Source: Aurantiacibacter gangjinensis (lineage in GTDB: Bacteria > Pseudomonadota > Alphaproteobacteria > Sphingomonadales > Sphingomonadaceae). Taken from it: a DNA stretch of 64,000 nt. The translations under genes and the position numbers were made by a program. The DNA lies in the NCBI RefSeq assembly GCF_001886695.1, contig NZ_CP018098.1, forward strand, positions 1-64,000, read 5' to 3'. The notes beneath the pieces are model-generated. The model was not told the DNA's origin. It saw nothing but the letters and a program-made list of their open reading frames with translations, and did no database searches. Below, piece after piece: positions 1 through 64,000 of the stretch; within the stretch, counting starts at the first letter, position 1; each line of letters begins with the position of its first letter.

Positions 1-1473
1 TTAACTTTCCAGCTGCCGCAGCAGGCTGCGGACATCGCCATCCATATCGGCATCGCGCTGGCGCAGGTCTTCGATCAGGCGCACGGCGTGGATCACAGTG
101 GAGTGGTCGCGACCGCCGAACTTTCGCCCGATTTCGGGATAGCTGCGCGGGGTCAGCACCTTGGCGAGATACATCGCCACCTGGCGCGGACGCACCACGG
201 CGCGGGCGCGGCGCTTGGAGCTCATTTCGCTGCGGTCGATGCGGTAGAACTGGCAGACCGTGCGCTGGATTTCGTCGATCGTGATGCGGCGACGATTGGC
301 GCTAAGAATATCGGTCAGCTGTTCTTCGGCCAGCTGCAGCGACACTTCCTGCCCGGTCAGCTGGGCATAGGCGATCAGCTTGTTGAGCCCGCCAACCAGC
401 TCGCGCACATTGCGATTGATCGTGCGGGCGAGGAATTCGATGACATCGGCCGGCACTTCCAGCGGCGCAAACTTGGTCAACTTGCTTTCCAGGATCGCGC
501 GGCGCAGCTCGATATCGGCAGGCGAGATGTCGGCCACCAGCCCCATGGAGAGGCGGCTGAGCAGGCGCGGCTCCACCCCGTCCAGCGCCTGCGGGGCGCG
601 GTCGGCGGCGAAGACGAGGCGCTTTCCCTCGGCCAGCAGCGCGTCGATCGTATAGAGCAATTCTTCCTGCGCGCTCGCCTTGCCGATGATGAACTGGATA
701 TCGTCCACCAGCAGCAGGTCGAAGCCGCGCAGCCGCGCCTTGAACTCGATCATCTCGTTCGATTTCAGCGCCTGCACGAATTCCACCATGAAGCGCTCTG
801 CACTGCAGTAGAAGATGCGCGCCCGCGGGAAAGCCTGCAGATAGGAATGGCCAATGGCGTGCAGCAGGTGCGTCTTGCCCTGGCCGGTCGCGGCCTTGAG
901 ATAGAGCGGGCTGAATTGCGGCTTTTCCGCCTTGGCCATGCGTTCTGCGGCATTCTTGGCCAGCACATTGGTGCTGCCGGTCACGAAGGCGGCAAACGTC
1001 TGGCTGGGGTCGAGGCCCACGCTGGCGGTAAAACCGTCGTCGCCGATCGATTCCATTGCCATGGTCGCATCGTTCGCGGCGCGGTGGCCGAAACCGTCAT
1101 GGCCGCGCAGGTTCAAATCCGCGATCTTGCGGCGGCCCGGATGCACGGTGATCTTGATATGGCGCACTTCGCTGCTGGCGATCTTCCAGGCGAGCGAGAG
1201 GCGGTCGTGGTAGCGCTCTTCTACCCAGTTCGCCGAGAACTCGGTCGGCATGTAGAGGTGCAGCGTGCCGCTATCGTTGTCCAGCTTACCCAGTTGGATC
1301 GGCTTGATCCACTGGGTGAAGAGCTGGTGACCGAGATCCTTGCGGAGGCCCTGACTGATGTCGGCCCAATCGGCGGCAAGGTCGATCGCCTGCTGTTCTT
1401 CCATGTTGATGTCGCTATCCTCACGCTGTGTTGAATTATTGCGTCCGCCGCTATGCGGTCCCACCCGAATCAT
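1..1473 (-). CDS. dnaA: Chromosomal replication initiator protein DnaA
   Basis: DnaA binds DnaA boxes at the origin and, as an ATP-bound filament, melts DNA and helps load the helicase. The 490-residue reading has the family's domain order: an N-terminal domain (about residues 30-110), a linker, the AAA+ domain with a P-loop at about 195-201 (TGQGKTH) and Walker B at about 253-258 (LLLVDD), and a C-terminal DNA-binding domain with the signature GRDHSTVIHAV. The usual first P-loop glycine is Ala. Two starts are plausible: position 1473, or position 1404 (protein beginning MEEQQ, 467 residues) with GAGGA about 11 bases upstream; the second looks more DnaA-like. The stop codon lies at the window edge (positions 1-3). 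It lies downstream of rpsT on the same strand. Confidence 0.97.
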   Translation of the reverse strand: MIRVGPHSGGRNNSTQREDSDINMEEQQAIDLAADWADISQGLRKDLGHQLFTQWIKPIQLGKLDNDSGTLHLYMPTEFSANWVEERYHDRLSLAWKIASSEVRHIKITVHPGRRKIADLNLRGHDGFGHRAANDATMAMESIGDDGFTASVGLDPSQTFAAFVTGSTNVLAKNAAERMAKAEKPQFSPLYLKAATGQGKTHLLHAIGHSYLQAFPRARIFYCSAERFMVEFVQALKSNEMIEFKARLRGFDLLLVDDIQFIIGKASAQEELLYTIDALLAEGKRLVFAADRAPQALDGVEPRLLSRLSMGLVADISPADIELRRAILESKLTKFAPLEVPADVIEFLARTINRNVRELVGGLNKLIAYAQLTGQEVSLQLAEEQLTDILSANRRRITIDEIQRTVCQFYRIDRSEMSSKRRARAVVRPRQVAMYLAKVLTPRSYPEIGRKFGGRDHSTVIHAVRLIEDLRQRDADMDGDVRSLLRQLES

Positions 1474-1942
1474 GTGCCTCTAACCCCAGTTCGTATTGTC
1501 TTTGGCCTGCCGGCTTTCCCCCTGACGCGCTGGTCGAACAGGAGACAAAACTTCCCCGTCCCGTGCATCGCGAAATGGACGCACGGATCACCCGTCGATA
1601 ACTCGTCTGTGTAAGGCCGCTACCCCGTGTGTTGCGGCGTTGATGTTGTTATGAACGTCTCGGGCCGAACCTCAAGTGGGCCGTGTCAAAAAAACTTAAA
1701 AAATGGTCATTGACTCACCCGTGACCCGCAGACTTGCGTTTAAGTTGCTCAAAACATTGAAGAACTGTGTGACAGTCCTGCGAATCGCGAGTTTTCCTAC
1801 ACTTGCCGCAGGTGCGTGGATTGCAGTGCTGCACATGCGAAGAGGGCCGGTGGATAACCCGCCGGCCCTCTGCCATTTTTGTTCTTTAAGTGTTCCGTAG
1901 CGCCGCCTGTCGCCGTAGCGAATCCGGCGCCGGACAGACGAA
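1474..1942. promoter_or_regulatory. rpsT-dnaA intergenic region
   Basis: This 469-base gap holds no convincing gene. It has an AT-rich A tract at about 1687-1703. On the minus strand a TTGACA hexamer (complement of 1685-1690) could be a -35 element for dnaA, but no good -10 was found at 17 bases. One near-consensus DnaA box (one mismatch) sits at 1849-1857, inside the loop of a hairpin described separately. Only one such box was seen, so a replication origin is not claimed. A short palindrome TCCGGCGCCGGA lies at 1924-1935, just past the end of rpsT. Confidence 0.5.
1841..1876 (+). terminator. Intrinsic terminator-like hairpin with a DnaA-box-like loop
   Basis: AGAGGGCCGG (1841-1850) and CCGGCCCTCT (1862-1871) form a perfect 10-bp stem. 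It is followed on the plus strand by a short gap and then TTTTT. The loop contains TGGATAA, part of a near-consensus DnaA box read on the other strand. Read on the minus strand there is no T run after the stem, so it is not a good rpsT terminator. No plus-strand gene was recognised upstream of it. Confidence 0.55.
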
Positions 1943-2203
1943 TCAGAGAGCAGCGACTCGCTTGCTCAGGCGGCTCATTTTGCGAGCGGCGGTATTCTTG
2001 TGCATCACACCCTTGGCCACGCCTTTGGCGATTTCCGGCTGCGCAGTCTTCAGCGCTTCCTGTGCGGCACCCTTGTCGCCATCGGTGCAGGCCGTTTCGA
2101 CCTTCTTGATGAAACCGCGAATACGGCTCTTGCGCGCACCGTTGACTTCGGCGCGACGGTTGTTGCGACGGATGCGCTTTTTGGATTGGAGCGTGTTGGC
2201 CAT
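1943..2203 (-). CDS. rpsT: Small ribosomal subunit protein bS20
   Basis: bS20 is a small basic protein that binds 16S rRNA early in 30S assembly. The 86-residue product begins [14 protein letters not shown] and contains the conserved [20 protein letters not shown] stretch, which fits the family in length and sequence. The start at 2203 is supported by AAGGA about 7 bases upstream; a longer in-frame reading to 2257 is not needed. The rpsT-dnaA order is common in alphaproteobacteria. Confidence 0.98.
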
Positions 2204-2649
2204 GTGTGTCCTTCTTGGGAGCGGCATGGCCGCCCGTGATCCTAACGTATATGTCAAAGCTGAATCGGCATTGTCTGCCGGAAAGCGGCGCAGTTAGTCG
2301 CTCCGGTGCGGAAATGCAAGCGATTATGGGGCGACCGGCGCTTACAACAGGGGCGTGCGGGTGGCACTGCTTTTTGGTTTGCGAAAGCGCATCCGCGCTT
2401 TCGTCCTCGGTGCTAATCGCTCCGCTGCGCTGCGCGGCACCTGCGGTCGCCCGGTTAAGCTCTGTCGGTCGCTGGTCGCGACCGATAACGGCGCAAACTT
2501 TCTAAACCTTGGCGGAGCACCGTCCCGAGAGGGACGGCAAGGGCGAACGCCCGCCCGCAGCGGGCGCGCAGCGTAGCGGAGCGCGTCTAGCGAGGACGCG
2601 CGCCCGGATGGGCGCGCGAAAAACAAGAAACACCGGATCGCAAAACAAA
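2204..2649. other. Intergenic region with repeats, no gene seen
   Basis: This 446-base gap between rpsT and mutM has no supported gene; ORFs crossing it are shadows. It is rich in inverted repeats: CGAAAGCG/CGCTTTCG near 2380-2402, CGTCCC/GGGACG near 2521-2536, and a GC-rich segment at 2539-2595 with a second copy near 26.5 kb. The structure suggests accumulated repeat debris rather than a coding region. Confidence 0.6.
2539..2595 (+). repeat. Dispersed GC-rich palindromic repeat (family D), copy 1
   Basis: The segment begins AAGGGCGA, contains CGCCCGCCCGCAGCGGGCGC and ends GCGCGTCTAGCGAGGA. The same blocks, in the same order with small spacer changes, recur on the opposite strand at 26519-26573. 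The central CCCGC-AG-CGGG is self-complementary. Both copies are intergenic. Confidence 0.7.
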
Positions 2650-3465
2650 CTACCCCTGGCACGCAGGACAGAACCACGTGCTGCGCCCGCCCTGCACGAT
2701 GCGGCGGATCGTCCCTTCGCCGCAGGTGAGGCAAGGCTCGCCCTCGCGCCCGTAGACGAGGAAGCGCGTGGCGAAGTAGCCCAGCTCGCCATCGGGCCTG
2801 GCATAATCGCGCAAGGTAGAGCCGCCATCGCGGATGGACTGTTCCAGAACGTCGCGAATGGCGGGCACCAGTCTTTCCAGCGCGGGGCGGTAGACGCGCC
2901 CGCCGGCCTTGCGCGGATCAATGCCGGCGCGGTGCAGCGCCTCGCACACATAGATATTGCCGAGGCCTGCCACCACTTTCTGGTCGAGCAGCAACAGCTT
3001 GATCGCCTGTTTCCTGCCCCGGATCGCGGCGCGCAAACGCTCGACTGTCAGCGCGTCGCCCAGTGGCTCCGGCCCCATGGCGGCGAAGGCGGGCCAGCCA
3101 TCCAGCGCGTCTGAGCCGACTAGGTCAACATAGCCGAAGCGGCGCGGATCGTTCAGCGCGAAGCGGTGGTCGGCAGTCTCGATCACCAGGTGGTCGTGCT
3201 TGTCGTCATCCTCGGGATCGATGCGCCAGCGCCCGCTCATGCCCAGATGAAAAATCATCGTTTGTGCGCGGTCCGTATATATAAGGCCGTATTTCGCCCG
3301 CCGACCGAGCGAGGTGACGGTCGATCCGGTGAGCGACTGGCCGAGCCCTGCGGGGAAGGGAAAGCGCATATCGGGACGCCGCAGAACGACGCGCTCGATC
3401 CGCGCGCCGTCCAAGAAACGCGCGAGGCCGCGCACAGTGGTTTCGACTTCGGGGAGCTCGGGCAT
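2650..3465 (-). CDS. mutM: Formamidopyrimidine-DNA glycosylase (Fpg)
   Basis: MutM removes 8-oxoguanine and ring-opened purines by a glycosylase/AP-lyase reaction using the N-terminal proline as nucleophile. The 271-residue protein starts MPELPEVETTVRGL, giving Pro2 and Glu3. It carries FHLGMSGRW, LNDPRRFGY and QKVVAGLGNIYVCEAL, and ends in a four-cysteine zinc finger (CLTC...CPAC). The start at 3465 is fixed by the requirement for Pro2; a reading 12 residues longer is unlikely. It is divergent from ubiE with about 56 bases between the starts. Confidence 0.98.
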   Translation of the reverse strand: MPELPEVETTVRGLARFLDGARIERVVLRRPDMRFPFPAGLGQSLTGSTVTSLGRRAKYGLIYTDRAQTMIFHLGMSGRWRIDPEDDDKHDHLVIETADHRFALNDPRRFGYVDLVGSDALDGWPAFAAMGPEPLGDALTVERLRAAIRGRKQAIKLLLLDQKVVAGLGNIYVCEALHRAGIDPRKAGGRVYRPALERLVPAIRDVLEQSIRDGGSTLRDYARPDGELGYFATRFLVYGREGEPCLTCGEGTIRRIVQGGRSTWFCPACQG

Positions 3466-3521
3466 GGCCGCACCCTTTATCACCCTTTGCGCGGGCGACA
3501 ATTGTCCCTAAGTGCGCTGGC

Positions 3522-4265
3522 ATGAGCAATCCCGACAATGGCACCGTCTCCTTCGGTTACGAAGATGTCGCTCCGGACGAGAAGACCACTCGCGTAGGCG
3601 CGGTGTTCTCCAATGTGGCGCGCAAATACGACATCATGAACGATGCAATGTCGGGCGGTATGCACCGGCTGTGGAAAGACCAGTTCGTGCGGCGGGTAAA
3701 GCCCCAGCCGGGCGAAGCGATCCTCGATATGGCCGGCGGCACGGGCGATATCGCCTTTCGCATGGCTGCCAAGGGCGCGGAGGTCGTCGTTGCCGACATC
3801 AATCAGGACATGCTGGATGTAGGCATCGAACGCGCGATGGAGCGCGGGCTGGATGGGCTCAGCTGGTCACGCCAGAATGCCGAAGAGCTTTCTTATCCTG
3901 CACGCCAGTTCGATGCCTACACCATCGTCTTCGGAATCAGGAACGTCACCCATATCGACAAGGCGCTGGCCGAGGCGCAGCGCGTGCTGAAATATGGCGG
4001 GCGCTTTTACTGCATGGAATTCAGCACGACCGACTGGCCGGGCTTTAAGGAAGTGTATGACGCCTATTCGCACCGCCTGATGCCCAAGATCGGCAAGGCG
4101 ATTGCCGATGACGAGGACAGCTATCGCTACCTCGCCGAGAGCATTCGCCGCTTCCCCAAGCCGCCCGAATTCGCGGCGATGATCCGCGATGCAGGCTTCG
4201 TGAGAACGCGGGTTGAGAGCATCCTTGGCGGTGCGGTAAACATTCATTCCGGGTGGAAGGTCTGA
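3522..4265 (+). CDS. ubiE: Ubiquinone/menaquinone biosynthesis C-methyltransferase UbiE
   Basis: UbiE is a SAM-dependent methyltransferase that C-methylates the benzoquinol ring during ubiquinone synthesis. The 247-residue protein has the family features: VFSNVARKYDIMNDAMSGG near the N-terminus, the SAM-binding motif ILDMAGGTGDIAFRM at about residues 67-81, and NIHSGWKV at the C-terminus. It is followed after 4 bases by ubiB, as in other ubiquinone operons. Confidence 0.98.
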   Translation: MSNPDNGTVSFGYEDVAPDEKTTRVGAVFSNVARKYDIMNDAMSGGMHRLWKDQFVRRVKPQPGEAILDMAGGTGDIAFRMAAKGAEVVVADINQDMLDVGIERAMERGLDGLSWSRQNAEELSYPARQFDAYTIVFGIRNVTHIDKALAEAQRVLKYGGRFYCMEFSTTDWPGFKEVYDAYSHRLMPKIGKAIADDEDSYRYLAESIRRFPKPPEFAAMIRDAGFVRTRVESILGGAVNIHSGWKV

Positions 4266-4269
4266 CGGC

Positions 4270-5832
4270 ATGACCCGTCCGGGGACGCATATTTTCCGGC
4301 TGCTGAAATGGGGCCGCACACTGGCACGCCATGGCGCGCTGCGGGGAATCGAGAACGATCCCAACACGCCCACGCCGGTCAAGCGCCTGTGCCGTATCGC
4401 GCGCTTCGGCACGATCCAACCGCAGCAGCCTGATTATGCAGGGGCCTTTCGCGATATCGGCCCCGCCGCGATCAAGCTGGGCCAGACGCTGGCGACCCGG
4501 CCAGACCTCGTTGGCGACGAAGCCGCGCGTAACCTGCTGAGCTTGCAGGACAGTCTGCCGCCTGTTCCTTTCGCCCAGATCGAGCAGGCCATCGAGGCCA
4601 GCTTCGAACGGCCGATCGAGGACCTGTTCCAGCATATCGATCCCGAGCCTGTCGGCGCAGCCTCCATCGCGCAGGTACACAAGGGCATCACCAAGGAAGG
4701 GCGCACCGTCGCCATAAAGGTGCTGCGCCCCGGCATCCGCGAGCGGTTCGAGAAGGACATTGCGACCTATGAATGGGCCGCCGCGCATCTGGAGGCGATG
4801 GGCGGGGAAGCGCAGCGCCTGCGACCGCGCCTCACCATTGCCAATTTCAAGCGCTGGACCAATCGCGAGCTGGACCTGCGGCGCGAGGCCGCCTCGGCGT
4901 CCGAACTTGCCGAGAATATGCGCGGTATCGAGCAATACGCCATCCCCGAGATCGACTGGGATCGCACCAACGGCCGGGTGATGACCATCGAGTGGATCGA
5001 CGGCATCAAGATTTCCAACACCGAGGCGCTGATCGAGGCCGGCCATGATCTGCCGGACCTTGCCAACAGGCTCGTGCTGGCATTTCTCACACAGGCGATC
5101 GCCAGCGGCTATTTCCATGCCGACATGCATCAGGGCAATCTGTTCGTGCGGGGCGATGGCACCATCGTCGCCATCGATTTCGGCATTATGGGCCGCATCG
5201 ACCGGCGGGCGCGGCAATGGCTGGCGGAAATCCTCTACGGCCTGACCACGGGCGACTACAAACGCGTGGCCGAGATTCACTTCGAGGCGCAATATGTGCC
5301 GAGCTATCACGATGTGAACGAGTTCGCGACGGCGCTGCGCGCGGTCGGCGAGCCGATGCGCGGCAAGCCGGTGAGCGAGCTTTCCGTGGGCCAGATGCTC
5401 GATGGCCTGTTTGCCATCACCCGCGATTTCGATATGCAGACCCAGCCGCACCTGCTGCTGCTGCAAAAGACGATGGTGATGGTCGAAGGCATCGCCACCC
5501 AGCTCAACCCGCAGATCAATATGTGGGATGTCTCCGCACCCTATGTGCGCAGCTGGATCCGCGACGAATTGGGGCCGGAAGCGGCCATTGCGGACCGTAT
5601 CAAGACCGATCTCGATACGCTGCTGAAATTGCCGGACCTGGTGCGCCGCATCGACGAGCGCTTCCCGCCCAAGGGCGGCGCGCCCGAGCAGGTGCCGCTG
5701 CCGGAGATCGAACTTTTCTGGGAACGCCGCAAGCGCGAAGCAGAGCGGCGCGGCTGGCTTGGCTATGTGCTGGCGGCAGGCGCGGGTGCAGCGGCGCTGT
5801 GGGGCGCGATGGCGGCTGGGATGCTGGGGTAG
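4270..5832 (+). CDS. ubiB: Ubiquinone biosynthesis protein UbiB (atypical kinase/ATPase family)
   Basis: UbiB is a membrane-associated protein-kinase-like ATPase needed for ubiquinone synthesis. The 520-residue protein shows the KxGQ motif (IKLGQTLATRPD, about 72-83), the alanine-rich loop GAASIAQVHKG, the HADMHQGN catalytic-type loop and AIDFGIMGR. The C-terminus ends in a hydrophobic segment (LGYVLAAGAGAAALWG), consistent with membrane anchoring. It lies directly after ubiE. Confidence 0.97.
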   Translation: MTRPGTHIFRLLKWGRTLARHGALRGIENDPNTPTPVKRLCRIARFGTIQPQQPDYAGAFRDIGPAAIKLGQTLATRPDLVGDEAARNLLSLQDSLPPVPFAQIEQAIEASFERPIEDLFQHIDPEPVGAASIAQVHKGITKEGRTVAIKVLRPGIRERFEKDIATYEWAAAHLEAMGGEAQRLRPRLTIANFKRWTNRELDLRREAASASELAENMRGIEQYAIPEIDWDRTNGRVMTIEWIDGIKISNTEALIEAGHDLPDLANRLVLAFLTQAIASGYFHADMHQGNLFVRGDGTIVAIDFGIMGRIDRRARQWLAEILYGLTTGDYKRVAEIHFEAQYVPSYHDVNEFATALRAVGEPMRGKPVSELSVGQMLDGLFAITRDFDMQTQPHLLLLQKTMVMVEGIATQLNPQINMWDVSAPYVRSWIRDELGPEAAIADRIKTDLDTLLKLPDLVRRIDERFPPKGGAPEQVPLPEIELFWERRKREAERRGWLGYVLAAGAGAAALWGAMAAGMLG

Positions 5833-5855
5833 GACTGGACCTTCCACCGCTCATG

Positions 5856-5929
5856 CTGAGCTTGCCGAAGCGTCGCTTTTCCTTTGAGCGCGATGCACCC
5901 AAAAAAGGACGACCCTTCGACAGGCTCAG
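5856..5929. repeat. Inverted pair of family B palindromic repeats
   Basis: CTGAGCTTGCCGAAG at 5856-5870 faces CTTCGACAGGCTCAG at 5915-5929. The two are the same repeat in opposite orientation with one base changed, separated by about 44 bases. The same arrangement occurs at 15181-15240, and a single copy at 61554-61568. The 170-base gap after ubiB contains nothing else recognisable. Confidence 0.75.
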
Positions 5930-6002
5930 GGTGAGCGCAGTTTTGGGTGGATAGCTTCGGCCCGCCATTGAGCAGAGCGCCCGCTCGGTCCACACCAGCC
6001 CG

Positions 6003-7100
6003 ATGACCAATCCGCTCGACTGGTGGACATCGCTCGGTCGCCCGCTGGCGCGCCTGCCGCGCTGGGCTGCGGTCGCCGTGCTGGCCGCACTGGTTGCCGC
6101 GATGGCATGGAGCACTTTCGCTGTCGCCCCGGTCGACCAGGCGGAAACCGCGCAGGTCGAGGCGCGCGGCGAGGCGTCCGAGGGCGATCTCGCGCTATAC
6201 CGGACCATTTCGCAGCGTGTCGCCGATGGCGAGCCCTATTACGGCGCGGCGATGGATGAACAGCGCGCGCGCAACTACCCGACCCGCCCATTCGTTGCCG
6301 TGCGCCTGCCTACGCTTGCCATGCTTCACAGCGCGATTGGTGTGGACGGTGTTCGCTATCTTTCCGTTGCACTGCTTCTGGCGTGCCTATGGGGTCTCCA
6401 TCAGCGCCTCTCCGGTACGGTCTCGGATCGCGAACGGATCGCCGCTCTTATCATGCTGGCATTAGGCGGGGCTGCCGTCGCCGCACCGCAAGCGGGGCTG
6501 GTGCACGAGGTGCTGGCAGGCATGCTGCTGACGCTCGCCTTCCTGTTTTACACGCCGGAGCGTTGGTGGCCCAGCCTGCTTGCTGCCGGTGCCGCCATCG
6601 CCGTGCGCGAGATTGCGGTGTCCTTCGTGCTGCTGTGGTTGGCTTTTGCCGTGACTGGCAGACGCTGGCGCGAAGCTGGCGCATTGGTCGGTCTTCTGGC
6701 GCTGTTCGCGGCGATGATGGGGCTACATTATCACCTCGTCGAAATGCGCCGCATGGCGGGCGATCCCGCCTCGCAGGGCTGGGATGCGATGACGGGCTAT
6801 GCGTTGCCGCTGATGGCGCTCTCCCGCCTCACGGCCTTTCTCGTCCTGCCCGTGACCATCGCCGCGCCGCTCGCCATCCTGCCTTTTGTTGGGTGGCTCG
6901 GGCTGGGCGGACGGATCGGCCTGTTCGCCGCGCTGTGGTTTGCAGGCTTCTTCACCGCCATGGCGCTGTTCGCCCGGCCGGAGAATTTCTACTGGGCGCA
7001 GCTGGTGCTGCCCGCCTATGTGGCGGGCCTCGCCTTCGTGCCGCGAGCCTTGGGCGAATTGCTGCGCAATTCTCTCGGGCGCAGTGAAAGGCAAAGTTAA
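6003..7100 (+). CDS. Polytopic inner-membrane protein, unknown function
   Basis: The 365-residue protein is mostly hydrophobic. A first membrane segment (about residues 21-42) is followed by a periplasmic-looking loop of roughly 60 residues containing EGDLALYRTISQRVADGEPYY, then eight or so more membrane segments. An early loop with acidic residues after the first segment is a feature of GT-C-type lipid-linked sugar transferases, and the resemblance is suggestive, but no diagnostic motif was identified. It lies between ubiB and coaBC. I do not recognise the family with confidence. Confidence 0.8.
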   Translation: MTNPLDWWTSLGRPLARLPRWAAVAVLAALVAAMAWSTFAVAPVDQAETAQVEARGEASEGDLALYRTISQRVADGEPYYGAAMDEQRARNYPTRPFVAVRLPTLAMLHSAIGVDGVRYLSVALLLACLWGLHQRLSGTVSDRERIAALIMLALGGAAVAAPQAGLVHEVLAGMLLTLAFLFYTPERWWPSLLAAGAAIAVREIAVSFVLLWLAFAVTGRRWREAGALVGLLALFAAMMGLHYHLVEMRRMAGDPASQGWDAMTGYALPLMALSRLTAFLVLPVTIAAPLAILPFVGWLGLGGRIGLFAALWFAGFFTAMALFARPENFYWAQLVLPAYVAGLAFVPRALGELLRNSLGRSERQS

Positions 7101-7151
7101 CCATCATTTGCGATCAGGCCAGCTTGGACTATTGAGCGAGATGGTTAACCG

Positions 7152-8879
7152 ATGCTCCAAGAGCAGATCGACGTGAACGAACGGGAGGACAAGTCGACCA
7201 ATCCCCGCATCCTGCTGGTGGTGGGCGGTGGTATCGCCGCCTATAAAAGCTGCGAGCTCGTCCGCCTGATCGCGAAAGGCGGAGGAGAGACCAATTGCGT
7301 GCTCACCAATGGCGGGTCGCAATTCGTCACGCCGATGGCGCTGGCCGCATTGTCGGGCAACCAAGTGCACACCTCGCTCTGGGACCTGAAGAACGAGGCC
7401 GAGATTGGCCATATCCAGCTGAGCCGGGAGGCGGACCTTGTCGTCGTTTGCCCTGCAACGGCAGACCTGATGGCGAAGATGACCGCGGGCATTGCCGACG
7501 ATCTTGCCACCACGCTGATCCTTGCGACGGACAAGCCCGTGCTGGTCGTGCCCGCGATGAACGTGAAGATGTGGGAGCATCCCGCCACGCAGCGCAATAT
7601 CGAGACGCTGCAAGCGTCCGGCGTGCGGGTGATGCAGCCCGATGAGGGCGCGATGGCCTGCGGCGAGTTCGGCCCCGGTCGCCTGCCCGAACCGGAAATG
7701 GTCTGGCTGGAAATTGCCGACATGCTGGGCGTCGATCCCGGGGCGGTGGGCCGTGACATCGAGGATTACCTTCGCGCCGTGGAAGCGGGCGCTGAAGAAG
7801 AGGACGAGGGTGAGTTCGAAACCGATCATCCGGGTGGTCTTGCCGGAATGCTCTCCAGCCTGATCCCGCGCACGACGCCGATCAAGGGCGAGGGCGACGA
7901 GGACGAAGACGGCGATCTTGAAGAGTTCGACGGTGATGATCCGGACGGCGAGCCCGGCCCCGACCTGCCCGAGCCCGACTATACCGGCGTCGAACATTTG
8001 ATGGCGGTGAAGGGCAAGGCCAAGGCTGCGCCGCCCACCGACCGCGAAGCGATCAATCACGAAGTCAATGCGCGGCAGGAAGCGCCGCAGCCTTTCGAGG
8101 GCGAGGAAGCGGCAGCTCCGGTCAACCCGCTGGCAGAGCCCGGTGCGGCGCCCGCTCCGGTGGCCGAAACGCTCGACGATTTCGATCCGCTCGAAGGGCA
8201 GGCGATTTCCGATATGCCGATGGAAGAGCGCCCGCTCTACGGTAAGCACGTGCTCGTGACCGCCGGGCCCACGCATGAGCCGATCGATCCGGTGCGCTAT
8301 CTCGCCAACCGTTCCAGCGGCAAGCAGGGCTACGCCATCGCCGCTGCCGCTGCGGCTGCGGGGGCCAAGGTCACGCTGGTCTCCGGCCCGGTCCATTTGC
8401 GCACCCCTGCCGGTGTCGACCGCATCGATGTTGAAAGCGCGGAAGAAATGGCGAAAGCCGTGCGCGAAGTGCTGCCGGTCGATACCGCCATCATGGTCGC
8501 CGCCGTCGCCGACTGGCGCACGCGCGATTATGCCGATGCGAAGATCAAGAAGCGCGGCTCCGCCCCGCCTGCGCTCGTGCTGACGGAGAACCCCGATATC
8601 CTTGCCGGCGTGGCCGCCAGCGCCAAGCGTCCGCCGCTGCTGATCGGATTTGCCGCCGAGACGAACGATGTGGTCGAGAATGCGCGCAAGAAGCGCAAGA
8701 ACAAGGGCGTCGACTGGATCGTCGCCAACGATGTGTCGGGCGATGTGATGGGCGGGGACGACAACGAAGTGCATCTGGTGCGCGAAGGCATGGTCGAGCA
8801 TTGGGAAGCGATGACCAAGCAGGATGTCGCCACAAAGCTGATCGAACAGGTCGCCGAAAGGCTTACCGCCGATGCCTGA
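7152..8879 (+). CDS. coaBC: Bifunctional phosphopantothenoylcysteine decarboxylase/synthase CoaBC with a large acidic insert
   Basis: CoaBC makes 4'-phosphopantetheine for coenzyme A: CoaB joins phosphopantothenate to cysteine using CTP, and CoaC decarboxylates the product with FMN. The CoaC half has [11 protein letters not shown] with the active-site His at about 87, PAMNVKMW (about 134-141) and [10 protein letters not shown] with Cys at about 170. The CoaB half begins about residue 363 with [16 protein letters not shown], then AAVADWR and KIKK. Between them lies a roughly 155-residue acidic, proline-rich stretch, making the protein 575 residues against about 400 usually. It overlaps dut by 8 bases. 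Confidence 0.97.
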
Positions 8880-9333
8880 CGCCGCGGTACCCGTGCAAAT
8901 TCGCCGCCTGCCGCATGGCCACGGGCTGGACCTGCCCGCCTATGCCAGCGATGGCGCGGCAGGCATGGATGTCGTCTCGGCAGAGGACATGATCTTGCGC
9001 CCCGGCACGCGCCATGCCGTAAGCACCGGTTTGGCCATGGCGATCCCCGCCGGATACGAAGTGCAGGTACGCCCGCGATCTGGCCTTGCGCTGAAGCACG
9101 GCATCACCGTGCCCAACACGCCCGGGACGATCGACAGCGATTATCGCGGCGAACTGAAAGTCATTCTGATCAACCTGTCGGACGATAACTTCCCCATCAA
9201 GCGCGGCGACCGCATTGCGCAGCTGGTGTTGGCCCCAGTGACGCAGGCGGCATGGGAAGAGGTCGACGAACTGGACGAGACCGCGCGCGGCGCGGGCGGG
9301 TTCGGCTCGACCGGAGGGCATGAACGGCTCTAG
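8872..9333 (+). CDS. dut: Deoxyuridine 5'-triphosphate nucleotidohydrolase (dUTPase)
   Basis: dUTPase hydrolyses dUTP to dUMP and pyrophosphate, keeping uracil out of DNA and supplying dTMP synthesis. The 153-residue protein has the five trimeric dUTPase motifs in order: [33 protein letters not shown] and the C-terminal [12 protein letters not shown]. Its start overlaps coaBC by 8 bases, and coaBC-dut is a common alphaproteobacterial pair. It ends overlapping the convergent gene at 9330 by 4 bases. Confidence 0.98.
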
Positions 9334-9857
9334 CGAGGCCGTGCCAGCTTCGCGAGTACGGCCGGTACGCACCACAAGACAGCGACGAACAGGACCGGGC
9401 CCCAGTCGGGCGTTCCGGTGAGTTCTGCCACCAGACCCGTCAACAGCACAGCCGCCGCGCCGAGCGTTGCGATCGATGCGAGCCTGCGGCGCATGGCGAT
9501 AGCGGCAATCACGCCTCCACCGGCAATGGCGAGGAAAGCAAGGTTGATCGCTTGCCGCTCGCTGCCCACGATACCGACAGCCAGCGTCGCCCAGATCGTG
9601 AAGACCGCCACCGCCACAAGCAGCGCCATCGCCAGGCGTGACAGCATGCTGCCGGTCATGCGTACAGCCAGCTCCACGCCGATGCCGAGCAGAGCAAGCA
9701 AACAGGCCGCGACGAAGAAATCGCCCGCAGACCACGCGACCTCTTCGGTAAATTGCATGGCGAGCGCGGGAATGGCGAGGATGGCGGCGAGACTACCCCA
9801 TCCGGCGATGCGCCATCCGGTAAGGCGGCGGGCAGGGGCGGTTGTCATATCGGTCAT
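9330..9857 (-). CDS. Small polytopic membrane protein, unknown function
   Basis: The 175-residue product begins [15 protein letters not shown] and consists almost wholly of six predicted membrane segments with short loops. The start at 9857 is set by a strong AAGGAG 6 bases upstream; the longer reading to 9980 crosses that site and is rejected. It is divergent, with 128 bases between, from a membrane-bound winged-helix regulator at 9986, which may control it. I do not recognise a functional family. Confidence 0.85.
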
Positions 9858-9985
9858 GTCGGCTCCTTTGACATAAAATCTGTGACCGCGCCTAGCTGCG
9901 CCCCTATGTGAGCGGCATGAGCAATTTCTGAGGAATGGCTGAAATGCTTGGCGTCGGGCAATTGCTGGCCTAGCCATCATGACCG

Positions 9986-10864
9986 ATGACCGAGCAGGGC
10001 GACCCCATTCATTTCGGCGAATTCACACTGCTGCGCACGCAGCGGCAATTGCTGCGCGGTGACAGCGAGATCGAATTGGGCAACCGCTATTTCGATGCGC
10101 TGTTGCTGCTGGTGGAGCGGCGCGGCGAGCTGGTCACGAAGGACGACTTTCTCGGCGCAGTGTGGCGCGGCATCCCTGTCACGGACGAGGCGCTGACCCA
10201 GTGCATCCGCGCGCTGCGCAAGGCGCTGGGCGATGTCGCAGGCGATCCGCGCTTTATCCAGACCGTGCCCAAGCATGGCTATCGCTTCATCGCACCGATT
10301 GCGGATGGCGGCGAAAATACCAGCCCCGCACACGCTGCCGCTCCGCTCGCGCGGCTGGCCGGGGCGTGCACCCTTGCCGGGGCGTTGGCCGGAGCGACAG
10401 GCGGCCTGTTCTACGGCCTTGTGGCATTCGACGGTGAACCCTCCGCAGTGCTCGCCCTCGGTGGCCTGGTCGCCGCGCTGGGAACGATGCTGGCGCAGGC
10501 CGGGATCGGATTGCTCACCGGGATCTCCATCACCGGGGCGACAGGCCCGCTGGAAGGCGCGATCATCGGCGCTGCCTGCGGCGCGGCGGTCTGGGTATCG
10601 CACGCATCGCATCCGGCGCTGATGCGCTGGAGCACAGTCCTGGCGCTTGGCGTATTGGCTGGGCTCGCACTGCATCTTGCGGGAGGGAGTCTGCTCGGCG
10701 GAACGCTGTGGAACCTGCAGCGCGATCTCGGCACGACCGGGCTGGCTTTAGACCAGCTTGGCGGCGGCACGTTTGGCACGAGCGCGCGCATGGCGAGCGC
10801 GGCAATCGAAGCGATGGTCTTCACCGCTGCCATTGCATTTGCGGCGCAAATAGCGCGCAAATAG
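9986..10864 (+). CDS. ToxR/CadC-like membrane-bound winged-helix regulator
   Basis: The 292-residue protein starts with an OmpR/PhoB-type winged-helix DNA-binding domain (about residues 9-101): FDALLLLVERRGELVTKDD, then ALTQCIRALRKALGD, then IQTVPKHGYRF, which is the classical wing end. From about 120 onward it has five to six hydrophobic segments rich in Gly and Ala, with no receiver domain and no large periplasmic domain. This resembles CadC/ToxR regulators that act from the inner membrane, but with a polytopic sensor. It is divergent from the small membrane protein at 9330, its likely target. Confidence 0.88.
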   Translation: MTEQGDPIHFGEFTLLRTQRQLLRGDSEIELGNRYFDALLLLVERRGELVTKDDFLGAVWRGIPVTDEALTQCIRALRKALGDVAGDPRFIQTVPKHGYRFIAPIADGGENTSPAHAAAPLARLAGACTLAGALAGATGGLFYGLVAFDGEPSAVLALGGLVAALGTMLAQAGIGLLTGISITGATGPLEGAIIGAACGAAVWVSHASHPALMRWSTVLALGVLAGLALHLAGGSLLGGTLWNLQRDLGTTGLALDQLGGGTFGTSARMASAAIEAMVFTAAIAFAAQIARK

Positions 10865-10866
10865 CT

Positions 10867-10896
10867 AGGGCGGACCATGCTGCCATGGCCCGCCCT
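10867..10896. terminator. Hairpin between convergent genes
   Basis: AGGGCGG (10867-10873) pairs with CCGCCCT (10890-10896), and CCATG with CATGG inside it, giving a 12-bp stem with one mismatch. It sits between the 3' ends of two convergent genes. There is no T run on either side, so it is only a candidate bidirectional terminator. Confidence 0.4.
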
Positions 10897-10920
10897 TCGC
10901 GTGACGTTTGATTGAAAGGA

Positions 10921-11643
10921 TTACCGCTCGTCGCGGCGCACCGGCTGATCTTCCTCGGCTATCGAAATGCGCACGGTCTCACCCGAATTACCGGGGAAAT
11001 CGGTGAACATGGCTTCCACCAGGTTTGGCACCAGATATTGCAGGCGGTCGGACCGTGATGCGGCCTGCGCGCTGCCCTCGAACAGACGCTCACCCGACGC
11101 AGCATCGTCGATCTTCAAATCGATACCGCTGGTATAGACGGTATAGCTGCGCACATCGGCCCCGCGGTGGAAGAACGGATCGTGCCAGCCATAGCCCCAG
11201 CGGCGGGTCGGCACATAGGCGATGCGCGTACGGCCACGGCGGTCACGGAAGGCTACCGGCCGGCGGAACGTGCCCCAGCTGCCCCAGAACGGATCGTAGG
11301 CACCGAAACCGGCACCGGTCGTGCGGATACGCTCGCGTCCGTCATCGACGCCGTAGTCGAAGCGCACCAGCAGCGTTGCATCTTCGGGCGAAGCGGCCTG
11401 GACATAGCCCAGATCTTCCATCTCATCCTCGACATGGTCGGCATAGAGCGAGAATTCGAGCCCGCCCGCCAGCGCCGGATCGTCTGCCACGACGTAGAAG
11501 CTCTGCCCCTGCGGTGCAGGCAGCTGCGCTTCGAAACGCGATACATCGGCGCGGAAAGGCGTGGCGCAAGCGGCCAAGCCCATGGCCAGCAAGGGAAGCG
11601 TCGCGAACTTGGCGCTGCGCTTCAGGGAAAAGGTCTTCAACAT
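10921..11643 (-). CDS. DUF4136-type lipoprotein
   Basis: The 240-residue product starts MLKTFSLKRSAKF and has a lipoprotein signal ending at LAAC with the lipidated Cys at 26. The body has SFYVVADDPALAGGLEFSLYA, DLGYVQAASPEDATLLVRFDYG and a Tyr/Trp/Arg-rich centre, the pattern of DUF4136 envelope lipoproteins, whose function is unknown. A start at 11790 would put 49 extra residues before the signal peptide and is rejected. It has its own upstream region shared with the divergent DUF805 gene. Confidence 0.88.
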   Translation of the reverse strand: MLKTFSLKRSAKFATLPLLAMGLAACATPFRADVSRFEAQLPAPQGQSFYVVADDPALAGGLEFSLYADHVEDEMEDLGYVQAASPEDATLLVRFDYGVDDGRERIRTTGAGFGAYDPFWGSWGTFRRPVAFRDRRGRTRIAYVPTRRWGYGWHDPFFHRGADVRSYTVYTSGIDLKIDDAASGERLFEGSAQAASRSDRLQYLVPNLVEAMFTDFPGNSGETVRISIAEEDQPVRRDER

Positions 11644-11854
11644 GGTTTTTCTCACATTCAGCAGTGGAAGCACGCGAGGCCCCTCGCTCCAGCGCGCATG
11701 AATTTTCACGATGAAGCGGGTTTTATCAAGGGCCGAGTGAACCGCGATTGAACCGCCACATTGACAAATGTTCAATGAAAACAGCTGCAAGGCCGGGTTT
11801 TATACTCTTTTTCAACTCCGCCGATCTAAACCGGTTCCGCTGAAGGAGGATCAC

Positions 11855-12529
11855 ATGGGTTTCGGCAGTGATGATATCAGCCGCGTGAGTCGCGCAGGCT
11901 ATTGGAAATTCTTCATCGCCAATCTGGTGGCGATCATCGCGCTGATCGGCGTGTGCTTCACCGCCGCAATGAACGGCGAATTGGCGATCGCCATCATCGC
12001 CTTCCTGCTGATCGCGCCCGTGGGAATTTACTTCCGCGTCATCATGATGCGGCGCTGCCGCGATCTGGGTTGGCCGACCTCGCTGCCTTGGATCACCTTC
12101 GGGCTGGGGATCGTCGCCAATTTCTACAGCTTCGGCAGCATTGGCGATGCCAAGGGCGCATTCGCAGGTCTTGGTCTGGCGTGGTTGGTCGGAATGATCG
12201 ATTTCGTGCTGATGATCGTGCTTGGCGTCGTCAAAGGTCGCGAGCCGACCGACTATTCCGCCGTATTCGGCGACGGCCCGGCACTGACGCAGAAGCGAGC
12301 CAAGCACGCTGCTGCAATGCCCTCGACGATTAGCGCGCCGCCGCGCGGCGTAGCCGATGGTGACAGCGATGCGATGGACGATGCCATCGCCCGCGCGCTC
12401 GATAATTATCGCCGGACCGGTTCCGCCGTGGCAGAAGCGCCCGCCGCTTCGCCGCTAGCGCGAAAGGCCGCGCCGGCACCGCGCGCTGCGCCGCCGCGTG
12501 CGGCCGGCTTCGGCCGCAAGATGGTCTAG
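11855..12529 (+). CDS. DUF805-like membrane protein
   Basis: The 224-residue protein has an N-terminal RAGYWKFF motif and a central [11 protein letters not shown] motif, both typical of DUF805 membrane proteins, with about four membrane segments in the first 130 residues. The last 80 residues are a soluble Ala/Pro-rich tail. The start at 11855 has a strong AAGGAGG 6 bases upstream, so the reading from 11768 is rejected. Its stop shares the bases CTAG with the stop of the convergent trpS. Confidence 0.87.
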
Positions 12530-13554
12530 CGGCGCGCTTGCCCGCGAACGAGGCCGAGCGCCTCATAAGCGGCATCGAGTGTGGCTGAACCAAGCTCGCG
12601 CGCCTGCGCCGCACCGCGCGCCAGGATCGCGTCCAGCTGTTCACGGTCGTCCTTCATTTCCACGAAGCGGTCGCGGATGGGCGAGAGGGTGGACACCATC
12701 AGGTCCGCCAAAGCGGGCTTGAATTTGCCGAAACCCTCGCCGCCGAAATCGCGCAGGACATCGTCCGGCGTCGTGCCGGAAAGCGCGGCGTAAATGCCGA
12801 CGAGGTTCTGCGCTTCGGCGCGGCCTTCCAGTCCCTCGACATCGCTCGGTAGCGGCTCGGGATCGGTCTTCGCCTTCTTCACCTTTTGCGCCATCGTATC
12901 GGCATCGTCGGTCAGGTTGATGCGGCTCATATCCGACGGGTCGGACTTGCTCATCTTCTTCGTGCCATCGCGCAAGGACATGATCCGCGCGGCGGCAGGC
13001 GGGATGAACGGCTCGGGTAGGGCGAAGACGGGCGCATCATCCGATGCAAAATCGCCGTTGAATTTCTGCGCGATGTCGCGTGCCAGCTCCAGATGCTGCT
13101 TCTGGTCCTCGCCGACCGGAACGTGCGTCGCCTGATATAGCAGAACATCGGCCGCCTGCAGCACGGGATAGCCGAACAGCGCGACGGATTGACCCTCGCG
13201 GTTCTTGCCCGCCTTGTCCTTCCACTGCGTCATGCGATTGAGCCATCCCATCCGCGCGGTACCCATCAACAGCCATTGCAGTTCTGCATGGGCGGGTACT
13301 TGCGCCTGGTTGAACAAAACGCTTTTCGCCGGATCGATGCCGCAGGCGACCAGCGCGGCGGTCATTTCCAGCGTGTGGGCGGAAAGCTGCGCGGGATCGT
13401 GCGGCTGCGAAATGGCGTGCAGGTCCGCCAGGAAGAACAAACATTTGTCACCGGCAGCCATCTCGTCCTGCATGCGCACCCAGTTGCGGATCGCGCCGAG
13501 GTAATTGCCGAGCGTCAGATTGCCGGTGGGCTGGATGCCGGAAACAACGATCAT
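12526..13554 (-). CDS. trpS: Tryptophan-tRNA ligase
   Basis: TrpRS charges tRNA-Trp. The 342-residue class I synthetase has its HIGH-type motif as [10 protein letters not shown] (about 9-18) and KMSKS at about 200-204, with MTQWKDK and [13 protein letters not shown] between. The start at 13554 gives [12 protein letters not shown], the usual N-terminus; the longer reading to 13848 overlaps murJ and is rejected. The ATG overlaps the murJ stop (ATGA), so the two are probably translationally coupled. Confidence 0.98.
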
Positions 13555-15149
13555 GATTTGGTCGGGTCTTTCTTGGTCATGAAAATGGCGATGCGCTGCC
13601 TGCTGACGGCGCCGAGCGCGAAGGCCGCGCCGAAATAGACGATGACGGCGCAGGCGACCAGTGCAGCCAGCGCTGCCAGCTGTTCCAGGACGCCTGCATC
13701 GTAAAGCGGGGTCAGCAGATCGCGCGTGTAATAGAGCGCCGCGCCCATGGCGATGGCGGCCAAAAGCTGGCGGGCGAGGCGCCCGAGCAGCGGCCAGTCG
13801 AGCCGATAATAGCCGCGAACGCGCAGCACGACGTACAGAATCGCGCAATTGAGCCAGGCGCCGATGGCGCTCGCCGCCGCCACGCCTTCCACGCCGAAGC
13901 GCTGGAGGAAGGCGATGTTGAAGCCGATGAAGACGGCCAGCGCAGCAAAGGCGGCATAGACGGGCGTCTTGGTGTCCGAGCGGGCATAGAAGCTGGGCAC
14001 CAGCACCTTTACCAGCACATAGGCCGGTAGGCCCGCCACCAGCACGGCGAGTACGCCGCCGGTCATCGCCGCATCCTCTGCATCGAAGCGGCCGCCGCCG
14101 AAGATCATAGTGATGAACGGCACTGCACAGATGGAAAGGGCGACGGCGGCAGGGAGGGTCAGCAGCATGCCAAGTTCGATGGCATTGGACTGGATGCGCG
14201 CCGCGCCGTCGCGGTCGTTAGCGCCGACGAATTTGGAAAGGCTCGGCAGTATGGCGGTGGACAGCGCGATGCCGATAATGCCCAGCGGCAACTGGTTCAG
14301 CCGGTCAGCATAGTTCATCCAGCTGACCGCGCTGCCTTCCAGCTGGTTGAGGAAATAGACCTGCAGCAGGGTATTGATCTGGTATGCGCCGCCGCCGATT
14401 GCTGCCGGGAGCGCAATCCAGCCGAGCCGCTTAACCTCCGGCGTCACCTTGGGCCGTGTGAACCAGCGCGGGCGGAATCCTTCGACATGCGCCCAATAGA
14501 GCAGCCAGCCCAGTTGCAGCACACCCGCAACCGGTATGGCCCAAGCGACGACATAGCCTTTCAGCAACACGTCGCCTTCGGCGCCGTAGCTGGTCTGCAA
14601 ATAGAGCAGCGCTCCGATCAGCACGATGTTGAAGATGATCGGGAAACTCGCGCCCGGTCCGAAGCGCGAGACGGAATTGAGCATGCCGGTCAGCAGCGTC
14701 ACCACGCTGACGAGCAGGATGTAGGGGAACATGATCCGCGCGAAATCGATCGAATAATCGAGCTTTTCCGGCGTGATATCGTCGTCGGACAGCAGCCGGA
14801 TGACGCCGGGCATGGCGATCTGGAAGATAGCCGTCAGCAGGATCAGCGCGGGCACGAAAACGCTGATGACATCCTGCGAGAAGCTGCGCGCCTGCTCCAG
14901 CCCGGTCTCGCCGGCTTCGTTCGTCTCGGCGTGGAGGCGCTTGGAGAACATGGGCACGAAGGCAGCGGAAAAGGCGCCCTCCGCGAAAAGGCGCCGGAAC
15001 ACGTTGGGGATGATTAGCGCCTGAAACCAGGCATCGGTCACTTCATTTGCGCCGAGCACGCGGCTGAAGATCATCTCGCGCGCAAGGCCCGCCACCCGGC
15101 TCACCATGGTGAGCGAGCCGATCGTGCCGACATTCTTGAGCAGGCTCAT
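13551..15149 (-). CDS. murJ: Lipid II flippase MurJ
   Basis: MurJ moves lipid II across the inner membrane for peptidoglycan synthesis and belongs to the MOP exporter superfamily. The 532-residue protein has about 14 membrane segments. Its N-terminus ([20 protein letters not shown], then [25 protein letters not shown] split across about 39-62) contains the conserved Asp and Arg residues of MurJ. It is upstream of trpS with a 4-base overlap and downstream of secB. Confidence 0.96.
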
Positions 15150-15180
15150 GCTAGCGCGCTCCCAAGAACGACCGCTCGCG

Positions 15181-15240
15181 CTGAGCTTGTCGAAGTGCGG
15201 GCGCAGTATCGCATGACATTTCGTCCTTCGACAGGCTCAG
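15181..15240. repeat. Inverted pair of family B palindromic repeats
   Basis: CTGAGCTTGTCGAAG (15181-15195) faces CTTCGACAGGCTCAG (15226-15240), about 30 bases apart, in the 106-base gap between secB and murJ. The outer bases also pair in part. The same inverted arrangement is found at 5856-5929. Confidence 0.75.
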
Positions 15241-15255
15241 GACGAACGGAGGCGC

Positions 15256-15789
15256 CTATGCTTCGCCGCCAGCAGGCGCTTCGGCGGCCTGTCCGGCTGC
15301 TTCGGCAGCGCGCTTCTGCTGCAGCTGCTGGACGTAGAGACCGTTGAAATCGATGGGATCGAGCATCAGCGGCTGGAAGCCTGCGTCGCGGATGGCATCG
15401 GATACTACGCGGCGTGCGAAGGGGAACAGCATGCGCGGCGCTTCGGCATAGAGGAAAGCGTGCGCCTGTTCCTCGCGCATGTTGCGAAGGCCGACCAGGC
15501 CGCAATAGGTCAGGTCGACGATATAGGCGGTGCCTTCTTCGGCCTTGGCGGTCACCGTGATGCGCAGACCCAGCTCGGTCACTTCCTCGCTCACCTTGGT
15601 CGCGGCGATGTTGAACTGCACATCCATCTGCGGCGCGTCTTTCCAGCGGAAGGATTGCGGCGCTTTCGGGTTCTCGACCGACAGATCCTTCACATATTGC
15701 GAGATGATGCCCGCGGTGGGCGCGGTGTCGGCACCATTGCCCGCAGGTGCTGCATCCAGATCGGTGAGAACGTCGTTTTCGTCGGCCAT
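15256..15789 (-). CDS. secB: Protein-export chaperone SecB
   Basis: SecB keeps pre-proteins unfolded and delivers them to SecA. The 177-residue protein has a short acidic N-terminal extension, then YVKDLSVENPKAP, the conserved YCGLVGLRNM region and a FPFARRVVSDAIRDAGFQPL segment, all typical of alphaproteobacterial SecB. The start at 15789 gives MADENDVL; the reading from 15900 is rejected. It is divergent from the Tim44-like gene, a synteny common near dnaA in alphaproteobacteria. Confidence 0.97.
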   Translation of the reverse strand: MADENDVLTDLDAAPAGNGADTAPTAGIISQYVKDLSVENPKAPQSFRWKDAPQMDVQFNIAATKVSEEVTELGLRITVTAKAEEGTAYIVDLTYCGLVGLRNMREEQAHAFLYAEAPRMLFPFARRVVSDAIRDAGFQPLMLDPIDFNGLYVQQLQQKRAAEAAGQAAEAPAGGEA

Positions 15790-16046
15790 GATGTAAGTGT
15801 CTTTCGATTCGGTTGGAGCGCCGCTTGCATTGCGCAGCGCTGGGATAAAATGCCGGGCGCGCCTACCACCCCTGCCTGCCGCTCGCAATGGTCCGCGCAT
15901 AGCACGTTGCGAGACGAAAGTGGGTGTTGCCGCGAGGTTTCAGGACCCGGTAAGGCGCTTGTTCATTTGATATTGCATACTATCTGGTTCACTATGGCCG
16001 CCAAGGCGCGCTGCACGCCGGTTTTGCAGGCAGATTAGGAAGATTT

Positions 16047-16709
16047 GTGGGTACCATCGCTGAAATCGTCATCCTTGCCATGATCGCAGCCTTTCTGGGC
16101 ATGCGCCTCTATTCCGTGCTGGGCCGCAAGGCGGAGCATGAGGAAGAGATCATTCAAGGCCGTTTCAAGCAGGAAGAGGAAGCGCGCGACGTGCCTCCGC
16201 CCACAGCCACTGGCGCCGATTCTGCCCGCGTGGAGCCGGTGATCGCAGGCTTTCCGCCCGCTATCGAGCGGGGCCTGCGCGAGATTTCCACGGCAGACCG
16301 CAATTTCGAACTCATCGGCTTCATGGAAGGCGCGAAAGGCGCGTATGAAGTCGTGCTCGAAGCGTTCTGGCAGGGCGACAAGGAAGAGCTGCGCGAACTG
16401 TGCGACGATGATGTATATCAAAGCTTCGCCGCCGCCATCGATGAGCGTGAGGCCATGGGCGTCACGCTGGATAACAAGCTGATCCGGATCGAAGACAGCA
16501 CTGTCCATTCCGCCCAGCTCGACGGCAAGATCGCTCGCATTGCGGTGATCTTCGTGTCCGACATCGCCAGCGTCACGCGCGACAAGGATGGCAATGTCAT
16601 CGCCGGTTCGCTGGACGACGCGGTCGAGAGCCGCGACATCTGGACCTTCAGCCGCGACATCCGCAGCGACAATCCGCAGTGGCTGCTCGACGAGACCGAC
16701 ATCGGCTGA
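16047..16709 (+). CDS. Tim44/TimA-family membrane-associated protein
   Basis: The 220-residue protein has an N-terminal hydrophobic segment (about residues 4-24), a charged linker, and from about 75 a domain matching the Tim44-like fold (ISTADRNFELIGFMEGAKGA, then LCDDDVYQSF). Bacterial relatives are membrane proteins of unclear role; the mitochondrial relative works in protein import. The start is GTG at 16047 with AGGA about 7 bases upstream. It leads an operon with mltA and smr. Confidence 0.9.
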   Translation: MGTIAEIVILAMIAAFLGMRLYSVLGRKAEHEEEIIQGRFKQEEEARDVPPPTATGADSARVEPVIAGFPPAIERGLREISTADRNFELIGFMEGAKGAYEVVLEAFWQGDKEELRELCDDDVYQSFAAAIDEREAMGVTLDNKLIRIEDSTVHSAQLDGKIARIAVIFVSDIASVTRDKDGNVIAGSLDDAVESRDIWTFSRDIRSDNPQWLLDETDIG

Positions 16710-16722
16710 TAGCTGGACGGGC

Positions 16723-17907
16723 ATGACCAAGGCCCGCTTCCTTTCGCTTATCCTTGCAGGATCGCTTGCGGCCTGCGGGCCCATCATCCCGCAGGGAAGC
16801 GCGCCTGCGCCTGTAGTGCCGCCCGCCGCAACGGGCGCGACCGCTGCGCTGCTGGGGGCCGCGCTTGCACCTTCGGTCGATCTGCAGGCATTCGGCAATG
16901 CCGAATTGGCCGCCGATTTCGATGCTTTCCTGCTGTCCTGCCCTGTCGCCACCAGCCGCGAAGACGTCTCCGGCCTCACGCGGCCTGCCGATTGGGAGGC
17001 CCCATGCAATGCCGCGGCTGGCTGGCCTCGCGAGCGGGCTGCCGAGTTCTTCAACACGCAGTTCACACCTGTGCGTGTCGGCAGCGGAGAAGCCTTTGCC
17101 ACCGGCTATTTCGAGCCTGAAATAGCAGGCAGCCGTACTCGCCGTTTCACAAGTGACCTGCCGGTCTACGGCATGCCCGCCGATCTGGAGCGTTGCTGGC
17201 GCGAAGACATCGCCGAGAGCGAGCGTACAGGCCGCGCACCGCTCAGTCGCCGCCTGCCAGACGGGCGCTGCGTCGAATATGATACTCGCGCCGAGATCGA
17301 GGACGGCTCGCTGGAAGGCCGGGCACCGGTGATTGGCTATGCTGCCGACCCGATCGAATTTTTCTTTCTGCAGATCCAGGGTTCGGGACGCCTGGCAGAC
17401 GCCAATGGCGAAGTGCTGCGCATCGGTTATGCCGGGCAGAACGGCCACGGCTATACCGGCATCGGCCGCGTCATGCGCGAGCGCGGCCTGATCGGCGACG
17501 GCACGCCTTACGCCACATCCATGCAGGGCATCATCGCCTTTCTGCGCGACCATCCGGAGCAGGGGCGCGCCATCATGCGCGAAAACGAAAGCTGGGTGTT
17601 CTTCCGCGAGCTGACGGGCGAAGGGCCGATCGGCTCTATCGGTGTGCCCGTGCGCGCGCGGCAGGCCGTGGCGGTCGATCCGAAATACGTGCCCTATGGC
17701 GCGCCGGTGATCCTCGATCTCGACCGCGACATCGCGGACGGACTGTGGATCGCGCAGGATACAGGCGGCGCCATTCGCGGCGCGAACCGTTTCGATACGT
17801 TCTGGGGCGCTGGCGCGGATGCGCGCGAGATTGCCGGCGGAATGAGTTCGCGCGGGCAGGCCGTGGTGCTTTTACCGGTAGCGGCCGCCGCCCGACTTTC
17901 GCGATGA
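16723..17907 (+). CDS. mltA: Membrane-bound lytic murein transglycosylase A
   Basis: MltA cleaves the glycan strand of peptidoglycan, leaving 1,6-anhydromuramic acid. The 394-residue protein has a lipoprotein signal ending LAAC (Cys18), the MltA domain (FEPEIAGSR, then FFLQIQGSGRL) and the C-terminal 3D domain with the catalytic aspartate (AVDPKYVPYGAPVILD, then AQDTGGAIRGANRFDTFWG). The start at 16723 lies 13 bases after the Tim44-like gene. Its stop overlaps the smr start (ATGA). Confidence 0.96.
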   Translation: MTKARFLSLILAGSLAACGPIIPQGSAPAPVVPPAATGATAALLGAALAPSVDLQAFGNAELAADFDAFLLSCPVATSREDVSGLTRPADWEAPCNAAAGWPRERAAEFFNTQFTPVRVGSGEAFATGYFEPEIAGSRTRRFTSDLPVYGMPADLERCWREDIAESERTGRAPLSRRLPDGRCVEYDTRAEIEDGSLEGRAPVIGYAADPIEFFFLQIQGSGRLADANGEVLRIGYAGQNGHGYTGIGRVMRERGLIGDGTPYATSMQGIIAFLRDHPEQGRAIMRENESWVFFRELTGEGPIGSIGVPVRARQAVAVDPKYVPYGAPVILDLDRDIADGLWIAQDTGGAIRGANRFDTFWGAGADAREIAGGMSSRGQAVVLLPVAAAARLSR

Positions 17908-18491
17908 GCGCGCCGCCGCGCGGTCTCAGCGCGTCGGAAGCGGAGGCGTGGGCGAAGCTGGCGAAGACCGTGACCCCGCTCGACAAAATTCCTCCCCCGA
18001 TGGGGGAGGGGGACCAGCCACAGGCTGGTGGAGGAACCCCCTCGGAAACGGCTGCAAAACAATCAGCCCCGCGCAAGCCCGTAACGGCGCCCCTCCGCCC
18101 CGGACCTACGGTCGGCGGTCCCCCTACCCGGATTGGGGAGGACCGAGGCGGTCTCGACTCCCACTGGGAACGCCGCCTATCCCGCGATGGCACCCAGCCC
18201 GATTTCACGCTCGATCTGCATGGCCACACGCTCGACCAGGCCTATCGCCGCCTCGATGCGGGGATCACCCAGGCCAAGGCGATGGGCGCCCGGCTGGTGC
18301 TGGTGGTGACCGGCAAGCCGCGCCCGGTCGACGCGGCGGACCGCGGCGCGAAGCGCGGGGCGATCCGCGCGAAAATCCTCGACTGGCTGGCGGCGGGCCA
18401 GCACGCGCCGGACATCGCTGCGATCAAAAAAGCGCACCGCCGCCATGGTGGCGACGGTGCGCTATACCTGGTGCTGCGCCGGAGCCGATAG
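17904..18491 (+). CDS. Smr/MutS2 C-terminal-domain protein
   Basis: The 195-residue protein carries a C-terminal Smr domain (about residues 95-195): FTLDLHGHTLDQAYRRL, then LVLVVTGKPRP, and a C-terminal GDGALYLVLRR. Smr domains are nucleases or nucleic-acid-binding modules; stand-alone members have unclear roles. The start at 17904 overlaps mltA by 4 bases. The linker (about residues 28-80) is encoded by a run of palindromic repeats read in frame, described separately. Confidence 0.92.
   Translation: MSAPPRGLSASEAEAWAKLAKTVTPLDKIPPPMGEGDQPQAGGGTPSETAAKQSAPRKPVTAPLRPGPTVGGPPTRIGEDRGGLDSHWERRLSRDGTQPDFTLDLHGHTLDQAYRRLDAGITQAKAMGARLVLVVTGKPRPVDAADRGAKRGAIRAKILDWLAAGQHAPDIAAIKKAHRRHGGDGALYLVLRRSR
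17991..18028 (+). repeat. Palindromic repeat inside the smr coding region
   Basis: Two adjacent hairpins lie in the reading frame: CCTCCCCC-gat-GGGGGAGG (17991-18009) and CCAGCC-aca-GGCTGG (18014-18028). They encode PPPMGEGDQPQAGG in the linker before the Smr domain. Related pyrimidine/purine-rich sequence continues to about 18145. The pattern resembles intergenic palindromic repeats of alphaproteobacteria and looks like an in-frame insertion. Confidence 0.65.
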
Positions 18492-18517
18492 GCGCTTGGC
18501 GCACCGGGCATTACCGA

Positions 18518-19063
18518 TCAGCCAAGCAGCAGAACATTCATCAGTCGGCCGTCGATCACGAAGGAGAAGATGCCCGGGATCATCAGCGCACCGAGGAACA
18601 GCCCGATGATTTCGTTGCGATGCTTCTTGAAATTGCGGGCGCGGGCGCTGGTGATGATCATCCATGCGGCGCGGTAGGTCATGGGCACGAAGATATGGAT
18701 CCAGCTGAAGTTGCCGAGGCCGTGGATCCACAGCGTGCTGGTGGCAGTGACCACCATCAGCGCGACCCACAGCTTGCCCAGCTGCTTGTGCATCGGCGTG
18801 CCCTTGGGGGCGAGCAGCAGGTAGAGGCCCAGCGGCACACATGGCACGACCGTGGCGACATGGACGGCGATCGCCCAGTTCTGCAGATGCGGCAGGTCCG
18901 GCGTCAGGCCGAGAATGCCGCGCATGATGGCGATGACGCACAGCGTGGTCATCGCGCTGCCCGCAACGATCACGATGCCGCGGGTCAGCGGACCCAGGTC
19001 GAGCGCGCCGGCAGGGCGGTGGAACGGGTTGAGATAAGCGTTGACGGTAGCAAGTGCAGTCAT
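18518..19063 (-). CDS. DUF2306-type membrane protein
   Basis: The 181-residue protein has about five membrane segments. It contains HVATVVPCVPLGLYLLLAPK followed by TPMHKQLGKLWV, a pattern of DUF2306 proteins with a conserved His before the fourth segment. Function is unknown. The start at 19063 has GGAG 8 bases upstream. It is divergent from the LytTR regulator at 19222 with 158 bases between the starts, so the pair may be regulator and target. Confidence 0.87.
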   Translation of the reverse strand: MTALATVNAYLNPFHRPAGALDLGPLTRGIVIVAGSAMTTLCVIAIMRGILGLTPDLPHLQNWAIAVHVATVVPCVPLGLYLLLAPKGTPMHKQLGKLWVALMVVTATSTLWIHGLGNFSWIHIFVPMTYRAAWMIITSARARNFKKHRNEIIGLFLGALMIPGIFSFVIDGRLMNVLLLG

Positions 19064-19221
19064 GGTTTCGGCTCCATTCGTTTGCGATGGACTTGTTGTG
19101 CCCGATGCCCGCCCGCCCGCAACGCCATCTACGCGGGCAGCGCAGATCCTGCGTAAAATGCGCGGATTTCCGCCTGTTTGCCACTTTACGAAGCGCGAAT
19201 GGGCGCTAGGATTTGCAGCGC

Positions 19222-20025
19222 ATGAGCGAAATGGCACCCAAAAGACGCGGCTTTGTGCGCGGCTTGCTGATCGATCTGTCGGTGATGACTCTGATCGGCG
19301 TCGTGCTGGCACTGATCGGACCGTTCGGCAGCTTCAACGATCCCCTCGCCATACGATTGATCGTATGGGTCGGCTTCGCTTGGATCGGTTATGCGCTCTA
19401 TTCCCCGATAGACGCGGTGGCGCAGCGTCTGGCTCCCGCGCTCGATCTGCCGGTGTGGACATTGCGGCTGGCAGGCGTTCTCCTGTCCTCGATCCCGATG
19501 GCGGTCGTGGTGTGGGTCTTGCCGCGCGGTTTTGGAAGTCTGCAATGGCCGGGCGCCAGTGCGGCGCTGGAGCATTATCTCTACGTCGCCTTTATTGGCG
19601 GACTGATCACGGTGGTGAACAGCCTGTTCCAGAAAGGTGCGGCAGAGCCGCGCATCGTCACGCCGCCGCCTGTCCCCGACGAGCTGCGGCCGGAACACAG
19701 CCAGCCCGATCCGGCCAACCGCTTGATGGACAGGCTTTCCCCGGAGATGGGCGTGGACCTGATCGCACTGGAAATGGAAGACCATTACGTGCGCGCGCAC
19801 ACGGCGCTGGGCAGCGAACTGCTGCTGATGCGGATGCGCGACGCGGTGGCGGAACTGCATCCGGTGCAGGGCGAGCAGGTGCATCGCAGCTGGTGGGTGG
19901 CGCGCGGGGCGGTGGCCGATGTGAAGCGCGACGGGCGCAATATCCAGCTTGTGCTGGATAACGGGCTGGAAGCGCCCGTCAGCCGCGCGAATGTGCAGCG
20001 CCTCAAGGATGAAGGCTGGCTGTAA
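19222..20025 (+). CDS. Membrane-anchored LytTR-family transcriptional regulator
   Basis: The 267-residue protein has four N-terminal membrane segments (to about residue 140), a proline-rich linker, and a C-terminal LytTR DNA-binding domain: LIALEMEDHYVRAHT, then HRSWWVARGAV and ending ANVQRLKDEGWL. There is no receiver domain, so the membrane part probably senses the signal. ATG at 19222 with AGGA upstream is preferred to the TTG at 19213. It overlaps the convergent Pr6Pr gene by 23 bases. Confidence 0.9.
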   Translation: MSEMAPKRRGFVRGLLIDLSVMTLIGVVLALIGPFGSFNDPLAIRLIVWVGFAWIGYALYSPIDAVAQRLAPALDLPVWTLRLAGVLLSSIPMAVVVWVLPRGFGSLQWPGASAALEHYLYVAFIGGLITVVNSLFQKGAAEPRIVTPPPVPDELRPEHSQPDPANRLMDRLSPEMGVDLIALEMEDHYVRAHTALGSELLLMRMRDAVAELHPVQGEQVHRSWWVARGAVADVKRDGRNIQLVLDNGLEAPVSRANVQRLKDEGWL

Positions 20026-20644
20026 TCCCGCGCCGCCGCGCCAGCGCATTCTTTCCCGACACCAGCCCAGCGCCCACCAGAGCGAAGAACAGCGCCAGCA
20101 CGATATTGGCAATGATGAAGCCTGCTGCGCCTTGCGCGGGCAGGTCGAGGAAGAAGTAGGCGTAGAAACCGGTCAGCTCGCCATGCACGAATGCAAAGGC
20201 GCCATAGGCCAGCGGCGGCACCATGATGGCAGGCACGACCGACCAGACGCGCGGGTTCGGCGGCGTGAAGGCGAGCCACCAGGCGACAGTCGCCAGCGGC
20301 ACGAAGGTATGATGGAACTGGTTGGTGATGCGGTCCAGCCCGACCGGATCATGCGTCGCGGCAAGCAGGCCCCAATAGACGACGCCTACCACGGTGATGG
20401 CCGTAGTCAGCGCCGCCATCACCGCGCGCGGCGGTTGGCCGCCCAGCGCAATCCACGCCATGACGAGGCACGCGGCGACATTGCTCCAGATCGTGAAGTA
20501 GCGCAGCATCGCTCCAAGGTTCTGCAGTATCGAGCCGTCCCCCAGCGTCGTCTGCACGGCCAGCGCGGCAAATGCGCATAGCGCAATGATCGCCGCAAGC
20601 ACGCGCGCACGCGGTGTCGGTCTGGTGTTTCCACTATTCGGCAT
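20003..20644 (-). CDS. Pr6Pr-family membrane protein
   Basis: The 213-residue protein has six evenly spaced membrane segments and the motifs YFTIWSNVAA, HHTFVPLATVAWWLAF and YAYFFLDL, which match the Pr6Pr (FAR-17a/AIG1-like) membrane family. Function in bacteria is not established. The start at 20644 is chosen because the upstream part of the longer reading lies over the katG terminator. Confidence 0.87.
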   Translation of the reverse strand: MPNSGNTRPTPRARVLAAIIALCAFAALAVQTTLGDGSILQNLGAMLRYFTIWSNVAACLVMAWIALGGQPPRAVMAALTTAITVVGVVYWGLLAATHDPVGLDRITNQFHHTFVPLATVAWWLAFTPPNPRVWSVVPAIMVPPLAYGAFAFVHGELTGFYAYFFLDLPAQGAAGFIIANIVLALFFALVGAGLVSGKNALARRRGITASLHP

Positions 20645-20670
20645 AGCCGCCTTCTGGACTCCCGCGCGGC

Positions 20671-20708
20671 AAAGGAAAAGCCCCCCGGCAGGCGCGCTGC
20701 CGGGGGGC
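20671..20708 (-). terminator. Intrinsic terminator of katG
   Basis: GCCCCCCGGCA and TGCCGGGGGGC (20680-20690 and 20698-20708) form a perfect 11-bp stem with a 7-base loop. On the minus strand it is followed by TTTTCCTTT. It lies about 59 bases past the katG stop. Confidence 0.88.
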
Positions 20709-20766
20709 TCTCTCATCCGCAGCCATTTTGATGGGGGAGCTGCGGACCGTGAACGGCTGCTTAGGA

Positions 20767-22968
20767 TCAGCCGTGATATTTGGCGTGGCTCAGATCGAAG
20801 CGATCCGCGTCCATCACTTTTTTCCATGCCGAGACGAAGGTGTGCACGAAACGCTCCTCTCCGCCCGCTTCGGCAAAGACTTCCGCCACGGCGCGCAGCT
20901 GCGAGTTGGAGCCGATGACGAGATCGGTGCGGGTGGCGCGGTAAGTCTCCTCGCCGCTGGACCGGTTGCGCCCGACGAATTCCTCGTCGCCGCTTTCGTC
21001 CACCATTTCCCACTTGGTGTCCATGGACAGCAGGTTGACGAAGAAGTCGTTCGACAGCGTGCCCTTGCGGTCCGTGAAGACACCGTGGCTGGAATTGCCG
21101 GTATTGGCGCCCAGCACGCGCATGCCGCCTATCAGCGCCACCATTTCGGGGATGGAAAGGCCGAGCAGGTGCGCCCGGTCGACCAGCATGTCTTCGGTTT
21201 TTACCGATGCCTTGGTCTTCAGGTAGTTGCGGAACCCGTCGGCAAACGGCTCCAGCGGCTCGAAGCTCTCGGCATCGGTATGCTCGTCACCCGCGTCGCC
21301 GCGACCGGTACTGACATCGACGCTGACCGAATGGCCGCCATCCCTGGCCGCCTTTTCGATTGCCGCCGCGCCGGCCAGCACGATGGCATCGGCCATGGAG
21401 AGGCCGCCGCGAAGCTCGTCGAGCTTGGAAAGCACCTTGTCCAGCTCCGCCGGGTCGTTGGCTTCCCAGTCCTTTTGCGGGGCAAGGCGCACACGGGCAC
21501 CGTTTGCACCGCCGCGATGGTCGGAATTGCGATAGGTGGAGGCAGACGCCCAGGCCGCTTTCACCAGTTCGGACACGGTCAGCCCGCTATCGAGAACGGC
21601 GCTCTTGAACGAAGAGACGTCGCTATCGGAAGGCGTAGAACCGGCGGGCACAGGATCCTGCCAGATCAGGTCCTCGGCCGGCACTTCCGGCCCCATGTAA
21701 CGCACCTTCGGGCCCATATCGCGGTGACACAGCTTGAACCATGCGCGGGCGAAAGCATCGTCCAGCGCAGCCTGATCGTCGCGGAAGCGCTCGGAAATCT
21801 TGCGATAATCCGGGTCCATCTTCAGCGCCATGTCGGCGGTGGTCATCATGGTCGGCACCTTTTTGGAAGGATCGCGCGCATCGGGCGCCATGTCTTCCTC
21901 GTCGGGGTTTACCGGCTGCCATTGCTTCGCGCCTGCCGGGCTTTCGACCAGCTCGTAATCGTATTTGAACAGCAGGCGGAAATAGTCGCCGCCCCACTGG
22001 GTGGGGTTGGGCGTCCACGCGCCTTCGATGCCGGAGGTCGTAATATTGCCCGCGTCGATCTCGTCCTGATCGTTCAGCCAGCCGAAGCCCTGCAGGGCCA
22101 GAACTTCGCTTTCAGGCGCGCCGCCGAATGTGTCGGCAGGCTTGGCACCGTGCGCCTTGCCAAAGGCGTGGCCACCGGCGGTGAGAGCGACGGTTTCCTC
22201 GTCATTCATCGCCATGCGCCCGAATGTCTCGCGCATGTCGCGCGCGCTTTGCAGCGGATCGGGATTGCCGCCCGGCCCTTCGGGATTGACGTAGATCAGG
22301 CCCATTTGGATCGCGGCGAGCGGGTTCTCCAGCGCCTTGCCTTCATCCGGATTGATCCGCGTTTCCACGCCTTGGTCGACCCACAGCTCTTCCGTGCCCC
22401 AATAGACCGTTTCGGGCTCGAACACGTCCTTACGACCGCCGCCAAAGCCGAAGACGGGGCCGCCCATGCTTTCGATGGCGACATTACCGGTGAGGATGAA
22501 GAGGTCCGCCCAGCTGACGGCCTTCCCGTATTTCTGCTTGATCGGCCAGAGCAGGCGACGCGCCTTGTCGAGATTGCCATTGTCGGGCCAGCTATTGAGC
22601 GGGGCGAAACGCTGTTGCCCGCTGGAAGAACCGCCGCGCCCGTCGCCCGTGCGATAGGTGCCCGCAGCATGCCATGCCATGCGGATGAAGAACGGGCCGT
22701 AATGGCCGTAATCTGCCGGCCACCAGGGCTGGCTGTCGGTCATCAGCGCGGTAAGATCGGCTTTCAGCGCATCGTAATTGACCGTATTGAACGCCTGCGC
22801 GTAATCGAAATCCGCGTCATAGGGATCGGCGCGCTTGCCGTCTTCCGTCAGGATATCGAGCTGCAAGGCATCGGGCCACCAATCGCGATTGGTGCGGCCA
22901 TGCAGGCTGCGCGCCTCGCCATGGCCCATCGGGCATCCGCCGGAAATCGAACCTGTTTCTGCGTCCAT
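20767..22968 (-). CDS. katG: Catalase-peroxidase KatG
   Basis: KatG is a haem enzyme that dismutates hydrogen peroxide and has peroxidase activity. The 733-residue protein has the distal triad in [11 protein letters not shown] (Arg96, Trp99, His100), the Tyr in GLIYVNPEG and the Met in GRMAMNDEE that form the Trp-Tyr-Met adduct, and the proximal His in [12 protein letters not shown]. The C-terminal duplicated domain is present. The start at 22968 has GAGGAG 9 bases upstream. It lies downstream of ahpC-ahpF on the same strand, separated by a terminator and its own promoter region. Confidence 0.98.
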
Positions 22969-23031
22969 CAGTCGTGCTCCTCTCACAAAGACTCGTGTCT
23001 TCAATGCGGGAGAGGATGCGCTTGTGCCGCT

Positions 23032-23050
23032 GATTAGTCTAATCGATTAG
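23032..23050. promoter_or_regulatory. Palindromic operator candidate upstream of katG
   Basis: Two overlapping palindromes, GATTAGTCTAATC (23032-23044) and CTAATCGATTAG (23039-23050), lie about 64-82 bases upstream of the katG start. The core TAATCGAT recurs upstream of ahpC at 25609-25616. The site fits the T-N11-A form of LysR-type regulators, so OxyR is a reasonable candidate. No oxyR gene is in the window. Confidence 0.5.
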
Positions 23051-23114
23051 TTGGCAGTGATTGATCGGTTTTGACGCAGTCTTTCGATGAGCGCTCGTTT
23101 GGTGCAGGCAATGT

Positions 23115-23149
23115 AAAACGACCCGGCTCCGCATCACGGAACCGGGTCG
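23115..23149 (-). terminator. Intrinsic terminator of ahpF
   Basis: CGACCCGGCTCCG (23119-23131) and CGGAACCGGGTCG (23137-23149) form a 13-bp stem with one G-U type pair and a 5-base loop. On the minus strand it is followed by TTTTAC. It lies about 26 bases past the ahpF stop. Confidence 0.88.
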
Positions 23150-23174
23150 CTCTGATGTCCACGCCGTGACGCAA

Positions 23175-24767
23175 TCACGCAGCCTGCGCGATATCCTCTG
23201 CCGTTTCGTTGCGGATGAGGTAGTCGAAAGCCGACAGTGCGGCTTTGGAGCCTGCGCCCATGGCGACCACGATCTGCTTGTACGGCACGATAGTGCAATC
23301 GCCTGCGGCGAAAATGCCCGGCAGATTGGTCGCGCCATGGCCATCCACTTCGATCTCACCGTGCTGCGAAAGCGCGATGCCGCTTTCGGCCAACCATTCT
23401 GTATTGGGCACGAGGCCGATCTGGATGAACACGCCTTCCATGGGCAGTTCACGCACCTCGCCGCTCTCGCGATCTTCGTAGGAAAGGCCGGACACCTTGC
23501 CGCCATCGCCGGTGACCTCGGTCGTCCTGGCACTGGTGATAATATCGACATTGCTCATGCGGCGCAGCTTGTCCTGCAGCACCTGGTCGGCGCGCAGCTG
23601 GCTGTCATATTCGATAAGGGTCACATGGCCGACGATATTGGCAAGGTCGATCGCGGCTTCCACGCCGCTATTGCCACCGCCGATCACGGCCACGCGCTTG
23701 CCCTTGAAAAGCGGCCCATCGCAATGCGGGCAATAGGCGACGCCCTTGTTGCGATACTCCTGCTCTCCCGGCACGCCCAGTTCGCGCCAGCGCGCGCCGG
23801 TGGCGAGGATGAGGCTGCGCGCTTTCAGCACGGCGCCATTGGCGAGGTGCAATTCATGCATCCCGCCGGCCTTTTCCGCAGGCACCAGCTTTTCGGCAGC
23901 GGCGAGGTTCATCATGTCGATTTCGGCATGCGCTTTCACCTGACCGTCCAGTTCGCTGGCCAGCTTCGGGCCTTCGGTATAGGCAGTGCCCGGCAGGTTC
24001 TCGATGCCCAGCGTATCGTTCAGCTGTCCGCCGAAGCGTTCTGCCGCGATGCCCGTGCGAAAGCCCTTGCGCGCTGTGTAAATGGCGGACGCAACGCCTG
24101 CCGGACCGCCGCCCACGATCAGCACTTCGAAGGGCTTCTTGGCGGAAAGCTTTTCAGCTGCCTTGTCGGCGGCGCCGGTGTCGAGCATTGCGAGAACCTC
24201 TTCGAGGCTCATCTTGCCGTTATAGAACACCTCGCCGTTCCGATAGGTGGCGGGCACGGCCATCACCTCGCGGCGCTCGACCTCGTCCTTGAAGGTGCCG
24301 CCTTCGATCAGCGTGGCAGTGATGCGCGGATTGGTCAGCGCCATCAGCGTGAGCGCCTGCACCACGTCCGGGCAATTGTGGCAGGAGAGCGAGAAATACA
24401 TCTCGAAATCGTGCTCGCCTTCAAGCGCAGCGATCTGGTCGAGAACATCCTGCTCTACCTTGGGCGGATGACCGCCCGCCCACAGCAGGGCCAGCACCAG
24501 CGAGGTGAATTCGTGGCCCATCGGCAGACCGGCGAAGCGCACCGCGCGCGCATCGTCGTCACCGCGGCGGATCAGGAAGCTGGGCCTGCGCGCATCGTCG
24601 CCATCGAAGCTGGCTGTCACCAGGTCCGACAATGCGGCGATCTCTTCCAGCAACTCGCGCGTCTGGGCGGATTTCTCCCCATCGTCCAGCGAGGCGACAA
24701 GCGTCACCGGCTCGCGCAGATTGCCGAGATAGGTGCGCAGCTGGTCTGTCATCGTCTGGTCGAGCAT
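23175..24767 (-). CDS. ahpF: Alkyl hydroperoxide reductase subunit F
   Basis: AhpF is an NADH:peroxiredoxin reductase that passes electrons from FAD through two disulfide centres to AhpC. The 530-residue protein has a tandem thioredoxin-like N-terminal domain with CHNC at 129-132, an FAD-binding motif ([14 protein letters not shown]), the thioredoxin-reductase-type [12 protein letters not shown], a second dinucleotide motif [10 protein letters not shown], and AAGDCT near the end. The start at 24767 has AGGA 8 bases upstream; the longer reading to 25073 overlaps ahpC and is rejected. Confidence 0.98.
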
Positions 24768-24809
24768 GGCGAAGTCCTGACATGGAATTTTGAGAATTGG
24801 GGCGACGTT

Positions 24810-24848
24810 GAGACCCGGGGCCAAGGGAGGGGGGATGCCCCGGGTCTC
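24810..24848. other. Hairpin between ahpC and ahpF
   Basis: GAGACCCGGGG (24810-24820) and CCCCGGGTCTC (24838-24848) form a perfect 11-bp stem with a 17-base loop, in the 172-base gap between the ahpC stop and the ahpF start. There is no T run, so it is not a standard terminator. It may stabilise the ahpC transcript or partly attenuate ahpF. Confidence 0.55.
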
Positions 24849-24939
24849 GTCGCGACCCGATCCGAGGGGGCTCGGCTCGGGAAGGGCGCGGCAGGTCTGA
24901 AAGCCTGCTCGCGCCGGGGGGTGATGCCTAAATGGCGAT

Positions 24940-25506
24940 TTAGATCTTGCCGACAAGGTCCAGCGAGGGTGCCAGCGTATCCTTGCCTTCTTCCCAAGCG
25001 GCCGGGCAGACCTGGCCGGGATTGGCGCGGACATATTGCGCGGCTCGGATTTTGCGGACCAGCTCGTTGGCATTGCGGCCCACGCCTTCGCAGGTCTGTT
25101 CCATCAGCTGGATCACGCCGTCGGGATCGACGACGAAGGTGGCACGGTCGGCAAGGCCGACGCCTTCACGCAGCACATCGAAATTGCGCGCAAGCTCGTG
25201 GTTCTGGTCACCCAGGAAGGGGAAGGCCAGCTTGCTGATCTTGTCGCTGGTGTCGTGCCATGCCTTGTGGCTGAAGTGGGTGTCGGTGGACACGCCATAC
25301 ACTTCGACATCCAGCTTCTGCAGCATGTCGTAATGCTCGCCCAGGTCTTCCAGTTCCGTCGGGCAGACGAAGGTGAAGTCGGCCGGGTAAAAGAAGAACA
25401 CCGCCCACTTGCCGCGCACGTCCTCGTCCGTCACGTCGAAGAAGTCTTTGCCGGCCTGGAAGGCGGTGGCTTTGAACGGCTTTATGTCGGTGCCGATGAT
25501 ACCCAT
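24940..25506 (-). CDS. ahpC: Alkyl hydroperoxide reductase subunit C (2-Cys peroxiredoxin)
   Basis: AhpC reduces hydrogen peroxide and organic hydroperoxides and is re-reduced by AhpF. The 188-residue protein has the peroxidatic cysteine in [14 protein letters not shown] (Cys48) and the resolving cysteine in [15 protein letters not shown] (Cys167). Length and sequence are typical of bacterial AhpC. The start at 25506 (MGIIGTDI) has AAAGG 8 bases upstream. It leads the ahpC-ahpF unit and is divergent from the TonB-like gene. Confidence 0.98.
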
Positions 25507-25601
25507 GGAAAATACCTTTCTGATTGGTGCGTTTGGAAACTCAACGCCCTGCAGGTAGTGATTGTTGCGATGCAAAAAAGCGATTTTGTGCGATAGCGAA
25601 C

Positions 25602-25616
25602 ATCGAAATAATCGAT
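25602..25616. promoter_or_regulatory. Palindromic operator candidate upstream of ahpC
   Basis: ATCGAAATAATCGAT is a perfect 5-bp inverted repeat with a 5-base centre and contains a T-N11-A arrangement. It lies about 95-110 bases upstream of the ahpC start. The right half shares TAATCGAT with the katG upstream site, which suggests one regulator for both. Confidence 0.5.
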
Positions 25617-25711
25617 CAACGCGGCGCATGGAAAGAAAAGCGTCGCGCCGCGTTGGTTACAATCGTTTCGGCGTCTCCACAAAGGCGGGAAAAGCTGGTA
25701 AATCGCTCGAT

Positions 25712-26491
25712 ATGAGGGACATTATCCAGCTCTCGCGCATGCCCGTGGCCCGCATTCGCTGGGCGGGCATCGATATCGCTATCGACCTGCGCAGCGCAGC
25801 GTTGAGCCTGACGGTCACATTCTCCATCCTCGCCGTGCTGGCCAATAGCTGGCAGCAGCGACTGGCAGAGACGGCCTCGACCTCCTCGATCATCAGCGTG
25901 AACGCGGCGCCTCAGGAAGAAGAACCGGTCGTGCCACCGCCGCCACCACCGCCCGAAGAAATCGCGGCCACTTCCGGTACGGCGAGCGCCGCCCCGATCG
26001 CAGCGCCCGACATGGCATCGGCGATGCAGGTGCCCATGGTGCAGCTACCCAGCGATTTCGTGCGGCCGGCGGCGCCTTCCGCATCCTTCGATCTCAATGG
26101 TCGCGGGCGCGGCGAGATTGCGGCGGGCGGCACGGGAGAACGATTTGGCGGCGGCGCAGGCGATGGGCAGGGCGATGGTAGCGTGGCGACCCGCAGCGGC
26201 GATTATCGCGACCTGCGCTGGGCGCCCACGATGAACCACCGCGCGCTCTATGCCTATTATCCGGAAGAGGCTCTGGACGAGCGGATGGCCGCCACCGTCC
26301 TGCTCGACTGCATCGTCGAATGGCCCGATACGGTGAGCGATTGCCGCCTGATCCGCGAAAGCGTGGGCGGCTGGGGCTTTGCCGAGGCCGCGCTCGCCGC
26401 CGAGGAGGTCTACCGCGTGGAACTGCGCGATGGCGACGGCAACCGCGTCTACAATGAGCGCTTTACGATCAGGGCGCAGTTCAGGCCTTAG
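25712..26491 (+). CDS. TonB-like energy transducer protein
   Basis: The 259-residue protein has one membrane segment (about residues 27-46), a short periplasmic region with EEEPVVPPPPPPP (a proline spacer), a Gly/Arg-rich middle part, and a C-terminal domain containing APTMNHRALYAYYPEEALDE and VLLDCIVEWPDTVSDC, which fits a TonB-type C-terminal domain. TonB proteins couple the proton gradient to outer-membrane receptors. No exbB/exbD genes adjoin it. The start at 25712 is preferred because the longer reading covers the ahpC promoter region; 25739 is an alternative. Confidence 0.78.
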   Translation: MRDIIQLSRMPVARIRWAGIDIAIDLRSAALSLTVTFSILAVLANSWQQRLAETASTSSIISVNAAPQEEEPVVPPPPPPPEEIAATSGTASAAPIAAPDMASAMQVPMVQLPSDFVRPAAPSASFDLNGRGRGEIAAGGTGERFGGGAGDGQGDGSVATRSGDYRDLRWAPTMNHRALYAYYPEEALDERMAATVLLDCIVEWPDTVSDCRLIRESVGGWGFAEAALAAEEVYRVELRDGDGNRVYNERFTIRAQFRP

Positions 26492-26496
26492 GTTTG

Positions 26497-26573
26497 TGAT
26501 CCGGCATCCGCCGGATCATCCTCGCTAGACGCGCAGGCAAGCTGCGCCCGCTGCGGGCGGGCAGTCGCCCTTT
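26497..26573. repeat. Hairpin and family D repeat, copy 2
   Basis: TGATCCGGC-atcc-GCCGGATCA (26497-26518) forms a 9-bp stem just past the TonB-like gene. It is followed at 26519-26573 by the second copy of the GC-rich repeat found at 2539-2595, in opposite orientation (TCCTCGCTAGACGCGC at one end, TCGCCCTTT at the other). There is no gene in the 104-base gap. Confidence 0.65.
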
Positions 26574-26595
26574 GTCGGCACGTTAGTGTGCCGAG

Positions 26596-27912
26596 CTATG
26601 CAGACTTTTGTGCCGCGACGTTCTTCACATCCGAGGCCTTGCGGCGGTCGATATGGGCCATGGCGATGGGGGCGAGGGCGCCGTGGATCGCGATGGAGAC
26701 CAGTGCGGTGATGACCGTCACCCGCCAGATCGGCTCCGGATCGCCGAATGCGCCGGTGCTTGCCGTCGCCAAGCCAAAGGCGACATAGAAAAAGCTGCCC
26801 ATGCCGCGAATGCCGAAGAACGCGATGGCGAGTTTCTGGAACATGTCGCCGCGCGTCGGCAGCAGGGCGATCAATCCCGCAAGCGGTCGCAGCACGAAGA
26901 CCAGCGCCAGGGCCAGCCCCACTTCACGCCAGCTCGTATCGAGCAGGAGGCCGGATGCGGCGAACGTACCGAGCCACACCAGCAGCGTTGCCAGCAGGAT
27001 TTTCTCGGCCTGCTCGCCAAAGGCGTGCGGCTTGCTGGCATAGGTATCGTTATCGGTGCCGCGCGTGCAGTTGCGGCCCGCGCGCGCTGCCAGGAACACG
27101 GCGAGGAAGCCATAGCCCTCGAACGCCTCGGTCAGCCCATAGACGAAGAAGGTCGTGCCGAGAAACACCAGCCCCGCATTCGCGCCGCCCAAAGCCATGT
27201 CGCCATGCCTGCTGGTGACGAAGCTCGCGACCAGCCAGCCCGCGCCATAGCCGACGATGCAGGCCGCAGCGATGCGATAGCCGACATCCCAGACCAGCCA
27301 GTCGCCCGCCACGGCAGACAGGCTCTCGCCAATGCTTGCCCCGCCGAATTCTGCCACCGCGATGGCCAGCCACACGAAAGGAAAGGCGAGGCCGTCATTC
27401 AGCCCCGCTTCCGCCGTCAGTGACACACGCACATCGTCCTCGTCGCCTTCATTCGGCCCTTCGACCGCGACCGAGCGCGCCAGCACCGGATCGGTCGGCG
27501 CAAGGCTGGCGGCGACCAGCAGCGCAGCGCCAATGCCGAGCCCCGCCCATACGCCCAGCAAGTATACGCCCACGATCGTCAGCGGCATGGTGACGGCCAG
27601 CAGCATGATCGAATGCTGCCAGCCCGCGAGGCCGCCCGTCCTGTCGACTGCCAACCCCGCGGCTGCCAATGCGATGATTACGATCAGTTCCGTCGCATGC
27701 TCGATGATGAGCACTTGCGTGTAGCCATCCAGCGGATTGGGGATCGGCATGGCGAAAGGCGTGAACGCCAAGAGTCCGCCCGCCATCACATAGATGGTCG
27801 GCACGCTGATCAGCCGGCGCCCACACACCATAGGTAGCGCCGTGAGCCCCAGCAGGCCGAGGCCGAGCACGAAATAGACGATATCTTTCGGGTCGACGAT
27901 GAACGGGTCCAT
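26596..27912 (-). CDS. Cation:proton antiporter, CPA1/NhaP type
   Basis: The 438-residue protein has about 12 membrane segments. ASLAPTDPVLARSV followed by AEAGLNDGLAFPFV is the CPA1 signature, with the conserved Asp residues for ion exchange. A later FFGIRGMGSFFYVAF segment is also typical. The ion (Na+ or K+) cannot be read from sequence. The start at 27912 shares one base with the aroC stop (TGATG), so it may be translated by re-initiation after aroC. Confidence 0.9.
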   Translation of the reverse strand: MDPFIVDPKDIVYFVLGLGLLGLTALPMVCGRRLISVPTIYVMAGGLLAFTPFAMPIPNPLDGYTQVLIIEHATELIVIIALAAAGLAVDRTGGLAGWQHSIMLLAVTMPLTIVGVYLLGVWAGLGIGAALLVAASLAPTDPVLARSVAVEGPNEGDEDDVRVSLTAEAGLNDGLAFPFVWLAIAVAEFGGASIGESLSAVAGDWLVWDVGYRIAAACIVGYGAGWLVASFVTSRHGDMALGGANAGLVFLGTTFFVYGLTEAFEGYGFLAVFLAARAGRNCTRGTDNDTYASKPHAFGEQAEKILLATLLVWLGTFAASGLLLDTSWREVGLALALVFVLRPLAGLIALLPTRGDMFQKLAIAFFGIRGMGSFFYVAFGLATASTGAFGDPEPIWRVTVITALVSIAIHGALAPIAMAHIDRRKASDVKNVAAQKSA

Positions 27913-28994
27913 CAGTCTCTCTCGCCCCCGCACTGCGCCCGGTGCAGCAATTTCTGGTCCGCCAACACCAGCGCCATCATGGCCTCGACCACCGGCACGC
28001 CGCGAATGCCGACGCATGGGTCGTGACGGCCCTTGGTGCGGATCTGCGTCGCTTCGCCATCCCTCGTCACCGTATCGACCAGCGTCAGGATCGAACTGGT
28101 CGGCTTGAAGGCCACGCGGCAGGTGACCGGCTGGCCGGTGGAGATGCCGCCCGCCGTGCCGCCCGAATGGTTGGCGGCGAAGGACACCGCGCCGTCTTCA
28201 CCCGGGGCCATGGCATCGGCATTCTCCTCGCCGGACCGGCGCGCTGCGGCAAAACCGTCTCCGATCTCCACGCCCTTCGTGGCGTTGATCGTCATCATGG
28301 CAGCAGCGATTTCGCTGTCGAGCTTGGCATAGACGGGCGCGCCCCAGCCGGGCGGCACGCCGGTCGCCTCGCACGCCACCACCGCGCCGATGGAGGAGCC
28401 TGCCTTGCGCGTTGCATCGACAACGCCTTCCCAATCGGCGGCAGCCTGCGCGTCAGGACAGAAGAAGGGATTGGCAGCGATCTGTTCGGCATCGAAATTG
28501 GCGTAATCCATGGCGTGCGGGCCGATAGCTTCGACCCAGCCCGTAATTGCCACTTCGGGGATGACCAGCCGGGCAATCGCGCCCGCCGCCACCCGCGCCG
28601 CCGTTTCGCGCGCGCTGGAGCGACCTCCGCCGCGATAATCGCGAAAGCCGTATTTCGCATCATAGGCATAATCGGCATGGCCGGGGCGATAGGCCTTGGC
28701 GACCTCGGAATAATCCTTGCTGCGCTGGTCGGTGTTCTCGATCATCAGGCTGATCGGCGTGCCCGTGGTGCGACCCTCGAACGTGCCCGAGAGGATGCGG
28801 ACCGCGTCCGCTTCCTTGCGCTGCGTGGTGTATTTGGACTGGCCGGGCTTGCGCGCATCGAGGAAGGGCTGGATGTCATCTTCGGTGAGGCGCAAACCCG
28901 GAGGGCAGCCGTCCACCACAACGCCCAAGGCAGGACCGTGGCTTTCGCCCCAGGTGGTGAAGCGGAAGGCGCGTCCGAAAGTGTTCCAGCTCAT
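27912..28994 (-). CDS. aroC: Chorismate synthase
   Basis: Chorismate synthase removes phosphate from EPSP to make chorismate, the last common step to aromatic amino acids, using reduced FMN. The 360-residue protein starts [20 protein letters not shown], a family signature, and has [29 protein letters not shown] and [13 protein letters not shown]. The start at 28994 is set by this N-terminus; the reading from 29303 adds unrelated sequence. Confidence 0.98.
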
Positions 28995-29306
28995 GGCTTC
29001 CGGCTTTTGCCCATAGCGCGGGCTTTGTCCACTTGCCTTGCGACGGTGGAGAACGGAGGCTTTCCTACAGCCCGGACATGCTGGCAGGTCCGGACGATTT
29101 TGGCTTGGGAGATCGGCTATTTCCTTTCGCACGAGTGTCAACTTTGTCGGAACAGCCGCAAGGCGCTGTAATCGCTGCGATATACCGACGAAATGGCGCG
29201 CTGCCGATGTGTCAACTATGTCAACTTCGTGAGCGCGCGCAGCAAATTCGGGAGAAATGGGCGGCGCGCACTGGCCAAAGCGCAAGAGTAAGGGCAGGAA
29301 CAAACC
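28995..29306. promoter_or_regulatory. aroC-ruvA divergent intergenic region with TGTCAAC repeats
   Basis: This 312-base gap holds no gene. It contains two similar sites: TGTCAACTTTGTCGG at 29136-29150 and TGTCAACTATGTCAAC at 29210-29225. Each is a tandem 7-mer repeated every 9 bases. Read on the other strand the units give TTGACA, so part may be promoter -35 elements for aroC. No LexA-type GAAC-N7-GAAC box was found for ruvA. Confidence 0.5.
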
Positions 29307-29909
29307 ATGATTGCGAAGCTGACGGGTAAACTAGACGAAACCGGCAATGACTGGGCGGTGATCGACGTCGCCGGTGTCGGCTACCTCGTCCACTGCTCGG
29401 CCAAGACGCTCACCGCGCTGGGCGAAACCGGCGCGGATTGCACCGTCTTCACCGATCTGCAGGTGAGCGAGAACGACATGCGCCTGCTGGGCTTTGCCGA
29501 AGCCGGAGAGCGCGACTGGTTCCGCCTGCTGACACAGGTGCAGGGCGTGGGCAGCAAGGTGGCACTGGCAATCCTCTCGGCGCTCTCGACCGACGAACTG
29601 CGCGATGCCTGCGCTGCGGGCGACGCCGCCAGCGTGTCGCGCGCCAATGGCGTAGGGCCGAAACTGGCAGGCCGCATCGTCAATGAGCTTGCGGAGAAGG
29701 CAGGCGCGATGCCGGGCAGCGGCACGGCAGGCGCGGCGCGCATCTCGCCCGTAGGCGGCGCCAGCGCCGATGCCGTCAGCGCTTTGCAGAACTTGGGTTT
29801 CAAATGCGCCGTGGCCGCGCAGGCGGTGGCAAGGGCGCAGGAAGAACTGGGCGAAGGCGCGGGCGAAGGTGACCTGATCCGCGTGGCGCTGAAGAAGGCG
29901 GCGGGGTGA
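29307..29909 (+). CDS. ruvA: Holliday junction branch migration complex subunit RuvA
   Basis: RuvA binds Holliday junctions as a tetramer and positions RuvB. The 200-residue protein starts [13 protein letters not shown] and has two helix-hairpin-helix motifs, [15 protein letters not shown] and [15 protein letters not shown], then the flexible linker and a C-terminal RuvB-binding domain ([11 protein letters not shown]). No ruvC was seen upstream. Its partner ruvB begins 502 bases later; the gap holds a GIY-YIG gene and palindromic repeats. Confidence 0.97.
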
Positions 29910-29930
29910 TGAGTCATTCTTACTACTGTC

Positions 29931-29951
29931 ATCCTGAACTTGTTTCAGGAT
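29931..29951 (+). repeat. Family A palindrome, left copy
   Basis: The arms ATCCTGAA and TTCAGGAT pair perfectly around the loop CTTGT. It lies 21 bases past the ruvA stop and 11 bases past the end of the GIY-YIG gene. Confidence 0.85.
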
Positions 29952-29962
29952 CGATTAGGCCG

Positions 29963-30280
29963 TCAGCGCGTAGCGAGTGGCGGCAGACCAAGCCCGACTG
30001 CAAGGTCGTGCCAATCCGGGTTCTCGCTCTGGATCAGGTTGATCTTCCACGGCCGATGCCTGCGTTTCAGCTGCTTCTCGCGCGCAATGGCCGCATCCAT
30101 CGTGGCAAACTGTTCGTACCGAACGAGGGTGCCGACACCATAGCGCGATGTGAAGCCGTTCACTTCCCTGCTGCGATGCTGCCAGAGGCGCGTCATCAAG
30201 TCGCTCGTGACGCCGATGTAAAGAGTGCCGTGGGGCTTGCTGGCGAGAATGTAGACACAAGGTTGACGCTCTCTGGGCAT
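29963..30280 (-). CDS. GIY-YIG domain nuclease-like protein
   Basis: The 105-residue protein is essentially a single GIY-YIG domain: CVYILAS (8-14), LYIGVTSDLMTR (20-31), a conserved QH at 34-35, FTSRYGVGTLVRYE, and the metal-binding glutamate in AIAREKQLKRR (Glu68). It belongs to the small UPF0213-like group. Members of this fold cut DNA, but this group's activity is mostly untested. The start at 30280 (MPRERQP) is chosen because the alternative TTG at 30316 lies inside a palindromic repeat; no clear ribosome site was seen. It sits on the strand opposite ruvA and ruvB. Confidence 0.9.
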   Translation of the reverse strand: MPRERQPCVYILASKPHGTLYIGVTSDLMTRLWQHRSREVNGFTSRYGVGTLVRYEQFATMDAAIAREKQLKRRHRPWKINLIQSENPDWHDLAVGLGLPPLATR

Positions 30281-30304
30281 GGGTTGGAGCGTGACGAAGG
30301 ATGG

Positions 30305-30325
30305 ACCCTGAAACAAGTTCAGGGT
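30305..30325 (-). repeat. Family A palindrome, right copy, inverted
   Basis: The arms ACCCTGAA and TTCAGGGT pair perfectly around ACAAG, the reverse complement of the CTTGT loop of the left copy. It lies 25 bases upstream of the GIY-YIG start. Compared with the left copy, a stem pair changed on both sides. Confidence 0.85.
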
Positions 30326-30359
30326 GACGAGAACTCAAAAATGGTCGCTTCTTTTCGTC

Positions 30360-30380
30360 ATGCTGAACTTGTTTCAGCAT
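30360..30380 (+). repeat. Family A palindrome, third copy
   Basis: The arms ATGCTGAA and TTCAGCAT pair perfectly around CTTGT, in the same orientation as the left copy. It lies 32 bases before the ruvB start. Another compensating stem-pair change is seen. Confidence 0.85.
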
Positions 30381-30411
30381 CCATTTCGGTAGACGGGCAG
30401 GCCCATCAGCC

Positions 30412-31446
30412 ATGACCGAACCCATCCACTCCCCCGATCGTCTGCCGGACGATCCCGACGCGGCGCTGCGCCCAAAAACGCTGGCCGAATTCGTCGGGCA
30501 GGAGGCAGCACGGGACAACCTTCGCGTCTTCATCGAGGCTGCCAAGGGCCGGTCCGAGGCGATGGACCATACGCTGTTCTTCGGCCCGCCGGGCCTCGGC
30601 AAGACCACGCTGGCGCAGATCATCGCCAGGGAGCTCGGTGTCGGCTTCCGCGCCACATCCGGCCCGGTGATCGCCAAGGCGGGCGACCTCGCCGCGCTGC
30701 TCACCAATCTCGAGCCCAACGACGTGCTCTTCATCGACGAGATCCACCGCCTCAATCCGGTGGTGGAAGAAGTGCTCTATCCCGCCATGGAGGACCGCGC
30801 GCTCGATATCATCATCGGCGAGGGGCCGTCGGCGCGCAGCGTGCGGATCGACTTGCCGCCCTTCACGCTGGTTGGCGCGACCACGCGCCAAGGGCTGCTC
30901 ACCACGCCGCTGCGCGACCGCTTCGGCATTCCGGTGCGGCTGGTGTTCTATACCGAGGACGAGTTGATGCGCGTCGTCACCCGCGGGGCTGGTCTTCTGG
31001 GCATGGACATTGCCGAGGAAGGCGCGCGCGAGATTGCACGCCGCAGCCGGGGCACGCCGCGCGTTGCGGGCCGCCTGCTGCGCCGGGTACGCGACTTTGC
31101 GCAAGTGAAAGGTCAGGGCACGGTCACCGCGCCGATTGCAGACGAGGCGCTGACGCGGCTGGAGATCGACCAGCTGGGCCTCGATGCGATGGACAGGCGC
31201 TATCTCACAATGATCGCGACGACATATAAAGGCGGCCCGGTGGGCGTTGAAACGCTGGCCGCCGGCCTCGCCGAGCCGCGCGATACGGTGGAGGAGGTGA
31301 TCGAGCCTTACCTCATCCAGCTGGGGCTTCTGGCTCGCACCGCGCGCGGGCGGTGCCTCAACGATGGCGGCTGGCGCCATCTGGGAATCACCCCGCCGTC
31401 GCAACAGGGCAACGGGCAGGAAGGTTTGTTCCGCGACCCGGAATAG
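30412..31446 (+). CDS. ruvB: Holliday junction branch migration ATPase RuvB
   Basis: RuvB is the hexameric AAA+ motor that drives branch migration with RuvA. The 344-residue protein has [14 protein letters not shown] (Walker A, about 57-70), [10 protein letters not shown] (Walker B), [18 protein letters not shown] (sensor 1 and arginine finger region) and the C-terminal winged helix with [19 protein letters not shown]. The start at 30412 matches the family N-terminus. Confidence 0.98.
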
Positions 31447-31679
31447 CGCGTGGTCGCGGATGGGCGCTGCCGGAATCGCCCCTTATTCGGTTCCACTATG
31501 GGACAGACCGGGTAGGGCACCCAAAAAAAACCAGAAAAGTGGCCTTCACGGCGGCTGAACACGGTTAAAGCGATTGCGGTTTGCGGTTTTGCGCGTCTCT
31601 TTGGCAGCAACCGGAATAGGCGAAACGTATCACAGGGGTGCGTCCAGCGATTGTCCGGCGAAGCTGAGAGAGATCACGT
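31447..31679. other. Intergenic region upstream of the Ser/Thr-rich protein
   Basis: These 233 bases after ruvB hold no supported gene or clear terminator. An A8 tract lies near 31522-31530. GAGAGA lies shortly before the next start codon and could serve as its ribosome site. I see no confident promoter. Confidence 0.4.
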
Positions 31680-32990
31680 ATGTCTGTACGGATGGCCATT
31701 GCGAAACTGACTGCCGCAGCTGCCGGGGGCGCAGTTGTGGGCGGGGGCGCGGTCCACGTCGCCGAGCCGCAGTCGGCAGAGGTTCGCTATAAGACGGACG
31801 AAGACGCCGCAGCCGAAGGCGGGCTGACCTATATCAAGGATGAAGGCGAGACGACCGCGCGCCGCGCGATCCCGCCGCGTCCGCGAGAACAGCGCCGCCT
31901 GCGCCGTACGATCGAAACCGAGTGCTGCGAGGAAGAATACATGGCAATGGGCGCGCCCTTGCCTCTGCCCCCGCTCCCCAGCGCACCTGTGCCCGGCGGC
32001 GGTGGCGGTCAGCCGGTGATTGTCGGCGGCACGTCCGGCGGCGGTTTCGGCGGCGGCTTCTTCGGCGGGTTCTTCGGCGGCTCTGGCGGCGGCGGCAGCG
32101 CCGTGGTCGACATGAGCACCACGACGACCACCGGCGGCGACGGCGACGGCGGCGGCGACATCATTATCGATATCGACAATGACAATTCCAGCACCGGATC
32201 GTCCACATCGACCTCGGGCGGTTCGACCTCGACTTCGGGCGGATCGACGTCCACCAGCACTGGCGGCGTCACCAGCACCACGTCGTCGAGCACGGGTGGC
32301 GTAACCAGCACGACGGGCGGCTCGTCCACCAGCACGGGCGGTGTGAGCACCACGACCGGCGGCGTCACCAGTACCACTGGCGGCGTGACGAGCACGACCG
32401 GCGGGTCCTCGACTTCGACATCCAGCGGCGGCTCTTCGGGCAATGTCTCCAGCTCTACGGGCGGCTCCTCCAGCTCGACCAGTTCCGGCAGCGTCACCAG
32501 CACCAGCAGCACGGGCGGGTCTTCGACGTCCACCAGCTCCGGCACGGTAACCAGCACTTCATCTTCCGGCACAGTCACCGGCACGTCTTCGACATCGGGC
32601 GACGTTTCCTCGTCTTCGGGCACTGTGACCAGCACCTCGTCCACTTCGGGCGATGTGACGTCGAGCTCTTCGGGCAACGTGACGAGCAGCTCGTCCACCT
32701 CGACAAGCGGGAACGTGTCGACCAGCACGTCGACGTCGACCTCGGGCAATGTTTCGAGCAACACCTCTTCGTCGACCAGCACCTCGTCCAGCACGAGCAC
32801 GTCGACCTCGTCCTCCACGAGCAGCTCGACCAGCACCAGCTCGTCGGGCGGCACAACCAATGGCGGCACGACTTCGGGAACGCAGGTGCCGGCTCCGGGT
32901 ATGTTGGTGCTGTTCGGCGCGGCAGCGGGCGCGGTATTCTGGCGCCGTCGCCGCAAGGATGGCGTGAAGGGCCGCGCGGTCCACGCCTGA
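31680..32990 (+). CDS. Ser/Thr-rich low-complexity exported protein with PEP-CTERM-like C-terminus
   Basis: The 436-residue protein has an N-terminal Ala/Gly-rich hydrophobic segment (about 6-28) that could be a signal peptide, a charged region, a proline stretch, a Gly/Phe-rich block (about 106-140), an acidic block, then about 230 residues of almost pure Ser, Thr, Gly and Val (170-402). It ends VPAPGMLVLFG, a hydrophobic stretch, and RRRR, the layout of a PEP-CTERM sorting signal. PEP-CTERM proteins are processed by an exosortase and are often glycosylated; the Ser/Thr region fits this. No exosortase gene is in the window. An intrinsic terminator follows. Confidence 0.85.
   Translation: MSVRMAIAKLTAAAAGGAVVGGGAVHVAEPQSAEVRYKTDEDAAAEGGLTYIKDEGETTARRAIPPRPREQRRLRRTIETECCEEEYMAMGAPLPLPPLPSAPVPGGGGGQPVIVGGTSGGGFGGGFFGGFFGGSGGGGSAVVDMSTTTTTGGDGDGGGDIIIDIDNDNSSTGSSTSTSGGSTSTSGGSTSTSTGGVTSTTSSSTGGVTSTTGGSSTSTGGVSTTTGGVTSTTGGVTSTTGGSSTSTSSGGSSGNVSSSTGGSSSSTSSGSVTSTSSTGGSSTSTSSGTVTSTSSSGTVTGTSSTSGDVSSSSGTVTSTSSTSGDVTSSSSGNVTSSSSTSTSGNVSTSTSTSTSGNVSSNTSSSTSTSSSTSTSTSSSTSSSTSTSSSGGTTNGGTTSGTQVPAPGMLVLFGAAAGAVFWRRRRKDGVKGRAVHA
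32187..32885 (+). repeat. Low-complexity Ser/Thr-coding repeat tract
   Basis: The tract is built from imperfect repeats of codons for Ser, Thr, Gly and Val (units such as GGVTSTT, TSTSSG and SGNVTSS). It lies within the PEP-CTERM-like gene and could change length by slippage or recombination. The reverse strand is also open but is a shadow. Confidence 0.8.
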
Positions 32991-33017
32991 GCACATCGCC
33001 TGTCAAACGGGGGGAAG

Positions 33018-33046
33018 GGCGGCCTTGCTACGAGGCCGCCTTTTTT
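33018..33046 (+). terminator. Intrinsic terminator after the PEP-CTERM-like gene
   Basis: GGCGGCCT (33018-33025) and AGGCCGCC (33033-33040) form a perfect 8-bp stem with a 7-base loop, followed at once by TTTTTT. It lies 27 bases past the stop codon. Confidence 0.93.
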
Positions 33047-33057
33047 GTGCGCGGTTG

Positions 33058-33600
33058 CTAGTCGGCGCCGGCCTGCGGAGGCGAGGCGATGATGTGGCCA
33101 TTCCACGGCACATCGTGCAGGTTGACCGTATCGCCCAGCTCCCAGATGTTGCGATAGCCGTAGCCATGCAGATTGATGAAGGTCGGGATGTTGAGCGCCA
33201 ATTCCATCCGCTTCAGTAATAATGGCGCGACATTGTCGGAGAAATTGTTGTTGCAATAGATGAAGATCGGCGTTTCCGGATGGCCGACGATCTGCGCCAA
33301 TTTGTCTTCCGTAAAGTCAGAGAACGGCAGATTCACCGCCCCTTCGATATGCCCCATCGCGAACGCGCTTTCGGAGCGGGTATCCAGAATGATCGCGCCG
33401 GGCAGGGTCGCGCGGCGCTGCCATTCCTCCCAGCCGAGAAGCCGACCCTCGCGATATTCGCCCAACTCGCCCGCCAGCGCGACGAAGCCGTCATAGTCGA
33501 TGGCAGTTGGCTGCGGCTCATCCTGAGCCACAACCGACGGGCCCGGCATCATGGCCGCAGCGGCAAGTAAGAAGGCGGCAACTGGCACAGTCTTTCGCAT
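33058..33600 (-). CDS. Exported rhodanese-like protein
   Basis: The 180-residue protein starts with a Sec-type signal peptide (MRKTVPVAAFLLAAAAMMPG, cleavage likely near VVAQ). A rhodanese domain follows: LPGAIILDTRSESAFAMGHI, GAVNLPFSDF, and the active-site cysteine in IFIYCNNNFSDN. The product should be periplasmic. Rhodanese-type proteins handle sulfane sulfur, but the substrate here is unknown. It lies downstream of acnA on the same strand with an 89-base gap. Confidence 0.9.
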   Translation of the reverse strand: MRKTVPVAAFLLAAAAMMPGPSVVAQDEPQPTAIDYDGFVALAGELGEYREGRLLGWEEWQRRATLPGAIILDTRSESAFAMGHIEGAVNLPFSDFTEDKLAQIVGHPETPIFIYCNNNFSDNVAPLLLKRMELALNIPTFINLHGYGYRNIWELGDTVNLHDVPWNGHIIASPPQAGAD

Positions 33601-33653
33601 GCTGTCTCTCCTGAACGAAAGACATCATGCCAAACAATGCCAAACCTGTGGTG

Positions 33654-33681
33654 AACGGGGCCACCGCTCGGCAGGCCCGTT
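33654..33681 (-). terminator. Possible weak terminator after acnA
   Basis: AACGGGGCC and GGCCCGTT (33654-33662 and 33674-33681) form an 8-bp stem with one bulged base. On the minus strand it lies just past the acnA stop, but the tail has only a short TTT, so termination would be weak. Confidence 0.35.
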
Positions 33682-33689
33682 ACAGCGTT

Positions 33690-36362
33690 CTAAGCCGCCA
33701 GCTTGCGCAGTACGTAATGGAGGATGCCGCCATTGCGGTAATACTCCATCTCGTTTGCGGTATCGATGCGGCAGAGGGCGGTGAAGGTCTCGCTCGAACC
33801 GTCTGCGCGGGTCACCTCGACTTCCACATCCTGGCCCGGCGTCAGGTCGGCAAGACCCTTAATGGTGAAGCTGTCCTCGCCTGTCAGGTTCAGCTCCTTG
33901 CGACCCTGCCCTTCCTTGAACTGCAACGGCAGCACGCCCATGCCGATCAGGTTGGAGCGGTGGATACGCTCATAGCTTTCCACGATTACGGCGCGCACAC
34001 CCAGCAAGATGGTGCCCTTGGCTGCCCAGTCGCGGCTGGAGCCGGTGCCGTATTCCTTGCCGCCGATCACGACCAGCGGTGTGCCGTCTTCCTTGTGCTT
34101 CATGGCGGCATCGTAGATCGGCATCTGCTCGCCATTATAGCTGGTGTAGCCACCTTCCACGCCCGGCACCATCTCGTTGCGGATGCGGATATTGGCGAAG
34201 GTGCCGCGCATCATCACTTCGTGATTGCCGCGGCGGCTGCCGTAGGAATTGAAGTCCTTCTTCGCGACCTGGTGGCTGACGAGATATTCGCCTGCGGGAC
34301 TGTCTTCCTTGATCGAGCCTGCCGGGCTGATGTGGTCGGTCGTCACGCTGTCGCCCAGAACGGCGAGCGGCTTCGCACCGACGATGTCGGTCACCGGTGC
34401 CGGCTCCATGCCCATGCCTTCGAAATAGGGCGGATTGGCGACGTATGTGCTGGTGGGGTTCCAGCTATAGGTGTCGCTCGCCTCGACCTGGATGGCCTGC
34501 CAGTCGGCATCGCCCTTATACACATCCGCATAGCGGGTTTCGAACATCTGCCGGTCGATATTGGCGGCGCGGTGCTCGGCAATTTCCTGATTGGTCGGCC
34601 AGATATCGGCCAGCATCACGTCATTGCCCTGCTGGTCCTGGCCAAGCGGGGTGGTGGTGATGTCTGTCGTTACCGTGCCTTGCAAAGCATACGCCACAAC
34701 CAACGGCGGGCTGGCGAGGAAGTTCGCGCGCACATCGGGCGAGACGCGGCCTTCAAAATTGCGATTGCCAGACAGCACGCTGGCGGCGACGAGATCGTTT
34801 TCGTTGATCGCCTTGCTGATCGGCGGGGCGAGCGGGCCGGAATTGCCGATGCAGGTGGTGCAGCCATAGCCGACGAGGTCGAAGCCGATAGCATCGAGAT
34901 CGTCCTGCAGGCCGCTCTTCTCCAGATAGTCGGTGACCACCTGCGATCCGGGGGCGAGGCTGGTCTTGACCCATGGCTTGGGCGCAAGGCCCTTTTCGCG
35001 CGCCTTCTTGGCGACAAGGCCGGCGGCGATCAGCACATCGGGGTTGGAGGTGTTGGTGCAACTGGTGATGGCCGCGATCACCACATCGCCATCGCCGACA
35101 TCGTGATCCTTGCCATCGACATCCACCCGCTCGGGCGCGTCCTTCTTGTAGATGGTCTTGAGTTCGCCGTTGAACAATTCGTCGACATCGGGGAGAGCGA
35201 CCTTGTCCTGCGGGCGCTTGGGGCCGGCGAGGCTGGGGACGACCTTGTCCATATCGAGCTGGAGAGTGCTCGAGAATACCGGCTCGTTCTCCGGCGTAAA
35301 CCACATGCCCTGTTCGCGGGCATAGGCTTCGACCAGCGCGATATCCTCTTCGCTGCGGCCGGTGAGGCGCAGATAGTCGATCGTCTTGTCGTCGATGCCG
35401 AAAAAGCCGCAGGTCGCGCCATATTCCGGCGCCATATTGGCGATGGTCGCACGGTCGGCGAGCGAGAGATTGGCGACGCCCGGCCCGTAAAACTCGACGA
35501 AGCGGCCTACCACGCCATGCTCACGCAGCATCTGCACGCAGGTCAGCACGAGGTCGGTCGCGGTTACGCCTTCGGCCATGCGGCCTTCGAGGCGGAAGCC
35601 CACAACTTCGGGGATCAGCATGGAAATCGGCTGGCCGAGCATCGCGGCTTCGGCTTCGATACCTCCCACGCCCCAGCCCAACACGCCAAGGCCGTTGATC
35701 ATGGTTGTGTGGCTATCCGTACCGACGCAGGTGTCGGGATAGGCGACGAGCTCGCCATTCTGGTCTTCGCTGGACCATACCGCTTTGGCGATGTGCTCCA
35801 GGTTCACCTGGTGGCAAATGCCGGTGCCCGGGGGCACGGCGTAGAAGTTCTGCAGGCTCTTCGCGCCCCATTTGAGGAAGTCGTAACGCTCCGCATTGCG
35901 CTCGTACTCAAGGGCCTTGTTCGCTTCGAAAGCCTGCGGGTGGCCGAATTCGTCCACCATCACCGAGTGGTCGATCACGAGGTTCACAGGCACTTGCGGA
36001 TTGATCTTTGCGGTATCGCCGCCCAGCTTGCCGATGGCATCACGCATGGCGGCAAGGTCCACCACGCAGGGCACGCCGGTGAAATCCTGCAAAAGCACGC
36101 GGGCAGGGCGATACTGGATTTCTTTCCCGGTCACGGGATTGTCGGCCCAGTTTGCAACGGCCTTCACGTGCTCCTCACCCACGGTGAAGCCTTCATCCTC
36201 GAAGCGCAGCATGTTCTCCAGCAGCACTTTCATGCTGAAAGGCAGCTTGTCGACGCTGCCATACTTTTCTGCCGCGGCTTTCAGCGAGTAATAGGCATAG
36301 GTCTTGCCGTTTACATCGAGCGTCTTGCGGGTGCCGAGCGAGTTGGAGCCGACCTGGGTCAT
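33690..36362 (-). CDS. acnA: Aconitate hydratase A
   Basis: Aconitase interconverts citrate and isocitrate in the TCA cycle using a [4Fe-4S] cluster. The 890-residue protein is full length and has [19 protein letters not shown] (about 220), the cluster cysteines in [12 protein letters not shown] and [12 protein letters not shown], and the C-terminal swivel-domain motif [10 protein letters not shown]. It belongs to the AcnA/IRP group. The start at 36362 has AAGGA about 11 bases upstream. No neighbouring TCA genes are present. Confidence 0.98.
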
Positions 36363-36531
36363 GGGCGAAAAGTCCTTACAAACTTGTGTTGCGGAAGGGC
36401 CCGTTCCTTGCGAGGGTAGGGCCGCTGTCGAGGGCGACCTGCGCGTTTAGGCGCGCGGCGTCAAGTCGACCTTAGTGCAATGCAATAAAATTGCGTATTC
36501 ATTGGCAGATACAATAGCAGGACTTGCCGGA

Positions 36532-36705
36532 ATGGCCTTTGGAAACCCGACCCGAAAGAAGACCCCGCTTCGCGCGTTCGTCATGCTCGTGGCCTTGGTT
36601 CTTGCCGCTTTTTCCGGGGCGGCCATCGGTCTATTCTTCCAGAACACGGAAATGTTCGACGATACGATCGAGGAAGAAGTGGTGACCGGCGACCAGCCAG
36701 ACTGA
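36532..36705 (+). CDS. Small membrane protein, unknown function
   Basis: The 57-residue protein has a basic N-terminus (MAFGNPTRKKTPLR), one membrane segment (about 15-36, FVMLVALVLAAFSGAAIGL) and an acidic C-terminus. AGGAC lies 8 bases before the ATG at 36532; a longer reading from 36475 has no such site. It is divergent from acnA and convergent with the EamA gene. I do not recognise a family. Confidence 0.65.
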   Translation: MAFGNPTRKKTPLRAFVMLVALVLAAFSGAAIGLFFQNTEMFDDTIEEEVVTGDQPD

Positions 36706-36713
36706 CGGCGAGC

Positions 36714-37613
36714 CTAGAGGTTGGCATTCTCCGTTGCCGGAGCGCGCTTGGCCTTCGGCGCTGCAATCCAGCAGGCGACGACGATGACCACCACGCCGAT
36801 CATTGTCGGCACCGTCACTTCCTCGCGGAAAAACAGCCATCCGAACAGCGCTGCCCAGAGGAAGCCTGTATATTCGACAGGTACCAGTACCTGCGCCTCC
36901 GCCCGGGCATACGCCCAGGCGATGGCCATGGCGGCGGCCACAGTCAGCAGCGCGGAAATCCCGATTATGCCCAGCATTTCGGTACCGGGCAGGGTGAAGA
37001 AGAACGGCGCGGCCAGTGCCTGGACCAGCGCACCGATGCCAGCATGAAAGGTCGCGATCTCGACAGGGCCGGCCAGTTGGGACTGCTTGCGAATGACCAC
37101 GAAATTGTAGGCGTAGAGCAGCGCGGAAAAGGCAAGCGAGGCGAGGCCAATGGCCGTATCGGCGCTGAAATCCGCGCGTCCCAGCCGTCCCCACACGATC
37201 ACCAGCGTTCCGGCAAGGCCGAGGATCGAGGCACCTACGGCACTGGGCACGATGTCCTCTCCCAGCAGCGCGTGAGCGAAATAGAGCGCGATGAGCGGGG
37301 CGACGAAGCTGATTGCAATCGCCTCGGCTATCGGCAGCTTGGTGAGCGCGAAAAAGAAGCTGAGAGCCATCAGCGCGGAGATTATGCCGCGCTCTATATG
37401 CAGGCGCATCACTTGGCCGCGCGGCCATCGCGGGTCGCGCGCCAGCCAGATTGGCGCGACCAAGGCAGTGGCGAAGGCGGAGCGGAGCAGCGATGCGGAG
37501 AAAACGCCCGCTGCCAGCGAAGCCTCTTTCATCAGCGCGTCCATCAGCGACAGGCAGGCTACAGCCGCAATCGCGGTGAGAAATGGCCAGATCAGGCGAG
37601 GCGATGGCTCCAT
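36714..37613 (-). CDS. EamA-family (DMT) transporter
   Basis: The 299-residue protein has ten membrane segments in two EamA repeats of about 140 residues. ALSFFFALTKLPIAEAIAIS and AFATALVAPIWLARD are in the first repeat, and PVEYTGFLWAALFGWLFFRE is in the second. DMT transporters export small metabolites; the substrate cannot be read. It starts about 148 bases from the divergent L,D-transpeptidase gene. Confidence 0.92.
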   Translation of the reverse strand: MEPSPRLIWPFLTAIAAVACLSLMDALMKEASLAAGVFSASLLRSAFATALVAPIWLARDPRWPRGQVMRLHIERGIISALMALSFFFALTKLPIAEAIAISFVAPLIALYFAHALLGEDIVPSAVGASILGLAGTLVIVWGRLGRADFSADTAIGLASLAFSALLYAYNFVVIRKQSQLAGPVEIATFHAGIGALVQALAAPFFFTLPGTEMLGIIGISALLTVAAAMAIAWAYARAEAQVLVPVEYTGFLWAALFGWLFFREEVTVPTMIGVVVIVVACWIAAPKAKRAPATENANL

Positions 37614-37760
37614 TGCCAGCAGCCCTATAAGCTTCGATATTCACCGTCACCCGCCAATCGCGCGCATCCATGGCATTCAGCGCGGGTAAAGCGCGACGTA
37701 GCAATGGATGGACGGGCGGAATTGGCGCGACCCAGCCGATCCGCGGTATAGAGGGACATT

Positions 37761-39140
37761 ATGATTAATATCGGTTCGATTCGCCGCGACCTTTGCGCCG
37801 CGCTCGCTGCTGCCGGAGTGCTGGCAGCCTCCGCTACGCCCGCCATGGCGCAGGTGCTGGAGCAGCAGGATCCGCTGGCAGGCGAAGATGCCGCGCAGGT
37901 CACCCTGACACCCGATTTCCAGACGCAGGAAGTGGTGCAGGAGGATAACCGTCCTCCCGCTGTGCAGGAATGGACCGGCCCGCAGGCCGATGCGCTGAAG
38001 AGCGTACTGCAAAACATCGGCAGTGAAGGTCTGGACCCTGCCGATTATCGTATCGGCGCACTGGAAGGCGCTATGCTGTCCGGCGACCGCGACGGGTTGA
38101 ACTACGTGGCGAGCGAGCAATTCCGCTGGCTGGTCGAGGATTTGCGCGACGGCCGGACCCCGATGGAAGCACGGCGCCAATGGTTCGTCGTGGATCCGGA
38201 CCCGGATTTGCTGCCCAGCAACGAGTTGATGGCGCAGGTGCTGGAAAGCGGCGACATTCGCAGTATCGTCGATATCCTTGCTCCGGTACATGCGGATTAC
38301 GCCGCACTTCGCGATGCGCTGGCCGCAACGCCGGCCGGTGACACCGAAGCGCGGCGCATGATCCGCGCGAACATGGATCGCTGGCGCTGGCTGCCGCGCG
38401 ATCTTGGCGGGCAATATCTCCTCACCAACGTGCCGGAATACCAGCTGCGGCTGATGGTGAACGGGCGCATCATCAACACCTATCGCACCATCGTCGGCGC
38501 GCCGGGCCGCACGGCCACGCCGCAGATGATGGAGACGGTGGAAGGCGTCGTCTTCAACCCGACATGGACGGTGCCGCAAAGCATCGTGCGCGGCGAGGGG
38601 CTGGGCGAGCGCGTGCTGAACAATCCACAATGGGCGCGCCGCAATGGCTATCGCGCCACGCGCGGCGCCAATGGCTGGATCACCGTCGTGCAGCAGCCGG
38701 GTCCGCAAAACTCGCTCGGTCGGATGAAGTTGGACATGCCCAATGCCCATGCGATCTTTCTCCATGATACGCCTGCCCGCAATTTGTTCGACAGCAGCAA
38801 CCGTGCGCGCAGCCATGGCTGTGTGCGGGTGGAGCGCGCGCTGGAACTGGCGATGACCGTGGCGATCCTCGGCCAAGGCGCAACGCGGGACGAGGCCGTG
38901 GCGATCTCGACCAGCGGCGAATATACGCGCGTGCCGGTGGAACGGACGATGCCCGTTTACATCACCTATTTCACCATGGGCGTGGACGTCGACGGAAACC
39001 TGCGCAGCTATAACGACATCTACAATCGCGATGCGCCGGTGCTGGCCGCGCTGGACGCGCCGCGTGTCGACAATCGGGCGCGTGAAACGGATGAAGAAGC
39101 TGTCGAGCTGATCGACGACATCCGCACTACGGCGACCTGA
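37761..39140 (+). CDS. L,D-transpeptidase, YkuD domain
   Basis: The 459-residue protein has a Sec signal peptide (cleavage near PAMAQ), an N-terminal region of about 200 residues resembling the scaffold of LdtD/YcbB enzymes, and a YkuD domain with HDTPARNLFDSS and the catalytic SHGCVRVERAL. It should form 3-3 cross-links in peptidoglycan or attach proteins to it. AGGGA precedes the ATG at 37761. It is convergent with a second L,D-transpeptidase gene, 11 bases away. Confidence 0.93.
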   Translation: MINIGSIRRDLCAALAAAGVLAASATPAMAQVLEQQDPLAGEDAAQVTLTPDFQTQEVVQEDNRPPAVQEWTGPQADALKSVLQNIGSEGLDPADYRIGALEGAMLSGDRDGLNYVASEQFRWLVEDLRDGRTPMEARRQWFVVDPDPDLLPSNELMAQVLESGDIRSIVDILAPVHADYAALRDALAATPAGDTEARRMIRANMDRWRWLPRDLGGQYLLTNVPEYQLRLMVNGRIINTYRTIVGAPGRTATPQMMETVEGVVFNPTWTVPQSIVRGEGLGERVLNNPQWARRNGYRATRGANGWITVVQQPGPQNSLGRMKLDMPNAHAIFLHDTPARNLFDSSNRARSHGCVRVERALELAMTVAILGQGATRDEAVAISTSGEYTRVPVERTMPVYITYFTMGVDVDGNLRSYNDIYNRDAPVLAALDAPRVDNRARETDEEAVELIDDIRTTAT

Positions 39141-39151
39141 CCTAGAGCGAC

Positions 39152-39946
39152 CTATTCGCGCGGAGCGTCGCTTACGGTGGAGGTGGGAGCGATATCGTCG
39201 CCGACGCCCGCAGCTTGCTGCGCGGCGAGGAAATCCGGATCGGTGCTTTCGAGATTGCCGGATGCGCGCCGCTCGGCGATCGCGGCATCGAAATCGACAT
39301 CGGGCTGGAAAGGTCGCGCGATTGTCTCGCCATCGGCGCCAATGCCCAGCGTATCGGCGAACAGCAGTCGCCCACCGCGAAGCCGGCTGAGCGCCTGCCG
39401 GAAGGTTTCCGGCCCGAAGGCGAAGCAGCCATTGGAACGGCCGAGCCGCCCCCAGCGCGCCACATGCTCGGGTGTGGAATAGTTTGCCGCATGCATCACG
39501 ATGGCGCGCGGATAGGCTTGCGAATTCGTAGCATCTAACCCGCCCAGCCGCACCGACGTGCCGAAGCGTCCTTCATACCAGTTCCAGGTAATGTATGCGC
39601 CGCGGCTGGACGCCCAGCTATCGTGCCGGTTGGAATAGGCATTGAGCCAGCCATCATGCTCCGGGTCGGACCCGCTTCCATGGCTGACCAGAATGCTCTC
39701 TGCCGTGCCCGCTTCAAGATTGACGAAATGGAAGCGCGGCATGCTGGAATGCAGCCCGAAGTCGGCGATCCCGACCAGATCGCGGTGCCATAGCGCGCCG
39801 CCGACCCGATCCACCTGGGCGCGGGCAACATCCAGCAAGCGGGTTGTCCGCCTGTCCGGCATGGGCATGGCGAACACGCGCCGCGGGTCCGCGGCGATTG
39901 TAGCCGCCGTCGCCGCGCTGCCTGTCAGGAAACTGCGTCTATCCAT
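39152..39946 (-). CDS. Murein L,D-transpeptidase catalytic-domain protein (YkuD_2 type)
   Basis: The 264-residue protein begins MDRRSFLTGSAATAATIA, a Tat-like signal with the RR-S-F-L pattern. The body matches the murein L,D-transpeptidase catalytic domain family, with AIVMHAANYSTPEH and the active-site cysteine in LGRSNGCFAFG. It probably acts in the periplasm on peptidoglycan. The last 50 residues are an acidic tail. It is a different subfamily from the convergent gene at 37761. Confidence 0.87.
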   Translation of the reverse strand: MDRRSFLTGSAATAATIAADPRRVFAMPMPDRRTTRLLDVARAQVDRVGGALWHRDLVGIADFGLHSSMPRFHFVNLEAGTAESILVSHGSGSDPEHDGWLNAYSNRHDSWASSRGAYITWNWYEGRFGTSVRLGGLDATNSQAYPRAIVMHAANYSTPEHVARWGRLGRSNGCFAFGPETFRQALSRLRGGRLLFADTLGIGADGETIARPFQPDVDFDAAIAERRASGNLESTDPDFLAAQQAAGVGDDIAPTSTVSDAPRE

Positions 39947-40178
39947 CGTGCCACATCTACGCCTTCATTTATGAACTAATCCTAGCCGGCCCGCGCCCGA
40001 ATACCATCGCTGTGGCATGGCCGGCAGGCAAGCCGGTGCGCAGACTGGCCGTACGGTGGGGTGACTGCAATCCAGATCCCGCATCCCCGCCAGCTTTGCA
40101 GCACACGTTCCCGGTGCTGCGGCCCCGCTGCCAAGTCCCTCCTTGGCGGCGGGGTCATCTGGTGCGGGAATACGCCGT
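39947..40178. other. Intergenic region with a stem-loop
   Basis: This 232-base gap holds no gene. A stem of 13 bp with one G-T pair is formed by CCCCGCTGCCAAG (40123-40135) and CTTGGCGGCGGGG (40142-40154). It lies past the end of the glycosyltransferase-like gene, where it may act in termination or transcript stability; there is no T tail. Confidence 0.45.
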
Positions 40179-41108
40179 TCAGCCCTTCAACCGGGCAATA
40201 GCGTCGACGCTGGCGTCGATATAGGCGCCGTTATCGTGTCGATGGGTGCCCACGAAATGCACAAAGCACGCATCCGAGCCCCACGGCGCGTTCCAGTAAT
40301 TGAGGTAGCGATCATAAGGCAGCACGACCGGCTCTGCTTCGTTGGAGAGATGGAAGTTGCTCGCCACCTGCTCGGTGCCCCAAATGCTGACATCGTCGGG
40401 TCCGATCATGCGCGCCATTTCGTCGAGAAAGGCTGCCGAGAGGCTGCGCCCCGGCCCCATTGCGGCAAAGCCAGCAAAGCCTGCGCAACCGCGCGTATAT
40501 TTCCATTCGCGCTTGGCCGGGATTGTATCGAGGCGCGATTCGATGCGCGCCTGCACATGGCCTTCTTCAGCGCCATCAGGATAGAAGCGTTCGCGAAATT
40601 CGGCGAGCGGCAGCGGACCGACTTCGCCTTCTTCTCCGCCAAGGAACAGGAAGCTGCGATTGCGGGCGATGGCTTCGGCGATCTCCGGCACCGGGCCGAG
40701 CGTCACCGTGTCGCTGTCGAGCTGGATCCAGTATTCGCTGGCACGGTGGTCGAGGATGGTCAGCAACCGTTCCCAGCAACCTCCTTGCGGGAAATCGCCA
40801 GTCTGCACATCGTCGATACGCATGATCTGCGGATCGCCGCAATGATGGGCGAGGACGGCGCGATCCTGCGCGGTCAGCGTGCCATCGTCGAGGATCGCCA
40901 CGCGCCCGCGCCGCAATTCATGCCACAGCGATTTTACCGCGACGAGATAGGGCAGCAACACGGCCGTGCCGATCATCGAGAACAGCACCAGCCCATCCTG
41001 TTTGGGCACGATGGGCGGCGTTTGCAGAATGCCCGCAATGGCATCCGCGTGGCGTGCGGCTTCCTTCTTGGAACGCCAGCGCCGCGGCAGGAAGCTGGTC
41101 ATGTTCAT
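40179..41108 (-). CDS. Glycosyltransferase-like protein, unknown substrate
   Basis: The 309-residue protein resembles a GT-A-type nucleotide-sugar transferase: an N-terminal LVLFSMIGTAVLLPYLVAVK strand-helix unit, a DxD-like motif in EYWIQLDSDTVTLGP (about 126-140), and C-terminal SIWGTEQVASNF and CFVHFVGTHRHDNG. No exact family is recognised. Its start shares one base with the stop of the upstream aspartic protease gene (TGATG). It is the last gene of a minus-strand string. Confidence 0.75.
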   Translation of the reverse strand: MNMTSFLPRRWRSKKEAARHADAIAGILQTPPIVPKQDGLVLFSMIGTAVLLPYLVAVKSLWHELRRGRVAILDDGTLTAQDRAVLAHHCGDPQIMRIDDVQTGDFPQGGCWERLLTILDHRASEYWIQLDSDTVTLGPVPEIAEAIARNRSFLFLGGEEGEVGPLPLAEFRERFYPDGAEEGHVQARIESRLDTIPAKREWKYTRGCAGFAGFAAMGPGRSLSAAFLDEMARMIGPDDVSIWGTEQVASNFHLSNEAEPVVLPYDRYLNYWNAPWGSDACFVHFVGTHRHDNGAYIDASVDAIARLKG

Positions 41109-41644
41109 CAGCGGCTGCCCAGCACCATCCGGTCATCCGCTATGCGCACATCGCCGATCGTGCTGAGGAAGGACTGGCCGAGCAGCGAAATGCCGAGCCC
41201 CTGCGGCACGATGATGGCTTCCACATTGGTCGCTTCGAACTCGCCAACCCGCACACGCGGCAAATGGGCGCGCACGCCATAGACCGTGCCGCTGGCCCCC
41301 TGTGCCACCGGCATAACCTCGGCATCGTCCCAGTAAATGCCCATCGCGTGGGCATCGTCGCCGGTCAGCGCGATCACGCTGGCGCCGGTATCCACCAACA
41401 TGCGTGAAGGCACCCCGTCGACATAGACATCGGCGTAGAAATGCCCGTCATATTCGCGCGATAGCGTGACTTCGCCGCCCCAGCCCGATGGGCCGGTGGC
41501 GCTTTGCACTGCCCCCAGCGTGACACCGTCGCCCTTGGCTTCCATTTCGCCGGACATCGCCATTTCCGCCTCGCCCAGCGGCATGGTGAGCGCGATTGCG
41601 CCGCCGGCGATCAGCACGCAGGCAATAGGAAGTCGCATATCCAT
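41108..41644 (-). CDS. Retropepsin-like aspartic protease (clan AA)
   Basis: The 178-residue protein has an N-terminal membrane anchor or signal (MRLPIACVLIAGGAIAL) and a retropepsin-like domain with the catalytic motif MLVDTGASVIALT (about 83-95) and a second-half LGQSFLSTI. Bacterial members of this type probably act as dimers in the periplasm; their substrates are unknown. MDM and MRL starts are 6 bases apart. It is 11 bases downstream of the deacetylase-like gene. Confidence 0.87.
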   Translation of the reverse strand: MDMRLPIACVLIAGGAIALTMPLGEAEMAMSGEMEAKGDGVTLGAVQSATGPSGWGGEVTLSREYDGHFYADVYVDGVPSRMLVDTGASVIALTGDDAHAMGIYWDDAEVMPVAQGASGTVYGVRAHLPRVRVGEFEATNVEAIIVPQGLGISLLGQSFLSTIGDVRIADDRMVLGSR

Positions 41645-41655
41645 CGCGCGCCAGA

Positions 41656-42579
41656 TTAGCGGCGAGGTCTTAGCGCGGGGTAAAGGCGGTTCTCATCGGC
41701 CATGGCGAGCATGGATGCGGCATGGCGCTCGGCGACTTCGCGCTGATCTGCGCTATATCCGCCGCCAAGCGCGCTGGCGATGGGTAGGCCGCGCCGCCGC
41801 GCTTCGGCCACAACGTAGCGATCGCGCACTTGCAATCCGGCATCGCTGAGCGCCAGGCGGCCTAGCTTATCGTGTTCGTGCGGGTCGACGCCTGCCTGGT
41901 AGAGCACGATATCCGGCTGGAACTCGTCGATTACTGTCGGAAGATGCGCCGACAACGCTTCCATGAAGCCCGCATCATCCGTGCCATCGGCCAGCGGTAT
42001 GTCGAGCGTGGAGCGCGCCTTACGCGCTGGAAAATTCTTTTCCGCATGCAGCGACAGAGTAAAAATGTCCTCCCGGCCTGCCGTGAGGCTTGCGGTGCCG
42101 TCGCCCTGATGCACATCGAGATCGACGATCAGGACCCGCTTGGCATCGCCCTCGGCAATCAGTCGATTGGATGCAACGGCAAGATCGTTGAATACGCAAT
42201 AGCCTGCGCCCGTGTCGTGCAGCGCGTGATGGCTGCCCGCCGCGCTATTGGCAGCGTAGCCGTGCTGCATCGCCAGCTGTGCGGCAAGCCAGGTGCCGCC
42301 ATTTGTATGGCGCACGCGGCTGGCGATGCGGTCGGTGACGGGAAAGCCGATCCGCCGCTCCTTCTCGCGCGGCACGCTGGCTGTGAAGACCTGCTCCACA
42401 TAATCGGGACAATGCACCGCCTCCAGCCATGCGCGCGGCATGGGCTCGGGTGCATGTTCGGTGATCGGCTGCCCGCTCTCGCGCAGCGCGACCATGACCA
42501 ATTGGTATTTGTCGAACTTGAAGGTGCCGCGCGTGGGCTGCGGTGCCATGTAATCGACATGGTGGACGACGTGGAGCAT
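41656..42579 (-). CDS. Histone-deacetylase-like (arginase/deacetylase superfamily) hydrolase
   Basis: The 307-residue protein has the zinc-dependent deacetylase motifs: AGSHHALHDTGAGYCVFND (catalytic His pair), VLIVDLDVHQGDGTA (zinc ligands Asp and His) and LYQAGVDPHEHD (zinc ligand Asp). Bacterial members act on acetylated amines such as acetylpolyamines or related metabolites; the substrate is not clear. The start at 42579 (MLHVVHHVDYM) lies 7 bases after the thioredoxin-like gene. Confidence 0.94.
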   Translation of the reverse strand: MLHVVHHVDYMAPQPTRGTFKFDKYQLVMVALRESGQPITEHAPEPMPRAWLEAVHCPDYVEQVFTASVPREKERRIGFPVTDRIASRVRHTNGGTWLAAQLAMQHGYAANSAAGSHHALHDTGAGYCVFNDLAVASNRLIAEGDAKRVLIVDLDVHQGDGTASLTAGREDIFTLSLHAEKNFPARKARSTLDIPLADGTDDAGFMEALSAHLPTVIDEFQPDIVLYQAGVDPHEHDKLGRLALSDAGLQVRDRYVVAEARRRGLPIASALGGGYSADQREVAERHAASMLAMADENRLYPALRPRR

Positions 42580-42586
42580 TGTCGCT

Positions 42587-43132
42587 TCAGATGATGCGGT
42601 CAGCCAGACTCTGCAACTCTTCGAAAATCGCATCATCGCTGCGGCTGGCAGCATTGCGCCAGGTGGTGGCGGTGTCGGCGTTCACCAATTCGCCAGCTGG
42701 CGTCAGGACCAGCACGTTGGGAGAGCCCGGCAAGTCATCCAGGCCGAACCTGCGTGCAATCTCCAGATTATGGCCGTCGCCCGTTTGCGGCATGCCGATA
42801 TTGACGAAAACCAGCTCGTAGTTCTCGGCAATCATGGCGTCGAAGCGCGGCGTGCCGAGCCAGCCTGCCAGAGCGCGGCTATCGTGGCACCAGTTCGCGC
42901 CCATGACCAGCAGCACGCGCGTGTCGTTCGCAGCGGAGCGGGCGAGGGCAGCATCGACCTCCGCCATTGCATCAGATGATACGTCGTAGCTGGTGGCTTC
43001 GGGATAAGCCGGATGGTGGTTGTCGGCAGACGCCAACCCGGCATCACCGGAGTGGGCGCAGGCCGATAGCACGAGGAAAAGCGGGACCAACGCCGACCGC
43101 ATGGCGCTCTTAACGCCGGTCCCGCGCAGCAT
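42587..43132 (-). CDS. Thioredoxin-like lipoprotein
   Basis: The 181-residue protein has a lipoprotein signal (SALVPLFLVLSAC) and a thioredoxin-fold domain with VLLVMGANWCHDSRAL, that is WCxxS rather than WCxxC, and a cis-proline region GSPNVLVLTPAG. With one cysteine at the active site it may bind or isomerise rather than oxidise. ATG at 43132 overlaps the stop of the small upstream gene (TAATG); 43102 is an alternative start nearer the signal. Confidence 0.85.
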   Translation of the reverse strand: MLRGTGVKSAMRSALVPLFLVLSACAHSGDAGLASADNHHPAYPEATSYDVSSDAMAEVDAALARSAANDTRVLLVMGANWCHDSRALAGWLGTPRFDAMIAENYELVFVNIGMPQTGDGHNLEIARRFGLDDLPGSPNVLVLTPAGELVNADTATTWRNAASRSDDAIFEELQSLADRII

Positions 43133-43254
43133 TACTTGCCTTTGCCCTTGCCCTTGCTGCCTTCGGTATTGCCCTGCTTGGCAGCGTTCTTCTCGGCAAT
43201 GATCCGCTTCTCTTCCTCGGGCGAGATCTGCGTCACTTTCTTTTCTTCACTCAT
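43132..43254 (-). CDS. Small highly charged protein of 40 residues
   Basis: The product begins MSEEKKVTQISPEEEKR and ends in a GKGKGK tail. It is rich in Lys and Glu and has no hydrophobic segment. GGGGGA lies 6 bases before the ATG at 43254, and the stop overlaps the next start (TAATG), which supports real translation and coupling. No function is recognised. It lies 149 bases downstream of ispG. Confidence 0.72.
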   Translation of the reverse strand: MSEEKKVTQISPEEEKRIIAEKNAAKQGNTEGSKGKGKGK

Positions 43255-43403
43255 GGTTTTCCCCCATGTCATCCGCCATCGGAAAGGCCGGACGAGGCAA
43301 GGGCGGAGCAAACCAAGCCGGCACGATGAGTGATCCCGATGGCAATGAGACTGACAGCAAAAGCAGGGGTTGGCAATCGCGAGGATTGCGCCGCGCGAGC
43401 AGC

Positions 43404-44543
43404 CTATTCGGCGGCCTCGGCATGAGGATCGAAGGCAATCGCCTCGCCCGCGTCGATCGCTGCGGCCTTTTCTTCCACCAGCTTCACGATGTGATCGAGC
43501 ATGGCGTCGCTCTCCACATGGTGATCGGTCACGCCGGAGAGATAGACCATGTGTTTGCCCGCCCCGCCGCCGGTAATGCCGATATCGGTCTCGCGCGCTT
43601 CGCCCGGGCCATTGACCACGCAGCCCAGCACAGAGAGGCTCATCGGCGTCTTGATATGCTCCAGTCGCTTTTCCAGCGCTTCCACCGTGCGGATTACGTC
43701 GAAGCCCTGGCGCGAGCAGCTGGGGCAGGAGACGACACGCACACCGCGCGTGCGCAGGCCCAGCGCCTTGAGCATTTCGAAGCCCACTTTCACCTCTTCC
43801 TCCGGCTCGGCAGAAAGGGACACGCGGATCGTGTCGCCAATCCCCGCCCAGAGCAGGCTGCCGATGCCGATGGAGGACTTGACGGTCCCGCCGATCAGAC
43901 CGCCCGCCTCGGTAATGCCGAGGTGCAGCGGGCAATCGACCGTTTCGGCAAGGCCATGATAGGCTGCAACGGCAAGGAACACGTCGCTCGCCTTCACCGC
44001 CACCTTGTATTCATGGAAGTCGTGATCCTGCAGCAGCTTGATATGGTCGAGCGCGCTTTCGATCAGCGCTTCTGGGCAGGGCTCGCCGTATTTCTCGAGC
44101 AAGTCCTTTTCCAGGCTACCGGCATTCACGCCGATGCGGATCGCGCAGCCATTGGCCTTGGCCGCGCGAACCACTTCGGCCACGCGGTCGCTGCTGCCGA
44201 TATTGCCGGGATTGATCCGCAGGCAAGCCGCGCCCTTGTCCGCCGCTTCCAGTGCGCGCTTGTAGTGAAAATGGATGTCGGCGACGATGGGCACGTTCGC
44301 CGCGCGGGTGATCTTGTCGAAATGCTCGGTCGCCTCTTTCGTGGGACAGGACACGCGAATGATATCCGCGCCCACATCCTCGCAGCGGCGGATCTGGTCG
44401 ATCGTGGCGGACACGTCCTCTGTGGGAGTGTTCGTCATCGTTTGCACGGTGATCGGGGCATCCCCGCCAACAGGGACATTGCCGACCATGATCTGGCGGC
44501 ACTCGCGGCGTTCGATATCGCGCCAAGGGCGTACGGAAGACAT
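43404..44543 (-). CDS. ispG: 4-hydroxy-3-methylbut-2-en-1-yl diphosphate synthase (flavodoxin)
   Basis: IspG converts MEcPP to HMBPP in the MEP isoprenoid pathway using a [4Fe-4S] cluster. The 379-residue protein has the TIM-barrel part with [17 protein letters not shown] and LRINPGNIG, then the C-terminal cluster domain with [11 protein letters not shown] and [11 protein letters not shown], supplying the cysteine ligands. The start at 44543 (MSSVRPW) is the likely one; 44552 is 3 residues longer. Confidence 0.98.
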
Positions 44544-44577
44544 GGCGCGCATATAGGCGGGCTAGCATGAAGGGGCA

Positions 44578-45621
44578 ATGACAGCGCAGCCGCAAACAGC
44601 TAGTCAAAGTGGAATGAGCAGGCAGATGCACCAGACAGACGATGCGAGGCTGGACGGGCCGCTGCTGTTCGGCAGGGTGCTGGACGGGCGGGGCGGCGGA
44701 CGCAGGATCGGTTGGGAAGAGGCGCAAAGCTGGCAGCCGCAGGCTCCCGGCGAAGTGCTCTGGCTGCATCTGTGCCGCACCGAAAGCGGCGTGCAGAATT
44801 GGCTCGAAAGCCTCGGCATTCCCGAACCGACCGCCGAATTGCTGGTAAGTGACGAGACCCGCCCGCGCGCTTTTCGCGAAGGCACTGCATTGGTCGCAAC
44901 GCTACGGGGCATCAATTTCAATCCCGGGGCCGAGCCGGAGGATATGGTCGCCATGCAGCTGTGGTGTGATGGTCCGCGACTCTTCACCCTGCGCCGCCAG
45001 CGCCTGCAAAGCCCGCGCGACGTGCTCGCCATGATTGACCGCGGTAGCGGACCGGTGGATGCAGGACGCGTTATCACCGAGCTGGTCGAGGCGCTCATCA
45101 ACCGCATGAATGCCAGCATCGTCGATATGAACGCGGCAATCGACGACATGGAAGAACGCGGCACCGAAAGCGATACCGAAGCCGCCATCACGCGCATCGC
45201 CAATATCCGCCGCAATTCGCTCGCGCTGCAGCGACATATGGCCCCGCAGCACGAGGCGCTGGAGATCATCGCGCGCACAGCACCCGCATGGTTCGAGGAT
45301 GACGACAAGCGTGAGATTGCCGAGAGCATCGACCGCCTGCGACGCTATCTGGAAGATATCAACATCTCGAAGGAAAGCGCCGTCGTCTTACAGGACGATA
45401 TCCGCGCCCGGGCACTCGCGCGCTCGGAACGCACCAATTACCTGCTGACCATCGTGGCGGCGATTTTCCTGCCGCTCGGCTTCATCACCGGGTTGCTGGG
45501 CATCAATGTCGGCGGAATGCCGGGCGTCGACGATGGCGATGCGTTCTGGATCGTCGTGGGTTTGTGTGGCGTGATCCTGACTCTCCAGCTCGCGCTCTTC
45601 TGGCGGTGGAAATGGCTATGA
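44578..45621 (+). CDS. CorA-family divalent metal transporter, ZntB-like
   Basis: The 347-residue protein has a long cytoplasmic N-terminal domain, a long coiled region, and two C-terminal membrane segments. The signature between them is GINVGGMPG, the ZntB/CorA variant of GxN, followed by acidic residues (VDDGD). ZntB-type members move zinc; magnesium cannot be excluded. Starts at 44611 and 44623 are possible alternatives. Confidence 0.92.
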   Translation: MTAQPQTASQSGMSRQMHQTDDARLDGPLLFGRVLDGRGGGRRIGWEEAQSWQPQAPGEVLWLHLCRTESGVQNWLESLGIPEPTAELLVSDETRPRAFREGTALVATLRGINFNPGAEPEDMVAMQLWCDGPRLFTLRRQRLQSPRDVLAMIDRGSGPVDAGRVITELVEALINRMNASIVDMNAAIDDMEERGTESDTEAAITRIANIRRNSLALQRHMAPQHEALEIIARTAPAWFEDDDKREIAESIDRLRRYLEDINISKESAVVLQDDIRARALARSERTNYLLTIVAAIFLPLGFITGLLGINVGGMPGVDDGDAFWIVVGLCGVILTLQLALFWRWKWL

Positions 45622-45650
45622 CGCGCGCAACGCGCCGGTAGGGGGAAGGG

Positions 45651-47405
45651 ATGGAAGGTCATCATTCGGGATTGATGCTGCGCGATGCGCTGCTGATGCT
45701 GGGCTTTGCGCTGGTGGCCGTGCTGGCATTTCGCCGCGCGGGGCTGGGCGCGACGCTGGGATACCTGGTGGCGGGCGCGCTGCTTGGTCCGAGCGTTTTC
45801 GGCCTGGTCGAAGGCGCGGAAGAAATGGCCGAGGTCGCCGAGCTGGGCATTGTCATGCTGCTCTTCGTAGTCGGGCTGGAGCTTTCGCCCGAGCGGCTCT
45901 GGCGGTTGAAGAACGCGATTTTCGGCCTCGGGCTGACGCAGGTGACGCTGTGCGGGCTGGTCGTCTCAGGCGTAGTGCTGGCGTTCACCGATTACGCCTG
46001 GGCGGTCGCATTGGCTATCGGCCTTCCGCTGGGCCTCTCCTCCACCGCGCAAGTGCTGCCCATGCTGCAATCGGGCGGCCAGCTGCGCACGCCTTTCGGA
46101 GAGCGCGCCTTTTCCATCCTGCTGTTCCAGGATCTCTCGATCATCCCGCTCATCACCATCGTCGCCGCGCTGGGAGCGGGCATGGGCGACGGCCCTTCCG
46201 GCATCACGCTGGCTCTTTACAGCATTGCAGCAGTGATCAGCCTGATCGCAGCGGGTCGCCTTGTCATCAGGCCGCTCTTCCGCCTGATCGGTCATCTGGG
46301 TGAGCGCGAACTGTTTATCGTGGCAGCCCTGTTCACAGTGCTTGCCAGCGCGGTGGTGATGACATCGCTCGGCCTCTCGGCAGCTTTGGGTGCTTTCATC
46401 GCTGGCGTAATGCTGGCCGACACGCCTTACCGGCACGAGCTTGAGGCCGATATCGAGCCGTTTCGCTCCATCCTGCTGGGCCTGTTCTTCGTTGCCGTGG
46501 GCATGATGCTGGACCTGCAGGTGATTGCCGACAATCCGCTTTTCGTGGTCGGCTTCGCGATATTGCTGATCAGCCTCAAAACGGCGATCATCATGGGGCT
46601 GGGCCTGCTGCTGAAGATGACGTGGCGATCCGCTCTCGCGCTCGGCCTGTTGCTGAGCCAAGGCGGGGAGTTTGCCTTCGTGCTTTACACGCAGGCCGTG
46701 GGCGGCGGGCTCATCACGACCGAGCAATCGAGCCTGTTCGGCGCCATCGTCACCCTGTCTATGGCGGCGACGCCCTTCCTGATGATGGCCACCGCGCGAA
46801 TCCGGCAGGAGCCCGCCGAAAGCGAGGACGGGACCCGCGAAGGACCGCGCAATGAAGGCGCGCGCGCCATCGTGGTGGGCTATGGCCGCTTCGGCCAGAG
46901 TGTGGCGCAGACACTGCTGCATGGCGAGCTATCGGTCACGCTGATCGACCGCAAGCAGAAGCAGATCGACATCGCCGAGGAATTTGGCAGCAAGGTGTAT
47001 TTCGGCGACGGGAAGCGGATCGACATGCTGCGCCAGGCCGGCGCGGCGGACGCGCAGCTCATCATGTTCTGCAACCGCGATGTCGATGCCGAATTGCTGG
47101 AAAACGTGAAAGAGGCCTTTCCGAACGCAGCAATCTTCGCGCGCGGTTATGACCGACGATCGGTCATCGAACTGGCGGGCAGCAAGGCCGACTATATCAT
47201 GCGCGAAATGTTCGAATCGGCAATCCGCATGGCGCTGCTGGCTATGGAGAAGCTGGGGCTGAGCCAGCAGGCGATCGACAAGGCGGAAGCGGATTACCGC
47301 CAATACGATCACGATCGCATGGAAGTGCAGATTGAAAGCGGTGACATTTATGCCGCGCAGGAAATGACGCGCCAACAGCAGAAACGCCTGCGCGGAGAAG
47401 GCTAG
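45651..47405 (+). CDS. Monovalent cation:proton antiporter-2 with RCK domain, Kef type
   Basis: The 584-residue protein has about 12 membrane segments in a CPA2 domain (VVGLELSPERLWRLK, GLSSTAQVLPML, LLFQDLSIIPL) and, from about residue 404, a TrkA-N/RCK nucleotide-binding domain (AIVVGYGRFGQSVAQTLL). This is the layout of KefB/KefC potassium efflux systems, which are gated by nucleotide or glutathione adducts. No KefG/KefF partner gene adjoins it. Confidence 0.93.
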   Translation: MEGHHSGLMLRDALLMLGFALVAVLAFRRAGLGATLGYLVAGALLGPSVFGLVEGAEEMAEVAELGIVMLLFVVGLELSPERLWRLKNAIFGLGLTQVTLCGLVVSGVVLAFTDYAWAVALAIGLPLGLSSTAQVLPMLQSGGQLRTPFGERAFSILLFQDLSIIPLITIVAALGAGMGDGPSGITLALYSIAAVISLIAAGRLVIRPLFRLIGHLGERELFIVAALFTVLASAVVMTSLGLSAALGAFIAGVMLADTPYRHELEADIEPFRSILLGLFFVAVGMMLDLQVIADNPLFVVGFAILLISLKTAIIMGLGLLLKMTWRSALALGLLLSQGGEFAFVLYTQAVGGGLITTEQSSLFGAIVTLSMAATPFLMMATARIRQEPAESEDGTREGPRNEGARAIVVGYGRFGQSVAQTLLHGELSVTLIDRKQKQIDIAEEFGSKVYFGDGKRIDMLRQAGAADAQLIMFCNRDVDAELLENVKEAFPNAAIFARGYDRRSVIELAGSKADYIMREMFESAIRMALLAMEKLGLSQQAIDKAEADYRQYDHDRMEVQIESGDIYAAQEMTRQQQKRLRGEG

Positions 47406-47429
47406 GCAAAGCCCGGCGAGGCGACGCGC

Positions 47430-48683
47430 TTACTTTTCCATCGTGACCCCCAACAAATGCTGCTGTGCGGCAATCACGGGCAGCGGCCGCGCGAAGAGGT
47501 AACCCTGGCCGTAATCCACGCCGAGTTCGCGCATCATCTCTCGCTCCTCGACGGTCTCGATCCCTTCGGCGACCAGCTTGCAGCCGATATCGCCGGAGAA
47601 TTGCACCATGGCTGCCGTGATGGCGCGGCGCGCGGGATCCTTATGAACGTCGCGCGTCAGCGTCATGTCCATTTTCAGGATGTCGGGTTTCAGTTCGATC
47701 AGGTGACGCAGGCCGGCATAGCCGGTGCCGACATCGTCGATGGCGATGCGCGCGAAAGGCTTGAGCGCCGATATCTCGCGCGACAGGGCGGTGAAATCGT
47801 CGACCGCTTGATGCTCTGTGATTTCGATGACGATATTGGCGGCTTCGGCATCTTCCAGCGCGCGCCGCAACTCGCCTGAAAGGATCGTCGCGGGCGAAGC
47901 GTTGATGGCAGCGTATATTCCTTCCGGCACCTGTCCCACCGTCTCCAAAGCGCAACGAACTGCCGTCATTTCCAGCTCGAGTCCGAGCCCAGTTGCCTGC
48001 GCATCGTCGAACCACGCCTGCGGCCCGCGTTTGGTGAGGTCGGGAAAGCGGGCGAGGCATTCCACGCCCACCGGCTTGCCGTCGCCCAGCGCGTGGATCG
48101 GCTGCTGGAACATGGTGACGGCCTGGCCGTCGAGCATCGCCTCGATGCGGGTGCGCGCTGCCGCGAGTTCCATGTCGGAACGCATGGCCTCTTCGATCCG
48201 CTCACCCACAAGGCCGGCAAAGCTCTTGAGGATGGTGAGGTCGCGATCGTTCACCGTGCGATCGGGCTTGCGGCCCAGTGCGCAAAAGCTGCCCCATACC
48301 GTGCCGTCAGACAGGCGTAGCGGAGTGTTCACATGGCAGCCGACGGGAAGCATGTCGGTAATGGCGAGATTTTTGGTGAAGGGATAGTCTGCCGGATCGT
48401 TGATCAGTTCGGGCAGGCGGCCTTCGAGGATGTGCCAGCAATAGCTGTCTTCGCGATCCTCGCGAAAGCCCGCGCCCATCGGCAGGTCCAGATCGGAGCT
48501 GACATGGGTGAGTTCGCGCTGCTCACCTTCAACGTAGCGGGACACGAAAGCGATATCGAGGCCGAGATGGCCGCGCACCGTGCTGAGGATGCGTTCGATC
48601 CCCTCGTCATGCACCAGCTCGTCGGCAAGCGGGCGAGCGGGGGCATCGGCGAATGTCGGCAGTTGGAGCGCAGCGTTTCCCAT
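47430..48683 (-). CDS. GAF-EAL protein, probable c-di-GMP phosphodiesterase
   Basis: The 417-residue protein has a GAF domain (about 25-165) and an EAL domain (about 185-410). EAL motifs are mostly kept: ECLARFP in place of EALxR, NASPATIL, IEITEH, AIDDVGTGYAGL in place of DDFGTG, ILKMDMTLTR, LVAEGIE and GQGYLFARP. The key acidic residues and lysine remain, so activity is likely; the Ala-to-Cys change in the signature is notable. It has no membrane segment and no GGDEF domain. Confidence 0.93.
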   Translation of the reverse strand: MGNAALQLPTFADAPARPLADELVHDEGIERILSTVRGHLGLDIAFVSRYVEGEQRELTHVSSDLDLPMGAGFREDREDSYCWHILEGRLPELINDPADYPFTKNLAITDMLPVGCHVNTPLRLSDGTVWGSFCALGRKPDRTVNDRDLTILKSFAGLVGERIEEAMRSDMELAAARTRIEAMLDGQAVTMFQQPIHALGDGKPVGVECLARFPDLTKRGPQAWFDDAQATGLGLELEMTAVRCALETVGQVPEGIYAAINASPATILSGELRRALEDAEAANIVIEITEHQAVDDFTALSREISALKPFARIAIDDVGTGYAGLRHLIELKPDILKMDMTLTRDVHKDPARRAITAAMVQFSGDIGCKLVAEGIETVEEREMMRELGVDYGQGYLFARPLPVIAAQQHLLGVTMEK

Positions 48684-48745
48684 TGCCCGCCGCTATGCCT
48701 GAAAAGCCCTAAAGGCCCCTTAACCGCGTTTCGCGAAAAGGCAGG

Positions 48746-49264
48746 TCAAAGGCGCAATTCGTACAGGAATTCGTGGTCGCGCTGCTGGCCGACCCAGAAG
48801 TCGATATCGGCAATCTTCTCAAATCCGTAGCGCTGGTAGAAGCGCTGCGCACCGGGATTGTCCGAATAGACGGAAAGCTGCACCGCATCCTTACCGCAAT
48901 CGCGCGCGAATTGCAGGCACCAGTCCATCAAGGCGGCGCCCAATCCCTCTCCGGTGCGAGCGGGGGCGGTATATAGCTGGCCGAGGCAGAGCGGTTCCTT
49001 CGCGTCGGAATGGTCCGCATAAGGGCTGGTGAGCCGGACCTTGATGAAAGCGGTCAGGTCGCTCCCGGGTGCATCTGCCGTCAGCTGATGGCGAATGCCG
49101 GGGTCGGCAATCTCTGCCGCGATGGCCTCTTCACTATATGCGCTTTGCAGGAATGCATCCAAATCCTCGGGCCGGTACAGATGCGCGAAGGCTGCGCAGA
49201 AGCTGTCGCGCCCCAAGGTTGCGAGCGCCCTCGCATCATCCGGAGTGGCGTCGCGCAGGATCAC
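48746..49264 (-). CDS. GNAT-family N-acetyltransferase
   Basis: The 172-residue protein is a single GNAT domain. It has LCLGQLYTAPARTGEGLGAALMD split across motif A with the acetyl-CoA-binding TGEGLG, and VQLSVYSDNPGAQRFYQRYGFE as motif B. The substrate is unknown. The start is GTG at 49264, overlapping the RDD gene stop (GTGA), so it is coupled to the upstream operon. Confidence 0.9.
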   Translation of the reverse strand: MILRDATPDDARALATLGRDSFCAAFAHLYRPEDLDAFLQSAYSEEAIAAEIADPGIRHQLTADAPGSDLTAFIKVRLTSPYADHSDAKEPLCLGQLYTAPARTGEGLGAALMDWCLQFARDCGKDAVQLSVYSDNPGAQRFYQRYGFEKIADIDFWVGQQRDHEFLYELRL

Positions 49265-50160
49265 GAGAACTTGTCGCGCTTGCGCTTTCCGAAGCGCAGA
49301 TTGCTTTCCAAATGTCCGCGCAGCGCCGCGTAGAAGGCTTCGAGGAATTCGCGCTCATCCCCCCGGCCCAGCTGCCAGCCGATCTTGTTGGTGATGGCTT
49401 CTGCCACTTCGCGCAGGGATTCGGGCCGGTCCTGCCGCAGCACGCTTTCCAGCACTTGCAATTCATGCTCGCCATAGACGGCCAGCTCCTCCTCGCCAAA
49501 GCGGTAATCGGTGGAGCGATCGGGCGCGAGCGACATGGCCTCCTGCAGCTTGGCCTGCTTGGCTTCGACCACCCATGTGCCGGCAACCACATCCCCTGCG
49601 CGCAAGGCATCCTTGTTGCAGAAGGGGAACAGCACGAACACCGCCAGCCAGATGAACATCGCCGCGCCGAATGCGCCTTCGCCCTGCCCCCCGCCGAGCA
49701 GGAAGAACAGCGGAAGGAAAACCTCGATATCGCGCACCAGATTGCGCGCGATCACCATCTCGGCCGTCAGCCTGCCGCCATCGCGCGCCGCGACGCGCAG
49801 GCCGACCAGCCGCTTGCCCGGCGTGGCGGCGCGCGGGCCCAGCTCGAACCACATGAAATAACCGTAGCGCGACAGGAAAATCAGCAGGATGATCATGATG
49901 ATGATCAGTTCCAGCGCCGGATTGGCCGATGCGGAGCCTTCATCGAGGTCGAGTAATCCGATGCCGACGGCCGCCAGCAGCAGGAAAAAGAGAAGGAAGC
50001 CGACAAACAGGATCACGATGTCCAGCATAAGCGCACCGGCGCGCGCGCCCCGGCTACCGACCGTGAGCGGCAGGGATAGCCCTTCCGGCGTGATCAGCCT
50101 GCGCGCCCGCTTGGCCGCGTTGTTGGTGAAGGCGGTTTTGGTGGTCGCAGAAGCGCTCAT
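49261..50160 (-). CDS. RDD-domain membrane protein
   Basis: The 299-residue protein has an RDD domain from about residue 33, with the SRGARAGALMLDIVILF start (the R and D of RDD) and AATPGKRLVGLRV. It has about four membrane segments, then a soluble C-terminal half of about 110 residues with ALRAGDVVAGTWVVEAK. The start at 50160 overlaps the SpoIIM-like gene by 4 bases (ATGA). Function is unknown; the gene sits in the MoxR/DUF58 operon. Confidence 0.9.
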   Translation of the reverse strand: MSASATTKTAFTNNAAKRARRLITPEGLSLPLTVGSRGARAGALMLDIVILFVGFLLFFLLLAAVGIGLLDLDEGSASANPALELIIIMIILLIFLSRYGYFMWFELGPRAATPGKRLVGLRVAARDGGRLTAEMVIARNLVRDIEVFLPLFFLLGGGQGEGAFGAAMFIWLAVFVLFPFCNKDALRAGDVVAGTWVVEAKQAKLQEAMSLAPDRSTDYRFGEEELAVYGEHELQVLESVLRQDRPESLREVAEAITNKIGWQLGRGDEREFLEAFYAALRGHLESNLRFGKRKRDKFS

Positions 50161-51206
50161 GTCTCGCGCTCCCGCGGTTTGCGCACCAGCGTAAAATATC
50201 CGATCCAGAACACCAGCATGGCAATGCCGATGGCGTAGCGCGACCCCGTGCCGCCGACGAGCTGACGGGCATAGCCTTCCAGCAATCCGGCGACGATCAG
50301 CATGATAGTGCAGCCGACCATCACCTGCGCGGCCCGAACGCCTGCGCTCTGCATCGCGGCGAGGATGGACCGGTCGCCCGGAAAGGCCATGGTCCGCCCC
50401 ACATGCAAGCCTGCCGCCCCCGCTAGCAGGATCGCCCCGATCTCCGTCGTGCCGTGAACGGAAAGCCATGCGCCGAATTCCCAGCCGAGGCCGGCATCGG
50501 CGAACACCCACAGCATCGCGCCCAGCAGGGCCATATTGTACACCAGCAGCAGCAGTGTCGGGATGCCGAACGCAAAGCCCAGCGCAAAAGCGAGGATCGA
50601 GACGCCGGTATTGTTGGAGAACAAGGAGGCTGCGAACACGCCCAATCCTTCGGCGGATTGTTCGGTGGCGATGGTTTCTCGCAGGATTTCGGGATCGGCA
50701 CCCGGCACGCGGCCTTGAGCCATGCCGCCGGGCACGAGCGAGTAGAACCAGCTCTCATCGCGGCCGACGAGTATCCAGCCCACCAGCAAGCCCGCCAGCA
50801 TCACTGCAAAGGCGATGCAGATATCCAGCCAGATTTCGCGCACTGCCTGGCTCCACCCGCCATTGAAGAAGCGGCGAAGCCATCCGAACAGACCGATGCG
50901 CGGACCGTAGATCTGGAACCACGCGCGCCGCACCAGCGCCTCCAGGTAAGAGAGGGTGGCGGCATCGAGCGAAGTCTCGCGGGCGACGGCGAGGCTGGAG
51001 GCTGTCTTGCGATAGAGCACCGGCAATTCCAGCAAATCGTCATCGCTGATGCGCCGAGGGGCGTTCTTCTCCAGCGCAGTGACGATGGCATCAAGGCGCT
51101 GCCAGTCGACTTCACGCTCCAGCCGGAAGCGGTCGGAACGCAAGGATGCCGCTTCGATATCGGCAGGCGGCGTGATCTCGGCGGTCTTGAACAGGGACAA
51201 TGCCAT
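50157..51206 (-). CDS. SpoIIM-like (DUF95) membrane protein
   Basis: The 349-residue protein has a soluble N-terminal part of about 125 residues followed by about six membrane segments, with VHGTTEIGAILLAGAAGLHV, the characteristic HGxxE-type motif of stage II sporulation protein M relatives. These bacteria do not sporulate, so the name is historic. It shares one base (TGATG) with the DUF58 gene. Confidence 0.9.
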   Translation of the reverse strand: MALSLFKTAEITPPADIEAASLRSDRFRLEREVDWQRLDAIVTALEKNAPRRISDDDLLELPVLYRKTASSLAVARETSLDAATLSYLEALVRRAWFQIYGPRIGLFGWLRRFFNGGWSQAVREIWLDICIAFAVMLAGLLVGWILVGRDESWFYSLVPGGMAQGRVPGADPEILRETIATEQSAEGLGVFAASLFSNNTGVSILAFALGFAFGIPTLLLLVYNMALLGAMLWVFADAGLGWEFGAWLSVHGTTEIGAILLAGAAGLHVGRTMAFPGDRSILAAMQSAGVRAAQVMVGCTIMLIVAGLLEGYARQLVGGTGSRYAIGIAMLVFWIGYFTLVRKPRERET

Positions 51207-52558
51207 CAGCCGATCGCCTCCGCCTGCTTGGTTTTCAGATAAAGGTCGATCAGCCGATAGCCGATGGCGTCGTGGCGCGCCTCGATCACATCGACGCCCA
51301 GGCGGCGCAGGCGCGTGAGCACCAGTTCGCGCTGACGGGCGAGGGCATCGGCCCCCACGGCGATAGCTATATCGCCCATCGAGTCCGGATCGGTCGCGGT
51401 CAGGTCTTCCAGCTCGGTATCGGTCATGGTCACGAAGATCACGAGGTGATGCCGCACCAGCCGCTCCACGCTTTCGACCATCAGTTCGGCCGAAGTCGGG
51501 TCGCTAAAATCGGAGAACAGCACGATCAGGCTGCGGCGCTTCAGCCGCGCGGTAAGGGTGGCGAGAGCCAGCGTAAAATTCGGCTCACGCGGTACGTAAT
51601 CCAGTTCGGCCGCAGCGCTTTGCAGGCGATGGAAGGCGCGGCTGTCGACAATGAAGGGCGTCATCATCTGCGGCTGGTCGGCAAAGCCGAAAAGGCTCAC
51701 CTTGTCGCCGCCTTTCAGCGCGACATAAGCTGCCATGAGGGCTGCAGACACGGCCCGATCTATGCGCGGCAAGCCGTCCACCGGCTCGCACATGCTCTGT
51801 CCGCAATCGAAAGCGAACACGATCTGGTTATCGCGCTCAGCCTCGTTCTCTCGGGCGTAGAGCGCGGTGTGGCGCGCGCTGGCTTTCCAATCGATGCGGC
51901 GGCGGTCCATGCCCGGCTCATATTCGCTTAGCGCCTCGAACTGCGTGCCTTCGCCGCGCACCCGGCGCGCCACCAGGCCGAACTGGCTGTCGCGCAGGAA
52001 GGTTTGCAGGACGGGAGAGCGCACGGGTGACAGGTCCGGCCAGACGCGGATGGTCGCTTCGAGTGGCACATATTTCTGCCGCGCGGCAAGGCCCAGCGGC
52101 CCGCGCCAGCGCAGCCACAGATCGTGCAACTCGCCCGGGCCACGACGCGTTGGCGCGATGTCTGCCTCGCCGGAAAACTTGCCGGACAATCCGGTAGGCG
52201 CGAGCTTGAAGATGGCGCTGCCGCCTTCGCCGAGCCGCGGATCGAACCCGATGGCGGCTTCGGGTGCAGCGGCATCGCTGTCGCGGTTGATGTCCGCTTC
52301 CACGCGAATGGCGGTTTCCCGGCCGACTTCGGCATCGGACGGCACGTAATAGGCGAAGTTCTGCAATCCGCCCGCCAGCCAGCCGTCCATCACCGCCAGC
52401 AACAGCAGCGCCAGCCCCGCCGCAGGCGCGACGATCCACGCCGATGGCGCCGTCGCCGCGATCACGACCGCGACTGGTGCCAATAGCGCCAGCAGCACCA
52501 GCGTGCGCCCGGTGGGCACGATGGGGATGGCAGGAAAGTTGGCGAAAAAGCGCTTCAC
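51206..52558 (-). CDS. DUF58-family protein
   Basis: The 450-residue protein has two N-terminal membrane segments, a beta-rich region, and a C-terminal DUF58 domain with VRRVRGEGTQFEALSEYEPG split around about 202-221, then MDRRRIDWKASARH and VFAFDCGQSM, in a von-Willebrand-A-like fold. DUF58 proteins pair with MoxR ATPases as the putative partners of a chaperone-like system. It lies 13 bases after the MoxR gene. Confidence 0.93.
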   Translation of the reverse strand: MKRFFANFPAIPIVPTGRTLVLLALLAPVAVVIAATAPSAWIVAPAAGLALLLLAVMDGWLAGGLQNFAYYVPSDAEVGRETAIRVEADINRDSDAAAPEAAIGFDPRLGEGGSAIFKLAPTGLSGKFSGEADIAPTRRGPGELHDLWLRWRGPLGLAARQKYVPLEATIRVWPDLSPVRSPVLQTFLRDSQFGLVARRVRGEGTQFEALSEYEPGMDRRRIDWKASARHTALYARENEAERDNQIVFAFDCGQSMCEPVDGLPRIDRAVSAALMAAYVALKGGDKVSLFGFADQPQMMTPFIVDSRAFHRLQSAAAELDYVPREPNFTLALATLTARLKRRSLIVLFSDFSDPTSAELMVESVERLVRHHLVIFVTMTDTELEDLTATDPDSMGDIAIAVGADALARQRELVLTRLRRLGVDVIEARHDAIGYRLIDLYLKTKQAEAIG

Positions 52559-52571
52559 GGGCAGGACGGTC

Positions 52572-53530
<959 letters not shown>

Positions 53531-53534
<4 letters not shown>

Positions 53535-54799
53535 GAGGTCAGCGTCCTTTCGAATGTCCGCAGGGCCTTGGCCGCTCGGATAATGTCACGGGGTTTGTCG
53601 GCCGCGCGCAAGTCGGCGGCGAGGCGGGAGAAGGGCGGGCCGTCATGGCCGCGGCGGTCGAGAGCGTCGTCGATGGCCGCCTCGCGCGCATCGGTATCGG
53701 CGATGCGCAGGCCGAGGCTAGCGGCCACACGGCGGCCGATCATGTCTTCATAGGGCTGCTTTAGCAGGTGCCAGCGCTTCACCCGCTCCAGCAGGCTGGC
53801 ACCGTTGCGGGCGAGCTGTTCCTTGCCCCGCGCCATGGCAGGGGCTTCGGCGACGGGAGGCCCGAAACGGCGGAAACCGCGCCATGCAACCACCAATGCC
53901 GCCAGCAGCAGGCAGAGCGTTGCCGCGAGGAAAGGCGGCGAAAAGGCGAGGGTGAGCAGATTGTCGCTGCGGCCGAGGCCATTAAGCGTAAGATCGAACA
54001 CCACCGGCAGTGCTGCGCCGTCCTGCGCGCGTTCTATGATCGACAGGGCGAGTGCGGCGCGATCGCGGTCGGCCATGCCGTAATTGTTCATCAGGTCGGG
54101 CTCGAACACGACGATGATCGGCCAGTCGTTGACGTAAGTGTCGTAATTGACATCTTCCGGCTTTGCCGGACTCAACTCTGCCACCAGCACATCGCCTTCA
54201 TCATCGACGATGAGCGAGGTCATTACCTGATCGGTGGCCGAGACAAGCGCCTGCACCTGCTCCTCATCCGGAAGGTCGCCCGACGTGCCGAGCCCCTGCC
54301 AGCCGCCTGTTTCACCCACCGCCATTTCGCCGCCGGAAAAAATGCCGATCTCCTCGAACCAGAACGGGCTGCTGGCATTGCCGAGGACCACCCAGCCGTC
54401 CTCGATCTCGACATCGTCGCGCTGGCGCGGCTCGAAGGCGCTCCACTTGGGCAGGATGATGATGGTCGGCCCGCCGGCGAAATCACGCCGGTTTTGGATA
54501 ACCTCGTCGATAGCTTCTGCATCGGCGAAAAGCGACGGGGTTATGATCGTGAGGTTGTAATCGTCCAACTCGGTGGGGTTGCGGGCAAAGGTCACATCGC
54601 TGCCGGTGCCGCGCAACAATTGCACGAGGCCGGAATAGCCGTTGAGCCCGTTGGCCGCTGCATGACTGCCACCGTCGCGCTCATCCTGCCCGGTCCACCC
54701 TTGTCCCAGCGCGTAGAGGATCATCAGGAAGGCAAGCACGCCGACCAGCAGAACGCCCAGCACTACGCCCGGGCGGAAAGGATTGGCCCTGCGGCTCAT
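53531..54799 (-). CDS. DUF4350-domain membrane protein
   Basis: The 422-residue protein has an N-terminal membrane segment (about 11-31), a long extracytoplasmic part with [20 protein letters not shown] and a DUF4350 domain ([10 protein letters not shown], then [13 protein letters not shown]), a second membrane segment near 286-306 and a cytoplasmic C-terminus. It overlaps its neighbours on both sides by 4 bases. Function is unknown; the family occurs next to MoxR and DUF58. Confidence 0.87.
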
Positions 54800-55497
54800 G
54801 CGGCAATCGCCTTTTGCGCCAGCGCGAAATCGGCATAGGCGCTGCGAGCGGATTGCCAGTCTTCCTGGCCCAATTTGCGAAGGGCAAACAGGCTGCGTTC
54901 CACCGGCTCTGCGATCAGGCCGAAGGCCGTGCGCGCGGCATCGGGCAGGCGCGGTTCCGCGGCAAGTTCGCGCGCCGTGCTGGAGGGTTCGACAAGGTCG
55001 GGCCGCGCCTGCGCAATCTGACCCACGCTTCGCTTGAGCAACAAGTGCGTGGCCTCGTCATACTGGCCTGCCGCAGCGAGCCTGTCGGCCTCTTCCAGCA
55101 GGGCCAGCGCCTCTTTCTGCTCGGGCACCCAGTCTTCCCTGTCCGCGCTCGCCTTGCTGCGCTTCCAGCCGAAACCCGGCCCGTAAGTCTGGTAGAGATA
55201 GGCTGCCACAAGCGCCACGAAGGCCGCGATCAGCACCCATTGCAGCACCGGCCAGATGGCGACGATAAGCTGTCCGACCGGCGAGAACACATCCGACAGC
55301 CAGCGCATGAATTCCACCAGCCAATCCGGCGGCGGCTCGGCTTCGGGAATTTCGATCTCGTCGAATTGAATATCGCCGTTTTCGCGCATTTCGCGATAGG
55401 CGCTGCCAAAGCTGCCGCCTTGCGCCCCCGATGGCGCGATAGTCCCCTGACCCGTCGTCACGAGCGCAGTGGTTACACGCCTCGCCACGCGGCGCAA
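54796..55497 (-). CDS. DUF4129-like protein, first gene of the MoxR operon
   Basis: The 233-residue protein has a basic N-terminus, a soluble region, two close hydrophobic segments (about 62-96), then a DUF4129-type C-terminal domain with EALALLEEADRLAAAGQYDEATHLLL split over about 129-154 and FALRKLGQEDW. DUF4129 proteins occur with MoxR, DUF58 and transglutaminase-type genes. The start is uncertain because no clear ribosome site was seen. Confidence 0.82.
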   Translation of the reverse strand: MRRVARRVTTALVTTGQGTIAPSGAQGGSFGSAYREMRENGDIQFDEIEIPEAEPPPDWLVEFMRWLSDVFSPVGQLIVAIWPVLQWVLIAAFVALVAAYLYQTYGPGFGWKRSKASADREDWVPEQKEALALLEEADRLAAAGQYDEATHLLLKRSVGQIAQARPDLVEPSSTARELAAEPRLPDAARTAFGLIAEPVERSLFALRKLGQEDWQSARSAYADFALAQKAIAA

Positions 55498-55553
55498 TGG
55501 TGCATCGCGGCAAGTGCCACGAATGTGCTAGGATTTGTTAGGGATATCGGGGC

Positions 55554-56462
55554 TCAGCCGCGTTTGCGCGCCAGCGGATAGCTGCCGAACATCTGCACCT
55601 GCTTGCAGTGGAAAGCGAGCTCTTCCAGCGCGCGATCCACCGCCGGATTACCCCCAGAACCGCTGGGCGCGCCGATGATGTCGGCATAGAACATGCTGGC
55701 GGAAAAGCTGGCCCCCTTCTGGTAGCTTTCCAGCTTGGTCATATTGACACCGTTCGTCGCAAATCCGCCCAGCGCCTTGTAAAGCGCGGCAGGGATGTTC
55801 TTCACTTCGAACACGAAGGTGGTCATCGCCTCCTGCCCTGCGAGCGAGGCCGGGCCGAGCGGTTCGCGCGCCAGCACCACAAAGCGCGTGGTGTTGTCGG
55901 CGCTGTCTTCGACATTCCGCTCCACGATTTGCAGCCCGTAGAGGTCCGCCGCGAGCGAGGGCGCGATGGCGGCGACGGTCGGATCATTCAATTCCGCCAC
56001 ATGGGCGGCCGCGCCTGCCGTATCCGAATGGCCAAGCGGCACCATGTCTCGATCTCGCAGGAACGCCCGGCTTTGGCTGAGGGCATGGGGATGGCTGTAG
56101 GCGGCCTTGAATGGGCCGGTGCCGCTCACCGCCATCAGGTCGTGATGGATCGGCATGAAATGCTCGCCTACAATGAAAAGCCCGCTTTCGGGCAGCAGGA
56201 AATGGATATCCGCGACCCGCCCGGCTTGCGAATTGTCGATGGGGATCATTGCGCAGGATGCGCGGCCATCCTTCACCGCCTCGATCGCGCCGGCAAAGCT
56301 GTAGCATGGCAGCGGCAGCGCCTCGGGCGCCCATTCATTCACCGCGCGGTGGGAATTGGCCCCGGGCGCGCCCTGGAAAGCAATTGCGCGCGCAGGTTCC
56401 CCGGCGGCGGCAGCGCGCATGGTTTCGACCATGGCTTGGGCGGGGGCAGCGTAGGAATCCAT
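55554..56462 (-). CDS. pheA: Prephenate dehydratase
   Basis: Prephenate dehydratase makes phenylpyruvate for phenylalanine synthesis. The 302-residue protein has AIAFQGAPGANSHRAV at the start of the catalytic domain, SCAMIPIDNSQAGRVADIHF, and NTTRFVVLA (the TRF catalytic motif). A C-terminal ACT domain has TTFVFEVKNIPAALYKALG and KLESYQKG in place of the usual ESRP, as in other alphaproteobacteria. The start at 56462 (MDSYAAP) is chosen; longer readings run into the cytochrome gene. Confidence 0.96.
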   Translation of the reverse strand: MDSYAAPAQAMVETMRAAAAGEPARAIAFQGAPGANSHRAVNEWAPEALPLPCYSFAGAIEAVKDGRASCAMIPIDNSQAGRVADIHFLLPESGLFIVGEHFMPIHHDLMAVSGTGPFKAAYSHPHALSQSRAFLRDRDMVPLGHSDTAGAAAHVAELNDPTVAAIAPSLAADLYGLQIVERNVEDSADNTTRFVVLAREPLGPASLAGQEAMTTFVFEVKNIPAALYKALGGFATNGVNMTKLESYQKGASFSASMFYADIIGAPSGSGGNPAVDRALEELAFHCKQVQMFGSYPLARKRG

Positions 56463-56594
56463 ATCGGCGCCGTCGGTAGCGAGCGCGCCCGCGCCCGACA
56501 AGCGCGCATCCGGCTTGCCGCATGGCCCTTGCACGTTTCGCGCGTGGCGATTAGAGCGCGCGCAAACATCACGCATGGGCAGAACAGACTCGTC

Positions 56595-57260
56595 ATGAAC
56601 GACCGTAACAATACGATTTTCGGCTGGGTGCTTTTCAGCGGCGTCGTCGCTCTGGGCGCGTCCATCGCCTCGGCAACCTATTTCCAGGCTGACGATCCCG
56701 AACTGCCCGAAGGTGTGGAGCCGGGATACTTCATCGAAGGAGCGGTAGCTGGCGCAGAAGAAGACGTTCTGCCCGTCGCTTACTACCTCAACCAAGGCAC
56801 GGCTGCTGCCGGTGAAGGCGTGTTCGCGCGCTGCCAGGCTTGCCACAATGTCAATGCGGGCGGCGCGAATGGCCTCGGCCCTGCGCTGCACGGCATTGTC
56901 GGCGCGCCCAAGGCTGCCGTGGCCGGGTTCGATTATTCCTCCGCGCTCACCGAGATGGGCGGCGAATGGACATTCGAGAACCTCGACGCATGGCTCGCCA
57001 ATCCGCGCCAATATGCGCCGGGCAACAAAATGAGCTTCCCCGGTCTTTCTGACCCGCAGGCCCGTGCAGACGTCATCCTTTACATGCGGGAAAATGGCGG
57101 CGGCCCGCCGATCCCTGAGTATGTCGAGGAAGCGCCGGCGGAGGGCGAAGGCGATGAAGACGCCGGCGTCGAAGAAGGTGTGACGGGCGAAGCGGCCGGC
57201 ACTGCTGCCGAGCAGAACGCCGAAGGCGACACGCTCACCGCGACCGAAATTTCGCAGTAA
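56595..57260 (+). CDS. Membrane-anchored c-type cytochrome
   Basis: The 221-residue protein has an N-terminal uncleaved membrane anchor (IFGWVLFSGVVALGASIASA), a linker, and a cytochrome c domain with CQACH (80-84) and the axial Met in GNKMSFPG (Met146). This is the class I c-type domain of the CycM/c552 group, which carries electrons to terminal oxidases. It ends in an unusual acidic tail of about 45 residues (EGEGDEDAGVEEG). It is divergent from pheA with 132 bases between. Confidence 0.93.
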   Translation: MNDRNNTIFGWVLFSGVVALGASIASATYFQADDPELPEGVEPGYFIEGAVAGAEEDVLPVAYYLNQGTAAAGEGVFARCQACHNVNAGGANGLGPALHGIVGAPKAAVAGFDYSSALTEMGGEWTFENLDAWLANPRQYAPGNKMSFPGLSDPQARADVILYMRENGGGPPIPEYVEEAPAEGEGDEDAGVEEGVTGEAAGTAAEQNAEGDTLTATEISQ

Positions 57261-57273
57261 TTATCCGGTACGA

Positions 57274-57293
57274 GTTCCTGCGACGGCAGGAAC
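57274..57293. repeat. Family C palindrome, copy 1
   Basis: GTTCCTGC (57274-57281) and GCAGGAAC (57286-57293) form an 8-bp stem with loop GACG. It lies 13 bases past the cytochrome stop. A related copy lies 34 bases further on. Confidence 0.75.
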
Positions 57294-57327
57294 CGCCACC
57301 AATAGAGAACGGCGCGTGCTGCATTAC

Positions 57328-57347
57328 GCTCCTGCCTTCGCAGGAGC
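57328..57347. repeat. Family C palindrome, copy 2
   Basis: GCTCCTGC (57328-57335) and GCAGGAGC (57340-57347) form an 8-bp stem with loop CTTC; one further pair extends it. It differs from copy 1 by a compensated stem pair. It lies in the gap between the convergent cytochrome and rlmE genes and could serve both in termination. Confidence 0.75.
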
Positions 57348-57357
57348 GCAGCTGCCG

Positions 57358-58029
57358 TCAGTCCTCGTCGCGGCCCTTGAAACCCTGAGCCACCACGTAC
57401 CACTCGCTGGAGCCCTTGCGGCTGGCGGGCGGCTTGGCGTGCTTCACCGTCTTGAAATGCTTCTTCAGCAGGTCGAGCAATTCCTTGTCGGTGCCGCCAG
57501 CAAAGCCCTTGGCGACGAATGCGCCGCCTGTCTCCAGCACTTCGACAGCAAACCACGCCGCCGCTTCGACAAGGGCCATGGTGCGCAAATGATCGGTCTG
57601 CTTGTGGCCCACCGTATTGGCCGCCATGTCCGACATGACGAGGTCGGGCGAACCGTCCAGCGCGGCGGTCAGCGCGGCTGGCGCGGCGTCGTCCATGAAA
57701 TCCATCAGCAGGATTTCGACGCCTTCGATGGGTTCCGTCTCCAATATGTCAATACCGACAATCGCCGCCTTCGGCGCGCGGCGGCGCACCACCTGCGCCC
57801 AGCCGCCCGGCGCAATGCCCAAGTCGACCACACGTTTCGCGCCTTTCACGAGGCCGAAGCGATCATCGAGCTCGATCAGCTTGAACGCCGCGCGGCTGCG
57901 ATAATCCTCTTCTTTCGCACGCTTGACGTAAGGGTCGTTCAGCTGCCGCTCCAGCCAGCGCTGGCTGGATGCCTTGCGCTTCTTGGCGGTCTTCAGCCTC
58001 CGCACCGAATCCTTGCCTGCGCGCGCCAT
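57358..58029 (-). CDS. rlmE: 23S rRNA (uridine-2'-O-)-methyltransferase RlmE
   Basis: RlmE (FtsJ/RrmJ) methylates the ribose of a conserved uridine in the peptidyl transferase centre of 23S rRNA. The 223-residue protein has the K-D-K-E residues: YRSRAAFKL, LVMSDMAANTVGH, GGAFVAKGF and SSEWYVVA, and the SAM-binding VVDLGIAPGGWAQVV. Its start shares one base with the upstream phosphatase gene (TGATG). Confidence 0.97.
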   Translation of the reverse strand: MARAGKDSVRRLKTAKKRKASSQRWLERQLNDPYVKRAKEEDYRSRAAFKLIELDDRFGLVKGAKRVVDLGIAPGGWAQVVRRRAPKAAIVGIDILETEPIEGVEILLMDFMDDAAPAALTAALDGSPDLVMSDMAANTVGHKQTDHLRTMALVEAAAWFAVEVLETGGAFVAKGFAGGTDKELLDLLKKHFKTVKHAKPPASRKGSSEWYVVAQGFKGRDED

Positions 58030-59222
58030 CAGTTGCCCGCCGACCGATCTTTCAATCGTCGCAGCGCCGCCTGTGCTTCAGCCCCTTCGGCATCGGCGGA
58101 CATCAGGCTTCGCAGGATGCCTTCGCGGATGCCGCGGTCGGCCACGCCCAGCCGGTCCGCCGGCCAGATGTCGAGAATGGCATCGAGTATCGCGCATCCG
58201 GCCACAACCAGATCGGCGCGGTCCTGTCCGATACAATCGAGCTGGCTGCGCTCTTGCGGCGACATGCCGGAAAGCCGCTGCGAGATATTGCGCATGGAAT
58301 CGGACGGCACGATCAGCCCGTCCACCGCCTTGCGATCGTAATGCGGCAGGCCGAGATGGACGCTGGCAAGCGTCGTCACCGTGCCGCTGGTGCCCAGCAG
58401 GCGCTGGTCTTCGGACTGGTGCGGCTCGATACGCTGCGCGAAGTCGGCAAAACTGTCTTTCACCAGCTGCATCATCTTCGCATAGCGCGCGAGGCGACCG
58501 GCTTCGTCGGCAGGTTCCATGCCGACCGTTTCGGACAGCGATACCACGCCCCAAGGCACACTCTGCCAGTCGAGAATGCGCGGTACAGGAGCGCCCGGTT
58601 CGATCAGCACCAGCTCGGTCGAGCCTCCACCGATGTCGAAGATGATGGCAGGTCCGATGCCGTCTTCCAGCAGGATGTGGCAACCGAGCACGGCGAGGCG
58701 TGCCTCCTCCTGCGCGCTGATGATATCGAGCACGATGCCCGTTTCCTCGCGCACCCGGTCTATGAATGCAGCGCCATTTGTCGCGCGGCGGCATGCCTCG
58801 GTAGCGACCGAGCGGGCGAGGTGAACATTGCGGCGGCGCAGCTTGTCGGCACACACTTTGAGGGCACCCAGCGCGCGGTCCATCGCATGGTCGGACAGGC
58901 GGCCTGTCTGCGCTAGTCCCTCGCCAAGGCGAACGACGCGCGAGAAGGCATCGATCACCACGAAATTCTCGTCGGACGGACGCGCAATCAACAGGCGGCA
59001 ATTATTGGTGCCGAGATCGATGGCCGCATAGGCCTGTCTGTAGGATTTGTGCGGGGGGCGACGCCATTGCCGCGCATCGCGGTCTTGCCCCTGCTGCTGC
59101 CTGCCGGACCTGTTTCTCTGGCCGCTGCTTGCGTTCTGCCGCCCCCGCCGATGCCCTTGTCGATCCTGGTGCGGCCCGTTTCCGGCCTTCTTGCGTCGAT
59201 CCGGCGGATTGATATCCGCCAT
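58029..59222 (-). CDS. Ppx/GppA-family phosphatase
   Basis: The 397-residue protein has a basic, low-complexity N-terminal extension of about 68 residues and then a Ppx/GppA domain: YAAIDLGTNNCRLLIA, SVATEACRRA, FDIGGGSTELVLIE and LLGTSGTVTTLASV. Family members are exopolyphosphatases or pppGpp phosphohydrolases; the choice cannot be made from sequence. The start at 59222 gives MADINPPDRRKKAG. Confidence 0.92.
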   Translation of the reverse strand: MADINPPDRRKKAGNGPHQDRQGHRRGRQNASSGQRNRSGRQQQGQDRDARQWRRPPHKSYRQAYAAIDLGTNNCRLLIARPSDENFVVIDAFSRVVRLGEGLAQTGRLSDHAMDRALGALKVCADKLRRRNVHLARSVATEACRRATNGAAFIDRVREETGIVLDIISAQEEARLAVLGCHILLEDGIGPAIIFDIGGGSTELVLIEPGAPVPRILDWQSVPWGVVSLSETVGMEPADEAGRLARYAKMMQLVKDSFADFAQRIEPHQSEDQRLLGTSGTVTTLASVHLGLPHYDRKAVDGLIVPSDSMRNISQRLSGMSPQERSQLDCIGQDRADLVVAGCAILDAILDIWPADRLGVADRGIREGILRSLMSADAEGAEAQAALRRLKDRSAGN

Positions 59223-59316
59223 AGTTTCGTACTTCCGATATGTCATCCACCCGACAGGGATGGAAACCTGCCATAAGGCTAGACCATGGCGGGGATCGGC
59301 ACAAGTCGCGCGCGAA

Positions 59317-60114
59317 TCACGCGCGTGTCGGCAGTGTTTGCGCGAAGGGAGAGGCAAGGGCGGGCAGCAGTGCGATGTCGCGCTCCGCCAGCGCATCGTT
59401 CACGCCGATGGTGATGCGATGCTGCAGCACATCGTCGCGGTAGGTGCCATGCAGCCGGTCCCATACGGTGAGGCCAGCGGTCCAGTTCGCATCCATCTCG
59501 TCCAGCTTCTGGCTATGATGGATGCCGTGCAGTCGCGGCGTCGCGATGACGGTTCGGAGCGCCCTGTCCACCTGTTTCGGCAGGCGAAGATTGGAATGGT
59601 GGAACAGCACGGACGCGATGAAGAAGCCGCGCCATAGATCATGTGTTTGCGGATCCGCCCCCGACAGGCGAACCTGCGCCATGCGCATGGGCGTGGAGAT
59701 CAGCATGTCGGCGGCATGGAAGCGGATGGCGGTCGAGGCGTCGAGATCGGGATCGAGGTGATGCACACGGTGGAAGCGCCACAGGAACGGCAATTTATGC
59801 GTCGCCACGTGCCAGAGGTAATAGGTGTAATCCATCAGCAGGAATGCAGCGATCCGCCCTGGCCATCCTCTGATGCGGTGCTGGATGCCGCGTTTTGCGC
59901 GCGCGTTTTCCTGCGCGATGCTCTCGGTGAGCGGCGCTTCGCTGGCCATGATGACGGCCTGGCAGGCAAGGCCCATCGCGCCGTTGCGCGCGAGGCGCGG
60001 CAATTGCTGCCTTGTACGCTGGCGCAGCGGCCTGGCCCGCTCCGCTAGAAGTAGCGCGCCGACGGCTGCCCCCGCGACGGCGAACCCGACAATTTTGGCG
60101 AGACGTTTGGCCAT
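59317..60114 (-). CDS. Fatty-acid-hydroxylase/sterol-desaturase superfamily protein
   Basis: The 265-residue membrane protein has the histidine clusters of the family: LWHVATHKL, FHRVHHLDPD, LFHHSNLRL and LHGIHHSQKLDEMD. These bind a di-iron centre that hydroxylates or desaturates lipids. The substrate is unknown. The start at 60114 is preferred; 60132 is possible. It is divergent from the TIGR04282 glycosyltransferase gene by 53 bases. Confidence 0.9.
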   Translation of the reverse strand: MAKRLAKIVGFAVAGAAVGALLLAERARPLRQRTRQQLPRLARNGAMGLACQAVIMASEAPLTESIAQENARAKRGIQHRIRGWPGRIAAFLLMDYTYYLWHVATHKLPFLWRFHRVHHLDPDLDASTAIRFHAADMLISTPMRMAQVRLSGADPQTHDLWRGFFIASVLFHHSNLRLPKQVDRALRTVIATPRLHGIHHSQKLDEMDANWTAGLTVWDRLHGTYRDDVLQHRITIGVNDALAERDIALLPALASPFAQTLPTRA

Positions 60115-60167
60115 GGCCGGACAATGCGCCATCGCCTTTGCCGGGTCCAGCCTGTAGGAGGCTAGGG

Positions 60168-60746
60168 GTGACCGATCCGACGATTGCCCTCTTCGCCAAA
60201 TATCCCGTGCCCGGTCTCGCCAAGACGCGGCTGGCACCGATGCTGGGAGAGGAAGGCGCGGCAGCGCTGCATCGCAGGCTGGTCAAGCGGACTATGGCGA
60301 CGATGCGGCAGAGTGGCTTGCCGTTTTCCGTCTATTTCACAGGGGCTTCGCGGCAGGATTTTGCCGACTGGCTGGGCGACGATGTGCCGCTGGTGGAGCA
60401 GCGCGAGGGCGATCTGGGCGAGCGATTGGCGCGCGTAGCGTCGCCCGCGATCCTGCTTGGCGCGGACATTCCCGGACTGGCCGCGCGGCACTTGCGCGAT
60501 GCGGCGGCGGCATTGGAAAAACATGACGTTGTTATCGGTCCGGCCAGCGATGGCGGCTATTATCTCATTGGATTCGGGAAAGAATATCCCTTCCTATGGC
60601 GAGGATTGGAATGGGGCACCGAGAGCGTCCTGGCGGACACTGAACGCTTTCTGCAGGCACACAGCGTATCCTACAGCCTGCTGGACGAACTCGACGACTG
60701 CGACCGGCCCGAAGACCTCGCCAAATGGCCGGACCTGCTGGCGTGA
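60168..60746 (+). CDS. TIGR04282-type glycosyltransferase, arsenosugar-associated
   Basis: The 192-residue protein begins with a GTG codon, reading TDPTIALFAKYPVPGLAKTR, and has ILLGADIPGLAARHL and GPASDGGYYLIGF, the nucleotide-binding features of CofC-like/GT-A proteins in TIGR04282. This family recurs in arsenosugar biosynthesis loci, where its exact step is not fixed. GTG at 60168 has AGGAGG 7 bases upstream, which decides the start. It overlaps the next gene by 4 bases (GTGA). Confidence 0.9.
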   Translation: MTDPTIALFAKYPVPGLAKTRLAPMLGEEGAAALHRRLVKRTMATMRQSGLPFSVYFTGASRQDFADWLGDDVPLVEQREGDLGERLARVASPAILLGADIPGLAARHLRDAAAALEKHDVVIGPASDGGYYLIGFGKEYPFLWRGLEWGTESVLADTERFLQAHSVSYSLLDELDDCDRPEDLAKWPDLLA

Positions 60747-61465
60747 CCACCGCAATCGTCATCCCGATGCTGAATGAGCAGGCGGCCTTGCCGACGCTGA
60801 TCGCAAAGCTGGCGCGTCTCGATCCCGCGCCGGACGAAATCATCGCGGTCGATGGCGGCAGCGCGGATGCATCGGTGAAACTTGCCGGTGCGGCCGGGTG
60901 GCGTGTCATTACTGCCGAGCGCGGGCGCGCCAACCAGATCAATGCGGGCGTGGCGGCGGCGGCAACCGACATTGTCGTTGTGCTGCATGCCGACACCGTG
61001 CCGCCAGCCGATATGGTGGCGGTGATCGAGGAAACGCTGTCCGATCACAGAATCTCGCTGGCAGGCTTCACCCCCATCATTCGCGGGCCGGACAAGGTCC
61101 GCTGGGGCACCACGGCACATAATTGGGCCAAGACCTGGTACGCGCCGCTTGTCGCGAGGCCGCACCTGTTCTTTCGCGGCGTCCGACTGCTCTTCGGCGA
61201 CCACGCCATGTTCTTCCGCCGCGCGCATTTCCTGGAAAGCGGAGGCTGCACGCCGGGCGAAATGGTGATGGAGGAGGCGGACTTATGCGTCCGCCTGTCG
61301 CGCTATGGCCGGGTCAAACTGCTGCGCCGAACCGTGGAAACATCGGACAGGCGCATCGCCGAATGGGGCGCGCTGAAAGCGAACTGGATTTATTTCAAGG
61401 TCGGCATGCTTTGGGCGTTCGGCGCGAAGAAGCGGCTGGCGGACATGTATCCGGATGTGCGGTGA
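60743..61465 (+). CDS. TIGR04283-type glycosyltransferase, arsenosugar-associated
   Basis: The 240-residue protein is a GT-2-type transferase with AIVIPMLNEQAALPTLI, EIIAVDGGSADASV (nucleotide-sugar Asp), a DxD-like HADTVPP and MEEADLCVRLSRYG (catalytic region). TIGR04283 proteins are found in arsenosugar loci next to TIGR04282. The start is GTG at 60743 (GTGA overlap); ATG at 60725 is possible. Confidence 0.9.
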   Translation: MTTAIVIPMLNEQAALPTLIAKLARLDPAPDEIIAVDGGSADASVKLAGAAGWRVITAERGRANQINAGVAAAATDIVVVLHADTVPPADMVAVIEETLSDHRISLAGFTPIIRGPDKVRWGTTAHNWAKTWYAPLVARPHLFFRGVRLLFGDHAMFFRRAHFLESGGCTPGEMVMEEADLCVRLSRYGRVKLLRRTVETSDRRIAEWGALKANWIYFKVGMLWAFGAKKRLADMYPDVR

Positions 61466-61553
61466 TGATTCGGCAGACCGTTCGTGCTGAGCCGGTGGCT
61501 ACATGAGCCGTCTTCGAGTCCGAAGTACGATTGACACGAACCGCACTTTCGCC

Positions 61554-61568
61554 CTTCGACAAGCTCAG
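61554..61568 (+). repeat. Family B palindromic repeat, single copy
   Basis: CTTCGACAAGCTCAG lies between the convergent TIGR04283 and SDR genes. It is followed by GACGAACGG as in the copy at 15226. Confidence 0.7.
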
Positions 61569-61581
61569 GACGAACGGGGGC

Positions 61582-62580
61582 TTACGCCCTCGGAAGATAC
61601 CCCACCGCGATGGCGTATTTTATCATCCGGTCCAGCCATGCGCTGTCGGTGGGCGGACTTTCCAGTCCCGTCATTTTGCGGAAGCGCGTGTCGTCGAAGC
61701 GCGGGTTGCGGGTGAAATAGGGGCCGAATGTGCCGAGCATCCGGCCGGCCAGCATGCGCTCGGCAGGCGCGAGATTGGCGGGCACATATCGGTCCGGCGA
61801 AACCACTTCGGGACTTGGGAAATGATCCACGCGCCCAACGCCGTGCGCCAATTCGGCGGCAGCCAGCGGGGCGTCGGCGACGAGGTGATAATATCCGCCT
61901 TGCGCCTCTTCCATCCGCTCCGCCAGCACCGCTATGCCTTCTGCAACGTGGTCGATGGGCACGAGATCGAGCGTCGATCCTTCGATCACCGGAAATTGCG
62001 TCACCTTGCCGCGCGCCATCAGGCGGAAGACATTGGTGAGCGAGGGAAAGTCGCGGATCGCACCGGTCTCGCTGTCGCCCAGCACGATGGAGGGGCGCGC
62101 TATCGCAAAAGGCACGCCGCTACCCGCCACCGCCGCCTCGGCCCGCGCCTTGCTGGCTTCGTAGCGGTTGGTGAACTGCCTGTCGGCAGGCACCGGAGCC
62201 TCGGGAATGTCGCCCTCTTCCAGCCCGCTGACATAGGCGGTGCTGACATGCAGGAAGGCCGCACCCGCCGCCTTTGCAAAGGCGAGCGCATTGCGCGTGC
62301 CCTCGACATTGACGGCCTGCAAGTCCACCTCCGACGCATCGAATTCGAGGCTGGCCGCGCAATGGATGACCACATCCTGCGGCGCCGGCTCGACCCCCAT
62401 CATCGGTTGGGTGACATCGCCGCTGACGATGGTGATATCATCCACCAGCGTGCCATCGTTGCCGCGCACTTCGGGGTTGCGGCGGACCATGCCGGTCACG
62501 CTATGCTCACGCGCTGCCAGCCGTGCGCAAACCTCGCCGCCGATCAGCCCGGCGGCGCCGGTGACTAGGATCTTCAGCAA
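61582..62580 (-). CDS. NAD(P)-dependent epimerase/dehydratase-like SDR enzyme
   Basis: The 332-residue protein has an extended-SDR Rossmann motif LVTGAAGLIGGEV, VVIHCAASLEFDASE, STAYVSGL and the active-site YEASKARAE (Tyr and Lys of YxxxK). The C-terminal part is variable. Such enzymes epimerise or reduce nucleotide sugars or fatty acyl substrates. The start is TTG at 62580, overlapping arsM by 7 bases; no better start was seen. Confidence 0.85.
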   Translation of the reverse strand: MLKILVTGAAGLIGGEVCARLAAREHSVTGMVRRNPEVRGNDGTLVDDITIVSGDVTQPMMGVEPAPQDVVIHCAASLEFDASEVDLQAVNVEGTRNALAFAKAAGAAFLHVSTAYVSGLEEGDIPEAPVPADRQFTNRYEASKARAEAAVAGSGVPFAIARPSIVLGDSETGAIRDFPSLTNVFRLMARGKVTQFPVIEGSTLDLVPIDHVAEGIAVLAERMEEAQGGYYHLVADAPLAAAELAHGVGRVDHFPSPEVVSPDRYVPANLAPAERMLAGRMLGTFGPYFTRNPRFDDTRFRKMTGLESPPTDSAWLDRMIKYAIAVGYLPRA

Positions 62581-63623
62581 CAGGCCGCGCCGGTGGCAGC
62601 GGGCGCATCGGCGCTCTGGCCGAAGGGCACCGCCGTTCCGCAACCCGGGAACACGCCATAATGCCGCGAGAAATCGCCGATAAAGTCGAAATGCGCGGCA
62701 AAGCGTGTTTCGGCCAGCATCAGCCAGGTGTTGCCGCATACCCGGAAGACGCGGCCTGCCTCTATGGCATGATGCGCGTCCAGTTCGAACTCCCGCTCAT
62801 GCTCGGGCACCGTCCCTTTATAGACGACTGCCTGCCCGTAATCCTCGCATTGCGGTTCCAGCCCGGCGAGCTTGAAGAGGCGATAGGTGGCCGATACGAA
62901 ATTGATGCCTGCCAGCTTCTCGGCTGCCTCACGGTCATTGATGCCCAGCGGGCGGTCGGTGACGAGGCGCGGATCGGCAAAGCCTGCCGCCTTGGCGATG
63001 GCATCGAAGTCGCCCCAGTAGAGCGCGCCGGACAGGCACTCGCCATGCAGCATCGGATCGTTCAGCAGGTGCTCGGGCACGCGGCGGTCTGCATATACGT
63101 CGGAGAAATAGAGCTCGCCGCCCGGTTTCAGCAGCCGATGCGCGGCGCGGAACACCGCTTCCTTGTCCGCCACCAGATTGATGACGCAGTTGGAAACGAT
63201 GATGTCGAAGCTCTCCGGCTCCAGCCCCAGCTGGTCCAGTTTCTCGATATCGCCTTCCACGAAATCGACATTGGCGTAACCGAATCGCTCCGCGTGCCAA
63301 TCCTTGTGCGCATTGGCGACGGCCAGCTGTTCCGGCGTGGCATCGACGCCTGTCACATGGCCATCCTTGCCGACCAGTTGCGCAAGCAAATAGGCATCCT
63401 GTCCGCTGCCCGATCCGAGATCGAGAACCCGCGCGCCTTCAAGCGCCTGCGGGACCACGAGGCCGCAGCCGTAATAGCGCGCTTTCACCTCTTCGTGCAC
63501 GTTCTTCAGCGCCTGCATCACGGCGGATGAGGGCATCTCGAAGGTGCAGCAGGCATCGGTGCGCAGATCGCCCGATCCGCCCAGCACCTTGCCGTAATAA
63601 TCCTGCGAATTCTGGAGATTCAT
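62574..63623 (-). CDS. arsM: Arsenite methyltransferase ArsM, arsenosugar type
   Basis: ArsM methylates trivalent arsenic using SAM. The 349-residue protein has the SAM motif VLDLGSGSGQDAYLL and the cysteines known from ArsM: Cys25-Cys26 (DACCTFE), Cys53 (YYGCGLVVP), Cys146 (SNCVINLV) and Cys196 (GECLSGAL). A C-terminal CC pair is also present. The sequence is closest to the ArsM forms found in arsenosugar loci. Its stop overlaps the SDR start. Confidence 0.93.
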   Translation of the reverse strand: MNLQNSQDYYGKVLGGSGDLRTDACCTFEMPSSAVMQALKNVHEEVKARYYGCGLVVPQALEGARVLDLGSGSGQDAYLLAQLVGKDGHVTGVDATPEQLAVANAHKDWHAERFGYANVDFVEGDIEKLDQLGLEPESFDIIVSNCVINLVADKEAVFRAAHRLLKPGGELYFSDVYADRRVPEHLLNDPMLHGECLSGALYWGDFDAIAKAAGFADPRLVTDRPLGINDREAAEKLAGINFVSATYRLFKLAGLEPQCEDYGQAVVYKGTVPEHEREFELDAHHAIEAGRVFRVCGNTWLMLAETRFAAHFDFIGDFSRHYGVFPGCGTAVPFGQSADAPAATGAACC

Positions 63624-63712
63624 GAAACTCTTTTCCTCTGCCGAGCGAATGGATGGGCCATAGCAGGAAGCATTTCGTTTCCCAGCGCCTTTGCGTTACC
63701 GACAGGGGACTT

Positions 63713-64000
63713 ATGGATTATTCGCATGATGTTATCGTGATCGGTGGCGGCGCTGCCGGGCTGACGGCAGCGGGTGGCTGCGCGCTGTTCGGCCTGAAGG
63801 TGGCCTTGATCGAAGGTCACAAGATGGGCGGTGAGTGCCTGAACAATGGCTGCGTGCCTTCCAAAGCGCTTATCACCAGCGCGCGGCGTGCCGCCGAAGC
63901 GCGCGAGGAAAAGCGCGCCGGGGTGCAACTGGCCGCGCCGGTGGTCGATTGGCAGGGCGTGCATGGCCATGTGCACAAGGCCATCGCCGATATCGCCCCA
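63713..64000 (+). CDS. FAD-dependent pyridine nucleotide-disulfide oxidoreductase, partial
   Basis: Only the first 96 codons are in the window; the gene continues past position 64000. It starts MDYSHDVIVIGGGAAGLTAA (FAD-binding GxGxxA) and has the redox disulfide GGECLNNGCVPSKAL (CxxxxC). This is the dihydrolipoamide dehydrogenase/mercuric reductase group. AGGGGA lies 5 bases upstream of the ATG. It is divergent from arsM by 89 bases and may belong to the same cluster. Confidence 0.9.
   Translation, partial: MDYSHDVIVIGGGAAGLTAAGGCALFGLKVALIEGHKMGGECLNNGCVPSKALITSARRAAEAREEKRAGVQLAAPVVDWQGVHGHVHKAIADIAP

Follow-up and report, generated by a model that had tools for sequence, protein, structure and literature searches.

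A short GIY-YIG nuclease gene that separates ruvA from ruvB in Aurantiacibacter gangjinensis is enclosed by an inverted pair of tagged palindromes of the REP type, and its relatives are enclosed by such pairs far more often than displaced stretches of DNA are. From the sequence comparisons presented here, the GIY-YIG enzyme is a strong candidate for the spreader of a class of palindromes that has had no known enzyme. The pairing of REPs and GIY-YIG nucleases is strongly supported by the sequences. It is documented below through flanking, orientation, agreement of REP type on the two sides of the gene, clustering of REP type with nuclease lineage, co-occurrence across genomes and purifying selection on the gene. 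We put the probability that this nuclease serves REPs of its own type as a dedicated partner, in a unit resembling the REPtrons, at roughly two in three (0.65). By analogy with those systems, we infer that the nuclease would also cause, or catalyze, the spread of the REPs.

Results

An inverted REP pair around a nuclease gene in the ruvAB interval

The window, that is, the whole stretch of 64,000 nucleotides that was analyzed, contains the arrangement listed in Table 1. An earlier note on this DNA, written from the sequence alone, had described a GIY-YIG gene for 105 residues that separates ruvA from ruvB and runs against them, together with one palindrome on each side in inverted orientation and a third copy outside; all of this was borne out, and the distances that it gave between palindromes and gene proved correct to within a few bases. 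REP 1 lies past the 3' end of the nuclease gene and REP 2 upstream of its start, both with the tag facing outward, and together they form an inverted pair around a gene located in intergenic DNA. REP 3 is an additional copy immediately upstream of ruvB.

Table 1. Features of the ruvA-ruvB interval (window coordinates).
Feature	Position	Strand	Remarks
ruvA (Holliday junction helicase subunit)	29307..29909	+	200-aa ORF
REP 1, TGTC-ATCCTGAA-CTTGT-TTCAGGAT-CGA	29927..29954	+	core match; hairpin -6.3 kcal/mol
GIY-YIG nuclease gene, 105 aa	29963..30280	-	Pfam PF01541
REP 2, CGTC-ACCCTGAA-CTTGT-TTCAGGGT-CCA (minus strand)	30302..30329	-	core match; hairpin -7.1 kcal/mol
REP 3, CGTC-ATGCTGAA-CTTGT-TTCAGCAT-CCA	30356..30383	+	core match; hairpin -6.7 kcal/mol
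ruvB (Holliday junction motor subunit)	30412..31446	+	344-aa ORF

The palindrome core, CTGAACTTGTTTCAG, occurs at 29934(+), 30308(-) and 30363(+) and nowhere else in the window with up to two mismatches. Three matches compare with 0.04 expected from shuffled sequence, and none of 100 shuffles reached this number. In our own full parse, a REP consists of a 4-base tag, an 8-bp stem enclosing a 5-base loop, and a 3-base tail; read from the outer side inward, the window REPs have CGTC or TGTC as tag, CTTGT as loop and, except for CGA in REP 1, CCA as tail. Folded as DNA hairpins, all three are more stable than shuffled versions (z -3.8 to -4.4). The core is a genome-wide repeat, found with at most one mismatch at 15 places of the 2.72-Mb genome, in which a reversed control pattern has no match, and at all five other genome sites that were read an inverted partner (up to two mismatches) lies 54-63 bp away.

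These palindromes conform to the CGTC-tagged REPs described by Di Nocera, De Gregorio and Rocco (2013; PMC3733652). The passages of that paper that define the class give a CGTC or TGTC tag, a stem of 8-9 bp, a loop of 4-5 bases and a CCA tail, and describe mainly inverted (HH) dimers, mostly in Alphaproteobacteria but also in Neisseria and others; the window REPs agree in tags, 8-bp stem, 5-base loop, tails (apart from the CGA of REP 1) and inverted pairing. According to its passages on transposase genes, which do not deal with other nucleases, CGTC-tagged REPs "apparently lack a dedicated transposase", and one of the two REP superfamilies described in 2013 was thus left without an enzyme (PMC3733652). 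What departs from the account in these passages is the GIY-YIG gene inside inverted CGTC-REP pairs.

By reading, all six short GIY-YIG genes of the window's genome are flanked by inverted palindromes, which fall into five types, while the 160 bases preceding the open frame of the UvrC gene in the same genome contain no tagged palindrome. At one of the six places (L010; contig 1, near 317,600), GTCATCGCGAG...CGGCGATCCATGG repeats were seen by eye in several copies on either side of the GIY-YIG gene. Downstream of ruvB, the window holds a 436-aa ORF rich in Gly, Ser and Thr (31680-32990, plus strand), with VPAPGMLVLFGAAAGAVFWRRRR near its end, which we take to resemble a PEP-CTERM sorting tail.

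A small GIY-YIG protein under purifying selection

PF01541 (GIY-YIG) is the sole Pfam family found on the 105-aa protein (52.2 bits; cut-off 22.6), and the same search detected no HUH tyrosine transposase domain of the IS200/IS605-like kind. No NCBIfam model matches the protein, and membership in a named NCBIfam family was therefore rejected. Likewise, identities as a phage gene or as a defence gene were dismissed given that no PHROGs and no PADLOC family, respectively, matched at E<=0.001. Across 30 aligned sequences, Y10, G23, R31, H35, E68 and N87 are invariant and Y21 is conserved in at least 90%; we take the two conserved tyrosines, the arginine, the glutamate and the asparagine to correspond to the active-site residues of I-TevI and UvrC.

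An AlphaFold2 model of the protein (pLDDT 91.5, pTM 0.85) had UPF0213, Slx1-Slx4 and the UvrC N-domain as its nearest solved folds in Foldseek, with weak E-values (best 1.6e-3), and a sequence profile search at E<=0.01 returned two UPF0213 proteins only, 1zg2 at 1.4e-7. The nuclease thus shares the GIY-YIG fold with UPF0213 (1zg2, 1ywl), Slx1 (6sei, 7cq2-7cq4) and the UvrC N-domain (1yd6); however, none of these is linked to REP pairs in the fold and profile outputs, whereas the window nuclease lies in one. The gene is under purifying selection, with dN/dS of 0.10-0.21 in six of seven same-genus orthologues at ruvAB (the seventh is saturated), values that are rough because dS is high.

REPs flank the nuclease gene across relatives

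A relative of the nuclease is present at E<=1e-5 in 70 of 99 same-family genomes, many of which carry several. From the matches listed we used 115 loci, of which 6 belong to the window's genome, 29 are the best places in other genomes and 80 are additional ones. This set leans toward better-conserved genes, since stop-containing, short and lowest-scoring places were mostly omitted. A strict detector, which demands a GTC tag and a palindrome with at most one mismatch, placed REPs on both sides of the gene at 59 of the 115 loci, on one side at 26 and on neither at 30. The corresponding numbers for 1,015 displaced windows, obtained from 35 longer loci, were 1, 38 and 976; these windows are often coding DNA and hence an imperfect control for intergenic position. 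The adjacency of palindrome and GIY-YIG gene, which the earlier note had put forward as a check in related genomes, is thereby confirmed.

Orientation is equally consistent. When tags within 60 bp of the gene are considered, they face outward on both sides at 48 loci, inward on both at one, and are mixed at four and two. Loose type labels, with one mismatch allowed, find at least one REP at 107 of the 115 loci and REPs on both sides at 87, the displaced control covering the strict detector only. The eight loci without a labelled REP include two from the window's genome (L009 and L010) that bear other palindromes. Among 88 distinct nuclease-flanking REPs, the tag is CGTC in 66 and TGTC in 12 and the tail is CCA in 57, a tally in which tag and pairing arise partly by construction, as the detector demanded GTC and a near-perfect palindrome. 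As with RAYT genes in REPtrons, REPs of the gene's own type stand on either side of it in inverted orientation.

REP type follows nuclease lineage

The REP types to the left and right of the gene agree at 81 of 87 loci, compared to a mean of 15 and a maximum of 27 in 2,000 shuffles. On a tree of 115 nuclease proteins, built from few columns and with many unresolved forks, REP type changes 26 times, versus 63.6 times when shuffled, and none of 200 shuffles was as low; as these 26 changes imply, REP type and nuclease clade do not correspond one to one. A change of type can be seen at the same ruvA-ruvB place in another genome (L066), where the nuclease is 77% identical and both REPs are CCGGACTTGATCCGG instead of CTGAACTTGTTTCAG. 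Within the stem, the two bases of a pair vary together: position 6 of 46 REPs with a 4-base loop is C-G in 20, A-T in 13, T-A in 8 and G-C in 5, with pairing partly required by the detector.

Palindrome copies and nuclease homologues co-occur

At least two copies of CTGAACTYGTTTCAG are present in all 22 genomes with a homologue at E<=1e-35 and in 24 of the 77 others (Fisher 1.4e-9), and over the 99 same-family genomes CTGAACTYGTTTCAG copies and homologue correlate with a Spearman coefficient of 0.64; both the counts and this statistic ignore kinship. The co-occurrence that the earlier note had proposed to look for is therefore found. It had also held that palindromes equally common in genomes without the gene would count against a partnership, and this is not what the family sample contains; yet the palindromes do occur in some genomes that lack a close homologue. 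Four of the 29 genomes without a homologue at E<=1e-5 hold at least two CTGAACTYGTTTCAG copies (maximum 16), and two of 30 with a homologue at E<=1e-33 have no CTGAACTYGTTTCAG at all. For class C, co-occurrence is seen in 10/10 versus 20/89 genomes and is partly circular, given that the count includes the flanking REPs themselves.

One genome, G066, has 213 REP copies, compared to 22, 9, 8 and 8 in four congeners, and one nuclease homologue among the matches listed. We read this copy number as a lineage-specific burst and count it as support for mobilization. Two REP pairs of G066 are clearly absent at the orthologous site in the two congeners in which both flanks were found, a comparison that lacks base precision because the flanks are only ~70-89% alike. 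Short REP pairs are tightly spaced in G069 (62-64 bp apart in 14 of 14 pairs read by eye, with related spacers in several of ten pairs examined), but such spacing is not general, as the pairs of G050 lie 60-146 bp apart. On contig 8 of G066 there is another intergenic repeat, CGCAGAGGCGCAGAGGC... (L254:15745-15891), which four congeners lack at the corresponding position.

The association extends beyond the family and to a second nuclease clade

The 80 best relatives in a named collection come from Alpha-, Beta-, Gamma-, Delta- and Zetaproteobacteria, Nitrospira and several other groups, with many metagenome bins among them. An inverted repeat with a score of at least 14 spans the gene at 57 of these 80 loci and in one of 290 displaced windows. 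GTC or GAC is found within the repeat at 52 of the 57, so that a few of the repeats may not be REPs. When flanks of different loci were swapped, 36 of 240 pairs also scored at least 14, since REP types are common to several loci.

Eight loci came from a plasmid collection. CGTC-type REPs accompany the gene in Neisseria gonorrhoeae, Azospirillum lipoferum, Aeromonas caviae and Novosphingobium; Sinorhizobium has its own palindrome type; Planktothrix and Spirosoma have GTCAT-type repeats; and no inverted repeat surrounds the gene at the Photobacterium locus. On the A. lipoferum plasmid AZO_p3 (L157), the REP-flanked GIY-YIG gene parts sufB from sufC and hence splits another operon. The gene on the Planktothrix agardhii plasmid (L159) is located between a type IIL restriction-modification gene and DISARM drmA. 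On a plasmid of Sphingobium sp. TomTYG73 (L289, ~20001-20254), the GIY-YIG match is in two pieces with no annotated gene, while three sister plasmids have one, which suggests gene decay.

A second clade of GIY-YIG genes has a palindrome of its own. Its representative in the window's genome (L009; contig 1, ~312,293-312,633) lies in an inverted CCTGAGCYTGTCGAAGG pair, and in the best 30 of 33 genomes with this clade an inverted repeat scoring at least 14 encloses the gene at 23 of 30 loci, versus none of 120 displaced windows; a simple pattern for the CCTGAGCYTGTCGAAGG core matches at 18 of these 23. Three or more CCTGAGCYTGTCGAAGG copies occur in 24 of 33 genomes with the L009 clade (E<=1e-15) and in 20 of 66 without it (P 9e-5). 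Two genomes, G061 and G054, hold 71 and 62 copies, respectively, with no nuclease of this clade at E<=1e-15. The window's genome has 52 exact copies, and eight of nine short pairs, read by eye, are 58-60 bp apart.

Multi-copy units with shared internal deletions

Miniature inverted-repeat elements (MITEs) and internal-deletion derivatives of insertion sequences carry common ends and common internal deletions at several places. The same pattern, several copies with common ends and internal deletions, is found in one genome, G071, in which nine alignable REP-gene-REP units of the CCGGGCTTGACCCGG type occupy nine places. Five of the units, including one with a single-base gap, are full-length. 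A 47-bp internal deletion is common to two others (L321 and L322), which are identical over 332 bp; in a further two (L323 and L324), with 4 differences in 242 bp, the same stretch of ~137 bp is missing. Both deletions lie inside the gene. If a non-autonomous unit was mobilized in trans, REP-enclosed DNA whose gene is defective should turn up at two or more sites, as it does here. The G071 units differ from MITEs in that no target-site duplication was seen, that their hairpin ends carry a one-sided tag and that the enzyme stands outside the known transposase classes.

All nine units lie inside a further, degenerate intergenic repeat. Matches between their flanks extend over ~20-110 bp (the best up to 112 bp on the left and up to 100 bp on the right), mostly at 73-95% identity, which is lower than that of the units. 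Parts of the outer repeat also exist without a unit, as right halves (L350, L353) or as a degenerate copy with another hairpin inside (L354); a fourth part (L359) adjoins a unit. This leaves the exact ends of the G071 units uncertain, and the deletions could also have been spread by gene conversion among old copies, which have this outer repeat in common.

Neither an empty site resolved to the base nor a target duplication was found among the congeners of G066, in Sinorhizobium, on the Sphingobium plasmids or in searches with the G071 outer repeat, of which three genomes contain no copy with a gap of 2-32 bases. On pSymB, S. meliloti 1021 and S. medicae carry a REP pair that four other Sinorhizobium records lack, and the alternative sequence is no clean excision. 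The Sphingobium plasmids have two presence/absence differences for REP pairs, each with extra differences in the flanks. In G069, 4 of 10 REP pairs (L333, L334, L335, L339) were read within an outer repeat of the GCGGAC...GTCCGC type, like the one around the units of G071, which suggests that other intergenic repeats may be preferred landing places.

The ruvAB site is probably an old place of residence

A search with RuvA gave a match in 38 of 40 genomes of the genus. At 30 same-genus ruvA loci, a GIY-YIG gene lies downstream of ruvA in 8 and none within the stretch examined in 22; ruvB was in view at 28 of the 30 and out of view at one that has the nuclease gene (L047). The earlier note had held that fixation of the gene at this place in all relatives would count against its reading, and the gene is not fixed here. 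Mostly other ORFs occupy the place at these 22 loci; at one (L059) ruvA and ruvB are 2 bp apart. Comparing the spacing of ruvA and ruvB, as the note had advised, consequently yields gene-free loci but no clean empty site, because the gap elsewhere is mostly filled by other ORFs.

Considering the best locus per genome (the best 30 of 70 genomes, window included; tblastn), 12 lie beside ruvA, 11 of them also with ruvB, and the remaining 18 show neither gene. With 12 of 30 best loci beside ruvA, an old and repeatedly lost residence accounts for the pattern better than a recent jump, and from these sequences the nuclease gene at ruvAB is probably an old resident that has often been lost. The view of ruvAB as an insertion site accordingly holds in part: the gene is there in some same-genus genomes and not seen in others, but it does not look like the product of a recent jump. 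In most close homologues the type A gene has kept its place at ruvAB, so that the unit rarely moves, a point against the proposed mobilization.

Discussion

REPs are abundant in many bacterial genomes. In the REPtrons, REPs are combined with RAYT (TnpAREP) genes. The descriptions of REPtrons by Bertels and Rainey (2011; PMC3116915) and Corneloup (2021; PMC8266576), as far as their relevant passages go, have several counterparts in our data: a nuclease gene with REPs of its own type, inverted doublets as miniature elements, and co-evolution of enzyme and REP. Two features set the window's unit apart from the REPtrons of these passages, namely a GIY-YIG fold in place of the HUH tyrosine transposase, and CGTC/TGTC tags in place of GTAG. 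Among the matches listed in a search of open-access PubMed Central (preprints not included), no paper linked GIY-YIG genes to REPs or to these palindromes, and in the main text of a 2025 REP survey (PMC12306157) no word begins with 'GIY', 'nuclease' or 'RAYT'. If the nuclease does spread REPs, this process would have evolved at least twice, with unrelated nucleases; a widespread unnamed protein, which has relatives in most genomes of the family sample (70/99 at E<=1e-5) and no NCBIfam model, would obtain a function; and the long-standing gap left by the missing enzyme could be addressed by experiments on a 105-residue protein and a 28-base oligonucleotide.

We propose that the unit consists of a CGTC-REP, a GIY-YIG gene and an inverted CGTC-REP, with the tags facing outward. 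The nuclease would recognize the folded REP through tag and hairpin and, as we infer from the REPtron analogy, cut at or beside it (at the tag or the base of the stem) when it forms a hairpin, a cruciform or another branched structure. Such cleavage could start the copying or moving of the REP pair, together with the DNA between, to further intergenic positions. The short pairs of REPs, often ~60 bp apart and more variable in some genomes, would then be the non-autonomous form, served in trans. The wider proposal is that short GIY-YIG nucleases mobilize CGTC-tagged REPs, with a sister clade serving CCTGAGCYTGTCGAAGG, and that GIY-YIG-based transposition exists independently of RAYTs in several phyla, its specificities co-evolving with the REPs by paired stem changes; we lean toward this proposal by a narrow margin. 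Of the partnership that the earlier note had suspected, with a nuclease of a different fold in the RAYT role, the association stands on flanking, on the matching of REP types with each other and with the tree, and on co-occurrence with copy number, whereas a mobilizing role is the most likely reading, supported by the deletion forms of G071 and the burst of copies in G066.

GIY-YIG homing endonucleases are well established, and a selfish gene of this kind might have landed in existing REP pairs, cutting gene-less pairs and being copied into them by repair, while the REPs spread by other means. Flanking, cognate matching and co-occurrence would follow about equally well from such hitch-hiking, and the genomes that carry REPs without the gene fit it too. 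We nevertheless consider it unlikely. REPs far outnumber cognate genes in several genomes, as G066 illustrates with its 213 REPs and one homologue among the matches listed, and the broken-gene forms of G071 that share a deletion at two places each require movement, or gene conversion, of REP-bounded DNA in which the gene is dead. It is these deletion forms and the bracketed multi-copy units that favor mobilization by the nuclease.

The proximity to genes for Holliday junction processing raises the question of whether the nuclease could trim or resolve REP cruciforms in the manner of Slx1 and be kept for limiting damage, with the REPs being its substrate and not its progeny. Slx1, a nuclease of branched DNA, is among the nearest folds, the gene is under purifying selection, and residence beside ruvA and ruvB is long in 12 of the 30 best loci. 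Still, this location is not general, given that the other 18 best loci show neither ruvA nor ruvB and the Azospirillum gene lies between sufB and sufC, and a housekeeping role leaves the inverted bracket of own-type REPs and the multi-copy deletion forms unexplained. We regard it as improbable.

Mobilization by another enzyme, a RAYT or other HUH transposase, with the GIY-YIG gene as mere cargo, appears more improbable still. HUH enzymes do process cognate single-stranded REPs in vitro, as the relevant part of PMC8266576 reports, but the CGTC-bearing species examined in PMC3733652 had, according to its passages on transposases, no tyrosine transposase gene flanked by CGTC repeats. Moreover, a passenger gene should neither follow REP type from lineage to lineage nor do so in a second nuclease clade. 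Finally, intergenic palindromes are common, and REPs, being mostly intergenic by the account in PMC3733652, will flank some intergenic genes by accident; we rejected chance as the explanation, and give it next to no weight, on the grounds of the displaced-window controls (59/115, 57/80 and 23/30 loci versus 1/1,015, 1/290 and 0/120 displaced windows, the latter often coding).
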